Source of the DNA: Streptomyces sp. CNH099
Lineage (GTDB): Bacteria; Actinomycetota; Actinomycetes; Streptomycetales; Streptomycetaceae
Direction: 5' to 3'
NCBI GenBank assembly: GCA_000514715.1
Contig: KI911459.1
Span: 795,399 to 859,398, forward strand
Length of the DNA: 64,000 bases
Shown here: piece by piece, positions 1 through 64,000 of the stretch
Numbering within the stretch: the first letter of the stretch is position 1
Layout of the letters: each line of letters opens with the position of its first letter
Notes under the pieces: generated by a model
What the model was told of the DNA's origin: nothing
The model's input: the letters and a program-made list of their open reading frames with translations, nothing else
Databases searched by the model: none
Program-made: the position numbers and the translations under genes

Positions 1-6734: not shown

Positions 6735-7076
6735 CTACGCGAAGCCCATCCATCGCGCCATCGCGTTCTCCAGGCGGCGTAGGCGCGTCCGTATCGCTGC
6801 CGTGTCCTCCCCGCTGGCGACTCGTGCGGCGAGCGCATCGTGGCGGCGCGATAGCTCGGCGTATTCGGCGGCGCGGGCATCGGTGGGTGCCTCTACGACG
6901 ACCGGGGGCGGGGGCGGGGTCGACCCGGGGGGCGCCGGGTACTCGAACGGGTCGCCAAAGACGGTCCGATGGACCCCGGTGTGCCCGGCCCCCAGGAAGC
7001 AGGGCAGCTTCCAACGACCCGGCCCCGCGTCTGTGCCCGGCCGTCTCGCCCCACAGACGCGGTTGCGCGCGCTCAC
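6735..7076 (-). CDS. Small phage-element protein with coiled-coil tail
   Basis: The 113-residue protein starts at GTG 7076, which overlaps the stop of the preceding gene (GTGA), so the two are coupled. It begins with two Cys and a KLPCFLGAGHTGVH segment, passes a Pro-rich linker (about 55-68), and ends in a charged helix (ARAAEYAELSRRHDALAARV, then a second heptad-like stretch) likely to form a coiled coil. No family was recognised. It is followed by a clear terminator. The open frame continues far upstream of 7076 only as antisense to chromosomal genes, which is not meaningful. Confidence 0.55.
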   Translation of the reverse strand: MSARNRVCGARRPGTDAGPGRWKLPCFLGAGHTGVHRTVFGDPFEYPAPPGSTPPPPPVVVEAPTDARAAEYAELSRRHDALAARVASGEDTAAIRTRLRRLENAMARWMGFA

Positions 7077-7288
7077 GCGAACCTCATCCCATCGCCGCAC
7101 CGTGCCCCGTCCGCTGACGCCGTGCTGTACGTCGCGCTGTAGCCCTCGGCGGCGTCGGCGCGGTGGTACTCGCAAACGTGCAGCACGCCTGCCAGATCGC
7201 CGTGTGCCCTGCCGTCGCGCGGCGTGTACTGCTCGACGCGGGCGGTCACCGGCGCCTCGCAGTTGTCGCGGATGATCTCGATTGGCAT
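7073..7288 (-). CDS. Small phage-element protein nearest the right attachment site
   Basis: The 71-residue protein begins MPIEIIRDNCEAPVTARVEQY and contains LHVCEYHRAD, a small alpha/beta-type composition with two Cys. No family was recognised. An AGGGAGA ribosome site stands 5 nt before the ATG, and its TGA overlaps the next start. It is the last gene before the tuf junction, about 60 bp away, the place where excisionase or immunity genes often lie, but the sequence does not look like a recognisable Xis. Confidence 0.55.
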   Translation of the reverse strand: MPIEIIRDNCEAPVTARVEQYTPRDGRAHGDLAGVLHVCEYHRADAAEGYSATYSTASADGARCGDGMRFA

Positions 7289-7329
7289 GTTGTCTCCCTG
7301 TCGCTGACCTGCGGATTCGTGTTAATGAC

Positions 7330-7372
7330 AGGGTGGTTGAACAACTTTCGTGAAGAACATGGTCACCGGCGC
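7330..7372. other. Right attachment junction (attR) inside tuf
   Basis: The EF-Tu reading frame is recognisable from TTC GTG AAG AAC ATG (7347 on; Phe-Val-Lys-Asn-Met, right after the conserved GHAD of EF-Tu), while the bases up to 7346 are unrelated to EF-Tu. The crossover core therefore probably lies in or just right of 7347. The exact core cannot be set without the left junction or an empty site. Confidence 0.7.
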
Positions 7373-8255
7373 CGCCCAGCTCGACGGCGCGATCCTGGTG
7401 ATCTCCGCGGTCGAGGGCGTCATGCCGCAGACCGCGGAGCACGTGCTGCTCGCGCGGCAGGTGGGGGTGCGGCACGTGGTCGTCGCGCTCAACAAGGCCG
7501 ACGCCGGCGACCCGGAGCTGACCGACCTGGTCGAGCTGGAGGTCCGCGAGCTGCTCTCCGCACACGGCTACCCGGGCGAGGAGGTGCCCGTGGTCCGCGT
7601 CTCCGGGCTGCGCGCGCTCGCGGGCGACCCGACGTGGACCGAGGCGATCGGGCACCTGCTGGACGCGGTCGACGCGTACGTGCCCATGCCCGAGCGGCAC
7701 CTGGACGCGCCGTTCCTGCTGCCGGTGGAGAACGTGCTCACCATCACCGGCCGCGGCACGGTCGTCACCGGCGCCGCCGAGCGCGGCACCGTGCGCGTCG
7801 GCGACCGGGTGCAGGTGCTCGGCGCGGAGGTCGAGACGGTCGTCACCGGCCTGGAGACCTTCGGCAAGCCGATGGAGTCGGCGCAGGCCGGCGACAACGT
7901 CGCGCTGCTGCTGCGCGGCGTCGCGCGCGACGCGGTGCGCCGCGGGCACGTCGTCGCCGCGCCGGGCAGCGTCGTGCCGCGGCGGCGGTTCACCGCCGAG
8001 GTGTACGTGTTGTCCGCGGCCGAGGGCGGTCGGCGTACGGCCGTCTCGACCGGCTACCGCCCGCAGTTCTACATCAGGACCGCGGACGTCGTCGGCGACG
8101 TCGACCTCGGCGCGACCGCCGTCGCACGGCCCGGCGACACCGTCGCGATGACGGTCGAGCTGGGCCGCGAGGTGCCGCTTGAGGTGGGGCTCGGCTTCGC
8201 CATCCGCGAGGGCGGGCGCACCGTCGGCGCGGGCACCGTCACCGGGCTGGGCTGA
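7347..8255 (+). pseudogene. tuf: Elongation factor Tu (tuf3-like), 5' part displaced by integration
   Basis: The frame encodes about 302 C-terminal residues of an EF-Tu, starting right after the GHAD of the G3 motif. Present are VMPQTAEHV, the G4 motif ALNKAD, and domains 2-3 with [15 protein letters not shown] and YRPQFYI. The P-loop and switch regions are missing, so this part cannot bind GTP normally. EF-Tu carries aminoacyl-tRNA to the ribosome. The sequence departs from the usual tuf1 type in many places and resembles the divergent tuf3 copy of streptomycetes, a non-essential extra gene. A GTG at 7350 could start a truncated product. A full gene would reform on excision. Confidence 0.85.
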
Positions 8256-8270
8256 CCCCGGTCCCCGCCG

Positions 8271-8310
8271 CCCGCCTTCCGTATCCGCGCAAGCGGCTAC
8301 GGAAGGCGGG
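8271..8310 (+). terminator. Terminator after tuf
   Basis: A perfect 13-bp stem (8271-8283 and 8298-8310) continues after one mismatch into CCGC-GCAA-GCGG with a GNRA-type loop. It begins 15 bp after the tuf stop codon. The T-run is poor, as usual in this GC range. Confidence 0.75.
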
Positions 8311-8324
8311 CTTCCACCCCCACA

Positions 8325-9197
8325 ATGTCCGGTGTGGAGGAGCCCGTCCCCGTCATCGCCGCCGTGGACGGCGGCACCGCGAGGCTGCTGCCGGACGTCG
8401 ACCGCCCCCGCGCCTACCTGCTCACGGTCGAGGGCGCCCCGCAGTCGTACGTCGACCTCGACGACCCCACGTACCTGGAGTTCGAGTACGCGCGCCGGCT
8501 GGCGCACGTCGTCGATGTGGGCTTCCCGCCGGGGCGTCCGCTGGACGCGGTGCACCTCGGCGGCGGCGCGCTGACCCTGCCCCGGTACGTGGCGGCCACC
8601 CGCCCCGGCTCCCGGCAGGAGGTCGCCGAGTCCGACCGGGGGGTGATCGCGCTGGTCGCGGAGCATCTGCCGCTGCCGCCGGACTGCGGTGTCGCGGTCC
8701 GCGCCGGCGACGCCCGCGCCGCGCTGGCGCGGCGCCCGCCGGCCAGCTGCGACCTCGTCGTCGCCGACGTCTACGGCGGCGCCCGGGTGCCCGCCCACGT
8801 CGCGTCGCTGGAGTTCGTCGGCGCCGCCGCCCGCGCGCTGCGGCCGCACGGGCTCTACGTCGCGAACCTCGCCGACAGCGCGCCGTTCCGCTTCCTCGGC
8901 TCCCAACTGGTCACCGCCGCGGCCGTCTTCCCCGAGCTGTGCCTGGTCGCGGAGCCCTCGGTGCTGCGCGGCCGGCGCTTCGGCAACGTTCTGGTGGTGG
9001 CGGCGAAGCCGGGCGCGGACGGCGGCGCCGTGCTGCCGCTCGCGGAGCTGGCGCGGCGCACCGCCGGCGACCCGTTCCCCGCCCGGGTCGAGTACGGGCC
9101 GGCGCTGCGGCGGCTGACGGCCGGCGCTCAGCCGGTCACGGACGCCGACGCCGTGCCCTCGCCCGAGCCGCCGGACGACGCGTTCACCCTCGACTGA
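8325..9197 (+). CDS. Spermidine-synthase-like methyltransferase-fold protein
   Basis: The 290-residue protein has a Rossmann core: AVHLGGGALTLPRY at about 75-88 (the glycine-rich loop of the SpeE/PMT family), VRAGDARAALA, and CDLVVADVYGGARVP. Such stand-alone SpeE-like proteins are common in actinomycetes and may be aminopropyl- or methyltransferases. A true spermidine synthase would show a fuller polyamine-binding set, so the substrate is open. No ribosome site precedes the ATG, which suggests a leaderless mRNA. Its last 70 bases overlap the 3' end of the convergent MFS gene. Confidence 0.7.
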   Translation: MSGVEEPVPVIAAVDGGTARLLPDVDRPRAYLLTVEGAPQSYVDLDDPTYLEFEYARRLAHVVDVGFPPGRPLDAVHLGGGALTLPRYVAATRPGSRQEVAESDRGVIALVAEHLPLPPDCGVAVRAGDARAALARRPPASCDLVVADVYGGARVPAHVASLEFVGAAARALRPHGLYVANLADSAPFRFLGSQLVTAAAVFPELCLVAEPSVLRGRRFGNVLVVAAKPGADGGAVLPLAELARRTAGDPFPARVEYGPALRRLTAGAQPVTDADAVPSPEPPDDAFTLD

Positions 9198-10534
9198 CCT
9201 TCCGCGGCGGGCCGGTCCGCGCGCGCGGCGGCGGCCGCGCCGGCGGTCCCGGGCGCCGGGTGTTCCGTACGCCGCAGCCGCCGCACGTCCGGCACGCACA
9301 GCACGGCCGCGGTCAGCACCACGACGAGCGCGGAGCAGCCCCACAGCGCCGCCGGCCGGCCCACCAGGTCCTGCACGGGGCCGGCGAGCGCGGTGGCCAC
9401 CGGGATCAGCGCGATCGAGCCCAGCCAGTCGTACGAGGAGACGCGGGACAGCTTGTCCTCGGGGATCTCCTGGTGCAGCGCCGTCATCCACGCCACCGCG
9501 AAGACCTCGACGCACGTGCCGGAGACGAACATCACCGCCGCCAGCCCGGCCACCGGCAGCGGCACCGCCAGGGCCGCCCCCGGCAGCGCGAGCGGGAAGA
9601 TGCACAGCACTCCGGCGAGCAGCACCCGCCGCGGCCGCCACCTGGTCATCACCAGCGCCCCCGCCAGCGTGCCCGCGGCGAAGGCGCCCATGGCCAGGCC
9701 CCACGGCCCCGCGCCGCCGAGGTGCTCGCGGGCGACGAGCGGCCCGTACACCCCCTCGGCCGCCGCCACCACGGCGTTGACGACCGCGAACTGCAGCACG
9801 ATCGACCAGAGCCAGGGCCGCCCGGTCACCTCCCGCCGGCCCTCCCGCAGATCGGCGAGGATGCCGCCGCCGGGCTGCCGCTCCGGGATGCCGCTGACGT
9901 CGAGGAACGCCCGCAGGGCGGCGGCGACGGCGAACGCGCCCGCGTCCACGGCCAGCACCCACCCCGGCCCGACCGCCGCGACCATGGCGCCGCCGAGCGC
10001 GGCCCCGCCGATCCCGGCGCCGTTGACGCCGACGCGGAACAGCGCGAACGCCCGGCCCGCCTGCGCACCGGTGACCGACGAGAGCACCATGCCCTCGGCG
10101 GCGGGCGCGAAGAACGCGTGCCCCGTGCCGCCGACCGCGGACAGCAGCACCATCTGCCACACCCGCGCCTCGCCGGTGATCACCAACGCTGCGAAGACGC
10201 CCTGCGAGGCGCAGTTGACGGCGTTCGCGACGACCATCACCCGGTGCCGCGGTATCCGGTCGGCGACCGCCCCGCCGACGAGCACGAAGACGACGAGCGC
10301 CGTCGTCCGCGCCGCCGCCACCAGCCCGACGTCGGTGGCGGAGCCGCCGGCCTCCAGCACCGCGAACGCCGAGGCGATCAGCGCGCCGGAGGCGCCGAGG
10401 TTGGTGATCACCGCCGCGAGGGACAGGAGCGTGTAGTTCCGCCCCGCCCAGCGCCGGCGGGGCGCCGGGCCGGGAGCGGGCCCGGCGGCGGGCTCCGGGA
10501 CGGGGCCGGTGCGGGAGGCGGGCGGACGGGGCAC
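9128..10534 (-). CDS. MFS transporter (multidrug-efflux type)
   Basis: The 468-residue protein shows about 12 hydrophobic spans, the loop ADRIPRHR between spans 2 and 3 typical of the major facilitator superfamily, and a Pro/Ala-rich N-terminal tail of about 30 residues. A Ser/Gly-rich C-terminal tail overlaps the neighbour on the opposite strand. It resembles the MFS group of macrolide or small-drug exporters of actinomycetes. GTG 10534 is taken as the start because the frame upstream is antisense to the next gene. The substrate is unknown. It stands 59 bp downstream of the membrane-anchored gene and may be co-transcribed with it. Confidence 0.8.
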   Translation of the reverse strand: MPRPPASRTGPVPEPAAGPAPGPAPRRRWAGRNYTLLSLAAVITNLGASGALIASAFAVLEAGGSATDVGLVAAARTTALVVFVLVGGAVADRIPRHRVMVVANAVNCASQGVFAALVITGEARVWQMVLLSAVGGTGHAFFAPAAEGMVLSSVTGAQAGRAFALFRVGVNGAGIGGAALGGAMVAAVGPGWVLAVDAGAFAVAAALRAFLDVSGIPERQPGGGILADLREGRREVTGRPWLWSIVLQFAVVNAVVAAAEGVYGPLVAREHLGGAGPWGLAMGAFAAGTLAGALVMTRWRPRRVLLAGVLCIFPLALPGAALAVPLPVAGLAAVMFVSGTCVEVFAVAWMTALHQEIPEDKLSRVSSYDWLGSIALIPVATALAGPVQDLVGRPAALWGCSALVVVLTAAVLCVPDVRRLRRTEHPAPGTAGAAAAARADRPAAEGQSRVNASSGGSGEGTASASVTG

Positions 10535-10593
10535 CCGCGGACTATGCCGGGTCCACCGGGCGCACGCCAAGTGGATTTCCCGGCCGCGCCCGC

Positions 10594-11532
10594 TCAGCCC
10601 TCCAGCGGCCGCAGACTGTCCATGATCTTGGCCACGGTGTCGTCCGGGACCTCGTCCGCCACCCCCGTGTCGCTGTACAGCACCCACGTGGCGAACTCGC
10701 CGTTCACGTCGGTGTAGGTGAAGGCGAAGATCTTGCCGTCGGCCGAGCACTTGTTCTCGCGCGGCACGTTGGTGACCGTCGCGGTGGCCATATGCCCCTC
10801 AAGGCCGTGCTCGCTGGTGAAGGGCACCGGCTCGGTCTGCTTGACGGTCGCCTTCTTGCTGGTGTTGAAGGCGGCGTGGGCCCAGGCGCCGGCCTCGTTC
10901 TCGACGGCTTCCTTCGTGTTCTTCGCCCCGATGCCGCCCTTCGTGCCGGCGCCGGCGCGGCTGGCGTACTTGCAGATGCCGTCCTTGTAGAGCGCGGCGC
11001 CGGTCATCGACACCAGCGGGCCGGAGTCGTCCTCGAAGCCGATGGTCAGGGTCGGGGACTGCACCTCCCACTCCGGAGGCACGTCGTAGACGTTGTGGCG
11101 CTTGGCGTTGTGGACGGCCTTCCAGCCGGGCACCACCGGGTCGATGTTCTGGTCGGCCGCGCTGCCGCGCGGGTTGTCGGGGTGGTCCTTGAGCAGGGAC
11201 CCGCTCGCGGACGGGGACGGCGAGGCGCTGGGCGAGCCGCCGCCGCCCGCGGGGCTCGCCTTGTCGCCGCCGTCGTCGTCCCCGTTCAGGACGACCACGC
11301 CGGTCACGGTCGCCGCGGCGATCACGGCGACGGCGCCGACTATGGCGGCGGCGACGCGGGGACTGGTCCCGCTGCGTTTCGCGGGGACCGGCGCACCGGG
11401 CGGTGTGGGCCGGCCCCACTGCTCCTGCTGCTGTCCGTCGTAGCCCTGCGGGCCGTGCGGGGCGGGCTGTTGCTGGTACGGGTTCGGCTGCTGCTGGTGC
11501 TGCTCGCCCCCGGGCTGCTGTCCTGGCCACAT
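10594..11532 (-). CDS. Membrane-anchored protein with Gln/Pro-rich cytoplasmic tail
   Basis: The 312-residue protein starts MWPGQQPGGEQ, a common opening of streptomycete membrane proteins. It has a Gln/Pro-rich tail (1-55), one transmembrane helix (about 60-82, AAIVGAVAVIAAATVTGVVVL), a Gly/Ser/Pro linker, and an extracellular domain (about 120-312) with two Cys. No enzyme motif is visible. The ATG at 11532 is preferred to one at 11544 because of the MWPGQQ pattern; neither has a clear ribosome site. Role unknown, probably cell-envelope. Confidence 0.7.
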   Translation of the reverse strand: MWPGQQPGGEQHQQQPNPYQQQPAPHGPQGYDGQQQEQWGRPTPPGAPVPAKRSGTSPRVAAAIVGAVAVIAAATVTGVVVLNGDDDGGDKASPAGGGGSPSASPSPSASGSLLKDHPDNPRGSAADQNIDPVVPGWKAVHNAKRHNVYDVPPEWEVQSPTLTIGFEDDSGPLVSMTGAALYKDGICKYASRAGAGTKGGIGAKNTKEAVENEAGAWAHAAFNTSKKATVKQTEPVPFTSEHGLEGHMATATVTNVPRENKCSADGKIFAFTYTDVNGEFATWVLYSDTGVADEVPDDTVAKIMDSLRPLEG

Positions 11533-11595
11533 GGCGAACAACATAGCTGGCGAAGGGGAGTGGTCACACTTATTACCCGCTGGTAACGTGGTCGC

Positions 11596-12048
11596 ATGTC
11601 CGACTCCACGCCGCCGCTGGGCGAGCTTCTCCAGGCATCGGTGCCCATGGTCCGCACGCTCGGCCTGGTGTACGACGAGATCACGCCGCAGACCGCCGTC
11701 CTCCGGTTCCCCGACCGGCCGGAGTACCGCAACCACGTCGGCGGTCCGCACGCGGGCGCGATGTTCACCCTGGCCGAGTCGGCCACCGGCGCCGTCGTGG
11801 TCGCCGCGTTCGGCGACCAGCTGGAGCGGGCCGTGCCGCTGCCGGTGCGGGCGGAGATCGACTTTCTGAAGGTCGCCCGGGGCGACGTCACCGCCCGCGC
11901 CCGGCTGGGCCGGCCGATCGCGGACGTCGTCGCCGAACTCGACGCCGGCGAGCGGCCGGAGTTCCCGGTCGAGGTCAACATCGTCCGCGGGGACGGCGCC
12001 GTGAGCGGGCGGATGACGGTGCTGTGGACCCTGCGGCCCAACGGCTGA
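11596..12048 (+). CDS. Hot-dog fold thioesterase-like protein (DUF4442 type)
   Basis: The 150-residue protein has the hot-dog fold pattern NHVGGPHAGAMFTLAESATGAVV at about 49-71, with the central-helix HAG(A/T)xFTLAE motif of DUF4442/PaaI-like proteins, which hydrolyse acyl-CoA or bind acyl groups. A catalytic Asp or Glu cannot be assigned with certainty. It is divergent from the membrane-anchored gene. The 63-bp shared promoter holds TTACC-CGCT-GGTAA (11573-11586), a possible operator. Confidence 0.7.
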   Translation: MSDSTPPLGELLQASVPMVRTLGLVYDEITPQTAVLRFPDRPEYRNHVGGPHAGAMFTLAESATGAVVVAAFGDQLERAVPLPVRAEIDFLKVARGDVTARARLGRPIADVVAELDAGERPEFPVEVNIVRGDGAVSGRMTVLWTLRPNG

Positions 12049-12091
12049 CGGCCCCGCGGCCGACGGCCGCACCGCCGCGGGGCGGCGCGGG

Positions 12092-12637
12092 TCAGGAGCC
12101 CGCGCCGCCGAGGGCCTCGCGGTGCGCCTGCGCGAGGGCCACGTACCCCTCGCCGTTGAGTCGGATGTGCGCGCGCTCCTCGTCGGTCAGCGGCCGCTTC
12201 ACCTTCGCCGGCACGCCGGCGACCAGGGAGCCCGGCGGCACCTCCATGCCCTGCGGCACCAGCGCCTGCGCGGCGATCAGCGAACCGGCGCCGATCACGG
12301 CCCCGTTGAGCACCGTCGCGCCCATGCCGACCAGCACGTCGTCGCCGACGGTGCAGCCGTGCACCACCGCGTTGTGGCCGACGGTCACGCGCTCGCCGAT
12401 GGCGACGGGGAAGCCGGGGTCGGAGTGGACCGTGGAGTTGTCCTGCACGTTGCTGCCCGCGCCCAGCGAGACGGCGCCGCAGTCCGCGCGGAGCACCGCG
12501 TGGTACCACACGCTGGCGTCGGCGCCGACGGTCACGTCCCCGACCACCACCGCCGTCGGGGCCACGTACGCCTTCGGGTCCACCGCGGGCTCGTGCCCGC
12601 CCACCGCCGCGATCAGCGGCTCCGGCCGTCCTGACAT
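12092..12637 (-). CDS. Gamma-class carbonic anhydrase family protein
   Basis: The 181-residue left-handed beta-helix protein has hexapeptide repeats across residues 25-150 and the three metal-binding histidines at positions 71, 88 and 93 (STVHS, VGHNAVVHG). The family hydrates CO2 or works as an acyltransferase-like protein (YrdA/PaaY group). It is full-length. It converges with the thioesterase gene (44-bp gap) and diverges from another hexapeptide protein. Enzymatic carbonic anhydrase activity in this subgroup is often weak, so the precise reaction is uncertain. Confidence 0.85.
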   Translation of the reverse strand: MSGRPEPLIAAVGGHEPAVDPKAYVAPTAVVVGDVTVGADASVWYHAVLRADCGAVSLGAGSNVQDNSTVHSDPGFPVAIGERVTVGHNAVVHGCTVGDDVLVGMGATVLNGAVIGAGSLIAAQALVPQGMEVPPGSLVAGVPAKVKRPLTDEERAHIRLNGEGYVALAQAHREALGGAGS

Positions 12638-12780
12638 GTCGTCCGCTCCCGGGGTCCGCGGCGGCGTCCGGCGCCCGCCGTCGTACGTTCTGGTGGGGCG
12701 CCGGCGGCCCGCCGCCGTGCGGGGTCGCGCCCGCGCCCGGGGAGAGCGTATGCGAGGTGCGGGAGGGGTACGGTGAGCGG

Positions 12781-13485
12781 GTGCCGAAGCAGCAGCGCAA
12801 CTCCGTGACGAGCCGGCTGCTCTCGCGCGCCGTGCACCGCGGCTGGCGGTGGGTCAGGAGCACGGGCGCGGTGAGCGCCGGGCGGCCGGGGCCGTACCGC
12901 TTCCGCCGGATCGGCGCCGGCACGGTCCTCGCCTTCCCGCAGGGCACGATCTTCGGCGAGGGGCGGATCGAGCTGGGCGCGCACTGCATCGTCGGCGAGC
13001 AGGTGACGCTCACCGTCGGCCTCGCGCCCGGCGCCCCGCTCGGCCCGGAGACGGCCGTGCGGCTCGGCGACGGCGTGGTGCTGGGCCGGGGCAGCCACGT
13101 CATCGCCGACCTGCCCGTCACCATCGGCGACGACGTCTTCTGCGGTCCCTACGTGTACGTCACCTCCACGAACCACAGCTACGACGACCCGCACGAGCCG
13201 GTCGGCAAGCAGTGGCCGCGCTCCGCGCCGGTGGAGATCGGCTCGGGCAGCTGGCTGGGCGCGGGCGCGCTCGTGCTGCCCGGCGCCCGGCTGGGGCGCA
13301 ACGTGGTCGTCGCCGCCGGCTCCGTGGTGCGCGGGGAGGTGCCCGACCATGCGGTGGTCGCCGGCGCGCCGGCCCGGATCGTGCGCCGCTGGAACCCCGA
13401 GTCCGGGTGGCACCCGCCGCTCGGCCCGGCCCGGCACCCTGGAGACGGCGACATGACCGTGACCGTGACAGGGGGCGCCACGTGA
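12781..13485 (+). CDS. Hexapeptide acyltransferase (LbH/maltose O-acetyltransferase-like)
   Basis: The 234-residue protein has a basic N-terminal extension (1-40) and beta-helix repeats from about 45 to 205. It includes the STNHSYDDPHEPVG segment and the usual GAGALVLPGARLGRNVVVAAGSVV end of the CatB/NodL-like O-acetyltransferases; His in TNHSY is the likely catalytic base. The GTG at 12781 is preferred to the one at 12757 because a GGGAGGGG ribosome site lies between them. The final GTGA overlaps the next start. Probably acetylates a sugar or envelope component; substrate unknown. Confidence 0.75.
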   Translation: MPKQQRNSVTSRLLSRAVHRGWRWVRSTGAVSAGRPGPYRFRRIGAGTVLAFPQGTIFGEGRIELGAHCIVGEQVTLTVGLAPGAPLGPETAVRLGDGVVLGRGSHVIADLPVTIGDDVFCGPYVYVTSTNHSYDDPHEPVGKQWPRSAPVEIGSGSWLGAGALVLPGARLGRNVVVAAGSVVRGEVPDHAVVAGAPARIVRRWNPESGWHPPLGPARHPGDGDMTVTVTGGAT

Positions 13486-13577
13486 TCACCACCCGGACGC
13501 TGCGCATCATCCTGGCCGTCGTCCTGTGCCTGCACGCCTTCGGGCTGCTGCTCTACACGATCCGCAACCACGTCTGA
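13482..13577 (+). CDS. 31-residue membrane peptide coupled to the acyltransferase
   Basis: A GTG overlapping the acyltransferase stop (GTGA at 13482-13485) opens a 31-codon frame: a short basic lead (VITTRTLR), a hydrophobic span (IILAVVLCLHAFGLLLYTI) and a RNHV end. The four-base overlap and the clean single-span composition argue for a real small membrane protein, perhaps anchoring or assisting the acyltransferase. No homolog is recalled. Confidence 0.5.
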   Translation: MITTRTLRIILAVVLCLHAFGLLLYTIRNHV

Positions 13578-13599
13578 GCCGCGGGGGGCCCGGGGCGGC

Positions 13600-14466
13600 T
13601 CATCCCGACGCCAGCAGCACCGTGCCCGCCAGCGCCAGGCCCGCGCCCGCCGCCTGCACCGCGCGCAGCCTCTCCCGCAGCACGCCCCGCGCAGCCAGCG
13701 CCGTGATCACCGGATACAGCGACGACAGCACCGCCGCCAGGGTCACCGGGCCGTGCTGCGCGGCTATCGCGTACGTCCCGTTCGCGGCCACGTCCGCCAG
13801 GCCGACGAACACCAGCCCGGGTGCCGCCGCCCGTATCGTGTCCCAGCCGTCCTCCGGCAGGGCCGCGCCGCCCCGGCGCACCGCCGCGTACAGCGCGGCG
13901 CCGCCCACCGCCACGTTCACCGCCCGCTGCACGAACAGCGCGAGGAACAGCCCCGTGACGTTCGTCGACGCCTCGGCGATGAAGGCGAAGACCGCGCCGA
14001 ACCCCGCCGCCGCGCCCAGCGTCAGCACCAGCGTCCGCCGCTCGACCGGCGCTCCGCGCAGCTGCGGCCCGGACGCCAGCACCACGCCGGCCAGCGCGAC
14101 GGCCCCGCCCGCGTACTGCACCGGGCCGGGCCGCTCCCCGTACGCCGCCAGGCCCACGCCGAACGGCACCAGCACGGCCAGCGAGGCGAGCGGCGAGACC
14201 ACCCCCATAGGCCCCCGGGCCAGCGCGCTGTAGAAGCAGATCATCGCGACCGGGCCGGCGACGCCGGCCGCGACCGCCCACCACAGCAGCGGCCCGGCCT
14301 CGCTCCAGGCGCCGGTGGCCACCACGACCGCGCCCAGCACCACCGCCGCCGCGATCTGCGAGAGCACGACCACCGTGAGCGCGGGCGTGCGCCGACTCAG
14401 CACCCCGCCGCCGAAGTCGGCGAGCCCGTAGAGGATGCTGGTGGCCAGGGCGAAGAGTGCGGTCAC
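13600..14466 (-). CDS. EamA/DMT-family transporter
   Basis: The 288-residue protein has about ten hydrophobic segments in two EamA repeats (about 1-135 and 145-285), with GERPGPVQYAGGAVALAGV at the end of the first repeat and RERLRAVQAAGAGLALAG at the end of the second, as in the drug/metabolite exporters. The GTG at 14466 follows a GGGGGC ribosome site; upstream in-frame ATGs reach into the divergent promoter. Divergent to an XRE-cupin regulator with operator-like palindromes between, so it is probably that regulator's target. Confidence 0.8.
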   Translation of the reverse strand: MTALFALATSILYGLADFGGGVLSRRTPALTVVVLSQIAAAVVLGAVVVATGAWSEAGPLLWWAVAAGVAGPVAMICFYSALARGPMGVVSPLASLAVLVPFGVGLAAYGERPGPVQYAGGAVALAGVVLASGPQLRGAPVERRTLVLTLGAAAGFGAVFAFIAEASTNVTGLFLALFVQRAVNVAVGGAALYAAVRRGGAALPEDGWDTIRAAAPGLVFVGLADVAANGTYAIAAQHGPVTLAAVLSSLYPVITALAARGVLRERLRAVQAAGAGLALAGTVLLASG

Positions 14467-14570
14467 GACGAAGCCCCCGAGTACACTGTGATGAACGCTG
14501 CGGTTCTCCGCAGTGTAGTTCACTGCATTGGACGAACACATCACAATATTGGACGGAGCTGGACGGAGCC
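14467..14570. promoter_or_regulatory. Divergent promoter region with palindromes and ATTGGACG repeats
   Basis: The 104-bp gap between the EamA gene and the XRE-cupin gene holds CTGCGG-TTCT-CCGCAG (14498-14513), set inside ACACTG...CAGTGT. A direct repeat ATTGGACG lies at about 14527 and 14549, and the region is locally AT-rich (TCACAATATTGG). These are likely binding sites for the XRE-cupin regulator and the two start points. Confidence 0.5.
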
Positions 14571-15143
14571 TTGGCGGATTTCGACCTCCTCGCGCACGCG
14601 CTCGCCCGCAACCTCAAGCACTGGCGCGCCGAGCGCGGCTTCACCCTGGACGCGCTGGCCGGCCGCTCCGGCGTCAGCCGCGGGATGATCATCCAGATAG
14701 AACAGGCGCGGACGAACCCCAGCGTCGGCACCACCGTCAAACTCGCCGACGCCCTCGGCATCAGCATCACCACGCTGCTGGACTACGAGCACGGCCCCGA
14801 GGTGCAGCTCGTCCCCCCGCACCGGGCCGTGCGGATGTGGACCACGAAGCAGGGCAGCGCCAGCCGGCTGCTCGTCGGCACGCAGAACCCCGGCCCCTTC
14901 GAGATGTGGTCCTGGCGGCTGATGCCCGGCGACGGCAGCAGCTCCGACCCGCACCCCGTGGGCACCACCGAACTGCTGCACGTCACCGCCGGCGACCTGA
15001 CGCTCGTCGTCGCCGGCACGGCGCACGCGGTGCCGGCGGGCACCTCGGCCAGCTTCGAGGCGAGCGCGCCGCACGCGTACCGCAACGAGGGCGAGGACCC
15101 GGTGGAGCTGGTGATGGCGGTCTCGGTACCGCCCGCGAGCTGA
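14571..15143 (+). CDS. XRE-family transcriptional regulator with cupin sensor
   Basis: The 190-residue protein joins an XRE helix-turn-helix (about 15-70: GFTLDALAGRSGVSRGMIIQIE, then NPSVGTTVKLADALGIS) to a C-terminal cupin (about 110-185) with DPHPVGTTELLHVTAGDL and a beta-strand series. This is the SutR/PuuR-like class, which senses small molecules through the cupin. No ATG or GTG start is available; TTG 14571 is the only sensible start, with GGAG just before it. It faces the EamA exporter, a common regulator-exporter pair in actinomycetes. Confidence 0.8.
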   Translation: MADFDLLAHALARNLKHWRAERGFTLDALAGRSGVSRGMIIQIEQARTNPSVGTTVKLADALGISITTLLDYEHGPEVQLVPPHRAVRMWTTKQGSASRLLVGTQNPGPFEMWSWRLMPGDGSSSDPHPVGTTELLHVTAGDLTLVVAGTAHAVPAGTSASFEASAPHAYRNEGEDPVELVMAVSVPPAS

Positions 15144-15163
15144 GCCGCGTTAGAGTCGCGGAC

Positions 15164-15709
15164 ATGCGCGCACCCATCGGAGACTTCGACGACGCCGCCC
15201 CCGCCACCGAGCGCCTGGACCTGCTCGCCGACCCCGTCGCCGCCGCCCTGCGCGGCGCCGTCTCCGCGGCCGAGCTGGTGCACGTCGACTCCGACCCCGA
15301 GGTCGCCGACACGGCCGTCTTCTGCGCGAGGTACGGGGAGGACCTGCTGGAGCGGTCCGCGAACTGCGTCGTCGTCGCCGGGAAACGCGGCGGCGACGTC
15401 ACCCTCGCCGCCTGCGTCGTGCTGTCCACCACCCGCGTCGACGTGAACGGTGCCGTCCGCCGCCATCTCGGGGTCCGCAAGGCGTCGTTCGCCCGCGCCG
15501 AGACGGCCACCGCCGAGACCGGCATGGAGTACGGCGGAATCACCCCGATCGGGCTGCCGGAGGGCTGGCCGGTCCTCGTCGACGCCCGCGTCGCGGACGC
15601 GCCGCACCTGGTCATCGGCAGCGGCCGGCGGCGCGGCAAGCTCATCGTGCCCGGCAAGGCCCTCGCCGGACTGCCCGGCGCCGTGGTCCTCGACGGCCTC
15701 GGCACCTGA
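15164..15709 (+). CDS. YbaK/EbsC-type aminoacyl-tRNA deacylase-like protein
   Basis: The 181-residue protein has the YbaK fold: CARYGEDLLERSANCVVVAGKRG at about 49-71, VRRHLGVRKASFARAE at about 97-112, and MEYGGITPIGLPEGWPVLVD at 121-140, matching the TGxxxGGxxPxG segment of the family. Family members hydrolyse mischarged tRNA in trans. The usual ThrGlyMet start of that motif is present as ETGMEYGG. The gene follows the XRE gene by 20 bp on the same strand. Specificity (Cys- or Ala-tRNAPro) cannot be told. Confidence 0.75.
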   Translation: MRAPIGDFDDAAPATERLDLLADPVAAALRGAVSAAELVHVDSDPEVADTAVFCARYGEDLLERSANCVVVAGKRGGDVTLAACVVLSTTRVDVNGAVRRHLGVRKASFARAETATAETGMEYGGITPIGLPEGWPVLVDARVADAPHLVIGSGRRRGKLIVPGKALAGLPGAVVLDGLGT

Positions 15710-15742
15710 GCCCCGCCGCCGCCCGGCGCGGCCGTCGCGCGC

Positions 15743-16150
15743 TCAGTCGAGCTGGGGGATCTCGATGGCCGGGCAGCGGTCCATCACCATGTCGAGACCG
15801 GCCGCGCGCACCCGCTCGTACGCGTCCTCGTCGATCACGTCCAGCTGGAACCAGACCGCCTTCGCCCCGGCCCGGACCGCCTCGTCCGCCACCCCGCCGG
15901 CGAGGCCGCTGTTGACGAAGACGTCCACCACGTCGACGGGGAACGGGATGTCCGCGAGCGACGCGTAGCCCTGCTCGCCGTGCACCGTCTCCCCCTTGGG
16001 GTGCACCGGCACGATGCGCTTGCCGAACCGCTGCAGCACCCGCGCCACGCCGTAGGCCGGGCGCGAGGAGTTGTTCGACAGGCCCACCACCGCCCACGTG
16101 TCGCCCGTCGCGGTGAGGATCCTGCGGATGGTCTCCTGGTCTGCGTACAT
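15743..16150 (-). CDS. CoA-binding domain protein
   Basis: The 135-residue protein is a single Rossmann domain of the CoA_binding_2 family: WAVVGLSNNSSRPAYGVARVL at about 19-39, RIVPVHP at 45-51, and VDVFVNSGLAGGVADEAVRAG. The end (VMDRCPAIEIPQLD) keeps the family's DRC motif. It resembles the nucleotide-binding part of acyl-CoA synthetases but lacks catalytic parts. The start ATG at 16150 follows ACGGGAT. It faces away from the YigZ gene and may bind CoA as a sensor or chaperone; role uncertain. Confidence 0.8.
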   Translation of the reverse strand: MYADQETIRRILTATGDTWAVVGLSNNSSRPAYGVARVLQRFGKRIVPVHPKGETVHGEQGYASLADIPFPVDVVDVFVNSGLAGGVADEAVRAGAKAVWFQLDVIDEDAYERVRAAGLDMVMDRCPAIEIPQLD

Positions 16151-16233
16151 ATCCCGTGCAACGCCGCCGGGCAGGGGCCGATTCCCGGCGGCGGGCGGTA
16201 CGGGCGGCCGGGGCCGGCCCTTAGGGTGGCGGC

Positions 16234-16860
16234 ATGCGCGAGGGGTACGTGACCGTCGCCCGGGAGGGCGTGCACGAGAGCGAGGTGAACCGCTCCCGGT
16301 TCGTGTGCACCGTCGCACCCGCGGCCACCGAGGCCGAGGCGCAGGCCGTCCTCGCCCGGGTGCGCGCCGCGTACCCCGACGCCACGCACCACTGCTTCGC
16401 GTACGTCGTGGGCGCCGACGCGGACGTGCAGAAGTCCGGCGACGACGGCGAGCCCGGCGGCACCGCCGGGCTGCCCATGCTGCAACTGCTGCTCCGCCGC
16501 GAGCTGCGCTACGTCGTCGCGGTGGTCGCCCGCTACTTCGGCGGTACCAAGCTCGGCGCCGGCGGGCTCATCCGCGCCTACGGCGGCGCGGTCGGCGCCG
16601 CCGTGGACGCGGTGGGCACCGTGACGCGGCGGCGGATGCGGCTGGTCACCGTCACCGTCGACCACGGGCGGGCCGGAAAGGTGCTCGGCCACCTGCACGC
16701 CGCCGGGCGCGACGTGCGCGGCGTGGCGTACGGCGAGAACGTCGAGATCGAGGTCGCCGTCCCGGCCGGCGATCTGGACGGCTTCGGCTCCTGGCTGGCC
16801 AACGCCACCGCAGGCGGCGCCGAACTCCGGCCCGGCGACGAGGTGTACGGCACCGGGTGA
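16234..16860 (+). CDS. YigZ/IMPACT family protein
   Basis: The 208-residue protein has the IMPACT N-terminal domain, with NRSRFVCTVAP, HHCFAYVVG, the DGEPGGTAGLPML segment and RYFGGTKLGAGGLIRAYGGAV at about 89-109. These are the hallmark motifs of the UPF0029 family, followed by the small C-terminal DUF1949 domain. Members relate to the yeast Gcn2 regulator Yih1 and to E. coli YigZ; the biochemical role is not settled. It is full-length and stands 51 bp ahead of sbcD, perhaps in the same transcript. Confidence 0.85.
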   Translation: MREGYVTVAREGVHESEVNRSRFVCTVAPAATEAEAQAVLARVRAAYPDATHHCFAYVVGADADVQKSGDDGEPGGTAGLPMLQLLLRRELRYVVAVVARYFGGTKLGAGGLIRAYGGAVGAAVDAVGTVTRRRMRLVTVTVDHGRAGKVLGHLHAAGRDVRGVAYGENVEIEVAVPAGDLDGFGSWLANATAGGAELRPGDEVYGTG

Positions 16861-16911
16861 GACGGCCGGTGCGGCACGGGATGTCGTATCCCGCCGATAC
16901 AGTCGGGCCCC

Positions 16912-18087
16912 ATGCGCTTCCTGCACACCTCGGACTGGCACCTGGGCCGCTCGTTCCACCGGGTGAGCCTGCTCGACGCCCAAGCCGCCTTCCTCGACCA
17001 CCTCGTCGCCGTGGTGGCCGAGCGCGGGGTCGAGGCCGTGCTCGTCGCGGGGGACGTCTACGACCGCGCGGTGCCCCCGCTCGCCGCCGTGGAGCTGTTC
17101 GACCGGGCGCTGCACCGGCTCGGGGCGCTCGGCGTGCCGGTCGTCATGATCTCCGGGAACCACGACTCGGCGCGCCGCCTCGGCGTCGGCGCCGGGCTCC
17201 TGGACCGCGCGGGCGTCCATCTGCGCACCGACCCGGCGGGCGTCGGCGAGCCGGTGCTGCTGCGGGACGCCGCCGGCGAGGTCGCCTGCTACGGGCTGCC
17301 CTATCTCGAACCGGCACTGGTGCGCGAGGAGTTCGCCGCCCCCCGCGGCGGCCACCGGGCCGTGCTCTCCGCCGCCATGGACCGGGTGCGCGCCGACCTC
17401 GCCGCCCGCCCCGCCGGCACCCGCTCCGTCGTCCTCGCGCACGCCTTCGTCACCGGCGGCGCCGTCTCCGACAGCGAGCGGGACATCACCGTCGGCGGCG
17501 TCGCCTCCGTGCCCGCCGCCGTCTTCGCCGGCGTCGACTACGTCGCGCTGGGCCACCTGCACGGCTGCCAGACCCTCGCCGAGCGCGTGCGCTACTCGGG
17601 CTCTCCCCTCGCGTACTCCTTCTCCGAAGCCGGCCACCGCAAGTCGACGTGGCTCGTGGACCTCGACGCGTCCGGCGGCGTCACCGCCGAGCGCGTCGAC
17701 GCGCCCGTGCCACGGCCGCTGGCACGGCTGTGCGGCCGGCTGGACGACCTCCTCGCCGACCCGGCCCTGACGCCGCACGAGGACGCCTGGGTCGAGGCCA
17801 CCCTCACCGACGCCGCCCGCCCGCAGGAGCCGATGGCCCGCCTCGCCGAGCGCTTCCCGCACGTCGTCAGCCTCGTCTTCGCCCCCGAGCCGGCCGAGGG
17901 CGCCGCCGCGGGCACGGCCGCGTCGTACGCCGACCGGCTCCGGGGCCGCGACGACCGCGAGATCGCCGAGGACTTCGTGGCCCACGTCAGACCCGGCTCG
18001 GCGGTGACGGCGGACGAACGGGCCGTGCTGCACGCGGCCTTCGACGCCGTACGGGCCGCCGACGCGCGTGCGGAGACCGCCCGGTGA
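16912..18087 (+). CDS. sbcD: Exonuclease subunit SbcD
   Basis: The 391-residue nuclease subunit (Mre11 homolog) shows the phosphoesterase metal motifs DWH at 8-10, GDVYD at 47-51, GNHD at 82-85, and a later GHLHG. It cleaves hairpins and processes DNA ends with SbcC. Length is normal for the family. The stop overlaps the sbcC start (GTGA), giving coupled translation of the two subunits at the right ratio. Confidence 0.95.
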   Translation: MRFLHTSDWHLGRSFHRVSLLDAQAAFLDHLVAVVAERGVEAVLVAGDVYDRAVPPLAAVELFDRALHRLGALGVPVVMISGNHDSARRLGVGAGLLDRAGVHLRTDPAGVGEPVLLRDAAGEVACYGLPYLEPALVREEFAAPRGGHRAVLSAAMDRVRADLAARPAGTRSVVLAHAFVTGGAVSDSERDITVGGVASVPAAVFAGVDYVALGHLHGCQTLAERVRYSGSPLAYSFSEAGHRKSTWLVDLDASGGVTAERVDAPVPRPLARLCGRLDDLLADPALTPHEDAWVEATLTDAARPQEPMARLAERFPHVVSLVFAPEPAEGAAAGTAASYADRLRGRDDREIAEDFVAHVRPGSAVTADERAVLHAAFDAVRAADARAETAR

Positions 18088-21000
18088 GGCTCCACCGCCT
18101 CGCCGTCGCCGCCTTCGGCCCCTTCGCCGGCGCGCATGAGGTCGACTTCGACGCCCTGTCCGGCGCCGGCATCTTCCTGCTGCAGGGCGCCACCGGCGCC
18201 GGCAAGACCTCCGTCCTCGACGCCGTCTGCTACGCGCTGTACGGCGGCGTGCCCGGCGCCCGCCAGGGCGGCACGCTGCGCAGCCACCACGCCGCCCCGG
18301 ACACCCCGACCGAGGTCGCGCTCGACTTCACCGTCGCCGGCCGCCGGCTGGAGGTCGTCCGCAGGCCCGCCCAGCCGCGCCCCAAGCGCCACGGCACCGG
18401 CGTCACCACGGAGCGGGCCGCCAGCCTGCTGCGCGAACGCGACCCGGCCGCCGGCGAGTGGCGCGGCCTCAGCCGTTCGCACCAGGAGATCGGCGAGGAG
18501 ATCGGCGGCCTGCTGGGCCTGACCCGCGAGCAGTTCTGCCAGGTCGTGCTGCTCCCGCAGGGCGACTTCGCGCGCTTCCTGCGCGCCGACGCCGAAGCCC
18601 GGGCGAAGCTGCTGGGCCGCCTCTTCGACACCGGCCTCTTCGCCGCCGTCGAGGAGCACCTCGCCGAGCTGCGCCGCCGCTCCCACGACGCCGTCCGCAC
18701 CGGTGACGAGCAGCTGCTGCACCTCGCCCACCGCGTCCGGCAGGCCGCCGGACCGGCCGCGGCCGGCGCCCGGGACGTCTGGTCGCCCGACGAGGCCGCG
18801 CCGGGCGACCCCGGACTCGCCGACGGCGTGCTCGCGTACGCCGCCGTCGCCCGCGCCACCGCCCGCGAGCACGCCGACACCGCCGCGCTGCGGCTGCGCG
18901 CCGCGGAGTCCGCCCACGCGGACGCGGCAGACCACCTGCGGGACGTACGCGAACTCGCCAGGCTGCAGCAGCTGCACGCCGACGCCCGGCAGCGGCAGCA
19001 GGCGCTCGCGGAGCGGCGGGAGGAGCACGAGGCCCTCGGCGAGCAGCTGCGCCGCGCCCGCGCCGCCGCTGCCGTGGCGCCCGCCCTGGAGCTGCGCGAC
19101 CAGACCGCCGCCGCGGCCCGCCGCGCCGCCGCGGCCGAGGAGTCGGCCCGCGCCGCGCTCCCCGGCACCGTCGCCGGCGGCGGCCCCGAGCAGCTCGACG
19201 CGCACGAGGCCCGCACCCGGCAGGAGCTGGGCGCCCTCGGCGCCGCCCGCAGGGCCGAGGCGCGCAGCGCCGAGGTCGCCGGCGAACTCGCCGCGCTGGA
19301 AGAGGAGTCCCGCGCCGACGAGGACGTGCTGCGCGAGGCCGCCGGCTGGCTCGACGGCTGGGACGCCCTGCGCGGCGGCCTCCAGCGCCGCGTCGACGAG
19401 GCCCAGGGGGCGGCCACCCGCGCGGAGCAGCTCGCCGCGGAGCACGAGAGTGCCCGCCGCCGCCTCGCCGCCGCCGAGCGCCGCGACGAGCTGGCCGGCC
19501 GGACCGACGAGGCCCGGCAGGCGCAGCTCGCCGCCGCCGAGCGCGCCGCCGAGGCGCAGCGCACCTGGCTGCGGCTGAAGGAGCGGCGCCTCGACGGCAT
19601 GGCGGCCGAGCTGGCCGCCCGGCTGACAGCCGGCGAGCCCTGCCCCGTCTGCGGCTCCGCCGCCCACCCCGCCCCCGCCAGCACCGACGGCGAACATGTC
19701 GGCGAGCGCGCGGAGAACGAGGCCCTGGCCGCGTACCGGGCGGCCGAGCGCGTACGGGAAGAGGCCGCCCTGCGGCTCGACTCGCTGCGCCAGGCCCGCG
19801 CCGCCGCCGCCGAGGAGGCGGGCGAGGCGAGCCGGGACGCGCTTGCCGCCACCGTCGAGCGGGTGGCGGGAGAGCTGGGCCGGGCCCGGGAGCTGGCCGC
19901 CGGGGCCCTCGCCGCCCGGGAGCGGCTGGACCAGGCGCACGCGGAGCACGCCCGCCGCGTACGCGGCCGGCAGCTCGCCGAGAGCCGGGCCGCCGCCCGC
20001 GCCTCCCGCGCCGACGCCCTCACCGCCGAGCGGGCGGCCCGGGACGCCGAGGTACGCGCCGCCCGCGGCGGCGCCGCCGGGGTGGAGGAGCGCGCGGCCC
20101 AGCTGACGTCGCTGGCCGACCGGCTCGCCGCCGCCGCCCGCGCCGCCCGCGAGGCGGTGGCCGCCGCCGCCCGCGCCTCCCGCGCCGACTCCCGCGCCGC
20201 CGACGCCGCCTACCGGGCCGGCTTCGAAACCCCCGGCCAGGCCGCCGCGGCGCTGCTCGACCCGGGGGCGCTGCGCGACCTGGAGGCGCGGCTGGAGGCG
20301 TGGCAGGCCGAGGCGGCGGCCGTCGCCGAGGCGCTGGCCGAGCCGCGCGCCGCCGCCGCTGCCGCGCGGCCCCCGGCCGCCGTCGCCGAGGCCGAGGAGG
20401 TGTTCGCCGCCGCCGACCGCCGGCTCCGTACGGCCGCCACGGCCGGCCACACCGCCCGCGAGCGCTGCGACGACCTCGACGGGCTCTCCGCCGACGCCGC
20501 CCGCCGGGTGCGCCGGCTGGGCCCGCGGCGCGCGGAGCACCGCCGGGTGGCCCGGCTCGCGTCGCTGGCGGCCGGCACGTCCGCGGAGAACGAGCGGAAG
20601 ATGCGGCTGGAGTCGTACGTGCTGGCGGCCCGGCTCGAACAGGTCGCCGCCGCCGCGACGGCCCGGCTGACCCGCATGTCCTCCGGCCGGTTCACGCTGG
20701 TGCACTCCGCCGACCGCGACCGCGGCCGGGGCCGCCAGGGCCTCGGGCTGCACGTCGTGGACGCCTGGACCGGCACCGAGCGGGACACCGCCACGCTCTC
20801 CGGCGGCGAGTCGTTCTTCGCCTCCCTCGCCCTGGCTCTCGGCCTGTCCGACGTCGTGACCGAGGAGGCGGGCGGCGTCCGGCTCGACACCCTCTTCATC
20901 GACGAGGGCTTCGGCAGCCTGGACGAACACACCCTGGACGAGGTGCTCGACGTCCTCGACGCGCTGCGCGAACGCGACCGTACGGTGGGCATCGTCAGCC

Positions 21001-21098
21001 ACGTGCCCGAGCTGCGCCGGCGGGTTCCGGCGCAGCTGGAGGTCGTCAAGGGCCGCTCGGGCTCGTACGTGCGGCACCGTACGGCCGCCGAGCACTGA
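18084..21098 (+). CDS. sbcC: Exonuclease subunit SbcC
   Basis: The 1004-residue SMC-like ATPase (Rad50 homolog) has the Walker A motif GATGAGKTS at 35-43, two long Ala/Arg/Glu-rich coiled-coil arms, the zinc hook CPVC at 520-523, the signature LSGGES near 905, and Walker B LFIDEGFGSLD near 935. It drives SbcD cleavage of hairpins, palindromes and blocked ends. GTG 18084 overlaps the sbcD stop. Length is typical. All key ATPase residues are present, so the complex should be active. Confidence 0.95.
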   Translation: MRLHRLAVAAFGPFAGAHEVDFDALSGAGIFLLQGATGAGKTSVLDAVCYALYGGVPGARQGGTLRSHHAAPDTPTEVALDFTVAGRRLEVVRRPAQPRPKRHGTGVTTERAASLLRERDPAAGEWRGLSRSHQEIGEEIGGLLGLTREQFCQVVLLPQGDFARFLRADAEARAKLLGRLFDTGLFAAVEEHLAELRRRSHDAVRTGDEQLLHLAHRVRQAAGPAAAGARDVWSPDEAAPGDPGLADGVLAYAAVARATAREHADTAALRLRAAESAHADAADHLRDVRELARLQQLHADARQRQQALAERREEHEALGEQLRRARAAAAVAPALELRDQTAAAARRAAAAEESARAALPGTVAGGGPEQLDAHEARTRQELGALGAARRAEARSAEVAGELAALEEESRADEDVLREAAGWLDGWDALRGGLQRRVDEAQGAATRAEQLAAEHESARRRLAAAERRDELAGRTDEARQAQLAAAERAAEAQRTWLRLKERRLDGMAAELAARLTAGEPCPVCGSAAHPAPASTDGEHVGERAENEALAAYRAAERVREEAALRLDSLRQARAAAAEEAGEASRDALAATVERVAGELGRARELAAGALAARERLDQAHAEHARRVRGRQLAESRAAARASRADALTAERAARDAEVRAARGGAAGVEERAAQLTSLADRLAAAARAAREAVAAAARASRADSRAADAAYRAGFETPGQAAAALLDPGALRDLEARLEAWQAEAAAVAEALAEPRAAAAAARPPAAVAEAEEVFAAADRRLRTAATAGHTARERCDDLDGLSADAARRVRRLGPRRAEHRRVARLASLAAGTSAENERKMRLESYVLAARLEQVAAAATARLTRMSSGRFTLVHSADRDRGRGRQGLGLHVVDAWTGTERDTATLSGGESFFASLALALGLSDVVTEEAGGVRLDTLFIDEGFGSLDEHTLDEVLDVLDALRERDRTVGIVSHVPELRRRVPAQLEVVKGRSGSYVRHRTAAEH

Positions 21099-21195
21099 CG
21101 GCCGCCGGGCACCGACGGGCGCCGGTCCGGCTGCGGACGCCCGCACGCGCGCACGGCCGGGCCCCGCCGGGCCGCGGCCGCGCGCCGCACGCGCG

Positions 21196-22881
21196 TCAGA
21201 GCGCGGAGAGTTCGGCCTCCAGGTCGTCCAGCCCCAGCGAGCCCTGCGACAGCGCGGCCATGTGCCACGCCTTGGCGTCGAAGTCCGCGCCGTGCGCCTT
21301 GCGCGCCGCGTCGCGGCCGCGCAGCCAGGCGCGTTCGCCGATCTTGTAGCCGATGGCCTGCCCCGGCATCGACAGGTAGCGGGTCAGCTCGCTCTCCACG
21401 AACTCCGCCGGCCGGCCGCTGTGCATGCCGAAGAACTCCTGTGCCAGCGCCGGCGTCCACCGCTCGCCCGGGTGGAAGGGCGAGTGGTCGGGAATCGGCA
21501 GCCGGAGGTGCATGCCGATGTCCACGATGACCCGCGCGGCGCGCATCATCTGCGCATCCAGGTAGCCGAGCCGCTGCTCGGCGTCGGTGAGGAAGCCCAG
21601 CTCGTCCATGAGCCGCTCCGCGTACAGCGCCCAGCCCTCGCAGTTGGAGCTCACCCAGCCGATGGTCGACTGGTAGCGGGAGAGCCGGTCCTTGACGTAC
21701 ACCCACTGCGCCAGTTGCAGGTGGTGGCCGGGCACGCCCTCGTGGTACCAGGTGGAGACCAGGTCGTAGACCGGGAAGCGGGTCTTGCCCATCGTCGGCA
21801 GCCAGGTCCGCCCGGGGCGGGAGAAGTCCTCGGAGGGCGGTGTGTAGTACGGCGCGGCGGCGCCGCCGGGCGGCGCGATGCGGGACTCCACCCGGCGCAC
21901 CGGCTCGGCCAGCTCGAAGTGCGTGCCGTCCAGCGCCTCGACGGCCTGGTCCATGATGCCCTGCAGCCAGTCGCGGACGGCGTCCTCGCCCTCGATGTGG
22001 GTGCCGTGCTCGTCCAGGTGCGCCAGCGCCTCCCAGGGGGTGGCGGCGCCGGGCAGGATCTTCGCGGCCTCGGTCTTCATCTCGCCGAGCAGCCGGTGGT
22101 ACTCCGACCAGCCGTAGGCGTACGCCTCGTCCAGGTCGAGGTCGGCGCCGTTGAAGAAGCGCGACCAGCGGGCGTACCGCTCGCGGCCGACGACGTCGGG
22201 GGCGTTCGCCACGGCCGGCGCGTACACGTCGCGCATCCAGTCGCGCAGCGCGCCCACCGCGGCGGTGGCCTCGCCCGCCGCCGCGTCCAGCTCGCCGCGC
22301 AGCGACTCGGGTCCGGCGGCCGTCAGCTCGCCGAACCAGCCGCGCCCGTCGCCCGCCCACTCGGTGAGCTGCCCGACGAACGTCCCGGTCGGCCGCGGCC
22401 CGCCGAGCAGCCCCTTGCCCAGGCCCGCGGCCAGCGACTGCCGGTAGCCGTCGAGCGCCGCCGGGACCGCGCGCAGCCGGGCGGCGATGTCCGCCCAGTC
22501 GTCCTCGCCGGCCGTCGGCATCAGCGTGAAGCACTCGCGCGTCAGGTGCACGGGGGAGTGGATGTTGCTGACGGCCCGCAGGCCCTCGTCGGTGTCGTGG
22601 ACGGCGAGTTCGGCGGTCAGCCGCTCCCGCAGCAGCCGCGCGCAGCGCCGCTCCGCGTCGCTGTCCGCGCCGGGCTGCCGCTCGGCCTCGTCGAGGGCCG
22701 CAAGGGTGGCGCGGCCCAGCTCGGCAACGGCCCGCTGGCCGTCGGGGGAGAAGTCGGGGAGGGTACGGGAACTCTCCGGCACGCCGAGCATGGTGCCGCT
22801 GACGGGGTCGAGGTCGATCAGGTCGTCGACGTAGGCGTCCGCCACCTGCCGGGGCAGTCGCTGGTTCGTGGAGTCGGGCAT
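21196..22881 (-). CDS. DUF885 family protein (putative metal-dependent hydrolase)
   Basis: The 561-residue, mostly helical protein matches the DUF885 family: TWYHEGVPGHHLQLAQ near residues 375-390 carries an HExxxxHH-like zinc motif, followed by SSNCEGWALYAERLMDELGF with a second-shell Glu. These features recall M32/M2-like peptidases, and a hydrolase role is likely. The ATG at 22881 is preferred to 22890 because AGGA lies 9 nt before it. It has no signal peptide, so it is cytoplasmic. It stands 50 bp downstream of the Lrp gene on the same strand. Confidence 0.8.
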   Translation of the reverse strand: MPDSTNQRLPRQVADAYVDDLIDLDPVSGTMLGVPESSRTLPDFSPDGQRAVAELGRATLAALDEAERQPGADSDAERRCARLLRERLTAELAVHDTDEGLRAVSNIHSPVHLTRECFTLMPTAGEDDWADIAARLRAVPAALDGYRQSLAAGLGKGLLGGPRPTGTFVGQLTEWAGDGRGWFGELTAAGPESLRGELDAAAGEATAAVGALRDWMRDVYAPAVANAPDVVGRERYARWSRFFNGADLDLDEAYAYGWSEYHRLLGEMKTEAAKILPGAATPWEALAHLDEHGTHIEGEDAVRDWLQGIMDQAVEALDGTHFELAEPVRRVESRIAPPGGAAAPYYTPPSEDFSRPGRTWLPTMGKTRFPVYDLVSTWYHEGVPGHHLQLAQWVYVKDRLSRYQSTIGWVSSNCEGWALYAERLMDELGFLTDAEQRLGYLDAQMMRAARVIVDIGMHLRLPIPDHSPFHPGERWTPALAQEFFGMHSGRPAEFVESELTRYLSMPGQAIGYKIGERAWLRGRDAARKAHGADFDAKAWHMAALSQGSLGLDDLEAELSAL

Positions 22882-22931
22882 GCGGGCCATCCTCGTATAC
22901 GGGGGCGGGCGACGTCATCACCAAAACGGCG

Positions 22932-23408
22932 TCATGCCTGCGGCGGCAGCAGCGGCCCGCACTCCCAGTGCTGGAAGACCAGCCGCGTCTCCACCCGGGC
23001 GACCTCCCGGCGGGAGGTGAACTCGTCCAGGACGAGGCGCTGCAGGCCGGCGGCGTCGCGGACGGCGACGTGCACCAGGTAGTCGTCGGGGCCGCTGAGG
23101 TGGAACAGCGCGCGGGACTCGGGCAGCGAGCGGACCCGTTCGACGAAGGGGCCGATGAGGTCGCGGCGGTGCGGGCGCACCTGCACCGACAGCAGCGCCT
23201 CCAGACCGCGGTCGAGCCGCGCCGGGTCGAGGGCGAGCCGGTACCCGGTGATCACCCCGGTGCGGCGCAGCCGGGCCACGCGGTCCAGGCAGGTGGAGGG
23301 CGCGACGCCCACGGCGGCGGCCAGGTCGCGGTTGGTGGTCCGGGCGTCGTTCTGCAGCACCCGCAGAATCTCCAGGTCCACCGGATCCAGAGCAGGCGAA
23401 TCGGGCAT
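22932..23408 (-). CDS. Lrp/AsnC family transcriptional regulator
   Basis: The 158-residue protein has an N-terminal HTH (about 8-60: DLEILRVLQNDARTTNRDLA, then GVAPSTCLDRVARLRRTGVI) and a RAM domain (about 70-150) with the usual beta-alpha-beta pattern that binds amino acids and forms octamers. It is divergent from a trans-sulfuration-type enzyme gene with only 59 bp between, the classic layout of a local Lrp regulator controlling an amino-acid-degrading enzyme. Likely effector: methionine, homocysteine or a branched-chain amino acid; inference. Confidence 0.9.
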   Translation of the reverse strand: MPDSPALDPVDLEILRVLQNDARTTNRDLAAAVGVAPSTCLDRVARLRRTGVITGYRLALDPARLDRGLEALLSVQVRPHRRDLIGPFVERVRSLPESRALFHLSGPDDYLVHVAVRDAAGLQRLVLDEFTSRREVARVETRLVFQHWECGPLLPPQA

Positions 23409-23467
23409 CCGCCGAACGTAGCACGGGAATCAGCCCTCCCTGCCCGTACAGAGTTCAGCATCGGGGC

Positions 23468-24640
23468 ATGGAGACCCCGTCGCGTTCACTCGCCACCGAG
23501 GCCGTGCACGCCGGGCGCGAAGACCTCGCGCCCCTCGGCCTGCACGCCGCCCCGCTCGACCTGTCCACGACCTACCCGTCCCCCGACAGTAGGGGCGAGG
23601 CCGCCAGGATCGACGAGTTCGCCGCCACCGGCGCCCCGCTCGAAGGGCCGCAGGTCTACGGCCGGCTCGGCAACCCCACCGTCGGCCGCTTCGAACAGGC
23701 CCTCGCCCGGCTCGAAGGCACCGAGTCCGCCGTCGCCTTCGCCAGCGGGATGGCCGCGCTCAGCGCCTGCCTGCTGGTACGCGGCAGCCTCGGCCTGCGG
23801 CACGTCGTCGCCGTCCGGCCGCTCTACGGGTGCAGCGACCACCTGCTCGACAGCGGGCTGCTCGGCACCGAGGTGACCTGGACCGACCCGGCGGGCGTCG
23901 CCGACGCCCTGCGCCCGGACACCGGCCTGGTGCTCGTCGAGACCCCCGCCAACCCGACGCTCGCCGAGACGGACCTCCGGGCCGTCGCGTACTCCTGCGG
24001 CTCGGTCCCGCTGCTGGTCGACAACACCTTCGCCACCCCCGTCCTGCAGCGCCCCGCCGAGCACGGCGCCCGGCTCGTGCTGCACAGCGCCACCAAGTAC
24101 CTCGGCGGCCACGGCGACGTGATGGGCGGCGTCGTCGCCTGCGACGAGGAGCTGGCCGGCGCGCTGCGCCGGGTCCGGTTCGCCACCGGCGGCGTGCTGC
24201 ACCCGCTCGCCGGCTATCTGCTGCTGCGCGGCCTCGCCACCCTGCCGGTACGGGTACGGGCCCAGTCGCGGACCGCCGCGGAGCTGGCCCGCCGCCTCGC
24301 CGGCCACCCGGCGGTGACCCGGGTGCGCTACCCGCGGCTCGGCGGCGCGATGGTCGCCTTCGAGGTGCGCGGCGACCCGCACGCGGTCGTCGCCGCCGTG
24401 CGTCTGGTCACCCCGGCGGTGAGCCTCGGCAGCGTCGACACCCTCATCCAGCACCCGGGTTCGATCAGCCACCGCATCGTCGACCCGGCCGACCGCCGCT
24501 CGGGCGGGATCGGCGAGCGGCTGCTGCGGATGTCGGTGGGGCTGGAGGACGTGGACGACCTGTGGGCGGACCTGAGCGCGGCACTCGACACCGCCGCGGC
24601 GGCGGACGCCGCCGGCGCCGAAGCCGCGGCGGACCGGTAG
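23468..24640 (+). CDS. Trans-sulfuration-type PLP enzyme (Cys/Met metabolism)
   Basis: The 390-residue enzyme belongs to the cystathionine gamma-synthase/lyase and methionine gamma-lyase group. It has YGRLGNPTVGRFEQALARLEG at about 59-80, FASGMAAL, the PLP-phosphate loop region, LVDNTFATPVLQRP at 185-198, the Schiff-base lysine in HSATKYLGGHGD near 209, and SLGSVDTLIQHPGS near the end. A tail of Ala-rich residues follows. The exact reaction cannot be fixed by these motifs. The divergent Lrp gene suggests a catabolic lyase such as methionine gamma-lyase, but that is inference. Confidence 0.85.
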   Translation: METPSRSLATEAVHAGREDLAPLGLHAAPLDLSTTYPSPDSRGEAARIDEFAATGAPLEGPQVYGRLGNPTVGRFEQALARLEGTESAVAFASGMAALSACLLVRGSLGLRHVVAVRPLYGCSDHLLDSGLLGTEVTWTDPAGVADALRPDTGLVLVETPANPTLAETDLRAVAYSCGSVPLLVDNTFATPVLQRPAEHGARLVLHSATKYLGGHGDVMGGVVACDEELAGALRRVRFATGGVLHPLAGYLLLRGLATLPVRVRAQSRTAAELARRLAGHPAVTRVRYPRLGGAMVAFEVRGDPHAVVAAVRLVTPAVSLGSVDTLIQHPGSISHRIVDPADRRSGGIGERLLRMSVGLEDVDDLWADLSAALDTAAAADAAGAEAAADR

Positions 24641-24653
24641 CCGGGCGGCGCCG

Positions 24654-25355
24654 TCAGTGCGGCCCGGCGGGGCCCGCGGCGGCGGTGCGCCGCACGTCCA
24701 GGTGGGCGGTGACGACCAGCGTGGCGCCCTCCACCCGGTAGTCCAGCGGCACCCCCGCCGTGCGCACGGTGGCCGCCATGGCGGCGTCCAGCGACCGGGT
24801 CACGACGTACACGCTGCGGTAGCCCATGCCCGCCGCCGTCGCCAGCAGCCGCCGCAGCAGGTCCGTGCCGAGGCCGCGGCGCTGCCAGGCGTCCTCCACC
24901 AGCAGCGCCGCCTCCGCCTCGTCGTCGTCCCACAGCAGGTGCCCGAGTGCCACCAGCCGGCCGCCGGCCGTCTGCACCGCCAGCGTCCGGCCGAAGTGCG
25001 GGCTGAGCAGGTGCCGCAGATAGCCGTCGGCCTCGCCGGGCGGGCCCTGGTAGCGCATGGCCAGCGTCCGCCGGGAGCAGCGCCGGTGCATCGCCAGCGC
25101 GGCCTCGAGGTCGGCCGGCCCCGCCTCGCGGACCGTGAGGGGTCTGCCGCCCCGCGGCGCCGTCGCGTCGCGGCGGCGCGGCGGGCGCGCGGTGGCGCGG
25201 CTGCCCGGGACCGGATGGGGCCGGGCGCCCGCCAGGGCCACGGCGGCGATCGGTGGGGGTACCGCCCACGCACGCGCAGCGTGCAGTGGGGGAGGCCCCG
25301 GCGCGGCGGGCGCGCGCCGCGGGCCCTCCTCCTGCGGTGCGGTGTGATCGGCCAT
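24654..25355 (-). CDS. GNAT acetyltransferase with a long N-terminal extension
   Basis: The 233-residue protein has a GNAT core from about residue 73 (LTVREAGPADLEAALAMHRR) to 215, including VEDAWQRRGLGTDLLRRLLA, the R/QxxGxG/A acetyl-CoA loop. The first 72 residues are Pro/Ala/Arg-rich and low-complexity. Part of this stretch is encoded by a palindromic GC-rich element (25255-25305), so the extension may have been built by insertion. GGAG lies 5 nt before the ATG, supporting this long start. Substrate unknown. It converges with the PLP enzyme gene (13-bp gap). Confidence 0.75.
   Translation of the reverse strand: MADHTAPQEEGPRRAPAAPGPPPLHAARAWAVPPPIAAVALAGARPHPVPGSRATARPPRRRDATAPRGGRPLTVREAGPADLEAALAMHRRCSRRTLAMRYQGPPGEADGYLRHLLSPHFGRTLAVQTAGGRLVALGHLLWDDDEAEAALLVEDAWQRRGLGTDLLRRLLATAAGMGYRSVYVVTRSLDAAMAATVRTAGVPLDYRVEGATLVVTAHLDVRRTAAAGPAGPH
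25255..25305. repeat. Palindromic GC-rich element inside the GNAT 5' coding region
   Basis: GGTGGGGGTACCG is followed by CCCACGCACGC-GCA-GCGTGCAGTGGG (a hairpin with one bulged A) and GGGAGGCCCCGG. I recall similar GGGGGTACC...GTGGGGGAGG palindromes as dispersed intergenic repeats of streptomycetes, though no second copy is seen in this window. Here it is in frame within a gene and encodes PPPLHAARAWAVPPPI. Confidence 0.45.
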
Positions 25356-25444
25356 GAACTCCAGCTTTCCGGACGGGTGTTGCGTGATCAAGAACGAGCT
25401 GTGACCGGATGGTAAAGGGTGAATCGGACCTATGGGGTCAGTTT

Positions 25445-25954
25445 TCAGCCGACGGTCGTCAGCCGGCGCAGCACCCGGCCGCAGCGTCGTGCGTACACAC
25501 GCTGGAAGACGCCCAGAAGCGGCCCCGCGGTTGCCACCCAGCGGGCGGCGGGGCGGCTGTAGGCGGTGACGGTCAGCCACACGGCGCCGTCATCCGCGCG
25601 TTCCACGACGAACGCCTCCTCACCCGTCTCCGGGTGCCCCGCCAGCGTGCCGTACCCGAAGCCGCTGCGCCGCTCGCCCTGCTCCGCCCACACCACGCGG
25701 CACGGCGCGAGGACGCGCAGCGGGCGCCGGCCCAGGCCGACGACGAGCCGTACGCCGGGCGCGGCGCGCGGCCCGTCCGCGTCGACGGTGACCCTCACCG
25801 CGCGGTGCATCCGGAACGTCAGCACCGCCTCCGTCGCCGCGCGGTACGCCGCCGCGCCCGAGCCGACCCGGGTGCGTACCGCGAAGGCGTCGAAGCCCGG
25901 CGGCGTGCGGCCCTCGCGGGTGGCCCCGACCGGCGCGTACGTGAAGTCGTCCAC
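25445..25954 (-). CDS. DUF1990 family protein
   Basis: The 169-residue protein matches the DUF1990 pattern: FTYAPVGATREG near the start, GFDAFAVRTRVGSGAAAYRAA, FRMHRAVRV, then FGYGTLAGHPETGEEAFVVER at about 98-118 and TAYSRPARWxATAGP near the end. The family is of unknown function with a lipocalin- or START-like fold suggested. It is full-length, on the minus strand with 66 bp to the PhoD stop upstream, and may be the distal gene of that transcript. Confidence 0.8.
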   Translation of the reverse strand: MDDFTYAPVGATREGRTPPGFDAFAVRTRVGSGAAAYRAATEAVLTFRMHRAVRVTVDADGPRAAPGVRLVVGLGRRPLRVLAPCRVVWAEQGERRSGFGYGTLAGHPETGEEAFVVERADDGAVWLTVTAYSRPAARWVATAGPLLGVFQRVYARRCGRVLRRLTTVG

Positions 25955-26020
25955 GCCCCGCAGCGTACGCGGCGTCCGGTGCCGCGCCGCCGCGGGACGT
26001 CCGCGGACCCGGGGCGCCGG

Positions 26021-27598
26021 CTACTGCCCGACGAGCCCCGGCCGCAGCACCTTCGTGAACAGCACCGCGCCGCCCTCCTCGCGCAGCCGCACCGTCAGCT
26101 CACGGCTGCCGCCGTCGATGTGCACCTCGCCGTAGAACTGGAAGCCCTGGCTCGGCGCCACGTTGCCCGTCTCCGGCGCCTTCAGGAACACCCGGTCCGG
26201 CCCGAACGTGCCGTCCAGCGCGCTGCCCGGGAACGCGCCCGCGTGCAGCGGCCCTGTGACGAACTCCCAGAACGGGGCGAAGTCCGTGAACGCCGCCCGC
26301 GCCGGGTCGTAGTGCTGCGCGGAGGTGTGGTGCACGTCCGCGGTCAGCCACACCGTGCCCGTGATCCGCCGGTGCTTGATGTGCCGCAGCAGTTCGGCGA
26401 CCTGCAGCTCCCGCCCCAGCGGCGCGCCCGGGTCGCCCTGCGCGACCGCCTCGAACGCCGTCGTGCCGTCCGGCACGACCAGGCCCAGCGGCATGTCGGA
26501 GGCGATGACCTTCCACTCCGCGCGCGAGCGCTGCAACTCCCGCTTCAGCCAGGCCAGCTGCTCGCGCCCGAGGATGCCGTGGACGTCGTCCGGGGCGAGC
26601 CCGTCGGAGTTGGCGTTGCGGTACGTGCGCATGTCCAGTACGAAGACGTCGAGCAGCGGACCGTACGGGATCCTGCGGTACAGCCGGCCGGCGCCGTCCG
26701 GGCGCAGCACCGGCACCGGGAAGTACTCGGCGAACGCGCGCCGGGCGCGGGCCGCGAGCACGTCGGCGCGCCGCTCGGTGTAGCGCTCGTCGGTGAGGAT
26801 CTCGCCCGGGTACCAGTTGTTGACCACCTCGTGGTCGTCCCACTGCGCGACGATCGGCACCTGCGCGTTGAAGCGGCGGAGGTTCCCGTCGAGCAGGTTG
26901 TAGCGGAAGTTGCCGCGGTACTCGGCGAGCGTCTCGGCGACCTTCGACTTCTCCTCGGTGACGAGATTGCGCCACACCGTGCCGTCGGGCAGCGGCACTT
27001 CGGCGGTCAGCGGGCCGTCGGCGTACACGGTGTCGCCGCTGTGCAGGAAGAAGTCCGGATCGAGCCGCCGCATCTCGGAGTACACGCGGTAGCCGCCGCG
27101 GTCGGGGTTGATGCCCCAGCCCTGCCCGGCGACGTCGCCGGACCAGACGAAGCGCACGTCGTGGCGGCGGCCCGGGGCCGTGCGGAACGTTCCCCGGACC
27201 GGCTCGCCGCAGCGGCGCGGGTCGTCGGCGTCCTCCAGCACCACCCGGTAGTGCACCTGCTCCCCGGGCGGCAGCCCGTGCAGCCGCACGGTGCCCGTGT
27301 AGTCGGTACGCGGGCCGAGCAGCGGGCCGCGGCGGCGGTGCACCCTGCGGAACGACTCCGTGGCGGAGGTCTCCACGACCATCCGCGCCGGCCGGTCGGC
27401 GCGTACCCACACGGTGCCGCCCGCCGCCGTCACGTCGCCCACCTGTACGCCCCACGCGGCCTCGGGCCGGCCCGCGAGCGCCTGCGCCGGGGCGCCGCCG
27501 GACAGCGTCGGCACCGCCAGCGCGGCGGACGCCGCGAGGCCGCCGCGCAGCACCGACCGGCGCGCGGGGCCGCCGTTCGCTCTGTCTCCCGTGTTCAC
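26021..27598 (-). CDS. phoD: PhoD-family alkaline phosphatase, Tat-exported
   Basis: The 525-residue protein starts with a twin-arginine signal (RRSVLRGGLAASAALAVP, about 13-30), then an Fn3-like N-terminal domain and a PhoD metallophosphatase domain. Metal motifs include FVWSGDVAGQG (a variant of GDxx), FFLHSGDTVYADG, QWDDHEVVNNW and LTADVHHTS. PhoD releases phosphate from diesters and monoesters outside the cell with Ca/Fe cofactors. The Tat signal fits a cofactor-loaded export. A PHO box could not be singled out in the 203-bp upstream gap. Divergent to sigJ. Confidence 0.9.
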   Translation of the reverse strand: MNTGDRANGGPARRSVLRGGLAASAALAVPTLSGGAPAQALAGRPEAAWGVQVGDVTAAGGTVWVRADRPARMVVETSATESFRRVHRRRGPLLGPRTDYTGTVRLHGLPPGEQVHYRVVLEDADDPRRCGEPVRGTFRTAPGRRHDVRFVWSGDVAGQGWGINPDRGGYRVYSEMRRLDPDFFLHSGDTVYADGPLTAEVPLPDGTVWRNLVTEEKSKVAETLAEYRGNFRYNLLDGNLRRFNAQVPIVAQWDDHEVVNNWYPGEILTDERYTERRADVLAARARRAFAEYFPVPVLRPDGAGRLYRRIPYGPLLDVFVLDMRTYRNANSDGLAPDDVHGILGREQLAWLKRELQRSRAEWKVIASDMPLGLVVPDGTTAFEAVAQGDPGAPLGRELQVAELLRHIKHRRITGTVWLTADVHHTSAQHYDPARAAFTDFAPFWEFVTGPLHAGAFPGSALDGTFGPDRVFLKAPETGNVAPSQGFQFYGEVHIDGGSRELTVRLREEGGAVLFTKVLRPGLVGQ

Positions 27599-27801
27599 CT
27601 GGTCTCCCGTCGACGTGCGGATCGTCGTGCGCCGTCAGACCTACCGGCGTGTGTTGCCCGTGACACGAACGACAAGTGAACAACTGCCCCCGCGGCGCGG
27701 GAAGTGCGACGCGCGGGGCCGCCGTTCCCCCGCCCCGGCGGCCGGTGGTATGAGGCGGGTCCGACTGGACAGGGAGGCGTCCCGTCAGGTGGTATGAGGA
27801 G

Positions 27802-28692
27802 GTGGCATACAGCACCGACCTTGACGTCTTCGAGGAGCACCGCTCCGTCCTCATGGGTGTGGCCTACCGCATGCTCGGCGCGTTCGCCGACGCCGAGGAC
27901 GTCGTGCAGGACACCTGGCTGCGCTGGTCGACCGCGGACCGCGAACAGGTCCGCGACGCGCGCGGCTATCTCGTGCGCATCGCCACCAGGCTGTCCCTCG
28001 ACCGGCTGCGCCAGGCGCAGGCGCGGCGGGAGGCGTACGTCGGGTCCTGGCTGCCGGAGCCGGTGGCCACCGACGTCCGCGGCGACGAGCTGTCGGACGG
28101 CTCGGAACGGGCGCTGCTCGCCGAGTCGGTGACGCTGGCCATGCTCGTGGTGATGGAGTCGCTGTCGCCGCTGGAGCGGGCCGTCTTCGTGCTCCGGGAG
28201 GCCTTCGGCTTCCCGTACGCGGAGATCGGCGCGACCCTCGACCGCTCCGAGGAGGCCGTGCGCCAGCTCGCCGGCCGCGCCCGGCGGCACGTCACCGAGC
28301 GCAAGCCGCGCTACGACGTGGACGTCGCCGCGCAGCGCACCATCACCGAGCGGTTTCTCGAAGCCGCCGCCGGCGGCGACCTGGAGGGGCTGATGGCGGT
28401 GCTCGCGCCGGATGTCGACGTGGTCTCGGACGCCGGCGGCAAGGCGAAGGCGCCGCGGCGCGTCATCACGGGCGCGGACAAGACGGCCCGGTTCCTCCTC
28501 GGCGGCACGCGCGACCTCGGCGACCTGGTGGAGCCGCGCTTCGTGCTCCGGGAGATCAACGGCCGGCCCGGGCTGGTGCTGCTGTCGAAGGGCGAGCCGG
28601 ACTCCGTGATGGGGCTGGAGGTCCGGGCGGGCAGAATCGCCCGGGTCTACGTCATGCGCAACCCGGAGAAGCTCGGCGCCGTGACCCCGTAG
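27802..28692 (+). CDS. sigJ: ECF41-type RNA polymerase sigma factor (SigJ-like)
   Basis: The 296-residue protein has sigma region 2 (about 8-75: VFEEHRSVLMGVAYRMLGAF, DAEDVVQDTWLRW), region 4 (about 105-170: LSPLERAVFVLREAFGFPYAEIG) and a C-terminal SnoaL-like domain (175-296). The last carries a WLPEP-type and YxxN-like segments typical of ECF41, in which the extension replaces an anti-sigma factor. The GTG start touches an AGGAG directly, an odd spacing, and a 15-codon frame (27750-27797) ends 4 nt before it. The direct repeat GGTGGTATGAGG occurs at 27744 and 27788. Target genes unknown. Confidence 0.85.
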   Translation: MAYSTDLDVFEEHRSVLMGVAYRMLGAFADAEDVVQDTWLRWSTADREQVRDARGYLVRIATRLSLDRLRQAQARREAYVGSWLPEPVATDVRGDELSDGSERALLAESVTLAMLVVMESLSPLERAVFVLREAFGFPYAEIGATLDRSEEAVRQLAGRARRHVTERKPRYDVDVAAQRTITERFLEAAAGGDLEGLMAVLAPDVDVVSDAGGKAKAPRRVITGADKTARFLLGGTRDLGDLVEPRFVLREINGRPGLVLLSKGEPDSVMGLEVRAGRIARVYVMRNPEKLGAVTP

Positions 28693-28714
28693 CGGCAGCC
28701 TCCGCGGCAGCCGC

Positions 28715-28750
28715 GTCCCGGACGTCCCGGACGTCCCGGACGCCGCGGAC
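28715..28750. repeat. Four tandem 9-bp GTCCCGGAC units
   Basis: Three exact GTCCCGGAC copies and a degenerate fourth (GCCGCGGAC) fill the 68-bp gap between the convergent sigJ and SDR genes. Simple slippage-type repeat with no evident function. Confidence 0.8.
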
Positions 28751-28760
28751 CGCGCGGCGG

Positions 28761-29507
28761 TCAGAGCCCGCCGGAGACCCGCAGCACCGCGCCGGTGGTG
28801 TACGACGCCTCCTCGGACAGCAGCCACGCCACCGCGCCGGCGATCTCCTCGGGCTCCCCGGGACGGCGCATCGGCACCCGCTCCGGGGCGCGCCACGGCC
28901 GCTCCGGGTCGCCCATCGCCGCGTGCATGTCGGTGACGGTCATGCCGGGCTGGACGGAGTTCACCCGGACGCCCTCGGGCCCCAGCTCCTTGGCCAGACC
29001 GATGGTCATGGCGTCGACGGCCGCCTTGCTCGCCGCGTAGTGCACGTACTCGCCGGGGCTGCCGAGCGTGGCGGCGCCGGAGGAGATGGTGACGATCGCG
29101 CCGCCGCCGCCCCCGTGCCGCGTGGACATCTCGCGCACCGCGCGCCGGGTGCAGATGAACGTGCCCATCACGTTCACGTCCAGCACCCGGCGCATCACGT
29201 CGAGGGACGTCTCGTCGAACCGGCCGAGCGGACCCGTCACCCCGGCGTTGTTCACCAGCGCGGTGACCGGGCCGAGGCGCTCACGGGCGGTGTCGAACAG
29301 GGCGTCGACCTGTCCGGCGTCGCTGACGTCGGCCCGTACCGCCACGCACGCCGCCCCCTCGGCCCGCGCCTCGGCCGCCACCCCCTCCGCGGCGGCCTCC
29401 GCCCGCTCGTACGCGAGCGCGACGGCGTGACCGGCCCGGGCCAGCCGCCGCACGATCGCCGCGCCGATACCGCGGCTGCCCCCCGTGACCACCGTGACCT
29501 GGTCCAT
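28761..29507 (-). CDS. Short-chain dehydrogenase/reductase
   Basis: The 248-residue classical SDR has TGGSRGIG at 8-15 for NAD(P), NNAG at 86-89, a catalytic Ser at 142-143, and YAASK with Tyr157 and Lys161. The end follows the FabG-type pattern (AVAWLLSEEASYTTGAVLRVSGGL). The ATG at 29507 follows GGAAAGG; earlier in-frame starts run into the divergent promoter. The substrate cannot be told. ECF41 sigmas are often next to oxidoreductase genes, so control by the neighbouring SigJ is possible. It shares an intergenic region with a GntR regulator. Confidence 0.9.
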   Translation of the reverse strand: MDQVTVVTGGSRGIGAAIVRRLARAGHAVALAYERAEAAAEGVAAEARAEGAACVAVRADVSDAGQVDALFDTARERLGPVTALVNNAGVTGPLGRFDETSLDVMRRVLDVNVMGTFICTRRAVREMSTRHGGGGGAIVTISSGAATLGSPGEYVHYAASKAAVDAMTIGLAKELGPEGVRVNSVQPGMTVTDMHAAMGDPERPWRAPERVPMRRPGEPEEIAGAVAWLLSEEASYTTGAVLRVSGGL

Positions 29508-29559
29508 TGCTGCCTTTCCGCCGTTGTCCGCCCGCCGGACGGGACCGTACCGCAGGGGC

Positions 29560-29575
29560 ATTGGTCTTGACCAAG
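29560..29575. promoter_or_regulatory. GntR (HutC/DasR-type) operator candidate
   Basis: ATTGGTCTTGACCAAG contains the 14-bp palindrome TTGGTC-TT-GACCAA (29561-29574). It matches 12 of 16 positions of the DasR site ACTGGTCTAGACCACT known from streptomycetes. It lies 53 bp before the SDR start and 100 bp before the GntR start, so it may serve the local GntR protein, DasR, or both. Confidence 0.6.
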
Positions 29576-29674
29576 TCCGGGTGGCGTCCTACTGTCAGCG
29601 AGAGATACTGCAACAACCTTTCATAAACAACCGCGCAAAAAGGCGGCCAGGCCGACGGGGATTGCGAGGATCAG

Positions 29675-30412
29675 GTGGGGACCACGCAGCCGGACACCGT
29701 GACCGAGCTGAAGTACTGGCATCTCAAGGGTGTGATCAGCGAGGCGCTGGAGTCGGAGTTCTCGGTGGGGGAGATCCTGCCCAACGAGCGTGAGCTGGCG
29801 GCCCGGTTCGGCGTCGCCCGCGCGACCCTCCGGCAGGCGCTCGACCAGCTGGAGCTGGAGGGGCGGCTGCAGCGCAGGCGCGGCGTCGGGACGACGGTCG
29901 CGCCGCCGCGCGTGGGGGTCCCGGTGGGCTCCCCGCGGCAGGTGTGGCCGGGCGAGGACGACGACGGCTGGGAGGCCGTCGACGCGGTCGTGGCCGCGCC
30001 GCCCGCGGCCGTCGCGCGCATGCTGGGCACCGACGCGGCGGAGCCGGTGCACCGGGTGCACCGCTCCCGCAGCCGCAACGGGCAGCCGGTCGCCGCCGAG
30101 CTGATCTACGTGCCCGGCGTCTCCGCGCCCGGCTTCAGCCGCGGCGACGCCGCCACCGGCGCCGTCCGCGCCCGCGCCGTGCTGCACGAGCTGTACCGGC
30201 TGCCGCTGGAGGGCCAGGACCGCACCGTCGAGCTGGGCTCGGCGCGCGCGGAGGACGCCCGCGAGCTGGACCGGCTGCCGGGCGCCCCGGTGCTGGTGGT
30301 CACCACCCGCTACGTCTCCGGGGGGCGGACCGCCGCCGTCGCGGTCTCGACGTACCGCGCCGACACCTGCCGGCTCACCCTCGACGCGGACGCGGCGGTG
30401 CTGGCGAGCTGA
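29675..30412 (+). CDS. GntR/HutC-family transcriptional regulator
   Basis: The 245-residue protein has a winged helix (about 15-80: VGEILPNERELAARFGVARATLRQALDQLELEG, RRGVGTTV) and a UTRA effector domain (about 95-240) ending in a typical strand-rich region with VAVSTYRADTCRLTLD. HutC-type regulators bind sugars, amino sugars or histidine products. GTG 29675 follows GAGGA. The palindrome at 29560-29575 upstream is a fitting operator, implying autoregulation and control of the divergent SDR. The ROK repressor next door also points to sugar-linked control. Confidence 0.85.
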   Translation: MGTTQPDTVTELKYWHLKGVISEALESEFSVGEILPNERELAARFGVARATLRQALDQLELEGRLQRRRGVGTTVAPPRVGVPVGSPRQVWPGEDDDGWEAVDAVVAAPPAAVARMLGTDAAEPVHRVHRSRSRNGQPVAAELIYVPGVSAPGFSRGDAATGAVRARAVLHELYRLPLEGQDRTVELGSARAEDARELDRLPGAPVLVVTTRYVSGGRTAAVAVSTYRADTCRLTLDADAAVLAS

Positions 30413-30481
30413 ACCGGCCGGGCCGGGGCGCGTCCACCGCGCCCCGCCCGCGGATCACCGCACCTCGCGCGCCCTCACCGC

Positions 30482-31639
30482 TCACCGCCGCGCCGTGATC
30501 GTGCTCTCCACGGCGAACAGCTCCTCGTCGAGGTGGTCCAGCGCCAGCCGCAGCGCCCCCGTGGCCACGGCCGCCTCGCCCAGCAGCGACAGCACGACCT
30601 CCGGCGGCCGCAGGCAGTAGCGGGCCAGCTCGGTGTGGAGCGGCTCCAGCACGTCGTCCACGCCCGCCGCCCAGCCGCCGATCACCACCAGCTCCGGGTC
30701 CAGCGCCAGCACCAGCGCGGCGACGTCGTGCACCAGCCGCTGCATGAACCGGTCCACGGCCCGGCGCGCCCGCCGGTCGCCGCCCTGCGCCAGCGAGAAG
30801 ACCTCGGCCACCGCCGGCTCGTCCAGCGGATGCAGCGGCTCGCCGGTGACGCTCAGCAGCTTCTCGGGCGTCGCCTCCCGGCCCAGCAGGTGCAGCGCGC
30901 CGATCTCCCCCGCCGCGCCGCCGAAGCCGCGGTGCAGCCGCCCGCCGATCAGCGACCCGGCGCCCGGGCTCAGGCCGGCGCGGACGAAGACCACGTCCTG
31001 CGAGTGCCGGGCGGCGCCCTTCCAGTGCTCGGCGACGGCGGCGGTGTTCGCGTCGTTCTCCACCAGCACCGGACAGCGGAACGAACGGCTCAGCCGCTCC
31101 GCCAGGTTCAGGCCCGTCCAGCCGGGCAGCGCCGTACTCAGCCGCACCGTGCCGTCCGCCTCCACGACGCCGGGGCTGCCGACGCCCACCGCGCGCAGCG
31201 TGCTGCGCGCGACGCCGGTCCGGCGCAGCACCTCCTGCACCACGGTCCGGACGGCCGCCAACCGGTCGTCGGCCTCCGCGGCCTCGTCCACCGTGCGGGA
31301 CGCCGAGCCGCGCAGCCGGCCGTCGAGGTCGGCGAGCAGGACGGAGACCCGGTGCGGACCGATCTCGATGCCCAGCAGGTGGCCCGACTCGGCGTGGAAG
31401 CGGAACTTGCGTGCGGGCCGCCCCTGGCGCCGCGCCGTGCCCTCCTCGGCCGCGGCCTCCACCACCAGCCCGCTGCCGGCCAGGCCCTCCAGCACGCCGT
31501 CCAGGGTGGGCCGGGACAGCCCGGTGGTGTGCACCAGCTCGGTCAGCGTCGCCGCACCCGCGTCGCGCAGAGCGCGCAGGACGACGGCGGAGTTGATCCG
31601 CCGCAGCAGGGACGGGTCCCCGCCGGTGAGCTGCGCCAA
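30482..31639 (-). CDS. ROK-family transcriptional regulator
   Basis: The 385-residue protein joins an N-terminal winged helix (about 10-70: NSAVVLRALRDAGAATLTELVHTTGLSRPTLDGVLEGL) to a sugar-kinase-like ROK domain (85-385). The ROK part has LGIEIGPHRVSVLLADLDG, the VLVENDANTAAVAEHW segment with the catalytic-site Asp, and GAGSLIGGRLHRGFGGAAGEIG. The usual ROK zinc motif CxCGxxGCxE is not seen after this; HLLGREATPEKLL stands there instead, so it is a non-zinc variant. Likely senses a sugar. A 13-bp-arm palindrome lies 24-52 bp upstream. Confidence 0.85.
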   Translation of the reverse strand: MAQLTGGDPSLLRRINSAVVLRALRDAGAATLTELVHTTGLSRPTLDGVLEGLAGSGLVVEAAAEEGTARRQGRPARKFRFHAESGHLLGIEIGPHRVSVLLADLDGRLRGSASRTVDEAAEADDRLAAVRTVVQEVLRRTGVARSTLRAVGVGSPGVVEADGTVRLSTALPGWTGLNLAERLSRSFRCPVLVENDANTAAVAEHWKGAARHSQDVVFVRAGLSPGAGSLIGGRLHRGFGGAAGEIGALHLLGREATPEKLLSVTGEPLHPLDEPAVAEVFSLAQGGDRRARRAVDRFMQRLVHDVAALVLALDPELVVIGGWAAGVDDVLEPLHTELARYCLRPPEVVLSLLGEAAVATGALRLALDHLDEELFAVESTITARR

Positions 31640-31662
31640 CGTCAGCCTCCCTGGCCGTTCCT

Positions 31663-31691
31663 CCGGATAGCGGATCGTATCCGCTATCCGG
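31663..31691. promoter_or_regulatory. Perfect palindrome upstream of the ROK gene
   Basis: CCGGATAGCGGAT-CGT-ATCCGCTATCCGG has perfect 13-bp arms and a 3-nt centre. It covers the promoter of the ROK gene (24 bp from its start) and the last bases of the response-regulator gene (stop at 31684). Short centre and position favour an operator over a terminator. Confidence 0.6.
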
Positions 31692-32343
31692 CCCCGCCGG
31701 GAGCGACGAACCCCGACTCGTACGCGGTGATCACCGCCTGGGTCCGGTCCCGGGCCCCCAGCTTCGACAGCAGCGCGCTGACGTGCGACTTGACGGTCTC
31801 GGTGCCGAGCACCAGCTCCGCGGCGATCTCCGCGTTCGTCAGCCCGCGGGCGATCAGCCGCAGCACCTCGCCCTCCCGGTCGGTCAGCCGCGCCGCCGCC
31901 AGCGCGGCCCGTGCCTCCTCGTTGGCGTGCCCGGCGGCCAGCGACCGCAGCGCGGCCGGGAACAGCAGCGACTCGCCCTCGGCGACCAGCCGCACCGCGT
32001 GCACGATCTCGGCCGGCCGGGCGCGCTTGAGCAGGAAGCCGTCGGCGCCGGCCCGCAGCGCCCCGTACACGTACCGGTCCTCCTCGAAGGTGGTCACGAC
32101 GAGGATCTTCGGCGGCGGGGCGAAGGCGCGGAGCACCGCGCGGGTGGCTTCGATGCCGTCCATCAGCGGCATCCGTACGTCCATCGCGACGACGTCCGGC
32201 GCCAGCCGCCGCACCAGCGGGATCACCGCTGCGCCGTCGGCCGCCTCGCCGACGACCTCGATGTCCGGCTGCGCCGCCAGAATCGCCCGGAGGCCGACGC
32301 GGACCAGGGCGTCGTCGTCGACGAGGAGGACGGAGACGGGCAC
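31684..32343 (-). CDS. NarL/LuxR-type response regulator
   Basis: The 219-residue regulator has a receiver domain with acidic pocket DDD at 9-11, phospho-acceptor Asp55 (VVAMDVRMP), the switch TTF and Lys in FLLKRARP. A LuxR HTH follows (about 150-212: LTDREGEVLRLIARGLTNAEIAAEL, VKSHVSALLSKL). It lies 4 bp after the histidine kinase gene, and the pair faces an ABC exporter operon. Probably activates or represses that exporter on drug or envelope stress. Confidence 0.92.
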   Translation of the reverse strand: MPVSVLLVDDDALVRVGLRAILAAQPDIEVVGEAADGAAVIPLVRRLAPDVVAMDVRMPLMDGIEATRAVLRAFAPPPKILVVTTFEEDRYVYGALRAGADGFLLKRARPAEIVHAVRLVAEGESLLFPAALRSLAAGHANEEARAALAAARLTDREGEVLRLIARGLTNAEIAAELVLGTETVKSHVSALLSKLGARDRTQAVITAYESGFVAPGGAG

Positions 32344-32347
32344 GCCG

Positions 32348-33646
32348 TCACTGTATCGGCAGCGTGACCCGCACCCTCCACTCGCCGTCGCACGGCCCCG
32401 CGAGGGCCTCGCCGCCGAGCAGCGCGGCGCGCTCGCGGATGCCGCGCAGCCCGCTGCCGCCGGGCCCGGAGTCCGGCGCCGGCGCCACCGCCTCGCCGCC
32501 CGTGCGCCGCGCTGCCGCCTGCGCGGGCAGTGTGTTGCGCACCTGCAGCTCCAGCCCGGAGGCCGAGGCCGCGATGCGGACCGTGACCGGCACCGGACCC
32601 GCGTGCCGCAGCACGTTCGTCAGGCACTCCTGCACGATGCGGTAGCCCTCCCGCGACACCGGCCCCGGCACCCTCTCCAGCGGCCCCTCGATCTCCGCGC
32701 TGATCGCCGCGCCGGCGCCGCGCGCGGAGGCCACCAGCCGCTCCGCCTCGGCCAGCCCCGGTCGCCGGGACGGCGGCGCGGCGTCCTGCCGCAGCAGCCG
32801 CAGCACCCGCTCCAGGTCCTCCAGCGCCTCCCGGCCGGTGTCCTCGATCGCGGCCAGTGCCCGCTCGGTGAACTCCGGCGACCCCGCCGCCCGGGCGGCC
32901 CCCGCCTGCACCACGGCGACGGTCAGCGCGTGCCCGATGGTGTCGTGCAGCTCGCGGGCGAGCCGGTTGTGCTCCAGCAGCCGTTCGGTGCGCTCCTCCA
33001 GAGCGGCCAGCCGCTCGGCGGCCGACGGGCCGAGCAGCCGGGGCGCCAGCGCCGCGATCAGCGAGCCGGAGGCCCGGACGACCGTCAGTACGGCCGCCAC
33101 CGCGACCGGGACGAGCAGCGGGTACCACCCGTGCCACTTGCCCGGGAGCGGCATGACCTCCGAGTCGAACTGCCGCCACTGGGACGCGGAGGCCAGCGCC
33201 ACGGTGAGGAAGATCCCCTGAAAGACGAGCATGGCGGCCAGGAACCCCAGCCACATCCGCAGCACCAGCCAGACGAAGACCCGGCCGCGGTCGACCCACG
33301 AGCCGGCCGGCGTGTCCGCGAGCCCCGGTTCCCGCTGCCCGTCCCGGGCGTGCGGCCCCGGGAACAGCAGCAGCCGGGCCTGCATCGTCTCCAGCACCCG
33401 GGTGGCCGGGACGATGGCGGCCACGGCGAGCAGCGGCACCGGGGCGAGGACGAGGAAGCCGTAGCCGAGCACGGGCGGCAGGTCGTCCGGCCCCAGGACG
33501 AACGCACCCAGCATGGCCAGCGCCGCGGCGATCAACAGGTGCAGCCACCGCGTGTACGTCGCCGCCTGCAGCACCGGCCGCAGCCCGCGGGGCAGGGACG
33601 TCAGGACCGGGGGGCCGCCCCGGGAAGCGTGTGGCACGCCGTCCAT
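32348..33646 (-). CDS. Sensor histidine kinase (HisKA_3 type)
   Basis: The 432-residue kinase has four to five membrane spans in the first 200 residues, a HisKA_3 dimerisation helix with phospho-acceptor His234 (RELHDTIGHALT), and an HATPase domain with NVLRHA (N box) and GPGGSGLRGIRERAALLGG (G box). The ATG at 33646 starts MDGVPHASRG; the frame upstream is antisense to the exporter. With the response regulator it forms a two-component pair of the type that often controls a neighbouring ABC exporter. Confidence 0.9.
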   Translation of the reverse strand: MDGVPHASRGGPPVLTSLPRGLRPVLQAATYTRWLHLLIAAALAMLGAFVLGPDDLPPVLGYGFLVLAPVPLLAVAAIVPATRVLETMQARLLLFPGPHARDGQREPGLADTPAGSWVDRGRVFVWLVLRMWLGFLAAMLVFQGIFLTVALASASQWRQFDSEVMPLPGKWHGWYPLLVPVAVAAVLTVVRASGSLIAALAPRLLGPSAAERLAALEERTERLLEHNRLARELHDTIGHALTVAVVQAGAARAAGSPEFTERALAAIEDTGREALEDLERVLRLLRQDAAPPSRRPGLAEAERLVASARGAGAAISAEIEGPLERVPGPVSREGYRIVQECLTNVLRHAGPVPVTVRIAASASGLELQVRNTLPAQAAARRTGGEAVAPAPDSGPGGSGLRGIRERAALLGGEALAGPCDGEWRVRVTLPIQ

Positions 33647-33671
33647 CGTGCCAGCGCCCTCCGGCGGGCGG

Positions 33672-33712
33672 CTCCCCCGCGCGGGGGAGGGCGAACCCGC
33701 GCGCGGGGGAGG
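33672..33712. promoter_or_regulatory. Palindrome and spaced direct repeat between kinase and ABC exporter
   Basis: CTCCCCCGC-GCGGGGGAG (33672-33689) is a perfect 18-bp palindrome. CGCGCGGGGGAGG occurs at 33678-33690 and again at 33700-33712, 22 bp apart, about two helical turns. This pattern in the 99-bp divergent promoter suits a dimeric response-regulator binding site, presumably for the adjacent regulator. Confidence 0.5.
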
Positions 33713-33745
33713 CCCGGCACCGCCCCGACCGGCAGCGTTGTCCGT

Positions 33746-34489
33746 ATGACAGCAGCAACAGCGATCGAGGTCCGCGACCTGACCAAGATCTACGGGGACG
33801 TCCGGGCGGTCGACGCCCTGACCTTCACCGTCCGGCCGGGCCGCGTTACCGGCTTCCTCGGCCCCAACGGCGCCGGCAAGTCCACCACCATGCGCCTCGT
33901 CCTCGGCCTGGACCGGGCCACCTCCGGCACCGCCACCGTCGGCGGCCGGCCGTACCCGGAGCTGACCGAGCCGCTCCGGCACGTCGGCGCCCTGCTCGAC
34001 GCGCAGGCCGCCCACGGCTCCCGCACCGGCCGCGCCCACCTGCGCGCCCTGGCCGCGAGCAACGGGCTGCCGGACGCCCGCGTCACCGAGGTGCTGCGGC
34101 TGGCCGGGATCGAGTCCGCCGCGGGCCGGCGGGTACGGACGTACTCGCTCGGTATGCGCCAGCGCCTCGGCATCGCCGCCGCGCTGCTCGGCGACCCGCC
34201 GGTGCTGCTGCTGGACGAACCGTCGAACGGGCTCGACCCCGAGGGCATCGTGTGGATCCGCGGGCTGCTGCGCCGACTGGCCGGCGAGGGCCGCACCGTG
34301 CTCGTCTCCAGCCATCTGATGGCGGAGACCGCCGCGTTCGCCGACCACCTCGTGGTGCTCGGCCGCGGCCGGCTGCTCGCCGACTCCCCGCTGGCGGAGT
34401 TCGTCGGGGGCAGGGCCGACCTGGAGGAGGCGTACCTCCGGCTGACCGCCTCCGCGGCGGAGTTCACCAGCGGGACCGAGGAGGCCTGA
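33746..34489 (+). CDS. ABC transporter ATP-binding protein (drug/bacteriocin export type)
   Basis: The 247-residue ATPase has Walker A GPNGAGKST at 39-47, the signature YSLGMRQRLGIA, Walker B LLLDEPSNGLDPEG and the switch His in SSHLMAE. The LGMRQRL signature and size match the CcmA/BcrA-like group that pairs with ABC-2 permeases. It starts ATG 33746, lies 4 bp before the permease gene, and faces the two-component system that probably controls it. Confidence 0.93.
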   Translation: MTAATAIEVRDLTKIYGDVRAVDALTFTVRPGRVTGFLGPNGAGKSTTMRLVLGLDRATSGTATVGGRPYPELTEPLRHVGALLDAQAAHGSRTGRAHLRALAASNGLPDARVTEVLRLAGIESAAGRRVRTYSLGMRQRLGIAAALLGDPPVLLLDEPSNGLDPEGIVWIRGLLRRLAGEGRTVLVSSHLMAETAAFADHLVVLGRGRLLADSPLAEFVGGRADLEEAYLRLTASAAEFTSGTEEA

Positions 34490-34493
34490 GACG

Positions 34494-35234
34494 ATGACCG
34501 CCACCGCCGTACTCCGCGCCGAGTGGATCAAGATCACCACGCTGCGCGGCACCGTCTGGTCGCTGGCCTGCGTGTTCCTGGTCACCGCCGGCTTCGGGAT
34601 CCTCGCCAGCACTGCCCAGGGCGGCGCCGAGAACCTCAACGGCGACTTCGACCCGCTGTTCTCCGTCCTCACGGGAGTCGGCCCCGGCCAGATCGCCGCG
34701 ATCGTCTTCGGCACGCTTGCGGTGTCGTCCGAGTACCAGAGCGGGCTGATCCGCGCCACGCTGGCCGCCGTGCCGCGGCGCGGGCTCCTCTACGCCGCCA
34801 AGCTCGCCCACGTCGCCGGGCTCACCCTCGCCGTCGGGCTGCCGACGACCCTTCTGTCGTTCCTGGCCGGCGGCGCCGCGCTCGGCGACCGGGCGCTGGG
34901 GCTGGGCGACGACGGCGCGCTCCTCGGCGTCGTGGGCGGCGCCGGCTACCTCACGCTCATGGCGCTGCTCGCCGCCGGGCTCGCCGCCGTGCTGCGCAGC
35001 GGCGTCGCCGTCCTGGGCATCCTGATCCCGTTCGTGCTGGTGGTGTCCATGGTGCTGGGCGTCGGATCGTCGGCGGGCGTCGCCGACTACCTGCCGGACC
35101 GCGCCGGGCAGCAGGTGCTCTTCGCCGACCCGCCCACCGACGTCCCGCCGCTGGCCGGCCTGGGCGTCACCGCGCTCTGGGCGGGCGCGGCGGTGCTGGC
35201 CGGCTGGTGGACGCTGCGGCGGCGGGACGCTTGA
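34494..35234 (+). CDS. ABC-2 type permease
   Basis: The 246-residue membrane protein has six hydrophobic segments and the opening VLRAEWIKITTLRGTVWSL found in streptomycete ABC-2 permeases. A large loop after the first span contains SSEYQSGLIRATLAAVPRRG. With the ATPase upstream it forms an exporter, likely homodimeric. Substrate unknown; an antibiotic or lipid is plausible from the two-component partner. Confidence 0.88.
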   Translation: MTATAVLRAEWIKITTLRGTVWSLACVFLVTAGFGILASTAQGGAENLNGDFDPLFSVLTGVGPGQIAAIVFGTLAVSSEYQSGLIRATLAAVPRRGLLYAAKLAHVAGLTLAVGLPTTLLSFLAGGAALGDRALGLGDDGALLGVVGGAGYLTLMALLAAGLAAVLRSGVAVLGILIPFVLVVSMVLGVGSSAGVADYLPDRAGQQVLFADPPTDVPPLAGLGVTALWAGAAVLAGWWTLRRRDA

Positions 35235-35288
35235 GCGACCGGGTGCCGCGGGCCGGGCCGCCGTGCCGCCACGTGCCCGGGGCGGGCG

Positions 35289-36728
35289 TCACAGGATCGC
35301 CCCGGGCGCGTACCCCGCCGCCTCCGGGTGCCGCTTGACGACCTCCTCGACGCGCGCCGCCACCGCCGCCACCTGGTCCTCCGCCGCGCCGGTGAACGAC
35401 AGCCGGTCGGCCAGCAGCCCCTCCAGCCGGTCCCGGTCCAGCGGGATGCGGTCGTCGGCGGCGAGCCTGTCGAGGAGTTCGTTGCGCTCGGCGCCGCGCT
35501 CGCGCATCGCCAGCGCCGCGGCGACCGCGTGCTCCTTGACGGCCTCGTGCGCCTCCTCCCGGCCGACCCCGGCCCGTACCGCCGCCATCAGCACCTTCGT
35601 GGTGGCCAGGAACGGCAGGTAGCGGTCCAGCTCGCGGGCGATGACCGCCGGGAAGGCGCCGAACTCGTCCAGCACCGTCAGGAACGTCTCCAGCAGGCCG
35701 TCGAGCGCGAAGAACGCGTCCGGCAGTGCCACGCGGCGCACCACCGAGCAGGACACGTCGCCCTCGTTCCAGGTGTCGCCCGCCAGCTCGGCGGTCATCG
35801 ACGCGTACCCGCGCAGGACGACCGCCAGGCCGTTCACGCGCTCGCAGGAGCGGGTGTTCATCTTGTGCGGCATCGCGGACGAGCCGACCTGGCCCGCCTG
35901 GAACCCCTCGGTGACCAGCTCGTGCCCGGCCATCAGCCGGATCGTCTTCGCCAGCGACGAAGGCGCGGCGGCGACCTGCACCAGCGCCGCCACCACGTCG
36001 TAGTCCAGCGAGCGCGGGTAGACCTGGCCGACGGAGGTGAGGGCGCGGGCGAAGCCCAGGTGGCCGGCCACCCGGCGCTCCAGCTCCGCCAGCCTCGCGG
36101 CGCCCTCCCGCCCGCCGCCGAGCAGGTCGAGCATGTCCTGCGCGGTGCCGACCGGGCCCTTGATGCCGCGCAGCGGGTAGCGCGCGAGGAGGTCCTCGAC
36201 GCGGCCGTACGCGCTCAGCAGCTCGTCCGCGGCGGTGGCGAACCGCTTGCCCAGCGTGGTGGCCTGCGCGGCGACGTTGTGCGAGCGGCCGGCCAGCACC
36301 AGCCCGGCGTGCTCGCCGGCCAGCCGGCCCAGCCGCGCCAGCACCGCGACCGTGCGGTCGCGCACCAGCTCCAGGGACTGCCGCACCTGCAGCTGCTCCA
36401 CGTTCTCGGTCAGGTCCCGGGAGGTCATCCCCTTGTGGATCTGCTCGTGCCCGGCGAGCGCGTTGAACTCCTCGATACGGGCCTTCACATCGTGCCGCGT
36501 GACCTTCTCGCGCTCGGCGACGGAGGCGAGGTCCACGTCCTCCAGCACGCGCTCGTAGTCCTCGACGGCGCCGTCGGGCACCTCGACGCCCAGGTCCCGC
36601 TGGGCACGCAGGACGGCGAGCCACAGCCGCCGCTCCAGGACGACCTTGTGCTCGGGGGACCAGAGGGCGGCCAGCTCCGCGGAGGCGTAGCGGGCGGCCA
36701 GGACGTTGGGGATGCGCGCCTTGTTCAC
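35289..36728 (-). CDS. purB: Adenylosuccinate lyase
   Basis: The 479-residue enzyme of the fumarase/aspartase superfamily carries TSRDLTENV near 102-110, GRSHNVAAQ with the catalytic His near 150, and the signature loop GSSAMPHKMN at 282-291, whose Ser is the general base. It removes fumarate from SAICAR and adenylosuccinate in purine synthesis. Length is normal for the actinobacterial form. It stands alone, as purB often does in streptomycetes. Confidence 0.95.
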   Translation of the reverse strand: MNKARIPNVLAARYASAELAALWSPEHKVVLERRLWLAVLRAQRDLGVEVPDGAVEDYERVLEDVDLASVAEREKVTRHDVKARIEEFNALAGHEQIHKGMTSRDLTENVEQLQVRQSLELVRDRTVAVLARLGRLAGEHAGLVLAGRSHNVAAQATTLGKRFATAADELLSAYGRVEDLLARYPLRGIKGPVGTAQDMLDLLGGGREGAARLAELERRVAGHLGFARALTSVGQVYPRSLDYDVVAALVQVAAAPSSLAKTIRLMAGHELVTEGFQAGQVGSSAMPHKMNTRSCERVNGLAVVLRGYASMTAELAGDTWNEGDVSCSVVRRVALPDAFFALDGLLETFLTVLDEFGAFPAVIARELDRYLPFLATTKVLMAAVRAGVGREEAHEAVKEHAVAAALAMRERGAERNELLDRLAADDRIPLDRDRLEGLLADRLSFTGAAEDQVAAVAARVEEVVKRHPEAAGYAPGAIL

Positions 36729-36803
36729 GTGGGGAGATTCTACGGGCCGGCCGGGCGGGCGGCGTACGGGCCGGGCGACGGCGCCCCCGCGCCGGGGTGT
36801 GCG

Positions 36804-37577
36804 TCAGGCGTCGTACGGCAGCAGCTCCGGCCGCTTCGGCGCGCGCCCGTCGCCGGAGGAGCGGCCGGTGAGCCGGCGGTGCACCCACGGCAGCAGGTGC
36901 GTGCGGGCGAAGCGGAGGTCTGCCTTCCGGCGGGTGAACCACGGCGGCGGCGCCGGCGGCCGCGGCAGCGGGCCCGTCCAGTCGTACTCCGTGGTGCCCC
37001 CGAGCGTCTGCCACACGGCCTCGCTGACCCGGCGGTGCCCCTCGGGCGTCAGGTGCAGCCGGTCGTCGTCCCAGAGCCGTACGTCGCTGAGCACCTCGGC
37101 GCCGTAGAGGTCCACGACCAGCGCGCCGTGTTGCGCGGCGAGGTCGTCGACGTGCGCGAACAGCTGTTCCATCCGCGGCCTGACCCGCTCCAGCACCGGG
37201 CCGTTGCGCCCCGGGCTGCGCATCAGCACCAGCTGCCGGCAGCTCGGCGCCAGCCGCTCCACCGCCTCTTCGAGCACCCCGCACACCCGGCCCATGTCGC
37301 AGCGCGGCCGGATCGCGTCGTTGAGGCCGCCGACGAAGGTGACGACGTCGGCGTCCATGGCGGCGGCGCGGTCGACCTGCTCGTCGAGGATCTGCCGGAT
37401 GAGCTTGCCGCGGACGGCCAGGTTCGCGTACCGGAAGCCGGGCCGGGCCGCCGCGAAGCGGGCCGCGAGCAGGTCCGCCCAGCCGCGGTAGGTGCCGTCG
37501 GGCAGCACATCGGACATGCCCTCGGTGAAGGAGTCGCCGACCGCGACGAAACTGGTGTATGGGGCGTTCACGTCCAT
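36804..37577 (-). CDS. SGNH/GDSL hydrolase
   Basis: The 257-residue esterase-like protein has block I GDSFTEG with Ser16, block II around VRGKLIRQ, block III GGLND at about 85-89, and block V DDRLHLTPEGHRR with the catalytic Asp and His. No signal peptide is visible, so it is cytoplasmic. SGNH enzymes of this subgroup deacylate sugars or lipids; substrate unknown. It stands 75 bp downstream of purB's start on the same strand and is probably independent. Confidence 0.88.
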   Translation of the reverse strand: MDVNAPYTSFVAVGDSFTEGMSDVLPDGTYRGWADLLAARFAAARPGFRYANLAVRGKLIRQILDEQVDRAAAMDADVVTFVGGLNDAIRPRCDMGRVCGVLEEAVERLAPSCRQLVLMRSPGRNGPVLERVRPRMEQLFAHVDDLAAQHGALVVDLYGAEVLSDVRLWDDDRLHLTPEGHRRVSEAVWQTLGGTTEYDWTGPLPRPPAPPPWFTRRKADLRFARTHLLPWVHRRLTGRSSGDGRAPKRPELLPYDA

Positions 37578-37634
37578 GGCGCCGCCGATCCTACCCGCCG
37601 CCGCGAGCGCCCCTGCCCGCGGCCGGGCCGCTCG

Positions 37635-38648
37635 TCACGACTCCCGGCCGACCAGCTCGCGGAGCACGTCCTCCATGGTCACCAGGCCCGTGACCCGGTC
37701 CTGCGCGCCGGTCACCGCCGCCAGGTGGGTGCGGCTGCGGCGCATGGCGGTCAGCACGTCGTCCAGCGGCGCGCTCGCGCGCACCCGGGCGATGCGGCGC
37801 ATGGCGGTGCGCGGGAAGGGCGTGTCCCGGTCGGCGGCGCCGAGGGCGTCCTTGACGTGCAGGTAGCCGAGGATCCGGCCGCCGTCGTCGACCACCGGGA
37901 AGCGGGAGAAGCCGGACTCGGCCGCCAGCGCCTCCAGCGCCGCCGGGGTGACGCCGACGCTTGCGGTCACCACGTGCCCGGTGGGCACCACCACGTCGCC
38001 CACCGGACGGCGGCCCAGCTCCAGCGCGTCGTGCAGCCGCTCGGCGGACCGGTCGTCGAGCAGCGCGGCCTCCGCGGAGTCCGCCACCATGCGGGACAGG
38101 TCGGCGCCGGAGAACGAGGCGGCGACCTCGTCGCGGGTCTGCACGCGCAGCAGCCGGAGCAGCGCGTTCGCGAAGGCGTTGACGGCGAAGACGACGGGGC
38201 GCAGCGCCCGGGTGAGCGCGACGAGCGGGGGGCCGAGGAGCAGCGCGGAGCGCACCGGGTCGGCCAGCGCCACGTTCTTCGGCACCATTTCGCCGAGCAG
38301 CATGTGCAGGTACGTGGCGACGGCCAGCGCGATCGCGAACGAGATCGGGTGCACCAGCCCGTGCGGCACTCCGACGGCGTCGAACAGCGGTTCCAGCAGG
38401 TGCGCGATGGCCGGCTCGGCGACGACGCCGAGGACCAGCGTGCACAGCGTGATGCCGAGCTGGGCCGACGCCATCAGCGTGGAGACGTGCTCCAGGCCCC
38501 ACAGCACGCGGCGCGCCCGGCGGTCGCCGCCCTGGGCGTACGGCTCGATCTGGCTGCGCCGCACCGAGATGAGCGCGAACTCCGCGCCCACGAAGAAGGC
38601 GTTGAGCACCAGCGTCAGCAGGCCGACGAGCAGCTGCACCGCGGTCAT
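37635..38648 (-). CDS. CNNM/CBS-domain membrane protein (hemolysin family)
   Basis: The 337-residue protein has a CNNM (DUF21) membrane domain of three to four spans (about 1-165, with the GEMVPKNVALADP motif near 118) and a CBS pair (about 200-330). It lacks the CorC/HlyC tail present in its neighbour. The family is linked to Mg2+/Co2+ export. Its start overlaps the stop of the larger paralog (38645-38648), so both are co-translated and may form a heteromer. Confidence 0.88.
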   Translation of the reverse strand: MTAVQLLVGLLTLVLNAFFVGAEFALISVRRSQIEPYAQGGDRRARRVLWGLEHVSTLMASAQLGITLCTLVLGVVAEPAIAHLLEPLFDAVGVPHGLVHPISFAIALAVATYLHMLLGEMVPKNVALADPVRSALLLGPPLVALTRALRPVVFAVNAFANALLRLLRVQTRDEVAASFSGADLSRMVADSAEAALLDDRSAERLHDALELGRRPVGDVVVPTGHVVTASVGVTPAALEALAAESGFSRFPVVDDGGRILGYLHVKDALGAADRDTPFPRTAMRRIARVRASAPLDDVLTAMRRSRTHLAAVTGAQDRVTGLVTMEDVLRELVGRES

Positions 38649-40033
38649 GCGGGCTCCCCCCTCCGCGCGGCCGCGCCGCCCCGGCCGCCGCCGTCGCCGG
38701 TGTCGTCACCGCCGCCGGGGTCCGCGCCCGGCGGCGGGGCGTGCAGCAGGACGCGCGCCGCGCGGCGCCCGGTCGCGTCCACCACGTCCAGGCGCCAGCC
38801 GCCCACGTCCAGCGTGTCCCCGTCGACGGGAATCCGGCCCAGCTCGGTGGCGACCAGCCCGGCCAGGGTCTCGTACGGGCCCTCGGGCACCCGCAGGCCG
38901 ATCTCCGCCAGCTGGTCGGGGCGCACGCCGCCGTCGGCGTCGAAGAGCATCCGCCCGTCCGGGTCCGCGCCGCTGCGCAGCAGGCCGGGCGTCTCCAGCG
39001 GGTCGTGCTCGTCCCGCACCTGGCCGATGACCTCCTCCACGACGTCCTCCATGGTGACCACGCCGGCGGTGCCGCCGTACTCGTCGATCACGACCGCCAT
39101 GGAGCGTTTGTCCGTGAGCCGGTCCATCAGCTGGTCGACGGGCAGCGTCTCGGGCACCAGCACCGGGTCCCGCAGCAGCCGGGTCAGCGGATGGCGGACG
39201 CGGCGGTCGGCGGGGATGCCGAGGACGTCCTTGACGTGCACGTAGCCGAGGACGCCGTCCAGGTTGCCGCGGTAGACGGGGAAGCGGGACAGGCCGGTGG
39301 TACGGGAGGTGTCGACGACGTCCCCGGCGGTGGCGTCCTCGTCCAGCGCGACGACCTGCATCCGCGGCGTCATGACGTTCTCCGCGGTGAGGTCCGCGAG
39401 CCCCAGGGTGCGGACGAACAGCTCGGCGGTGTCGGCCTCCAGCGAGCCCCTCTTCGCCGAGTGCCGGGCGAGCGCGGCCAGTTCCTGCGGGCTGCGCGCG
39501 GAGGCCAGTTCCTCGGCCGGCTCCAGGCCCATCAGCCGCAGCACCCGGTTGGCGGTGTTGTTCAGATGGCGGATGAACGGGCGGAAGACGGCGCTGAACG
39601 TGCGCTGGAAGGCCGAGACGCGCCTGGCCACGGCCAGCGGCCGGGAGATGGCCCAGTTCTTCGGCACCAGCTCGCCGACGACCATCAGGACGACGGTCGA
39701 CAGCGCCGTGCCCAGCACGAGGGCGACGCCGGAGACGGCCGAGCCGGGGACGGCCGCCGCTTCCAGCGGGCCGCGGAGCAGGGCGGCGATGGACGGCTCG
39801 GCGAGCATGCCGACGACCAGGTTGGTGACGGTGATGCCGAGCTGCGCGCCGGAGAGCTGGAACGTCAGGCTCCGTACGGCCTGCAGCGTCCCCGCCGCGC
39901 CGCGCTCGCCGCGGTCCACGGCCCGCTCCAGCTCGGCGCGCTCCACGGTCGTCAGCGAGAACTCGGCCGCCACGAACAGGCCGCAGGCCAGGCAGAGCGC
40001 CAGGGCCAGGGCCAGCAGCAGCACCTCGGTCAT
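38645..40033 (-). CDS. CNNM/CBS-domain membrane protein with CorC/HlyC domain
   Basis: The 462-residue protein has a CNNM membrane domain (about 1-190, with GELVPKNWAISRP near 120), two CBS domains (about 215-335, ending MAVVIDEYGGTAGVVTMEDV) and a CorC/HlyC transporter-associated domain (350-430). A Pro/Gly-rich tail follows. Such proteins act in divalent cation efflux or membrane stress. It is the first gene of a two-gene operon with a shorter paralog, a paired arrangement that is conserved in actinomycetes. Confidence 0.9.
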   Translation of the reverse strand: MTEVLLLALALALCLACGLFVAAEFSLTTVERAELERAVDRGERGAAGTLQAVRSLTFQLSGAQLGITVTNLVVGMLAEPSIAALLRGPLEAAAVPGSAVSGVALVLGTALSTVVLMVVGELVPKNWAISRPLAVARRVSAFQRTFSAVFRPFIRHLNNTANRVLRLMGLEPAEELASARSPQELAALARHSAKRGSLEADTAELFVRTLGLADLTAENVMTPRMQVVALDEDATAGDVVDTSRTTGLSRFPVYRGNLDGVLGYVHVKDVLGIPADRRVRHPLTRLLRDPVLVPETLPVDQLMDRLTDKRSMAVVIDEYGGTAGVVTMEDVVEEVIGQVRDEHDPLETPGLLRSGADPDGRMLFDADGGVRPDQLAEIGLRVPEGPYETLAGLVATELGRIPVDGDTLDVGGWRLDVVDATGRRAARVLLHAPPPGADPGGGDDTGDGGGRGGAAARRGEPA

Positions 40034-40098
40034 CGGGTCACCTCCGTCCCATGATCACGCAGCGGCGCGGCGGTCGCGCGGCGACCGCGGGTCGGCGG

Positions 40099-40527
40099 TC
40101 AGCCGGCCGCGAGCGGCTTGACCCAGCGTCTCCACTGCTCCTGGCGCCCGTAGCCGCCCGCCTGCCAGGCGTGGTGCGCCCGCTCGTTGCGGTCCAGCAC
40201 CATCGCGTCCGCCCGCCGGCCGCCGAGGGCGGCGAACCGCCGCTCCGCCGCCGCCAGCAGCGCGGTGCCGATGCCGCGGCGCCGGTGCCCGGGGTGCACG
40301 GCGAGCCGGTACAGGTGGCAGCGCCAGCCGTCGAACCCGGCGATGACGGTGCCCGCCAGCTCGCCGTCGCGCTCGGCCAGCAGCAGCGCGCCGGGGTCGC
40401 GCGCCAGCAGCCCCGTGACGCCGGCCTCGTCGTCGCTGACGGACGTGCCTTCCGCCGCCTCTTTCCAGAACGCCAGCACCGCCGGCACGTCCCCGGGCTC
40501 CGCGGCCCGGATGTGGAGACTGTCCAT
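40099..40527 (-). CDS. GNAT family N-acetyltransferase
   Basis: The 142-residue single-domain GNAT shows HIRAAEPGDVPAVLAFW at the start, the strand-4 region CHLYRLAVHPGHRRRGIGTALLAAAERRF with the acetyl-CoA loop RRRGIGTA, and a C-terminal AHHAWQAGGYGRQ. Start ATG 40527 (MDSLHIRA) is preferred to 40536 or further upstream because the family usually begins close to this strand. Substrate unknown. Confidence 0.85.
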   Translation of the reverse strand: MDSLHIRAAEPGDVPAVLAFWKEAAEGTSVSDDEAGVTGLLARDPGALLLAERDGELAGTVIAGFDGWRCHLYRLAVHPGHRRRGIGTALLAAAERRFAALGGRRADAMVLDRNERAHHAWQAGGYGRQEQWRRWVKPLAAG

Positions 40528-40605
40528 GCCCGGCATCCCATCACCGGCCCGCCGCCCGCGTCGACCCGATTCCGCCAGCCCCGGGTGCACCCGGGGCCGG
40601 CACGG

Positions 40606-43221
40606 TCACTCGTGCGCAATGGCCGCCAGCACGTTCAGCCGGGACGCCCGCAGCGCCGGCAGCAGGGCCGCCAGCAGGCCCACCAGCACGGACCCGATCA
40701 CCACGGCGAGCTGCACCGTCCAGTCGATCGCGAAGGCGCGCATGCCCTCCAGCGCCAGCACCTCGTGCACACCCGCGCCCCAGGCCAGGCCCAGCACCAG
40801 GCCGAGCAGCGCACCGAACACGGCGATCACGACGGACTCCAGCCGGATCATCCGCCGGGTCTGGCGCCTGGACAGCCCGATGGCCCGCAGCATGCCTATC
40901 TCCCGGGTCCGCTCCACCACCGACAGCGCCAGCGTGTTCACCACGCCCAGCACCGCGATGATGATCGCCAGCCCCAGCAGCGCGAAGACCAGGTAGAGCA
41001 GCACGACGATCTGGTCCCGTATCAGCTCCTTGAAGTCGGCCTGGTCGCGCACCTTCACCTGCGGGAAGCCCTCCAGCCCGCGCTCCAGCGACGTGCGCAG
41101 CCGGTCGACGTCGGTGCCGCCCCCGGCGTTGACGAACAGGGCCACCTCCTGGCCGCCGGGCAGGTGCTCCTCCAGGGTCTCCAGCCCCAGGAGGAAGCCT
41201 CCCGGGGGGCCGAACCCGCCGCTGGTCTCCTGATCGGTGAGCGCGCCGACGGTCAGCTCCGTCCGCTTGCCGTTGGGGAACTTCACGGGGAGCGCGCTGC
41301 CCATGCGTATGCCGTGGTCGCGGGCGAACTGGCGCTCCAGACCGACGTGCCCGGGGGCGAGCGCGGCGGCCGTGCTCCCGGCCGCGTACTCCAGTCGGCT
41401 GACCTGGTCCAGCCCCTTGTCGAAGGCGCCGGCGCTGGTGCTCTTCTTCTCTCCGTCGGGCAGGCTCACCTCCAGCGGCGCGAACCGCTGGCGGACGACC
41501 AGGCCCACGCCGTCCGCGTCCTCCACCCGCTCGGTGACCTCGCGGGGGAACGGGCCGAAGTTGTCGCTCTGCACGATGAAGTCGGCGCCCAGCGTCCGGT
41601 CGATCTCCTCGTCGAAGGACTTCGTCATCGACGCGGCGGCCACCGACATGCCGCCGACGAGGGCCAGCCCCACCATCAGCGCCACGGCCGTCGCGCCGGT
41701 GCGCCGCGGGTTGCGCAGCGCGTTGCGCTGGCTGAGGGCGCCGACGGAGCCGAAGATCCGCGGGAACCAGCCGCCCAGCACCCGGATCACCGGCCGCACC
41801 AGCAGCGGCCCGGCCGCCACCACGGCGAGCATCGTCAGCACCACGCCGCCCACCAGGTACACGGCGGAGTCCCGGGTCCGCTCCGCCGTGGCGCAGAAGA
41901 CGAACGACACCGCACCGACGACCCCGAGGACGGAGCCGAGCACCGCGCGCACCCGCATCGGGCGGCCGACCTCCGCGATCTCCAGGTCGGCGAGCGCCGC
42001 CATGGGGGAGACCCGCGCCGCGCGCCGGGCCGGCAGATACGCCGCGACGAACGTCACGCCCACGCCCACCGCGTACGCGACGAGCGGTGTGACCCAGCTC
42101 ACCACCATTTCGGCCGCGTCCAGGTTCATGCCCAGCAGGCCCATCGTCTCGATGAGCCCGACGGCCAGGCCGATGCCGCTGAGCAGCCCGAGCGTGGAGC
42201 CGGCCAGGCCGAGCAGCAGCGCCTCGGTGAGCACCGAGCGGCGGACCTGCCGCCGGTCCGCGCCCAGCGCGCGCATCAGCCCCAGCTCCCGGGTGCGCTG
42301 GGCGATAAGCATCGAGAACGTGTTGACGATCAGGAAGATGCCGACCAGCACGGCGATCCCGGCGAAGCCGAGCATCACGTACTTGATGATGTCGAGGAAC
42401 GTGCCCAGCTCCTCCGCCGCCGACTTCGCCTGCTCGTCGGCGGTCTGCACGGTGTACTCCCCGTCGAGCGCCCGCTTGACGCGCTGCTTCAGCTCGGCGT
42501 CCGACACCCCCGGCGCCGCGTCCACCGACACCGACGTGGCCAGCTCCGCGGACTCGGGCTCCGCGCCCCCGGGGGCCGGCTCCGCCGCATCCGGGCTCTC
42601 CAGCAGCTGCCGCTGCGCCGCCGCCGTCTCCAGGTAGACCACCGCCGCGCCCGGGTTGGTGGTGGTGAACTTCGCGATGCCGACGACCTCGACCTCGAAC
42701 GTGCCCGGTTGCGCGAGGATGTTGAGGGTGTCGCCGATCTCGACGTCCTTGCGGTCGGCGGTGTCCTTGTCCAGCAGCGCCTCGCCGGCGCCGGCCGGCT
42801 CGCGGCCCTCCGACAGCACCACCGGGCTGCGGTCGCTCACGTACCAGTTGGAGGCGATCGTGGGCGGGCCGGTGGTGCGCCCGATCGGCTCGTTCTCCGC
42901 GTCGGTGATGGTGAGGTTCTCCACCTCGACGTCGAGGTGGACGGCCTGCACCCCCGGCACCTTCGCCACGTCCTCGCTGACCGAGGCGGGCAGCGTCGGC
43001 ACCAGCCCGGAGCCGAATCCGCGGTTCTGCTCGAACGCCTCCTTCGGCGAGACCGCGACGTCGGAGGCCGTGGAGGCGAAGAGCCGGTCGAAGGTGCGGC
43101 TCACGGTGTCGGAGAAGATCAGGCTGCCGGAGACGAACGCCACCGACAGGAGCACGGCCAGCGCCGACAGCAGCAGCCGTCCCTTGTGCGCGAAGAAGCT
43201 GCGCAGAGTCGCCTTGAGCAC
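40606..43221 (-). CDS. FtsX/MacB-type ABC exporter permease
   Basis: The 871-residue permease has an N-terminal span, a large extracytoplasmic MacB-like domain (about 45-240), then FtsX blocks near 255-400 and 740-865 with three spans each, plus a middle pair of spans near 420-490. The duplicated FtsX layout with RTRELGLMRALGADRRQVRRSVL and VVERTREIGMLRAIGLSRRQ is typical of actinobacterial lipid or peptide exporters. The partner ATPase is 6 bp upstream. Exported substrate unknown. Confidence 0.9.
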   Translation of the reverse strand: MLKATLRSFFAHKGRLLLSALAVLLSVAFVSGSLIFSDTVSRTFDRLFASTASDVAVSPKEAFEQNRGFGSGLVPTLPASVSEDVAKVPGVQAVHLDVEVENLTITDAENEPIGRTTGPPTIASNWYVSDRSPVVLSEGREPAGAGEALLDKDTADRKDVEIGDTLNILAQPGTFEVEVVGIAKFTTTNPGAAVVYLETAAAQRQLLESPDAAEPAPGGAEPESAELATSVSVDAAPGVSDAELKQRVKRALDGEYTVQTADEQAKSAAEELGTFLDIIKYVMLGFAGIAVLVGIFLIVNTFSMLIAQRTRELGLMRALGADRRQVRRSVLTEALLLGLAGSTLGLLSGIGLAVGLIETMGLLGMNLDAAEMVVSWVTPLVAYAVGVGVTFVAAYLPARRAARVSPMAALADLEIAEVGRPMRVRAVLGSVLGVVGAVSFVFCATAERTRDSAVYLVGGVVLTMLAVVAAGPLLVRPVIRVLGGWFPRIFGSVGALSQRNALRNPRRTGATAVALMVGLALVGGMSVAAASMTKSFDEEIDRTLGADFIVQSDNFGPFPREVTERVEDADGVGLVVRQRFAPLEVSLPDGEKKSTSAGAFDKGLDQVSRLEYAAGSTAAALAPGHVGLERQFARDHGIRMGSALPVKFPNGKRTELTVGALTDQETSGGFGPPGGFLLGLETLEEHLPGGQEVALFVNAGGGTDVDRLRTSLERGLEGFPQVKVRDQADFKELIRDQIVVLLYLVFALLGLAIIIAVLGVVNTLALSVVERTREIGMLRAIGLSRRQTRRMIRLESVVIAVFGALLGLVLGLAWGAGVHEVLALEGMRAFAIDWTVQLAVVIGSVLVGLLAALLPALRASRLNVLAAIAHE

Positions 43222-43227
43222 GCCGCT

Positions 43228-44010
43228 TCAGCTCTTCCTGATGCCGTCGAAGCGCTTCATGCGCTCCAGCACCGCCTCGGCCGTCGGCCGGGGCATCTCG
43301 TCCACGATCCGGCCGTCGGCCAGGAAGAGCACGAGGTCGGAGTGGGCGGCGGCGGCCGGGTCGTGGGTGACCATCACCACCGTCTGCTCCAGCTGGTCCA
43401 CCGCCTCCCGCAGGAAGTCGAGCACCTCCAGCCCGGAGCGCGAGTCGAGGTTGCCCGTGGGCTCGTCGGCGAAGATCAGCTCGGGCCGGGAGGCCAGCGC
43501 CCGTGCGCACGCCACCCGCTGCTGCTGGCCGCCGGAGAGCTGCGAGGGCCGGTGGTCGAGCCGGTCGCGCAGGCCGAGGGTGTCGACCACCCGGTCCAGC
43601 CAGGCGGGGTCGGGCTTGCGGCCCGCGATGTCCATGGGCAGCGTGATGTTCTCCAGGGCGTTCAGGGTGGGCAGCAGGTTGAACGACTGGAACATGAAGC
43701 CGATCCGGTCGCGGCGCAGCCGCGTCAGCTCCCGCTCGCCCAGACCGGTGATCTCCGTGTCGCCCAGCCAGACGCGTCCCGAGGTCACCGTGTCGAGCCC
43801 GGCGAGGCAGTGCATCAGCGTCGACTTGCCGGAGCCGGAGGGGCCCATGACGGCCGTGAAGCGGGCGCGGTGGATCTCCACGTCCACCGCGTCCAGCGCG
43901 ACGACCGCGGTCTCGCCGCTGCCGTAGGTCTTCGTCAGCCCGCCGGCGCGGGCCGCGACCCCGGCCGGCGGTCCCGCGTCGCGTCTGTCGAGTGCCGCCG
44001 GTGTGGACAA
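43228..44010 (-). CDS. ABC transporter ATPase (LolD/MacB type)
   Basis: The 260-residue ATPase has Walker A GPSGSGKST, the signature LSGGQQQRVACARAL, Walker B LIFADEPTGNLDS and the H-loop VTHDPA. It closely follows the LolD/MacB pattern (FMFQSFNLLPTLNALEN). TTG 44010 is taken as the start because GGGGGAACCGCA stands just before it; a longer form from ATG 44124 is possible but would add a low-complexity Arg/Ser-rich leader. It feeds the FtsX-type permease downstream. Confidence 0.9.
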   Translation of the reverse strand: MSTPAALDRRDAGPPAGVAARAGGLTKTYGSGETAVVALDAVDVEIHRARFTAVMGPSGSGKSTLMHCLAGLDTVTSGRVWLGDTEITGLGERELTRLRRDRIGFMFQSFNLLPTLNALENITLPMDIAGRKPDPAWLDRVVDTLGLRDRLDHRPSQLSGGQQQRVACARALASRPELIFADEPTGNLDSRSGLEVLDFLREAVDQLEQTVVMVTHDPAAAAHSDLVLFLADGRIVDEMPRPTAEAVLERMKRFDGIRKS

Positions 44011-44201
44011 TGCGGTTCCCCCATCGGACTGTGAGTCGGGCGGGCTCGTGCTGAGCGGCGGGCGCGATCGATCGGACCCGCGCCGCCTGCCAGCGAGACT
44101 AGGCGGCCGCCGTACCCCGCGCATCCCTCCCGGGTGGCACCTGTGGACAACCCGCTACTCCCGCGGGAGGACCGCCTCCTCCCGTGCCCGGCGCAGCCGG
44201 G

Positions 44202-44864
44202 TCAGCTCCGGCGGGCAGTGCCCAGCACGTGGTACGAGGTCGGGGTGGGCGGCCCCTTCTCCGGCACCCGCAGCCGCCGGTGCGCGCCGAGGGCGAAGCC
44301 CGCCGCGGCCAGTTCGCCGAGCAGGTCGCGGCCGGAGTGGCAGCCGCCGAACAGCCGCGGCCACACCGTGCGGTCCGCCGCCCGCTGCACCGCCCGCAGC
44401 ACCCGCCCGTCGGCCCGCCCGTGCTCCAGGAACCGCAGCTCTCCGCCGGGCCGCAGCACCCGGTGCAGCTCCTCAAGCGCCCGCGGCACGTCCGCCACCG
44501 AGCACAGCACCAGCGAGGCGACGGCGGCGTCGAACGACTCGCTCTTGACCGGCAGCGCCTCCGCCGTGCCCGGCACCACGTCCACCGGCACGTCCGCGCG
44601 CAGCGCCGCCGCCGCGCCGAGCTGCCGCAGGTGGCGCTCCGGCTCGATCGCGACCACCTCGGCGACCGCGGCCGGGTAGTGGGCGAAGTTCAGCCCGTTG
44701 CCCGCGCCGATCTCGATGACCCGGCCGGAGAGGCCGGCCAGCAGCTCCGTGCGCAGCTCGCCGACCCCGGCGCGCTCGTCGGCGGTGACGCTGAGGCGGG
44801 CGTAGAAGCGGGCGAAGTACGGGTGGTGCACGGCGTCCTTCGCGGCACGCGGTGGTGACGGCAT
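44202..44864 (-). CDS. Class I SAM-dependent methyltransferase next to biotin genes
   Basis: The 220-residue protein has motif I VIEIGAGNGLNFAHYP at about 49-64, motif II VVAIEPE, and SFDAAVASLVLCSVADVPRALEELHRVLRPGGELRFLEH, the UbiE/METTL7-like pattern. It starts 23 bp after bioD on the same strand, with a strong AGGAGG site. A role as malonyl-ACP methyltransferase (BioC) would suit the location, but the sequence looks more like the phospholipid/thiol methyltransferase group. Both options are inference. Confidence 0.75.
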   Translation of the reverse strand: MPSPPRAAKDAVHHPYFARFYARLSVTADERAGVGELRTELLAGLSGRVIEIGAGNGLNFAHYPAAVAEVVAIEPERHLRQLGAAAALRADVPVDVVPGTAEALPVKSESFDAAVASLVLCSVADVPRALEELHRVLRPGGELRFLEHGRADGRVLRAVQRAADRTVWPRLFGGCHSGRDLLGELAAAGFALGAHRRLRVPEKGPPTPTSYHVLGTARRS

Positions 44865-44887
44865 ACCGGCCTCCTGACGAACGGGGG

Positions 44888-45634
44888 TCACTTCGATTGT
44901 CCTCCCGCGGGGCGGTCCGGGGCCTGCCGGAGGCGAAAGTCGTCCGCTTCCCAGTGCCCGCCGAGCGCCGGCGCCAGCCACCCGGGCGCCGCCGCGCCGA
45001 ACCGCTCGGGCCCGTACCCGCCGGCGCCCTCCGGCACGGCGCCCAGCAGCGGCACCCGCGCCGTGGCCGGCAGGTCCGCCAGGTTGCACCGCGCCGCCAG
45101 GTCCGGCGCCGCGGGCCAGCTGCCCACCACCACGCCCGGGCACGCCAGACCGCGGCAGCGCAGCGCCTCCGCGGTCAGCTCGGTGGCGTTCAGCGTGCCG
45201 AGCCCCGCCGCGGCCACCACCAGCACCGGGGCCGCCAGCAGCCGCGCCACCTCCGCCAGCGTGCCGCCCGCGTCGTCCAGCCGCACCAGCAGCCCGCCCG
45301 CGCCCTCCACGAGCACCAGGTCGTACGCGTGTCCCAGCTTCTCGACCGCGCCCGCCGCGTCCGCCGGCGTCAGCGGGGGGAGCCCCGAGCGGCGGGCGGC
45401 GGTCGCCGGGGCCAGCGGCTCGGGGAAGCGGGCCAGCTCCACGGCCCGTACCCCGGGCGCGAGACGCGCCGCCTCGTCGGCGTCGCCCGGCTCGCCGGGC
45501 GCCACGCCGGTCTGCGCCGGCTTGAGCACGGCCACCGAGCGGCCCCGCGCCAGTGCCGCGGCGGCCACCGCGGCGGTGACGACCGTCTTGCCCACGCCGG
45601 TCGAGGTTCCGGTGACCACGAGCACGCTGCCCAT
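44888..45634 (-). CDS. bioD: Dethiobiotin synthetase
   Basis: The 248-residue ATP-dependent carboxylase has the P-loop GTSTGVGKT at 9-17, LKPAQTG with the catalytic Lys (about 37-43), and [14 protein letters not shown] near 130. It closes the ureido ring of 7,8-diaminopelargonate. It is the third gene of bioB-bioA-bioD, 21 bp after bioA. Full-length and intact. Confidence 0.93.
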
Positions 45635-45655
45635 CGCCGCGTCTCCCCCCGCCCG

Positions 45656-46960
45656 TCAGCCGGCCGCCGCCGCGGCGCGTACGGCGGCGCACACCCGGGC
45701 GAGGTCGGCGTCCCCGGTCACGTACGGCGGCATGGTGTAGATCAGGTCGCGGAACGGCCGCAGCCACACCCCCGCGCCGACCGCGGCCCGGGTGGCGGCG
45801 GCCATGTCCACGGGGTGGTCGAGCTGGACGACGCCGACGGCGCCCAGCACCCGCACGTCCACGACTCCCGGCAGCTGCGCCGCCCCGGCGAGCCCCTCGC
45901 GCAGCCCGCTCTCGATGCGCTTGACGTCCTCGCGCCAGCCGCCGTCGGCCAGCAGGTCGAGCGAGGCCAGCGCGACGGCCGAGGCCAGCGGGTTGCCCAT
46001 GAACGTCGGGCCGTGGGCGAGCACCGGCACCTCGCCGGCCGAGATGCCCGCCGCGACCTCGGGCGTGCACAGCGTCGCGGCCATCGACAGGTAGCCGCCG
46101 GTCAGCGCCTTGCCGAGGCACATCACGTCGGGCGTGACGCCGGCGTGGTCCGCGGCGAAGAACTCGCCGGTGCGGCCGAAGCCGGTGGCGATCTCGTCGA
46201 ACACCAGCAGCACCCCGTGCTCGTCGCACGCCTCGCGCAGCACCCGCAGATAGCCGGGCGAGGTGAAGCGCATGCCGCCGGCGCCCTGGACGACCGGCTC
46301 CACGACCACCGCGGCCAGCTCGTCCGCGTGCCGTGCCACGAGGTCGCGCAGCTCTCGTTCGTACGCCCCGGAGACCGGCGCGTCGAAGCCCGCCGGCGGC
46401 ACCCCGGCGAACAGCTGCCGCGGCAGCACGCCGGACCACAGCCCGTGCATGCCGCCCTCCGGGTCGCAGACCGACATCGGCTGCCAGGTGTCCCCGTGGT
46501 AGCCGCCGCGCCACGTCATCAGCCGGTGCTTGCCCGGCCGGCCGCGCGAGCGCCAGTACTGCAGGCACATCTTGACCGCGACCTCGACCGACACCGAACC
46601 CGAGTCGCTGAGGAAGACGTGCCGCAGCGGCTCCGGCGCGACCTCCACCAGCCGGGCCGCCAGCCGCACCGCCGGCTCGTGGGTGAGCCCGCCGAACATC
46701 ACGTGGCTCATGCGCTCCAGCTGCCCGCGGGCGGCGGCGTCGAGCGCGGGGTGCCGGTAGCCGTGGATCGCCGACCACCACGACGACATCCCGTCGACCA
46801 GCTCGTCCACGCCCCACGCCGGCTCGGCCAGCCGCAGCCGCACGCCCGCGGCGGAGGAGACGACCAGCGGCTCCTGCCGGCCGGGCATGGGCCCGTAGGG
46901 GTGCCAGACGTGCTCGCGGTCCAGGTCGAGCAGCCGCCGGGGCGGCAACGGCTCAGGCAT
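45656..46960 (-). CDS. bioA: Adenosylmethionine-8-amino-7-oxononanoate aminotransferase
   Basis: The 434-residue class III aminotransferase has HVWHPYGPM near 18-24 and [17 protein letters not shown] at 58-74, both typical of Bio[17 protein letters not shown] at 116-131, [14 protein letters not shown] with Asp255, and the PLP lysine Lys284 in [10 protein letters not shown]. It converts KAPA to DAPA using S-adenosylmethionine as amino donor. Its start overlaps the bioB stop by 8 bp, so the two are coupled. Confidence 0.95.
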
Positions 46961-48089
46961 TCGGCGGCAGTTCCGTTCCGGCCCCGCGGCGCCGTACGGC
47001 GACCAGGTCCGTACGCGCCGTCCCCGCCGTTCCCGCCTCCCGCACCGGCTCGCCGGCGGGCGGGTCCGCCGCGGCCGGCCCGTCCGCGCGGTGCGGCGGC
47101 AGCGTCGTCGTCCCCGCCTCCTCCACCTCGAACCCGGCGTCGGCGATCATCTCCAGGTCCGCCTTTCCCGCCTGCCCCTCGCTGGTCAGATAGTCGCCGA
47201 GGAACACCGAGTTGGCCAGGTGCAGGGCCAGCGGCTGCAGCGTCCGCAGGTGGATCTCCCGCCCGCCGGCCAGCCGCACCTCCACGTCCGGGCACACGAA
47301 CCGCGTCATCGCGAGGATCTTCAGGCAGCGCCGCGGTGTGAGGTCCCACTCCCCGGCCAGCGGCGTGCCCTCGAACGGGATGAGGAAGTTGACCGGCACC
47401 GAGTCCGGGTCCAGCGCGCGCAGCGCGAAGACCACGTCCACCAGGTCCTCGTCGCTCTCGCCCATCCCCGCGATGAGCCCGGAGCACGCCGACATCCCGG
47501 CCGCCTGCGCCTGCTGCACGGTCTGCACCCGGTCCTCGTAGCCGTGGGTGGTGCAGATGTCCGCGTACGTCGCCTCGGAGGTGTTGAGGTTGTGGTTGTA
47601 CGCGTCCGCGCCCGCCGACTTCAGCCGCTCCGCCTGGCCGTCGGAGAGCAGCCCGAGGCAGGCGCACACCTCCACGTCGCCGTGCCGGTCCTTGATGGCG
47701 GCGATGGTCTCGGAGACGCGGTCGACGTCCCGGTCGGTGGGCCCGCGTCCGCTGGCGACCAGACAGACCCGCTTGGCGCCGCCCGCCACCCCGGCCGCCG
47801 CCGCCTCGGCCGCCTCGTCGGCCTTCAGCCACGAGTACTTGAGGATCCCCGCCCCGGAGCCCAGTCGCTGCGAGCAGTACGAACAGTCCTCGGGGCACAG
47901 CCCCGACTTGAGATTGACCAGGTAGTTCAGTTTCACCCGGCGGCCGAAGAACGCCCGGCGCACCCTCCCGGCGGCCGCGACGACGTCGAGGACGTCCTCG
48001 TCCGGGGTGCGCAGCACGGCCAGGGCCTCGTCCCGGGTGGGCGCCTCGCGCCGCAGTCCCTTGTCCACCAGCGTCGAAAGCAGGTCCAT
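46953..48089 (-). CDS. bioB: Biotin synthase
   Basis: The 378-residue radical-SAM enzyme has the 4Fe-4S motif CPEDCSYC (Cys65, 69, 72), the [12 protein letters not shown] segment near the dethiobiotin site, and [15 protein letters not shown]. It inserts sulfur into dethiobiotin. The C-terminal 40 residues (Ala/Pro/Arg-rich) extend beyond the usual core. ATG 48089 (MDLLSTL) is preferred over a 28-codon longer start at 48173 that would run into the divergent promoter. First gene of the operon. Confidence 0.95.
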
Positions 48090-48237
48090 GGCGCCGATCC
48101 TCGCCCACCGCACCGGCCCGGGCCAATGGGGTATCGCACAACGGGTGCCGATGTCTTCTGTGCTCATCGCCACACCCCGGTGCGCCCCCCGCGCGCACTA
48201 CGGTGCAGACACAGCCCGCCGAACCGAGGAACCGCGC

Positions 48238-49482
48238 ATGCCCCGTCACGCCTTCGACTGGATCGACGCGCAGGCCGAAGCGCGGCGGCGCGCCGGTCTG
48301 GTGCGCGCGGTGCGCCCCCGCGCGCACGACGACCCGCTGCTCGACCTGTACGGCAACGACTACCTCGGTCTCGCCCGGCACCCCGAGGTCACCGCCGCCG
48401 CGGCCGGTGCGGCCCGCCGCTGGGGCGCGGGCGCCACCGGCTCCCGGCTCGTCAGCGGCAGCACCGCGCTGCACGCGGAGCTGGAGAGCGAACTCGCGGC
48501 GTTCTGCGGCTTCGAGGCCGCGCTCGTCCTCTCTTCCGGCTACGCCGCCAACCTCGCCGCCGTCACCGCACTGAGCGACCGCGGCACCCTCGTGGTCTCG
48601 GACGCGGGCAACCACGCCTCGCTCATCGACGGCTGCCGGCTCTCCCGGGCCGACGTCGCCGTCGTCCCGCACGCCGACGCGAAGGCGGCGGCCAAGGCGC
48701 TCGACGGCTTCGCCGGACGGGCCCTGACGGTCTCCGACGGGGTCTTCTCCGTCGACGGCGACGCCGCGGACCTGCCCGCGCTGGCGGCGGTGTGCCGCGC
48801 CCACGGGGCCGGGCTGCTGGTGGACGACGCCCACGGGCTCGGCGTGCTCGGGGACGGCGGACGCGGCTCGCTGCACGCGGCGGGCCTGGCGGGCGCCGCC
48901 GACGTCGTCGCCACCGTCACGCTGTCGAAGGCGCTGGGCAGCCAGGGCGGCGCGGTGCTGGGGCCGGCGCGGGTGATCGAGCACCTGGTGAACACCGCGC
49001 GCACGTTCATCTTCGACACCGGCCTCGCCCCCGCCGCCGCCGGCGCGGCGCTCGCCGCGCTGCGGCTGCTGCGCAGTGAACCGGAGCGGGCCGCGGCGGC
49101 CCGGGAGGCGGCGCGGCGGCTCCACGGCGGGCTCGCGGCCGCCGGGCTGACGGCCGTACGCCCCGACGCGGCGGTGGTGTCGGTACGCGCCCCGTCGCCC
49201 GAGGCGGCGGTGGCGTGGGCGGCGGCGTGCCGCGGGGCGGGGGTGGCGGTCGGCTGCTTCCGCCCGCCGTCGGTCCCCGACGGCATCGCGCGGCTGCGGC
49301 TGACCGCCCGCGCCGACCTGACGGAGCAGCAGGTGGACACCGCCGTCGAGACGGTGGTAAGGACGGCGCCCGCGGTCCCGGAGCCGGCACCCGGGCGCAC
49401 CGGAGCACCGGGGCCGGGCGTGCGGGACCCGCGCGCTAGGCGTACGGGCCCCGCGCGCCCGGCGCGAACTCGCCGTCCCTGA
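48238..49482 (+). CDS. bioF: 8-amino-7-oxononanoate synthase
   Basis: The 414-residue alpha-oxoamine synthase has LYGNDYLGLARHPEV at about 36-50, TGSRLVSGSTALHAELESELA, LVDDAHGLGVLG near 196, and the PLP lysine in TLSKALGSQGG near 231. It condenses pimeloyl thioester with alanine. The last 35 residues are Pro/Arg-rich and run 47 bp into the 3' end of the convergent DUF397 gene. It is divergent from bioB; the 148-bp gap between them should hold the biotin-responsive control, though no BirA-type site could be singled out. Confidence 0.92.
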   Translation: MPRHAFDWIDAQAEARRRAGLVRAVRPRAHDDPLLDLYGNDYLGLARHPEVTAAAAGAARRWGAGATGSRLVSGSTALHAELESELAAFCGFEAALVLSSGYAANLAAVTALSDRGTLVVSDAGNHASLIDGCRLSRADVAVVPHADAKAAAKALDGFAGRALTVSDGVFSVDGDAADLPALAAVCRAHGAGLLVDDAHGLGVLGDGGRGSLHAAGLAGAADVVATVTLSKALGSQGGAVLGPARVIEHLVNTARTFIFDTGLAPAAAGAALAALRLLRSEPERAAAAREAARRLHGGLAAAGLTAVRPDAAVVSVRAPSPEAAVAWAAACRGAGVAVGCFRPPSVPDGIARLRLTARADLTEQQVDTAVETVVRTAPAVPEPAPGRTGAPGPGVRDPRARRTGPARPARTRRP

Positions 49483-49699
49483 CCGCCGCGACGAACGCGC
49501 GCCACGCCTCGGCCCGGAACAGCAGGGCGGGCCCCTCCGCGTCGGCGGAGTCCCGCACGGCGAGCAGCCCGCCGGACCCCGGCCCCACGGGAAAGGCGGC
49601 CTCGACGCAGTTGTTCGCCCCCGTGCTGTACGAACTGCGCCGCCACCGGATGCCGTCGAGTGCCGTGGCGGAGGAGACGTACCGAGGCATGGCGGTCAT
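49436..49699 (-). CDS. DUF397 domain protein
   Basis: The 87-residue protein fits DUF397: WRRSSYSTGANNCVEAA near 19-35, VRDSADAEGPALLFRAEAWRAFVAAVRDGEF at 48-78. These small proteins nearly always accompany a DUF5753-type XRE regulator in streptomycetes and may act as its partner or target. Its ATG overlaps the regulator's stop (49696-49699). The pair and the RsbW-like gene across the promoter form the well-known developmental and antibiotic-control set. Confidence 0.9.
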   Translation of the reverse strand: MTAMPRYVSSATALDGIRWRRSSYSTGANNCVEAAFPVGPGSGGLLAVRDSADAEGPALLFRAEAWRAFVAAVRDGEFAPGARGPYA

Positions 49700-50568
49700 G
49701 GTGCCTCCTTTGCGTCCGCGCCGAGCGCGGCGATGAACGACATGGACTCCTTGTGCGAAAGGGCGCTCGCCTGCAGCGAAGCAAAGGCGGTCAGGTACGC
49801 CCGTAAGTCTTCTTTCCTTTCCAGGTGGATGCTACTCATCAAATGGTCGACAACGACCACGTCGAGATCAGGGCTGCGCGAATAGGAGAAGATAACGAAA
49901 GGCCCGGTGAGGCCGACGTGCTCGCCGGCGGAAAAGGGCAGGATCTGCACGCGCACGTGCGGAAGCGCGCCCATCCGGCGCAGGTGCCGCAGCTGCTCGG
50001 CCATCACTCCCGGACCGCCCACGCGCCGCCGCAGCACCGCCTCGTCGAGCACCGCGTGCAGCCGCGGCGGGCGCGCCGAGCGCAGCACCGCCTGCCGCGC
50101 TATCCGCACCTCCACCAGCGACTCCACCTCACGACGCGGCGCGCCGGCGACGGCCGCCCGGGTCACCGCCAGCGCGTACCGCCGCGTCTGCAGCAGCCCC
50201 GGGACCACCGACGTCTCCAGGGTGCGCACCGCGGACGCCTCCGCCTCCAGGCTGATGAAGTCCCGGTACGCGGCCGGCAGCAGCTCCCGGTACGCGCTCC
50301 ACCAGCGGTCCCCGCCCCCGTCGCGCGGCGCCGCGGCCAGCGACTCCAGCAGCGTGCGCAGCTCGGGGTCGGTGACCCCGTACGCGTCCAGCAGCCGGAC
50401 CACGTCGGCTGCCTTGGCCGCCGACCTGCCGGTCTCCATGCGGCTGATCTTCGACTGGTGCCAGCCGACCAGCTGCGCCGCCTGCCCGCTGGTCAGCCCC
50501 GCCTCGCCGCGCAGCCTGCGCAGCTCCGCGCCCAGCTTGGCGCGGCGTACCGCCGGCCCATTGCGCAT
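49696..50568 (-). CDS. XRE-family regulator with DUF5753 domain
   Basis: The 290-residue regulator has an XRE helix-turn-helix (about 10-70: LGAELRRLRGEAGLTSGQAAQLVGWHQSKISRMETGR) and a C-terminal DUF5753 domain (about 95-275) with YRDFISLEAEASAVRTLETSVVPGLLQT and VRIARQAVLRSARPPRLHAVLDEA. This is the Scr1/BldB-partner type. It is coupled to a DUF397 gene and faces an RsbW-like kinase gene. Such sets influence sporulation and secondary metabolism. Effector unknown. Confidence 0.92.
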   Translation of the reverse strand: MRNGPAVRRAKLGAELRRLRGEAGLTSGQAAQLVGWHQSKISRMETGRSAAKAADVVRLLDAYGVTDPELRTLLESLAAAPRDGGGDRWWSAYRELLPAAYRDFISLEAEASAVRTLETSVVPGLLQTRRYALAVTRAAVAGAPRREVESLVEVRIARQAVLRSARPPRLHAVLDEAVLRRRVGGPGVMAEQLRHLRRMGALPHVRVQILPFSAGEHVGLTGPFVIFSYSRSPDLDVVVVDHLMSSIHLERKEDLRAYLTAFASLQASALSHKESMSFIAALGADAKEAP

Positions 50569-50806
50569 GACGCCCCTCCCGGCCGCTCCGCCGAACGCGT
50601 AACAACCGTCAGTCTGCCGTCCGAATACGGTCTCTCACGGCAGAGTTCACCGCTTCGAGCGACAGATATATGCATAACCTGGTGGCGCGCCCGCGCGCCG
50701 GGCACGATCGGTGGCACCGCGACGCGGACAACAACCCGAAGAGGTCCTCGACTTCAGCGGGCACGCGTCGGAGTCCGGCACTCATGTGCGAAAGGACGGC
50801 GTCGCA

Positions 50807-51238
50807 ATGGCAGACCACCGCGAAGCATCCGTCACGCTGCCCAGTGAGGCCGCTTCGGTTGCGCAGGCGCGGAAATATGTCACTGACATTCTCGGGAAAT
50901 GGGGCCTGCCGGAAGGCGCGGACGCGGCGGACACGGTCCGGCTCGTCGTCTCCGAGCTGGCCACGAACGCCGTCCAGCACACCCGCGGGCAGTCCCCGAC
51001 GTTCACCGTGCGGCTGCTGCTCGTACGGGACGAGCAGGTGCGCGTCGGAGTCAGCGACAGCCACCCGCGGTGGCCGCGCCGGCTGCCCGCCGCCGTCCAG
51101 CAGGACAACGGGCGGGGCCTGGCCATCGTCCGGTGCCTCGTCGCGGAGTCGGGCGGACGGCTGTCCGTCGCCGCCGCCGACGACGGCGGCAAGACGGTCT
51201 GGATCGCCCTGCCCTGGCGGGCGGTGCCGGGGCCCTGA
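50807..51238 (+). CDS. RsbW-like ATP-binding (HATPase_c) regulator
   Basis: The 143-residue protein is a GHKL ATPase of the anti-sigma/serine kinase type. It has the N box VVSELATNAVQHT at about 46-58, the DSHPRWP G1 region at about 82-88, and NGRGLAIVRCLVAESGG (G2 box) at 100-116. Members phosphorylate anti-sigma antagonists or bind sigma factors. The ATG at 50807 has AAAGGA upstream. The 238-bp gap to the divergent regulator is AT-rich for this genome (GATATATGCATAACC) and should carry both promoters. Confidence 0.87.
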   Translation: MADHREASVTLPSEAASVAQARKYVTDILGKWGLPEGADAADTVRLVVSELATNAVQHTRGQSPTFTVRLLLVRDEQVRVGVSDSHPRWPRRLPAAVQQDNGRGLAIVRCLVAESGGRLSVAAADDGGKTVWIALPWRAVPGP

Positions 51239-51289
51239 AGCAGCGGCCCCGCGTCCCGCCCGCCCACCGCGCTGGTCCATCCTGGAGAC

Positions 51290-52240
51290 ATGACCGAGCA
51301 GCCCGTCAGCCACGAGGACGTCCACGCCGCCGCGGAGCGCATCGCGGGACGGGTCCGCCCGGTCGCCGTCACGCCCGCGGACGCGGAGGTGGCACCGGAC
51401 GCCGAGGTGTGGTTCGCCCTTGAGTTCCTCCAGCACACCGGCTCCTTCAAGGCGCGCGGCGCCCTGAACTTCACCGCCGCCCACGCCGCCGCCGGACGGA
51501 TGCCGGACGCCGGCGTGCTCATCGCCTCCGGCGGCAGCGCCGGGCTCGCCTGCGCCTGGGCGGCCGCCCGGCACGGCGTGCCCGCGCACGTCTTCCTGCC
51601 GGTCACCGCGCCGGAGTTCAAGGTCGAGCGGCTGCGCGGCCTCGGCGCCGACGTGCGGCTGGCGGGCCGGACGTACGGCGAGGCGCTGGCCGCGTCGCGC
51701 GCGCTGGCCGCCGAGACCGGTGCGCTCACCTCGCACGCCTACGACCACCCGCTGATCTCCGCCGGCGCCGGGACGCTGCTGCCGGAGATCGCGGCCGCGG
51801 TGCCCGGCGGCGTCGACACCGTCGTCGTCGCGGTCGGCGGCGGCGGGCTGTACGCGGGCGTCGCCGCGGCCGCCGCGCGGCACGGCATCGGCGTCGTCGC
51901 CGTCGAGCCGGAGAACTGCCGGGCGCTGAACGCCGCGCTGGCCGCCGGGGAGGTGGTCGACGTCCCCGTCGACTCCGTCGCCGCGGACTCCCTGGGCGCG
52001 TCCCGTACGTCCCGCGACGCGCTGGCCTGGGCGCGGCGGCCGGGCACCACCTCGGTGCTCGTCAGCGACGCCGGCATCGCGGCGGCCCGGCGGCGGCTGT
52101 GGGACGACCACCGGCTCGTCGTCGAGCACGCCGCGGGCACGGCGCTCGCGGCGCTGACCACGGGCGCGTACAAGCCGCGGGCGGGGGAGCGGGTGGCCGT
52201 CGTGCTCTGCGGCGCGAACACCGACCCGGGCACGCTCTGA
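51290..52240 (+). CDS. Threonine/serine dehydratase-like PLP enzyme
   Basis: The 316-residue fold-type II PLP enzyme has the Schiff-base lysine Lys54 in TGSFKARGAL, the glycine loop VVAVGGGGLYAGV near 177-189, and the end VVLCGANTD. The usual SGGNAG / SGNHxQ loop that binds the PLP ring oxygen reads SGGSAGLA here, with Ser replacing Asn. It may deaminate threonine, serine or a related hydroxy amino acid, but the exchange could alter rate or substrate. It stands 51 bp after the RsbW-like gene and may be independent. Confidence 0.82.
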   Translation: MTEQPVSHEDVHAAAERIAGRVRPVAVTPADAEVAPDAEVWFALEFLQHTGSFKARGALNFTAAHAAAGRMPDAGVLIASGGSAGLACAWAAARHGVPAHVFLPVTAPEFKVERLRGLGADVRLAGRTYGEALAASRALAAETGALTSHAYDHPLISAGAGTLLPEIAAAVPGGVDTVVVAVGGGGLYAGVAAAAARHGIGVVAVEPENCRALNAALAAGEVVDVPVDSVAADSLGASRTSRDALAWARRPGTTSVLVSDAGIAAARRRLWDDHRLVVEHAAGTALAALTTGAYKPRAGERVAVVLCGANTDPGTL

Positions 52241-52249
52241 CGGCCGGGC

Positions 52250-52819
52250 TCACCCCTGCCCGTCGTCCCGCCGCGCCGACACAGCAAGGGACCTGCCCAG
52301 CCCCCATGGCAGCACCGCCCACAGCCCCGCGGTGAACACCAGCACCGACGCGCCCGCCGCCACCCCCTCCGCACGCCCCAGGACCACGTCCACCACGAGC
52401 ATCACCGCGCCGGACAGCGCGAGCGCCAGCACCCCCAGCCCCGCCGCCGCCAGCCGCGAGGACACGTCGACGATGCGGCGTTTCGCCCGGCGCCGGAACA
52501 GCCCCCGGTGCACCGCCGCGGGCGCGGTGAAGAGCACCGCCGCGGCCACGGACAGCAGCAGCGTCGTCACGTACGTTCCGCGCTGCAGCGCGTCCAGCTC
52601 GGTGAAGCGCTCGGTGAACGCGAGGGTCAGCAGGAAGGCGAAGAGGATCTGTACGCCCGTCTGCGTCACCCGCAGCTCCTGGAGCAGCTCCACGAAGTTG
52701 CGGTCGTCCCGCTCCAGCGGGGTCTCGCGGCGCGTCGGCACCACGGATGCCGCCGGCTCCTCCGTCCGCGCGGCCGGCTCCGCCGCACCGTGCCCGTCCT
52801 CGTTCCGGTTTCGCTCCAT
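52250..52819 (-). CDS. DUF6328 family membrane protein
   Basis: The 189-residue protein has a polar N-terminus, NFVELLQELRVTQTGVQILFAFLL at about 43-66 (the DUF6328 signature), and four hydrophobic spans. The family is widespread in actinomycetes and without known function. It is on the same strand as the clpP pair, 75 bp downstream of the small gene, and converges with the dehydratase gene (9-bp gap). Confidence 0.82.
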   Translation of the reverse strand: MERNRNEDGHGAAEPAARTEEPAASVVPTRRETPLERDDRNFVELLQELRVTQTGVQILFAFLLTLAFTERFTELDALQRGTYVTTLLLSVAAAVLFTAPAAVHRGLFRRRAKRRIVDVSSRLAAAGLGVLALALSGAVMLVVDVVLGRAEGVAAGASVLVFTAGLWAVLPWGLGRSLAVSARRDDGQG

Positions 52820-52894
52820 GTACTTTCCGCTAGCCCGCTCGCCGCGTCCTACTGCTCGTCTACCACCGGCGGCGCCTCCGCGCCCGCCGGCCCG

Positions 52895-53218
52895 TCACGG
52901 CGCCCCGTCGGGCTCCCGCGGCCCGGGCGGTACCGCCACCAGCCGGCTGCGCCGCTCCCCGTCGAGCACCCGCAGGGCGCGCGCCATCGTCGCCGCGTGG
53001 ATACGGCTCTCGCGCCGCTCGTGCATCAGCGCCAGCGCGTCCCGCAGCCCGGCGGCGGTGCGTACGAGCGCCTGCGCGGCGCGCAGGCCGGCGTACGTGT
53101 CCGTGCCGCGCGCCGGGTTGATCCGGCCCAGCTGGTCGACCGCCTCCAGATAGCGGTCGACCAGCTCCGCCTCCGCGCGCGTCAGCGCGGGCAGCGGCGG
53201 CAGTTCGGGCGGCAGCAT
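52895..53218 (-). CDS. Small helical protein next to ClpP
   Basis: The 107-residue protein is nearly all helix: ALTRAEAELVDRYLEAVDQLGRI, then LRAAQALVRTAAGLRDALALMHERRESRI, with a Pro-rich start and end. No family was recognised. It lies 6 bp after the clpP stop codon on the same strand, so it is co-transcribed. It could be an adaptor, chaperone or substrate of that protease, but no such protein is known to me at this place. Confidence 0.6.
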   Translation of the reverse strand: MLPPELPPLPALTRAEAELVDRYLEAVDQLGRINPARGTDTYAGLRAAQALVRTAAGLRDALALMHERRESRIHAATMARALRVLDGERRSRLVAVPPGPREPDGAP

Positions 53219-53224
53219 GCCCGG

Positions 53225-53860
53225 TCACCTCCCGTAGCGCGGTGACCCCGTGCCCTTGCGGCTCTCGGTCAGCCGGTCGGCCAGCCCGTACGCGACGGCC
53301 GCCGGGGCGTCGAGGATCTTGTCGCGCTCGATGTCCGTGCGGATCTGCTCGACCGGGGTGCCGGAGTGCTTGGCGAGCAGTTCCTCCAGCAGCTCGCGGT
53401 GGCGCAGCAGCTCCCGTGCGTGGATCTCCAGGTCGGTCGCCTGCCCGCGCACCGGCTCGGCGAACGACGGCTGGTGGATGAGCACCCGCGCGCCGGGCAG
53501 CACGTAGCGCTTGCCGGGGGTGCCCGCGGCCAGCAGCACGGCGGCGGCGGACGCCGCCTGGCCGAGGCAGACGGTCTCGATGTCGCTGGTCACGAACTGC
53601 ATCGTGTCGTAGATCGCGGTCATCGCGGTGAACGAGCCGCCGGGCGAGTTGATGTAGAGCGAGATGTCCTGGTCGGGAGCGGCGTGCTCCAGATGCATGA
53701 GCTGGGCCATCACGTCGTTCGCCGAGACGTCGTCGATCTGGGTGCCGAGGAAGACGATCCGCTCCTCCAGCAGCTTCGCGTACGGATCCTGGGTGCGCGT
53801 CCCGCTGCTCGTGCGCTCGGTGAACTCCGGCAGCACGTAGCGCGCCGTGGGCCTGTCCAT
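53225..53860 (-). CDS. clpP: ATP-dependent Clp protease proteolytic subunit
   Basis: The 211-residue serine protease has the catalytic triad Ser104 ([10 protein letters not shown]), His129 (VLIHQPSF) and Asp180 (ERDKILDA), the oligomerisation region [20 protein letters not shown], and a full ClpP head and handle. It belongs with the second-type streptomycete ClpPs (ClpP2/ClpP4-like). Usually these genes come in pairs (clpP1-clpP2 or clpP3-clpP4); here it is single. It is divergent from an orphan YefM-type antitoxin with a TGTAC palindrome between. ATG 53860 is used; a GTG at 53872 is an alternative. Confidence 0.92.
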
Positions 53861-53901
53861 GGTCTGCAGCACCTCTCCCTCTTCGCGGCTCTCCGTAAAA
53901 A

Positions 53902-53918
53902 ATGTACAGGACGTACAT
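53902..53918. promoter_or_regulatory. TGTAC palindrome in the clpP/yefM divergent promoter
   Basis: ATGTAC-AGGAC-GTACAT is a perfect 6-bp inverted repeat. YefM antitoxins of E. coli recognise TGTACA cores, and the left half here is TGTACA. It lies 41 bp from the clpP start and 17 bp from the antitoxin start, so YefM binding here would control both. Confidence 0.6.
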
Positions 53919-53935
53919 CCGGTTATGCTGGGAGC

Positions 53936-54244
53936 ATGGCGTACGAAATTCCGGTGACGCAAGCCCGCGCGGAGCTGGCCGATCTGATCAACCGCGTGGT
54001 CTACGGCGGCGAGCGGGTCGTGGTCACCCGCCACGGCCGCCCCCTCGTGGCCCTGGTCTCCGCCGCCGACCTGGAGAAACTCGACGATCTTGAGAACCCG
54101 CCGGCCGAGGAACAGGTGATCACCACGGTCTCCGGCGTACGCCCGGCGCCCACCGCCGGAGCTGCCACCGGCGAACGCCCCTTCGGCATCGCCGCCGAGC
54201 ACCGCGCCCCCGACACCCGCGCGCACGGCGAGGGCCCGGCCTAG
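53936..54244 (+). CDS. Phd/YefM-family antitoxin, without a toxin partner
   Basis: The 102-residue protein has the full Phd/YefM N-terminal DNA-binding and dimer domain ([43 protein letters not shown]). The C-terminal part (about 55-102) differs from the usual toxin-binding tail, being Pro/Ala/Gly-rich. No YoeB, Doc or other toxin gene follows. The ATG has a GGGAG almost touching it. The stop codon TAG is made from the TA target duplicate plus the first base of a MITE, so the original 3' end may have been changed by that insertion. Confidence 0.85.
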
Positions 54245-54404
54245 GCCCTGTCGTTTGGATCTTCGCTGGGCTCGCGACGCCTGGCACTGCACCTCGCGGC
54301 GTTGTCGTCGGTCGACGACGCTCCGCGTCGCCTCCCTCCTCCGCCTTGCGATGCACAGCACCAGACGCCGCTCCCTGATCCAGCAAGATCCAAACGACAG
54401 GCCC
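54244..54404. mobile_element. 161-bp MITE with 20-bp terminal repeats and TA duplication
   Basis: Ends are GGCCCTGTCGTTTGGATCTT and AAGATCCAAACGACAGGCCC, inverted with one mismatch. TA flanks it on both sides (54242-54243 and 54405-54406). TA duplication is typical of IS630/Tc1-mariner elements. The inside has no frame long enough for a transposase, so it is a non-autonomous element that must be moved by an enzyme encoded elsewhere. Confidence 0.8.
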
Positions 54405-54513
54405 TAGGCCCCGGGACCTCGGACCGGCGGCGGCGAAGATCGTCCGGTGGCCCGATGCCGCCCCCGCGGCGCCCGGGACACGATGCCGGGAGACCCGCCG
54501 GAAGGAGCGCACC

Positions 54514-55023
54514 GTGTCGTACCCCGAGGACCTCGCCTACCCCGAGCCCCGCTACCACGGCGACAGGGGCGAGGTGAACGCGGTGTTCCGGCCGGCCGGG
54601 GCGCCGCCGGACCTCACCTCGCCGGGCGGCTTCACCCGCTACCTGGCCGCCGGGCAGTCGACCGGCGGCGAGTTCGGCCTGTACGACGTGCAGCTCGGCC
54701 CGCGCTCGCCCGGGGCCAAGACGCACTTCCACAAGGCGATGTCGGAGTCCTTCTACGTGCTGTCCGGCGCTCTGGAGCTGTACGACGGCGACCGGTGGGT
54801 GACGGGGGGCGCGGGGGACTTCCTCTACGTGCCCGTCGGCGGGCTGCACGCCTTCAGGAACGCCACCGACGAGCCGGTCCGCATGCTGATGCTCTTCACC
54901 CCGGGCGCACCGCGCGAGGAGTACTTCGAGCGGGTCGCGGAGATGGCGCGGCGCGGCGGTGAGGAGCTGAAGCAGTTCCGCATCCGGCACGACAGCTACT
55001 TCGTCGAGGACTTCGAGCAGTAG
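54514..55023 (+). CDS. Cupin-domain protein
   Basis: The 169-residue protein has one cupin barrel (about 50-130): motif 1 KTHFHKAMSESFYVLSGALEL near 69-89, with His70, His72 and Glu77 to bind metal, and motif 2 DFLYVPVGGLHAFRN with His near 115. The C-terminal tail (130-169) is helical and charged. Such small cupins act as dioxygenases, isomerases or sugar-binding proteins; the reaction cannot be told. GTG start with AAGGAG upstream. Confidence 0.8.
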   Translation: MSYPEDLAYPEPRYHGDRGEVNAVFRPAGAPPDLTSPGGFTRYLAAGQSTGGEFGLYDVQLGPRSPGAKTHFHKAMSESFYVLSGALELYDGDRWVTGGAGDFLYVPVGGLHAFRNATDEPVRMLMLFTPGAPREEYFERVAEMARRGGEELKQFRIRHDSYFVEDFEQ

Positions 55024-55207
55024 CCCGCCCCGCCGCCGCACACCGGGTCCTGGTGCGTACGCACCAGGACCCGCCGGTGACCGGTCCGGGCGCACCAGGC
55101 GAAGACGGCCACGGCAGACGATGTTCCGCGAGGCACCGGGCGGGAGTGTGGGAAGCGCGCGAAATCCCGCGTTCTCCCCTCCTCCCGGTGTCTGGAGTGA
55201 TCAAGAA

Positions 55208-57451
55208 GTGGCGACGTTTCTCTACCGGATCGGACGGTGGTCCTTCCGCCGGCGGCGGCTCGTGCTGCGCGTGTGGCTGGGCGCGCTGCTGCTGGCCGTC
55301 GCCGGGGCCGCCGTCGCGCCGGCCGGGGAGGAGGAAGACCTCTCCATGCCCGGCACCGAATCGCAGCAGGCGTTCGACCTGCTCGACGAGCGCTTCCCCG
55401 ACGGCAACTCGCAGGGCGCGGAGGCCCGCCTCGTGTTCCAGGCCCCCGACGGGCAGCGGGTGACGGCCGCGGAGCACCGGGCGGCGGTCGAGGACACGCT
55501 CGGCTCGCTGGCCGGAGGCGACCAGGTCGAGTCCGCCACCGATCCGTACGAGACCGGCGCGGTCAGCAAGGACGGCACCATCGCCTACTCCACGGTCACC
55601 TACTCCGTGGGAGCCGTCGACCTGACCGGCGAGACGAAGAGCGCCCTGGAGGACGCCGCGGGCCGGGCCGGGGACGCCGGGCTGACCGTCGAGATCGGCG
55701 GCTCGGCGCTGGACGCCGAGGAGGAACCGGGCGGCACGACGGAGATCGTCGGCGTGGCGGTGGCCGCCCTGGTGCTGGTCCTCGCCCTCGGCTCGCTGGT
55801 CGCGGCCGGGCTGTCCCTGCTGACCGCCGTCGTGGGCGTGGCCATCGCCTTCGGACTGGTCTCCGCGCTGGCGGTGCCGCTCGGGCTGACGTCCACCGTC
55901 GCCATCCTGGCCCTGATGCTGGGGCTGGCCGTCGGCATCGACTACGCGCTCTTCATCACCTCCCGGTTCCGCGACGAACTCACCCGGGTCGGCGATCCGG
56001 AGGAGGCCGCCGGCCAAGCGGTCGGCACGGCCGGGTCCGCCGTCGTCTTCGCGGGCGCGACCGTCTTCATCGCCCTGGTCGGACTGGGGGTCGTCGGCAT
56101 CCCCGAGCTGACCCGGATGGGCATGGGCGGCGCGGGCGCCGTGGCGCTGGCCGTACTCGTCGCCCTGACCCTGGTCCCCGCGCTGTTCGGCTACTTCGGC
56201 CGGCGCGTCCTGTCCCGGCGCGTCCGCAAGGCCCTCCGGCGGGGCGGCGAGCGCCCGCACGCGCTGCCCGCCGCGGCCGGCCGGCCCGGGCTGGGCGACC
56301 GCTGGGCGCGGTTCGTGCTGCGCCGTCCGGTGGCGGTGCTGCTGACCGCCGGACTCGGTCTCGGCGCCGTCGCCGTGCCGGCGCTCAGCCTCGAACTCGG
56401 GCTGCCCGGAGACGAGTCCAAGTCGGTGGAGACCACCCAGCGCCGCGCCTACGACCTGCTGTCGGAAGGCTTCGGCCCCGGCTTCAACGGCCCGCTGACC
56501 GTGGTCGTGGACAACGCGGAGGCCGCGGACGCCGAGGCCGCGACCGACCGGGTCGTCGAGACCGTTCGGGGCGTCGACGGGGTCGCGTCGGTCGGCGATC
56601 CGCAGTTCGACGAGGCCGGGGACACGGCCGTCCTCACCGCCGTCCCGGAGACCGCACCGAACAGCGCCGAGACCAAGGACCTGGTGCACGAGATCCGGGA
56701 CGCGGGCGCCGATGTCGAGGCCGGCACGGGTGCCGACGTCCTGGTGACCGGCACCACCGCGATGAACATCGACATCTCCGAGGCCATGGCCGACGCCCTC
56801 CTGCCGTATCTGACCGTGGTCATCGGGCTGGCGGTGCTGCTGCTCCTGGTGGTCTTCCGCTCGGTCCTGGTGCCGCTCAAGGCCGCGCTCGGCTTCCTGC
56901 TGTCGGTGGGTGCCGCCTTCGGCGTGCTCGTCGCCGTCTTCCAGTGGGGCTGGGCGGCGGACCTGCTCGGCATCGAGCAGACCGGACCGGTGATGTCGCT
57001 GATGCCGATCCTCATCATCGGCATCGTGTTCGGCCTCGCCATGGACTACGAGGTCTTCCTCCTCACCCGGATGCGGGAGGCCTACGTCCACGGCGCGTCC
57101 CCCGGCGAGGCGATCGCGGGCGGGTTCCGGCACAGCGGACGTGTGGTGGCCGCCGCGGCGATCATCATGATCAGCGTGTTCGCCGGGTTCGTCGGGATGA
57201 ACAGCCCGACGATCCAGACGATGGGCGTCGGCCTGGCCGCCGCCGTCGCCTTCGACGCCTTCGTGGTACGGATGGCGATCGTGCCCGCGGTGCTGGCGCT
57301 GCTGGGCCACCGGGCCTGGTGGCTGCCTCGTATCCTGAACCGTGTGCTGCCGAACGTGGACATTGAGGGGGAGGCGCTGAGCAGGCGTGTCCCGCCCCCC
57401 GCGGCCGGACCGGACGCGGCGGTGCAGCGGCTCCCCGTCGGCCGGCAGTGA
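55208..57451 (+). CDS. MMPL/RND-family membrane transporter
   Basis: The 747-residue protein has twelve spans in two MMPL repeats with large extracytoplasmic loops (about 35-175 and 405-540). The IALVGLGVVGIPELTRMG and LGLAVGIDYALFITSRFRDEL segments, and GLAMDYEVFLLTRMREAYVHG in the second half, supply the proton-relay Asp-Tyr motifs of the MmpL group. These exporters move lipids or drugs. It is followed by a two-component system 7 bp later in one operon. GTG 55208 follows GGAG. Confidence 0.92.
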   Translation: MATFLYRIGRWSFRRRRLVLRVWLGALLLAVAGAAVAPAGEEEDLSMPGTESQQAFDLLDERFPDGNSQGAEARLVFQAPDGQRVTAAEHRAAVEDTLGSLAGGDQVESATDPYETGAVSKDGTIAYSTVTYSVGAVDLTGETKSALEDAAGRAGDAGLTVEIGGSALDAEEEPGGTTEIVGVAVAALVLVLALGSLVAAGLSLLTAVVGVAIAFGLVSALAVPLGLTSTVAILALMLGLAVGIDYALFITSRFRDELTRVGDPEEAAGQAVGTAGSAVVFAGATVFIALVGLGVVGIPELTRMGMGGAGAVALAVLVALTLVPALFGYFGRRVLSRRVRKALRRGGERPHALPAAAGRPGLGDRWARFVLRRPVAVLLTAGLGLGAVAVPALSLELGLPGDESKSVETTQRRAYDLLSEGFGPGFNGPLTVVVDNAEAADAEAATDRVVETVRGVDGVASVGDPQFDEAGDTAVLTAVPETAPNSAETKDLVHEIRDAGADVEAGTGADVLVTGTTAMNIDISEAMADALLPYLTVVIGLAVLLLLVVFRSVLVPLKAALGFLLSVGAAFGVLVAVFQWGWAADLLGIEQTGPVMSLMPILIIGIVFGLAMDYEVFLLTRMREAYVHGASPGEAIAGGFRHSGRVVAAAAIIMISVFAGFVGMNSPTIQTMGVGLAAAVAFDAFVVRMAIVPAVLALLGHRAWWLPRILNRVLPNVDIEGEALSRRVPPPAAGPDAAVQRLPVGRQ

Positions 57452-57458
57452 GCCGGCC

Positions 57459-58763
57459 GTGACGGACCCGGCCGGCGGCGTTGCGCCACCACGTCGTACG
57501 CGGTGGCGGGAGACGGCGATCGTCGCGACCGCGTTCACGCTCTGCCTCCTCGGCGGCGTGGTGCAGGTCGACGACACGCTGACACCGCCCCCGGCCGCCG
57601 CCTACGCCGTCGCCGTGGCGTCCTGTGCCGTGCTGCCCGTACGGCACCGGGCGCCCCTGGCCGCCCTGGCGGCCACGACCGCGGCGGGCCTGCTGGTACC
57701 GCCCCTGGGCCTGCTGCTGAGCCCGCCGATCATCGCCCCCGCCGTGATCGCCGCCTACGCCTACGCCTTCCGCGCGCCCACCGAGCGGCGCGCGGCGGGC
57801 GCGGTGTCGCTCGCCGCCGCCGCGCTGCTGCTCGCCGCCACCCCCTGGTTCGACGACCTCTCCTGGCAGGACGCGAGCCGCATGGGCTCCGTGGCGGCGT
57901 TCCCGCTGGTGGCCGGCGTGCTCGGGCACTCGGCGCACAACCGGCGGGCCTACCTGGCGGCCGTGGAGGAGCGCGCCCGGCGGGCGGAGAAGAGCCGGGA
58001 GAGCGAGGCGCGCCGCAGGGTGGCCGAGGAACGGCTGCGCATCGCCCGGGAGCTGCACGACCTGGTGGCCCACCAGATCACCCTGGCCAACGCGCAGGCG
58101 GCGGTCGCCTCCCACCTCTTCGACGTCCGGCCGGAGCAGACCCGCCAGAGCCTCAGGGAACTCGTGCAGACCACCGGCGACGCGCTCGACGACCTGCGCG
58201 CCACGGTCGGGCTGCTGCGCGAGTCCGGGGACGCAGCCGAGCCCGCAGAACCGGCGCCCGGGCTGTCCCGGCTCCCCACGCTGGTGGAGTCCTTCGGCCG
58301 GGCGGGGCTGGCGGTGTCGCTCGACCAGGAGGGCGCGGCCAGGCCGCTGCCGCCGGGAGTGGACCTCACCGCGTACCGCATCGTCCAGGAGGCCCTGACC
58401 AACGTGACCAAGCACGCCGGCACCGGCGCCGCCCGGGTGCGCCTGGTCTGGAACCGCGATCGCGTGACCATCACCGTCGCCGACGACGGCGGCGGTGCGG
58501 CGCCTCCCGCGTCCGGCACCCCGGACCGCCCGCCCGGCTACGGCCTCATCGGGATGCGCGAACGCGCCACCGCGGTCGGGGGCCGGCTCTCCGCGGGGCG
58601 GCGGCCGGAGGGCGGCTTCCTCGTCACCACCCAGCTGCCGCTGCCGCCCGCCAAGGACGGGGCAACCGGGCCGGCCGGGGGACGTCCTGCCGACGCGACG
58701 GCGGACGGCGGCCGCGGCGCCGAGACGCGTACGGACGACGGAGAGGATGGAGAGGAGCCGTGA
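57459..58763 (+). CDS. Sensor histidine kinase (HisKA_3 type) after MMPL
   Basis: The 434-residue kinase has about five membrane spans in residues 20-155, a HisKA_3 helix with His200 (ARELHDLVAHQITLA), and HATPase boxes ALTNVTKHA and DRPPGYGLIGMRERATAVGG. The C-terminal 45 residues are Gly/Asp-rich. It is coupled to the response regulator (GTGA overlap at 58760-58763) and stands 7 bp after the MMPL gene, so the three make a single control-and-export unit. Confidence 0.92.
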   Translation: MTDPAGGVAPPRRTRWRETAIVATAFTLCLLGGVVQVDDTLTPPPAAAYAVAVASCAVLPVRHRAPLAALAATTAAGLLVPPLGLLLSPPIIAPAVIAAYAYAFRAPTERRAAGAVSLAAAALLLAATPWFDDLSWQDASRMGSVAAFPLVAGVLGHSAHNRRAYLAAVEERARRAEKSRESEARRRVAEERLRIARELHDLVAHQITLANAQAAVASHLFDVRPEQTRQSLRELVQTTGDALDDLRATVGLLRESGDAAEPAEPAPGLSRLPTLVESFGRAGLAVSLDQEGAARPLPPGVDLTAYRIVQEALTNVTKHAGTGAARVRLVWNRDRVTITVADDGGGAAPPASGTPDRPPGYGLIGMRERATAVGGRLSAGRRPEGGFLVTTQLPLPPAKDGATGPAGGRPADATADGGRGAETRTDDGEDGEEP

Positions 58764-59455
58764 CGACGCTGCGGGTACTGCTCGCCGACGACCAGGCGCT
58801 GCTGCGCAGCGCCTTCCGGATGCTGCTCGACACCGCCGACGACATCACCGTCGTCGGCGAGGCCGCGGACGGCGGGGAGGCGGTGAGCCTCACCCGCGAA
58901 CTGCGCCCGGACGTGGTGGTCATGGACATCCGCATGCCCGAGGTGGACGGGCTCACCGCCACCTCCCGGATCGCGGCCGACCCGGAGCTGCGGGGCAGCC
59001 GCATCCTGATCCTCACCACGTACGAGACCGACGAGTACGTCGCCCAGGCGCTGCGCGCCGGGGCCGGCGGCTTCATCGGCAAGGGCATCGGCGCCGGGGA
59101 ACTGGTGGACGCCGTCCGTACGATCGCCGCCGGCGACACCCTGCTGTCGCCCGCCGCGACCCGCTCCCTGGTCGCCCGCTTCCTGGCCACCCCGGACGGC
59201 GCACCGCGGAACAACCCGGAACGCCTCGCCGTGCTCACCCCGCGCGAGCGCGAGATGGTGGCCCTGGTCGCGACCGGCCTGTCCAACCAGGAGATCGCCG
59301 AGCAGATGTTTCTGAGCCCGTTCACCGTCCGCGCCCACGTGCAGCGCGCGATGACGAAGCTGGAGGCCCGCGACCGGGCGCAGCTCGTCGTCATCGCGTA
59401 CCGCACGGGCCTAGTGCGGGCCGCCCCCGACGACGGCGCCGGGCACGGGGCGTGA
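58760..59455 (+). CDS. NarL/LuxR-type response regulator after MMPL kinase
   Basis: The 231-residue regulator has the acidic pocket DD at 10-11, phospho-acceptor Asp56 (VVVMDIRMP), TTYETDEYV and FIGKGI with the conserved Lys. A LuxR HTH follows (about 160-222: LTPREREMVALVATGLSNQEIAEQMFLS). GTG start overlaps the kinase stop. Probable target: the promoter of the MMPL operon upstream of 55208, giving autoregulation; inference. Confidence 0.93.
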   Translation: MTTLRVLLADDQALLRSAFRMLLDTADDITVVGEAADGGEAVSLTRELRPDVVVMDIRMPEVDGLTATSRIAADPELRGSRILILTTYETDEYVAQALRAGAGGFIGKGIGAGELVDAVRTIAAGDTLLSPAATRSLVARFLATPDGAPRNNPERLAVLTPREREMVALVATGLSNQEIAEQMFLSPFTVRAHVQRAMTKLEARDRAQLVVIAYRTGLVRAAPDDGAGHGA

Positions 59456-59484
59456 GCGCCGCGGCCGCACGGGCGCCGACGCCG

Positions 59485-60348
59485 TCAGCCGGTGCCGAGC
59501 GAGGCGAACGCGGCCTCGAACGCCGCCCGGTTCGCCGAGCGCGGCTGCCGGTCCCACACGGCGAACACCAGCCGCGGGAACCGGCCCGCGAAGCGCCCGC
59601 CGGGTCCCAGGTGCGTACGGAACGCCGCCGCCACCTGCGCCGGGTCGTTGCGGAACACGCCGCAGCCCCACGCGCCGAGCACCAGCGCCGTCACCTCCGC
59701 GACGGCCGCCACCTCCAGCACCCGTTCCGCACGCCCGGCGAGCGCCGCGGGGATCCGGCCCGTCTCCGCCGGCGTGCGCTGGGCGATGACGCCGGCGTTG
59801 GGGGCGGCGGAGGTGAGGAAGTCGACCTCGTACGGCTCGTCGAGGAGCGCGCCGGCGTCGTCGCGGAACACCGGGACGCGGGGGGAGTGGATGACGCGGT
59901 GGGTGTAGAAGGGGCTGCGGTCGGCGCGGTGGGCGGCGTAGAACTCCGGCGCCCGCAGCAGCGCCGGGTAGAGCGCGGAGGCCCGGCACAGCTCCTCCTC
60001 CTGCGCGCGGGCGCCGCGCACGTACCCGCCGCCGGGGTTGCGGGCCGAGGAGAAGTTGAGCACCCCGACGCGCCCGCCCCCGTCGGCGACCAGCCGCCGC
60101 GCGGCGGCCAGCGAGGTCTCGGCGGTCACCTCGGCGGGCGCGGCCGGGGTGGCCGGGGTCGCCCGCGGCGGGTCCGCGGGGGCGGGCCCGGTGCCCGCGA
60201 CCGGCTCCGGCCCGTACATCCGCGTGCCGTCCGCCGCCCGCGCGGCCGCCTCGCCGACGGCCGCCCACCGGCCCGCGGCCGTCTCGTACCCGCCCTCGGC
60301 GAGGATCCGGGCGTTGTCCAGCGCCACCTGGCGCAGCCGTGCGCTCAC
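59485..60348 (-). CDS. Bacterial-type poly(ADP-ribose) glycohydrolase (TIGR02452 family)
   Basis: The 287-residue macrodomain-fold enzyme has the PARG signature GGG at 106-108 followed by QEE at 116-118 (NPGGGYVRGARAQEEELCR), with the two catalytic Glu residues intact. ALVLGAWGCGVFRNDP near the end supplies the diphosphate-binding loop. It removes ADP-ribose chains from proteins. No ADP-ribosyltransferase or toxin is nearby. Its start overlaps the plsC stop (60345-60348), so both are coupled. Confidence 0.88.
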   Translation of the reverse strand: MSARLRQVALDNARILAEGGYETAAGRWAAVGEAAARAADGTRMYGPEPVAGTGPAPADPPRATPATPAAPAEVTAETSLAAARRLVADGGGRVGVLNFSSARNPGGGYVRGARAQEEELCRASALYPALLRAPEFYAAHRADRSPFYTHRVIHSPRVPVFRDDAGALLDEPYEVDFLTSAAPNAGVIAQRTPAETGRIPAALAGRAERVLEVAAVAEVTALVLGAWGCGVFRNDPAQVAAAFRTHLGPGGRFAGRFPRLVFAVWDRQPRSANRAAFEAAFASLGTG

Positions 60349-61052
60349 CGGGCCGCCGGCGGGGACTTCTTCGCGGCGTCCTGCTCGGCCTTGACGTCGG
60401 GGGCGTAGCGGTCGACGTACTCCTGGTTCGACATGCCGAGGATCGCGTACATGATCTCGTCGGTGACGGCCCGCAGCACGGCCTTCTGGTCCTCAAGGCC
60501 GGCGTACCGGGAGAACTCCAGCGGCTCGCCGAAGCGGATCGTCACCCGGCCCAGGCTGGGGATCTTCTGCCCGGGCGGCTGGACTTCGCGGGTGCCGAGC
60601 ATCGCGCACGGGATGACCGGCACCCCCGCCCGCAGCGCCATCGCCGCGACCCCGACCCGGCCCTTGTACAGCCGGCCGTCGTGCGAGCGCGTGCCCTCCG
60701 GGTAGATGCCCAGCAGCTCGCCCTTGGCCAGCACACCGAGGCCCTCCTCGATGGCGGCCTGCGCCGCCTTGCGGCCCCGGCGGTCTACCGGGATCTGGCC
60801 GATGCTGTGGAAGAACCCCGCGGTCAGCCGCCCCTTGAGGCCGGGGCCGTTGAAGTACTCGGCCTTGGCGAGGAACGTGATGCGCCGCCGGAGCATCACG
60901 GGCATCAGGAAGTGGTCGGAGAACGACAGGTGGTTGCCCGCGACGATCGCCGCGCCCTCTTCCGGTATGTGCTCCAGGCCCTCGATGCGCGGCCGGAACA
61001 GCAGCCGCAGCGCGGGCCCGAGGAACACGTACTTCAGCAGGTGGTAGATCAA
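60345..61052 (-). CDS. 1-acyl-sn-glycerol-3-phosphate acyltransferase (PlsC-like)
   Basis: The 235-residue membrane-associated acyltransferase has the HxxxxD motif at 41-46 (GNHLSFSDHF), the phosphate-binding YPEGTRSHDGRLYKG near 117-131, and IPCAMLGT near the end. It acylates lysophosphatidate in phospholipid synthesis or a related alcohol. It is full-length and stands at the start of a two-gene operon with the PARG gene. Confidence 0.9.
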   Translation of the reverse strand: MIYHLLKYVFLGPALRLLFRPRIEGLEHIPEEGAAIVAGNHLSFSDHFLMPVMLRRRITFLAKAEYFNGPGLKGRLTAGFFHSIGQIPVDRRGRKAAQAAIEEGLGVLAKGELLGIYPEGTRSHDGRLYKGRVGVAAMALRAGVPVIPCAMLGTREVQPPGQKIPSLGRVTIRFGEPLEFSRYAGLEDQKAVLRAVTDEIMYAILGMSNQEYVDRYAPDVKAEQDAAKKSPPAAR

Positions 61053-61136
61053 CGCGGCCTCGCCCTTCCCCCGGTCGGTCGTCGTGCGCTCGCAGCGTAG
61101 CCGCGCGGCGTCCGCCGGGGGAGTGGTGCGGCAGTG

Positions 61137-62363
61137 TCAGCGGATCGGAACCCCGGCGAGGGTGCGGGCGATCACCAGCCGCTGGATCTCGCTCGTGCCC
61201 TCGAAGATCGTGTAGATCGCCGCGTCGCGGTGCATCCGCTCCACCGGGTACTCGCGGGTGAAGCCGTTGCCGCCGAGGATCTGCATCGCCCGCGCGGTGA
61301 CGTCCTTGGCCACCTCGCCCGCGAACAGCTTCGACATCGAGCCCTCCGCCGAGGTGAACCCCTTGCCCGCGCTGGCCATCCAGGAGGCCCGCCAGACCAG
61401 CAGCCGGGCGGCGTCGATCTGGGTGCGCATGTCGGCGATCTGGAAGGCGATGCCCTGGTTGTCGATGATCGGGCGGCCGAACTGGACCCGCGTCCTGGCG
61501 TAGTCCAGCGCCGTCTCGTACGCCGCGCGCGCGATGCCCACCGCCTGCGCGCCCACCGCCGGGCGGGACGCCTCGAAGGTGGCCATCGCGGCGTTCTTGA
61601 CCCGCTCGCCGCCCGTCCTGGCGCGCTCGCGCGCCCGGGCCAGCCGCTCCTGGAGCTTCTCCCGGCCGCCCAGGAGGCAGGAGCCGGGCACGCGTACGTC
61701 CTCCAGCACCACCTCGGCGGTGTGCGAGGCGCGGATACCGTGCTTCTTGAACTTCTGGCCCTGCGACAGGCCGGGGGTGCCGGGCGGGACGATGAACGAG
61801 GCGTGCCCCTTGGTGCCCAGCTCCGGGTCGACGACGGCGACGACGACGTGCACGCCGGCGATGCCGCCGTTGGTGGCCCAGGTCTTGGTGCCGTTCAGCA
61901 CCCACTCGTCCTTGGCCTCGTCGTAGACGGCGCGGGTGCGCATCGCGGAGACGTCCGAGCCGGCGTCCGGCTCGGAGGAGCAGAAGGCGGCGAGCTTCAC
62001 GTCGTCCACGTCGCCGTACATCTGCGGGATCCAGGTGCCGATCTGCTCCTCGGTGCCGTTGGCCAGCACGCCGACGGCGGCGAGCCCGGTCCCGACGATG
62101 GACAGGGCGATGCCCGCGTCGCCCCAGAACAGCTCCTCCATGACCATGGGGATGCTCAGGCCGGTGGGGTCGAAGTACTGCTGGGCGTAGAAGTCCAGGG
62201 AGTACAGGCCGATCTTGGCCGCCTCCTGGATCACCGGCCAGGGGGTCTCCTCGCGCTCGTCCCACTCGGCGGCGGCGGGGCGGATCACGTCGGCGGCGAA
62301 GCCGTGCACCCACTCCTGGACGGACTTCTGGTCGTCGTTGAGCTCGAACGTGAACTCAGACAT
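61137..62363 (-). CDS. Acyl-CoA dehydrogenase
   Basis: The 408-residue flavoenzyme has SSEPDAGSDVSAMRTRA and FIVPPGTPGLSQGQKFKKHGIRAS in the middle domain and QAVGIARAAYETALDYARTRVQFGRPIIDNQ in the C-terminal domain. The ILGGNGFTREYPVERMHRDA segment precedes TIFEGTSEIQR, where the Glu of FEGTSE is the catalytic base of the short-chain/general type. It performs the first step of fatty-acid beta-oxidation. The promoter has a TetR-type palindrome and the divergent gene is a TetR regulator. Confidence 0.93.
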   Translation of the reverse strand: MSEFTFELNDDQKSVQEWVHGFAADVIRPAAAEWDEREETPWPVIQEAAKIGLYSLDFYAQQYFDPTGLSIPMVMEELFWGDAGIALSIVGTGLAAVGVLANGTEEQIGTWIPQMYGDVDDVKLAAFCSSEPDAGSDVSAMRTRAVYDEAKDEWVLNGTKTWATNGGIAGVHVVVAVVDPELGTKGHASFIVPPGTPGLSQGQKFKKHGIRASHTAEVVLEDVRVPGSCLLGGREKLQERLARARERARTGGERVKNAAMATFEASRPAVGAQAVGIARAAYETALDYARTRVQFGRPIIDNQGIAFQIADMRTQIDAARLLVWRASWMASAGKGFTSAEGSMSKLFAGEVAKDVTARAMQILGGNGFTREYPVERMHRDAAIYTIFEGTSEIQRLVIARTLAGVPIR

Positions 62364-62387
62364 TGCGCCTCCGCAGCCTTCGCATTC

Positions 62388-62426
62388 GTTACCGTCGGTA
62401 ACGCAAGTCTGTTACCCGTCAGTAGG
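62388..62426. promoter_or_regulatory. TetR operator candidate upstream of the acyl-CoA dehydrogenase
   Basis: GTTACC-GTC-GGTAAC (62388-62402) is a perfect 6-bp-arm palindrome, and a second partial copy GTTACCCGTCAGTA begins at 62411, 23 bp later. Both lie in the shared 155-bp promoter of the dehydrogenase and the TetR gene, fitting two dimers on one DNA face. Confidence 0.65.
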
Positions 62427-62518
62427 ATCTGTCAACTCCCGTACGGCCCCCGAGGCTCCGCGACGGGGTGCTAGGTTGCGCAGCATTCCGGCAATCGACC
62501 AGGCAGGGGAGCGGTTTC

Positions 62519-63190
62519 ATGGACAACCGGCGCGGCGGGAGGGAGCAGGCGACCGAGGACCGGCGCCGCGAACTGCTCGAAGCCGCGGACCGGGTCGTCC
62601 TGCGCGACGGGCCGGGCGCCTCGATGAACGCCATTGCCGCCGAGGCGGGCATCACCAAACCCATCCTGTACCGCCACTTCGGTGACAAGGGCGGCCTGTA
62701 CCGCGCGCTCGCCGTACGCCACACCGACGCGCTGCTCGCCGCCCTGCGCGCCGCGCTCGACGCCCCCACCGGCCGCCGCGAACGGGTCGAGGCCACCCTG
62801 GACACGTACCTCGCCGCCATCGAGGCGCGCCCGCAGGTCTACCGGTTCCTCATGCACCCCGCCGACGGCGGCGCCCAGGACGCCCCGGAGCCGCCCGCCG
62901 CCGAGTCCGCCGAGCGCGACTTCGAGGTCGGCCGCCACTCCGCGCCGCTGCTCCGCCGCCTCGGCGAGGAGCTGGCCCAGGTCATCGCCGACCGCATCGA
63001 CTTCGGCCCCGGCGGCGCGGTGATCGCCCGCGCCTGGGGGCACGGCATCGTCGGCATGATGCACGCCGCGGGCGACTGGTGGCTGCACGAACGGCCCTGC
63101 ACCCGCGCCGAGTTGGTGCAGAGCCTCGCCGATCTGCTCTGGGGCCGGCTCGCCGCCGCCGCGGACAAGGCCGGCGGCCCCGGCCTGTAG
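62519..63190 (+). CDS. TetR-family transcriptional regulator
   Basis: The 223-residue regulator has a TetR HTH (about 15-60: LLEAADRVVLRDGPGASMNAIAAEAGITKPILYRHFGDKGGLYRALA) and a large effector domain (70-215) of the TetR_C type. It probably represses the divergent acyl-CoA dehydrogenase until an acyl-CoA binds, through the GTTACC palindromes. ATG 62519 follows AGGGGAGC. Confidence 0.9.
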   Translation: MDNRRGGREQATEDRRRELLEAADRVVLRDGPGASMNAIAAEAGITKPILYRHFGDKGGLYRALAVRHTDALLAALRAALDAPTGRRERVEATLDTYLAAIEARPQVYRFLMHPADGGAQDAPEPPAAESAERDFEVGRHSAPLLRRLGEELAQVIADRIDFGPGGAVIARAWGHGIVGMMHAAGDWWLHERPCTRAELVQSLADLLWGRLAAAADKAGGPGL

Positions 63191-63379
63191 CGGCGCCCCG
63201 GCGCCGGGCCCCCGCGCCCGGCGACGTGCCGCGATTCGGGACCCGGCGCGGATCTCGGTAGGCTGGCCGCTACCGCCGCCCCGCCGCAGGCCGGACGGCG
63301 GACCAAGGACTACGGCGAACCGCGCACGACGGCGCGCCGCGCAGCACCGCGCACGGGCACGCGAGGAGGAGCTACGACG

Positions 63380-64000
63380 ATGGCAGGCAACACGGAACCG
63401 CTGTCGCCACGGTCCAAACTGGCCGTCACGGCGGGCAAGGCGGCGGCCGCGGTCTCCCGCGCCGCGGGCAAGGGCAGCGGCTCCGTGATCGGCGGCAAGG
63501 TCGCCCTCAGGCTGGACCCCGACCTGCTCGCCCGGCTCGCCGGCCACCTCGACGTCGTCCTCGTCTCCGCCACCAACGGCAAGACCACCACCACCCGGCT
63601 GATCGCCGAGGCCCTGCGCGCCTCCGGGCCCGTCGTCTCCAACGCCCTCGGCGCCAACATGCCCGCCGGTATCACCTCGGCGCTCGCCGGCGGCTCCGAA
63701 GCCCGCTACGGCGTCATCGAGGTGGACGAGAAGTACCTCGCCGCGGTCGCCCGCGACGTCACCCCCAAGGCCATCGCGCTGCTCAACCTCTCCCGCGACC
63801 AGCTCGACCGCGCCGCCGAGACCCGCATGCTCGCCGAGCGCTGGCGCGAGGGCCTCTCCGGCAACAAGGCCCTCATCGTCGCCAACGCCGACGACCCCCT
63901 CGTCGTCTGGGCCGCCTCCTCCAGTCCCAACGTCCTGTGGGTCGCCGCCGGCCAGGAGTGGAAGGACGACGCCTGGTCCTGCCCCTCCTGCGGCGGCGTG
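63380..64000 (+). CDS. murT: Lipid II isoglutaminyl synthase subunit MurT, N-terminal part
   Basis: The first 207 residues are present and the frame runs off the window. It is a Mur-ligase-type protein with ATNGKTTTT at 64-72, GVIEVDEKYL near 108, and the start of the small zinc ribbon (Cys201, Cys204 in CPSCGG), which is typical of MurT. With GatD it amidates the glutamate of lipid II. The usual length is about 410, so half is missing. GatD is expected next, outside the window. GAGGAGGA stands 10-16 nt before the ATG; a TAGGCT -10 lies near 63260. Confidence 0.93.
   Translation, partial: MAGNTEPLSPRSKLAVTAGKAAAAVSRAAGKGSGSVIGGKVALRLDPDLLARLAGHLDVVLVSATNGKTTTTRLIAEALRASGPVVSNALGANMPAGITSALAGGSEARYGVIEVDEKYLAAVARDVTPKAIALLNLSRDQLDRAAETRMLAERWREGLSGNKALIVANADDPLVVWAASSSPNVLWVAAGQEWKDDAWSCPSCGGV

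Follow-up and report, generated by a model that had tools for sequence, protein, structure and literature searches.

Why should a gene of antitoxin type that has no visible toxin stand back to back with the gene of a Clp protease subunit? The question is raised by a locus of Streptomyces sp. CNH099 in which a yefM-like gene (53936–54244, forward strand; 102 aa) diverges from clpP5 (53225–53860, reverse strand; 211 aa; PF00574, E = 4.7e-70), with TGTACAGGACGTACA in the gap between them; positions are those of the window, the whole 64,000-nt stretch of contig KI911459.1 that was analysed. Of the five ClpP genes in the source genome (8.1 Mb), four form two pairs and one stands alone; the latter, the fifth and orphan ClpP of the genome, is clpP5, which encodes a ClpP2-type protein. 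Six nucleotides past its stop codon begins h107 (52895–53218, reverse strand), which encodes a helical protein of 107 aa and is probably co-transcribed with clpP5. The functional unit is yefM, clpP5 and h107, wider than the coding pair whose coordinates the first-pass annotation gave. Among 80 named loci, the nearest relative is that of Streptomyces aculeolatus DSM 41644, whose three cassette proteins are 92–93% identical to those of the window. Of the five Streptomyces ClpPs, ClpP5 is the one least understood. We consider it probable that the toxin-less YefM is a dedicated regulator of clpP5–h107, that ClpP5 is a subunit of a mixed Clp core and that h107 is its accessory. This reading is built on direct observations of the architecture and conservation of the cassette, the geometry of the operator, the joint retention of operator and yefM, and the repeated loss of the ClpP5 catalytic triad under purifying selection.

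The YefM-like protein has the fold of the Phd/YefM antitoxins. It matched PF02604 over residues 5–51 (E = 1.7e-12) and TIGR01552 (phd_fam; E = 2.8e-15), a profile comparison linked it to RelB and Phd antitoxins of solved structure, and the Phd/YefM DNA-binding domain is present. The AF2 model (mean pLDDT 60) predicts a helix-strand-strand-helix arrangement at residues 7–52, followed by a low-confidence tail that is probably disordered. In an alignment of 33 orthologues (A2), both the N-terminal DNA-binding domain and a C-terminal motif of RFGIAAEHR type are conserved; the motif falls in the low-confidence tail and is possibly a binding site or a degron. The first-pass annotation had described an antitoxin-type protein without a visible toxin, and this was borne out: none of the eight largest reading-frame groups downstream of yefM (up to 1.2 kb, 144 loci) is toxin-like, and the adjacent, usually co-transcribed toxin gene that marks a type II toxin-antitoxin system was not seen among them. 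The commonest downstream gene encodes urease gamma (72 of 144 loci, e.g., L074:1679–1987), and Pfam confirmed one urease gamma member and one urease beta member, both downstream of yefM. A toxin hidden downstream of yefM was therefore rejected, the recurrent genes there being urease subunits, and a reading of the cassette as a defence system was rejected as well, since PADLOC gave no match. In the window, a cupin gene occupies the place of urease gamma.

Between the two genes lies a palindrome (53902–53918, no strand assigned; ATGTACAGGACGTACAT) in which perfect 6-bp arms, ATGTAC and GTACAT, flank AGGAC, giving two GTAC cores in the arrangement GTAC-N5-GTAC. The first-pass annotation had placed a TGTAC-type palindrome shared by the pair at exactly these positions, and TGTAC-N5-GTACA indeed occurs once in the window and in none of 100 shuffles. 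In the whole genome, the bare pattern has 8 occurrences and its reversed form has 4, so that the loose motif is weak when taken alone. The longer string is far more specific: the 15-mer TGTACAGGAYGTACA is present in 150 of 394 family genomes and its reversed control in 9 of 394 (our count from the table). In the gap between yefM and clpP5, GTAC-N5-GTAC is nearly universal (129 of 132 gaps; shuffle expectation 0.16), and no other GTAC spacing from 1 to 12 nt occurs in more than three of the 132 gaps. Of the three gaps without the motif, two (L089 and L090) have GTACAGAATGTAC just beyond the borders at which the gaps were cut. Paired TGTACA-type cores, as in YefM-type operators, are thus the rule. 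The core described for the YefM and Axe operators is TGTACA (PMC7730913, available excerpt), and by our reading this string also stands shortly before the start codon in two of the five other Phd/YefM genes of the genome. From the end of the operator to the yefM start codon there are 19–20 nt in 111 of the 129 motif-bearing gaps. The likely −10 element of yefM, TATGCT (53924–53929, forward strand), was read from the sequence; strings of the type TTATGATGGGGAGCATG recur at this putative −10 position across orthologous loci, and a sigma-70 scan called no promoter there. Because this element lies only 6 nt before the start codon, the yefM transcript is probably leaderless.

Both the gene set and the divergent arrangement are conserved. 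A search of 150 family genomes detected yefM in 76 (cut-off E ≤ 1e-6) and h107 in 74 (cut-off E ≤ 1e-5). The two genes occur together in 73 genomes; three have yefM only (G011, G078 and G023, the last being a weak paralogue match), one has h107 only (G068) and 73 have neither. The helical 107-residue protein pointed out by the first-pass annotation is thus co-inherited with yefM in 73 of the 74 genomes that contain it. Conservation of the divergent pair had been set beforehand as a check on the reading, and it was found: clpP5 lies divergent within 300 nt in 68 of the 76 yefM loci. A second set of 80 named-genome loci, picked by h107, has yefM nearby in 69, of which 64 have clpP5 divergent within 300 nt; the 132 gaps given above pool both sets (68 + 64), which partly overlap, and in all these counts the genomes are related, so that the counts are not independent. 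In a class-wide draw, h107 was matched in 32 of 345 genomes, six of them outside the family, and in one genome of another family (G652, L255) the cassette is complete, with GTACAGACTGTAC in the intergenic gap. The set can do without ClpP5, because several yefM loci (L034, L055, L066, L084 and L092) lack clpP5 or have a truncated copy. In four loci (L066, L190, L248 and L259), clpP5 is absent while yefM, operator and h107 are kept, and h107 therefore appears tied to the regulator as well. Relatives of h107 were also seen in three loci of another family (L251, L252 and L254, from G446, G534 and G591) with no clpP or yefM in the fetched stretch; that of L251 sits between a GNAT acetyltransferase gene and a LysR gene.

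The loci in which yefM has been separated from clpP5 tell most about what the operator serves. Eleven of the 80 named loci lack a yefM inside the 4-kb flank. The operator just upstream of clpP5 is retained in ten of these 11, and a whole-genome search found yefM elsewhere in all ten of the corresponding genomes. The eleventh locus (L244) has a ClpP of 26% identity, no operator and no yefM in its genome. One further genome (G257) resembles the ten, with the operator at clpP5 and yefM in trans; G715 and G068 are the two genomes in which no operator-bearing clpP5 was seen, and both are without yefM, h107 of G068 being located at a contig end with its neighbours beyond the sequence. The trans yefM copy of G710 has a stop inside the matched frame. 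Taken together, a site that stays at clpP5 while yefM is encoded elsewhere points to an operator of clpP5–h107 on which YefM may act even from another place in the genome. None of the 11 trans yefM copies has GTAC-N5-GTAC within 90 nt upstream, and autorepression through the operator is therefore expendable and not the conserved part. The autorepression suggested by the first-pass annotation thus stands in part: the fixed distance of 19–20 nt to the yefM start fits it where the genes are adjacent, and the site is absent from the 90 nt upstream of yefM in the trans copies. The two second sets next to polyketide synthase genes, described below, deviate from this pattern: there the operator sits beside yefM, and a thioesterase gene precedes clpP. 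By our reading of the upstream strings, the junction in split loci (L271–L281, L185, L206, L230 and L250) lies near the yefM start codon. Inserts between yefM and clpP5 in L282 and L285 have CTCTGACCTG at both ends in inverted orientation, and that of L282 carries an HTH regulator gene and a phage-integrase remnant (PF00589, 3e-8). The 5′ end of yefM looks like an integration site.

A wider regulon of the operator pattern was considered and set aside. Twelve pattern sites, mostly apparent outliers, were fetched; four of them (L260, L261, L263 and L270) have no cassette gene nearby, lie in or near reading frames and were put down to chance. The pattern site of L258 is accompanied by only the first part of a clpP5.

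The ClpP5 of the window has an intact triad (Ser104/His129/Asp176) and is 69% identical to the ClpP2 of the same genome. Among its orthologues, the triad is intact in 65 and damaged in 68 of 133, with His affected in 63, Ser in 19 and Asp in one. These 133 were obtained from 156 collected genes by removing four shorter than 180 aa and 11 duplicates, which left 141 (67 intact), and then two ClpPs linked to polyketide synthase (PKS) genes and six rows below 58% identity; the tree and the dN/dS pairs were built from the 141-row set. The tree, a quick one with long branches flagged, requires at least eight changes of triad state, five of which are forced by well-supported branches. The median dN/dS was 0.254 in 116 triad-lost pairs and 0.247 in 346 intact pairs (80–97% identity, dS 0.1–1.5), that is, triad-lost and intact ClpP5 are under similar purifying selection. 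As a control, ClpP2 was inspected in 30 genomes with a damaged ClpP5; its Ser-His-Asp triad is intact in all 29 in which it was matched, G136 having no match at the cut-off. The repeated loss suggests that proteolysis need not be the reason for which a bacterium retains a ClpP. In the ClpP1P2 protease of Streptomyces, ClpP1 cuts and ClpP2 docks the ATPases, and the ClpP2 triad is dispensable (PMC9765437, available excerpt), so a ClpP2-type ClpP5 could function in a mixed core even without its triad. We infer that ClpP5, as a ClpP2-type subunit, can do without catalysis of its own. In the ATPase pocket, the third residue is Tyr or Phe in all 40 triad-intact ClpP5 compared with 21 of 30 triad-lost ones, and docking may be weakened too where this aromatic residue is missing; pocket conservation as proof of ATPase docking was set aside, being only partial. 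The identification of clpP5 with SCO1230 was dropped, because that gene is described as a possible secreted tripeptidylaminopeptidase (PMC3276577, available excerpt). In the searchable text of PMC9765437, PMC12607617 and PMC9775585, clpP5 occurs merely as a name.

The third member of the cassette is a protein for which family and structure databases gave no match: h107 matched no Pfam, NCBIfam or PADLOC family, its fold had no PDB match at E ≤ 0.001, and a sequence search of the PDB gave nothing below E = 0.1. Its AF2 model (pLDDT 80) has helices at residues 14–33, 41–67 and 75–93. None of these searches lends support to the adaptor role suggested by the first-pass annotation, in which h107 would bind a Clp ATPase or ClpP and deliver substrate.

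In the scheme that we propose, the YefM-like protein would be a toxin-less Phd/YefM antitoxin turned transcriptional regulator, most likely repressor, of clpP5–h107. It would bind GTAC-N5-GTAC beside clpP5 and, in loci that have kept the divergent arrangement, control its own promoter too. On release, ClpP5 would probably join ClpP1 in an alternative mixed core, in which it may offer or alter a docking face for Clp ATPases, and h107 would act as a dedicated accessory protein of that core.

What the release might be for is suggested by two genomes that hold a second set. In G104 (contig C27; L077, L319 and L320) and G340 (L262, L321 and L322), a yefM with the operator beside it is followed by a thioesterase gene, a clpP, h107 and long modular PKS genes; of the genes after the yefM-operator unit, the thioesterase gene and not clpP is the first. 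Both genomes also hold ordinary yefM and h107 genes elsewhere. The PKS-linked clpP is ClpP2-like (84% and 80% identity to the ClpP2 and 68% to the ClpP5 of the same genome). Here, then, a biosynthetic cluster adjoins a set in which regulator, operator and h107 are combined with another ClpP. Extra ClpPs are known in such settings. ClpP-ADEP of S. hawaiiensis shows that an extra ClpP can be protective, as it disrupts ClpP1 complexes and builds a new core together with ClpP2 (PMC12607617, available excerpt), and in a metagenomic NRPS cluster with a clpP as putative self-resistance gene, the product is a ClpP inhibitor (PMC13386464, available excerpt). These precedents bring in another explanation, in which natural products aimed at ClpP would induce the cassette as a response: YefM would sense a blocked or deregulated Clp core and release clpP5–h107, whose products would replace or poison the target ring. 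A possible extension is a ring-exchange module that a polyketide cluster has adopted for self-resistance. The portable unit would consist of YefM, the GTAC-N5-GTAC operator, a ClpP2-type subunit and h107; the domesticated antitoxin would release an often catalytically dead ClpP together with a new class of helical partner, and these would re-tune the housekeeping Clp core. Such a module might be a general answer of streptomycetes to ClpP-directed compounds, with the ClpP swapped in the copy of the polyketide cluster. We regard both forms of this idea as conceivable, each a good deal less probable than the dedicated regulator, because only two PKS-linked cases were seen and these perhaps go back to one event, their ClpPs being 89% identical to each other. 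Moreover, no sensing mechanism is visible, and ClpP-ADEP is closest to ClpP1, not to ClpP2 or ClpP5 (PMC12607617, available excerpt).

The feedback loop put forward by the first-pass annotation seems to us unlikely. In it, YefM would be at once the repressor of clpP5 and of its own gene and a substrate of ClpP5, which would work with a Clp ATPase, and h107 would be the adaptor. The loop agrees with the fixed distance between operator and yefM, with the intact triad of the ClpP5 in the window and with the conserved, probably disordered tail of YefM, and there is a parallel in the RelB2 of S. cattleya, whose half-life in E. coli was shortened by co-expression of ClpX with ClpP1, P3, P4 or P5 of that species, in a ClpP numbering that differs from ours (PMC4989188, available excerpt). 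Against it, the cassette is kept although about half of the ClpP5 orthologues have lost a triad residue, and a loop that needs ClpP5 to cut fails in these unless ClpP1 does the cutting; degradation of the antitoxin by ClpP is thus unsupported as a general mechanism. The site missing at trans yefM copies and the persistence of yefM, operator and h107 in the four loci without clpP5 point the same way. A mixed core with ClpP1 could still degrade YefM.

That some other regulator binds the operator, with yefM a mere neighbour, is very improbable: the 9-bp geometry is unlike that of the characterised YefM sites (PMC7730913, available excerpt), but yefM is retained in trans wherever the operator is retained. 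Least probable of all is that YefM is still the antitoxin of an unlinked or very small toxin and clpP5 a bystander under its operator: the strong conservation of the RFGIAAEHR motif is what one would expect of a partner-binding tail, but no toxin-like gene appeared among the eight largest downstream frame groups, and where yefM is in trans, it is clpP5 and not yefM that has kept the operator.

The dedicated regulator of clpP5–h107 resembles several known systems, each in part. Like YefM-YoeB and Axe-Txe, it combines an antitoxin of Phd/YefM fold with paired TGTACA-type cores that overlap a promoter (PMC7730913, available excerpt); unlike them, it has no linked toxin and a protease operon as its target. 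The cores lie 9 bp apart from centre to centre, not 12 bp as in E. coli YefM and Axe (same excerpt), and 11 of the 132 gaps contain three consecutive cores. Dedicated regulators of clp operons are known from Streptomyces in PopR, for ClpP3P4, and ClgR, both of which are themselves Clp substrates (PMC9765437, available excerpt); unlike the regulator here, which belongs to the Phd/YefM family, PopR is an activator. As in ClpP-ADEP, an extra ClpP is proposed here to remix the core, and a clpP stands near a biosynthetic cluster (PMC12607617, available excerpt), but ClpP-ADEP is ClpP1-like, whereas the PKS-linked copies are ClpP2-like and accompanied by yefM, operator and h107. The elements of the cassette are known in kind: solitary antitoxins, non-catalytic ClpP subunits and extra ClpPs as resistance. 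The non-catalytic ClpR-type subunits of plastids and cyanobacteria are ClpP paralogues without a full triad that are selectively kept. Triad-lost ClpP5 is likewise such a paralogue kept by selection, but here the triad was lost repeatedly and not throughout, with about half of the orthologues intact, and ClpP5 is ClpP2-type. In the open-licence literature searched, judged by title or start of abstract, we found no description of the yefM/clpP5 pair, and no earlier description of the combination, the operator geometry or h107 was found there. With a probable regulator of its own, a defined operator and a partner protein that is inherited along with the regulator, ClpP5 is open to direct functional tests, and h107 with GTAC-N5-GTAC next to a clpP is a possible marker of clusters that may make Clp-targeting compounds.

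Two further observations concern the surroundings. In the ClpP pair on contig C24 of the same genome, Gly replaces the catalytic His of a protein that we assign as ClpP4-like (G000:C24:158261–158803; L005). Beginning at the yefM stop codon, a 26-nt inverted repeat (54238–54263 and 54385–54410; 96% complementary, 121 nt apart) could mark the two ends of a small mobile element or form a large hairpin.
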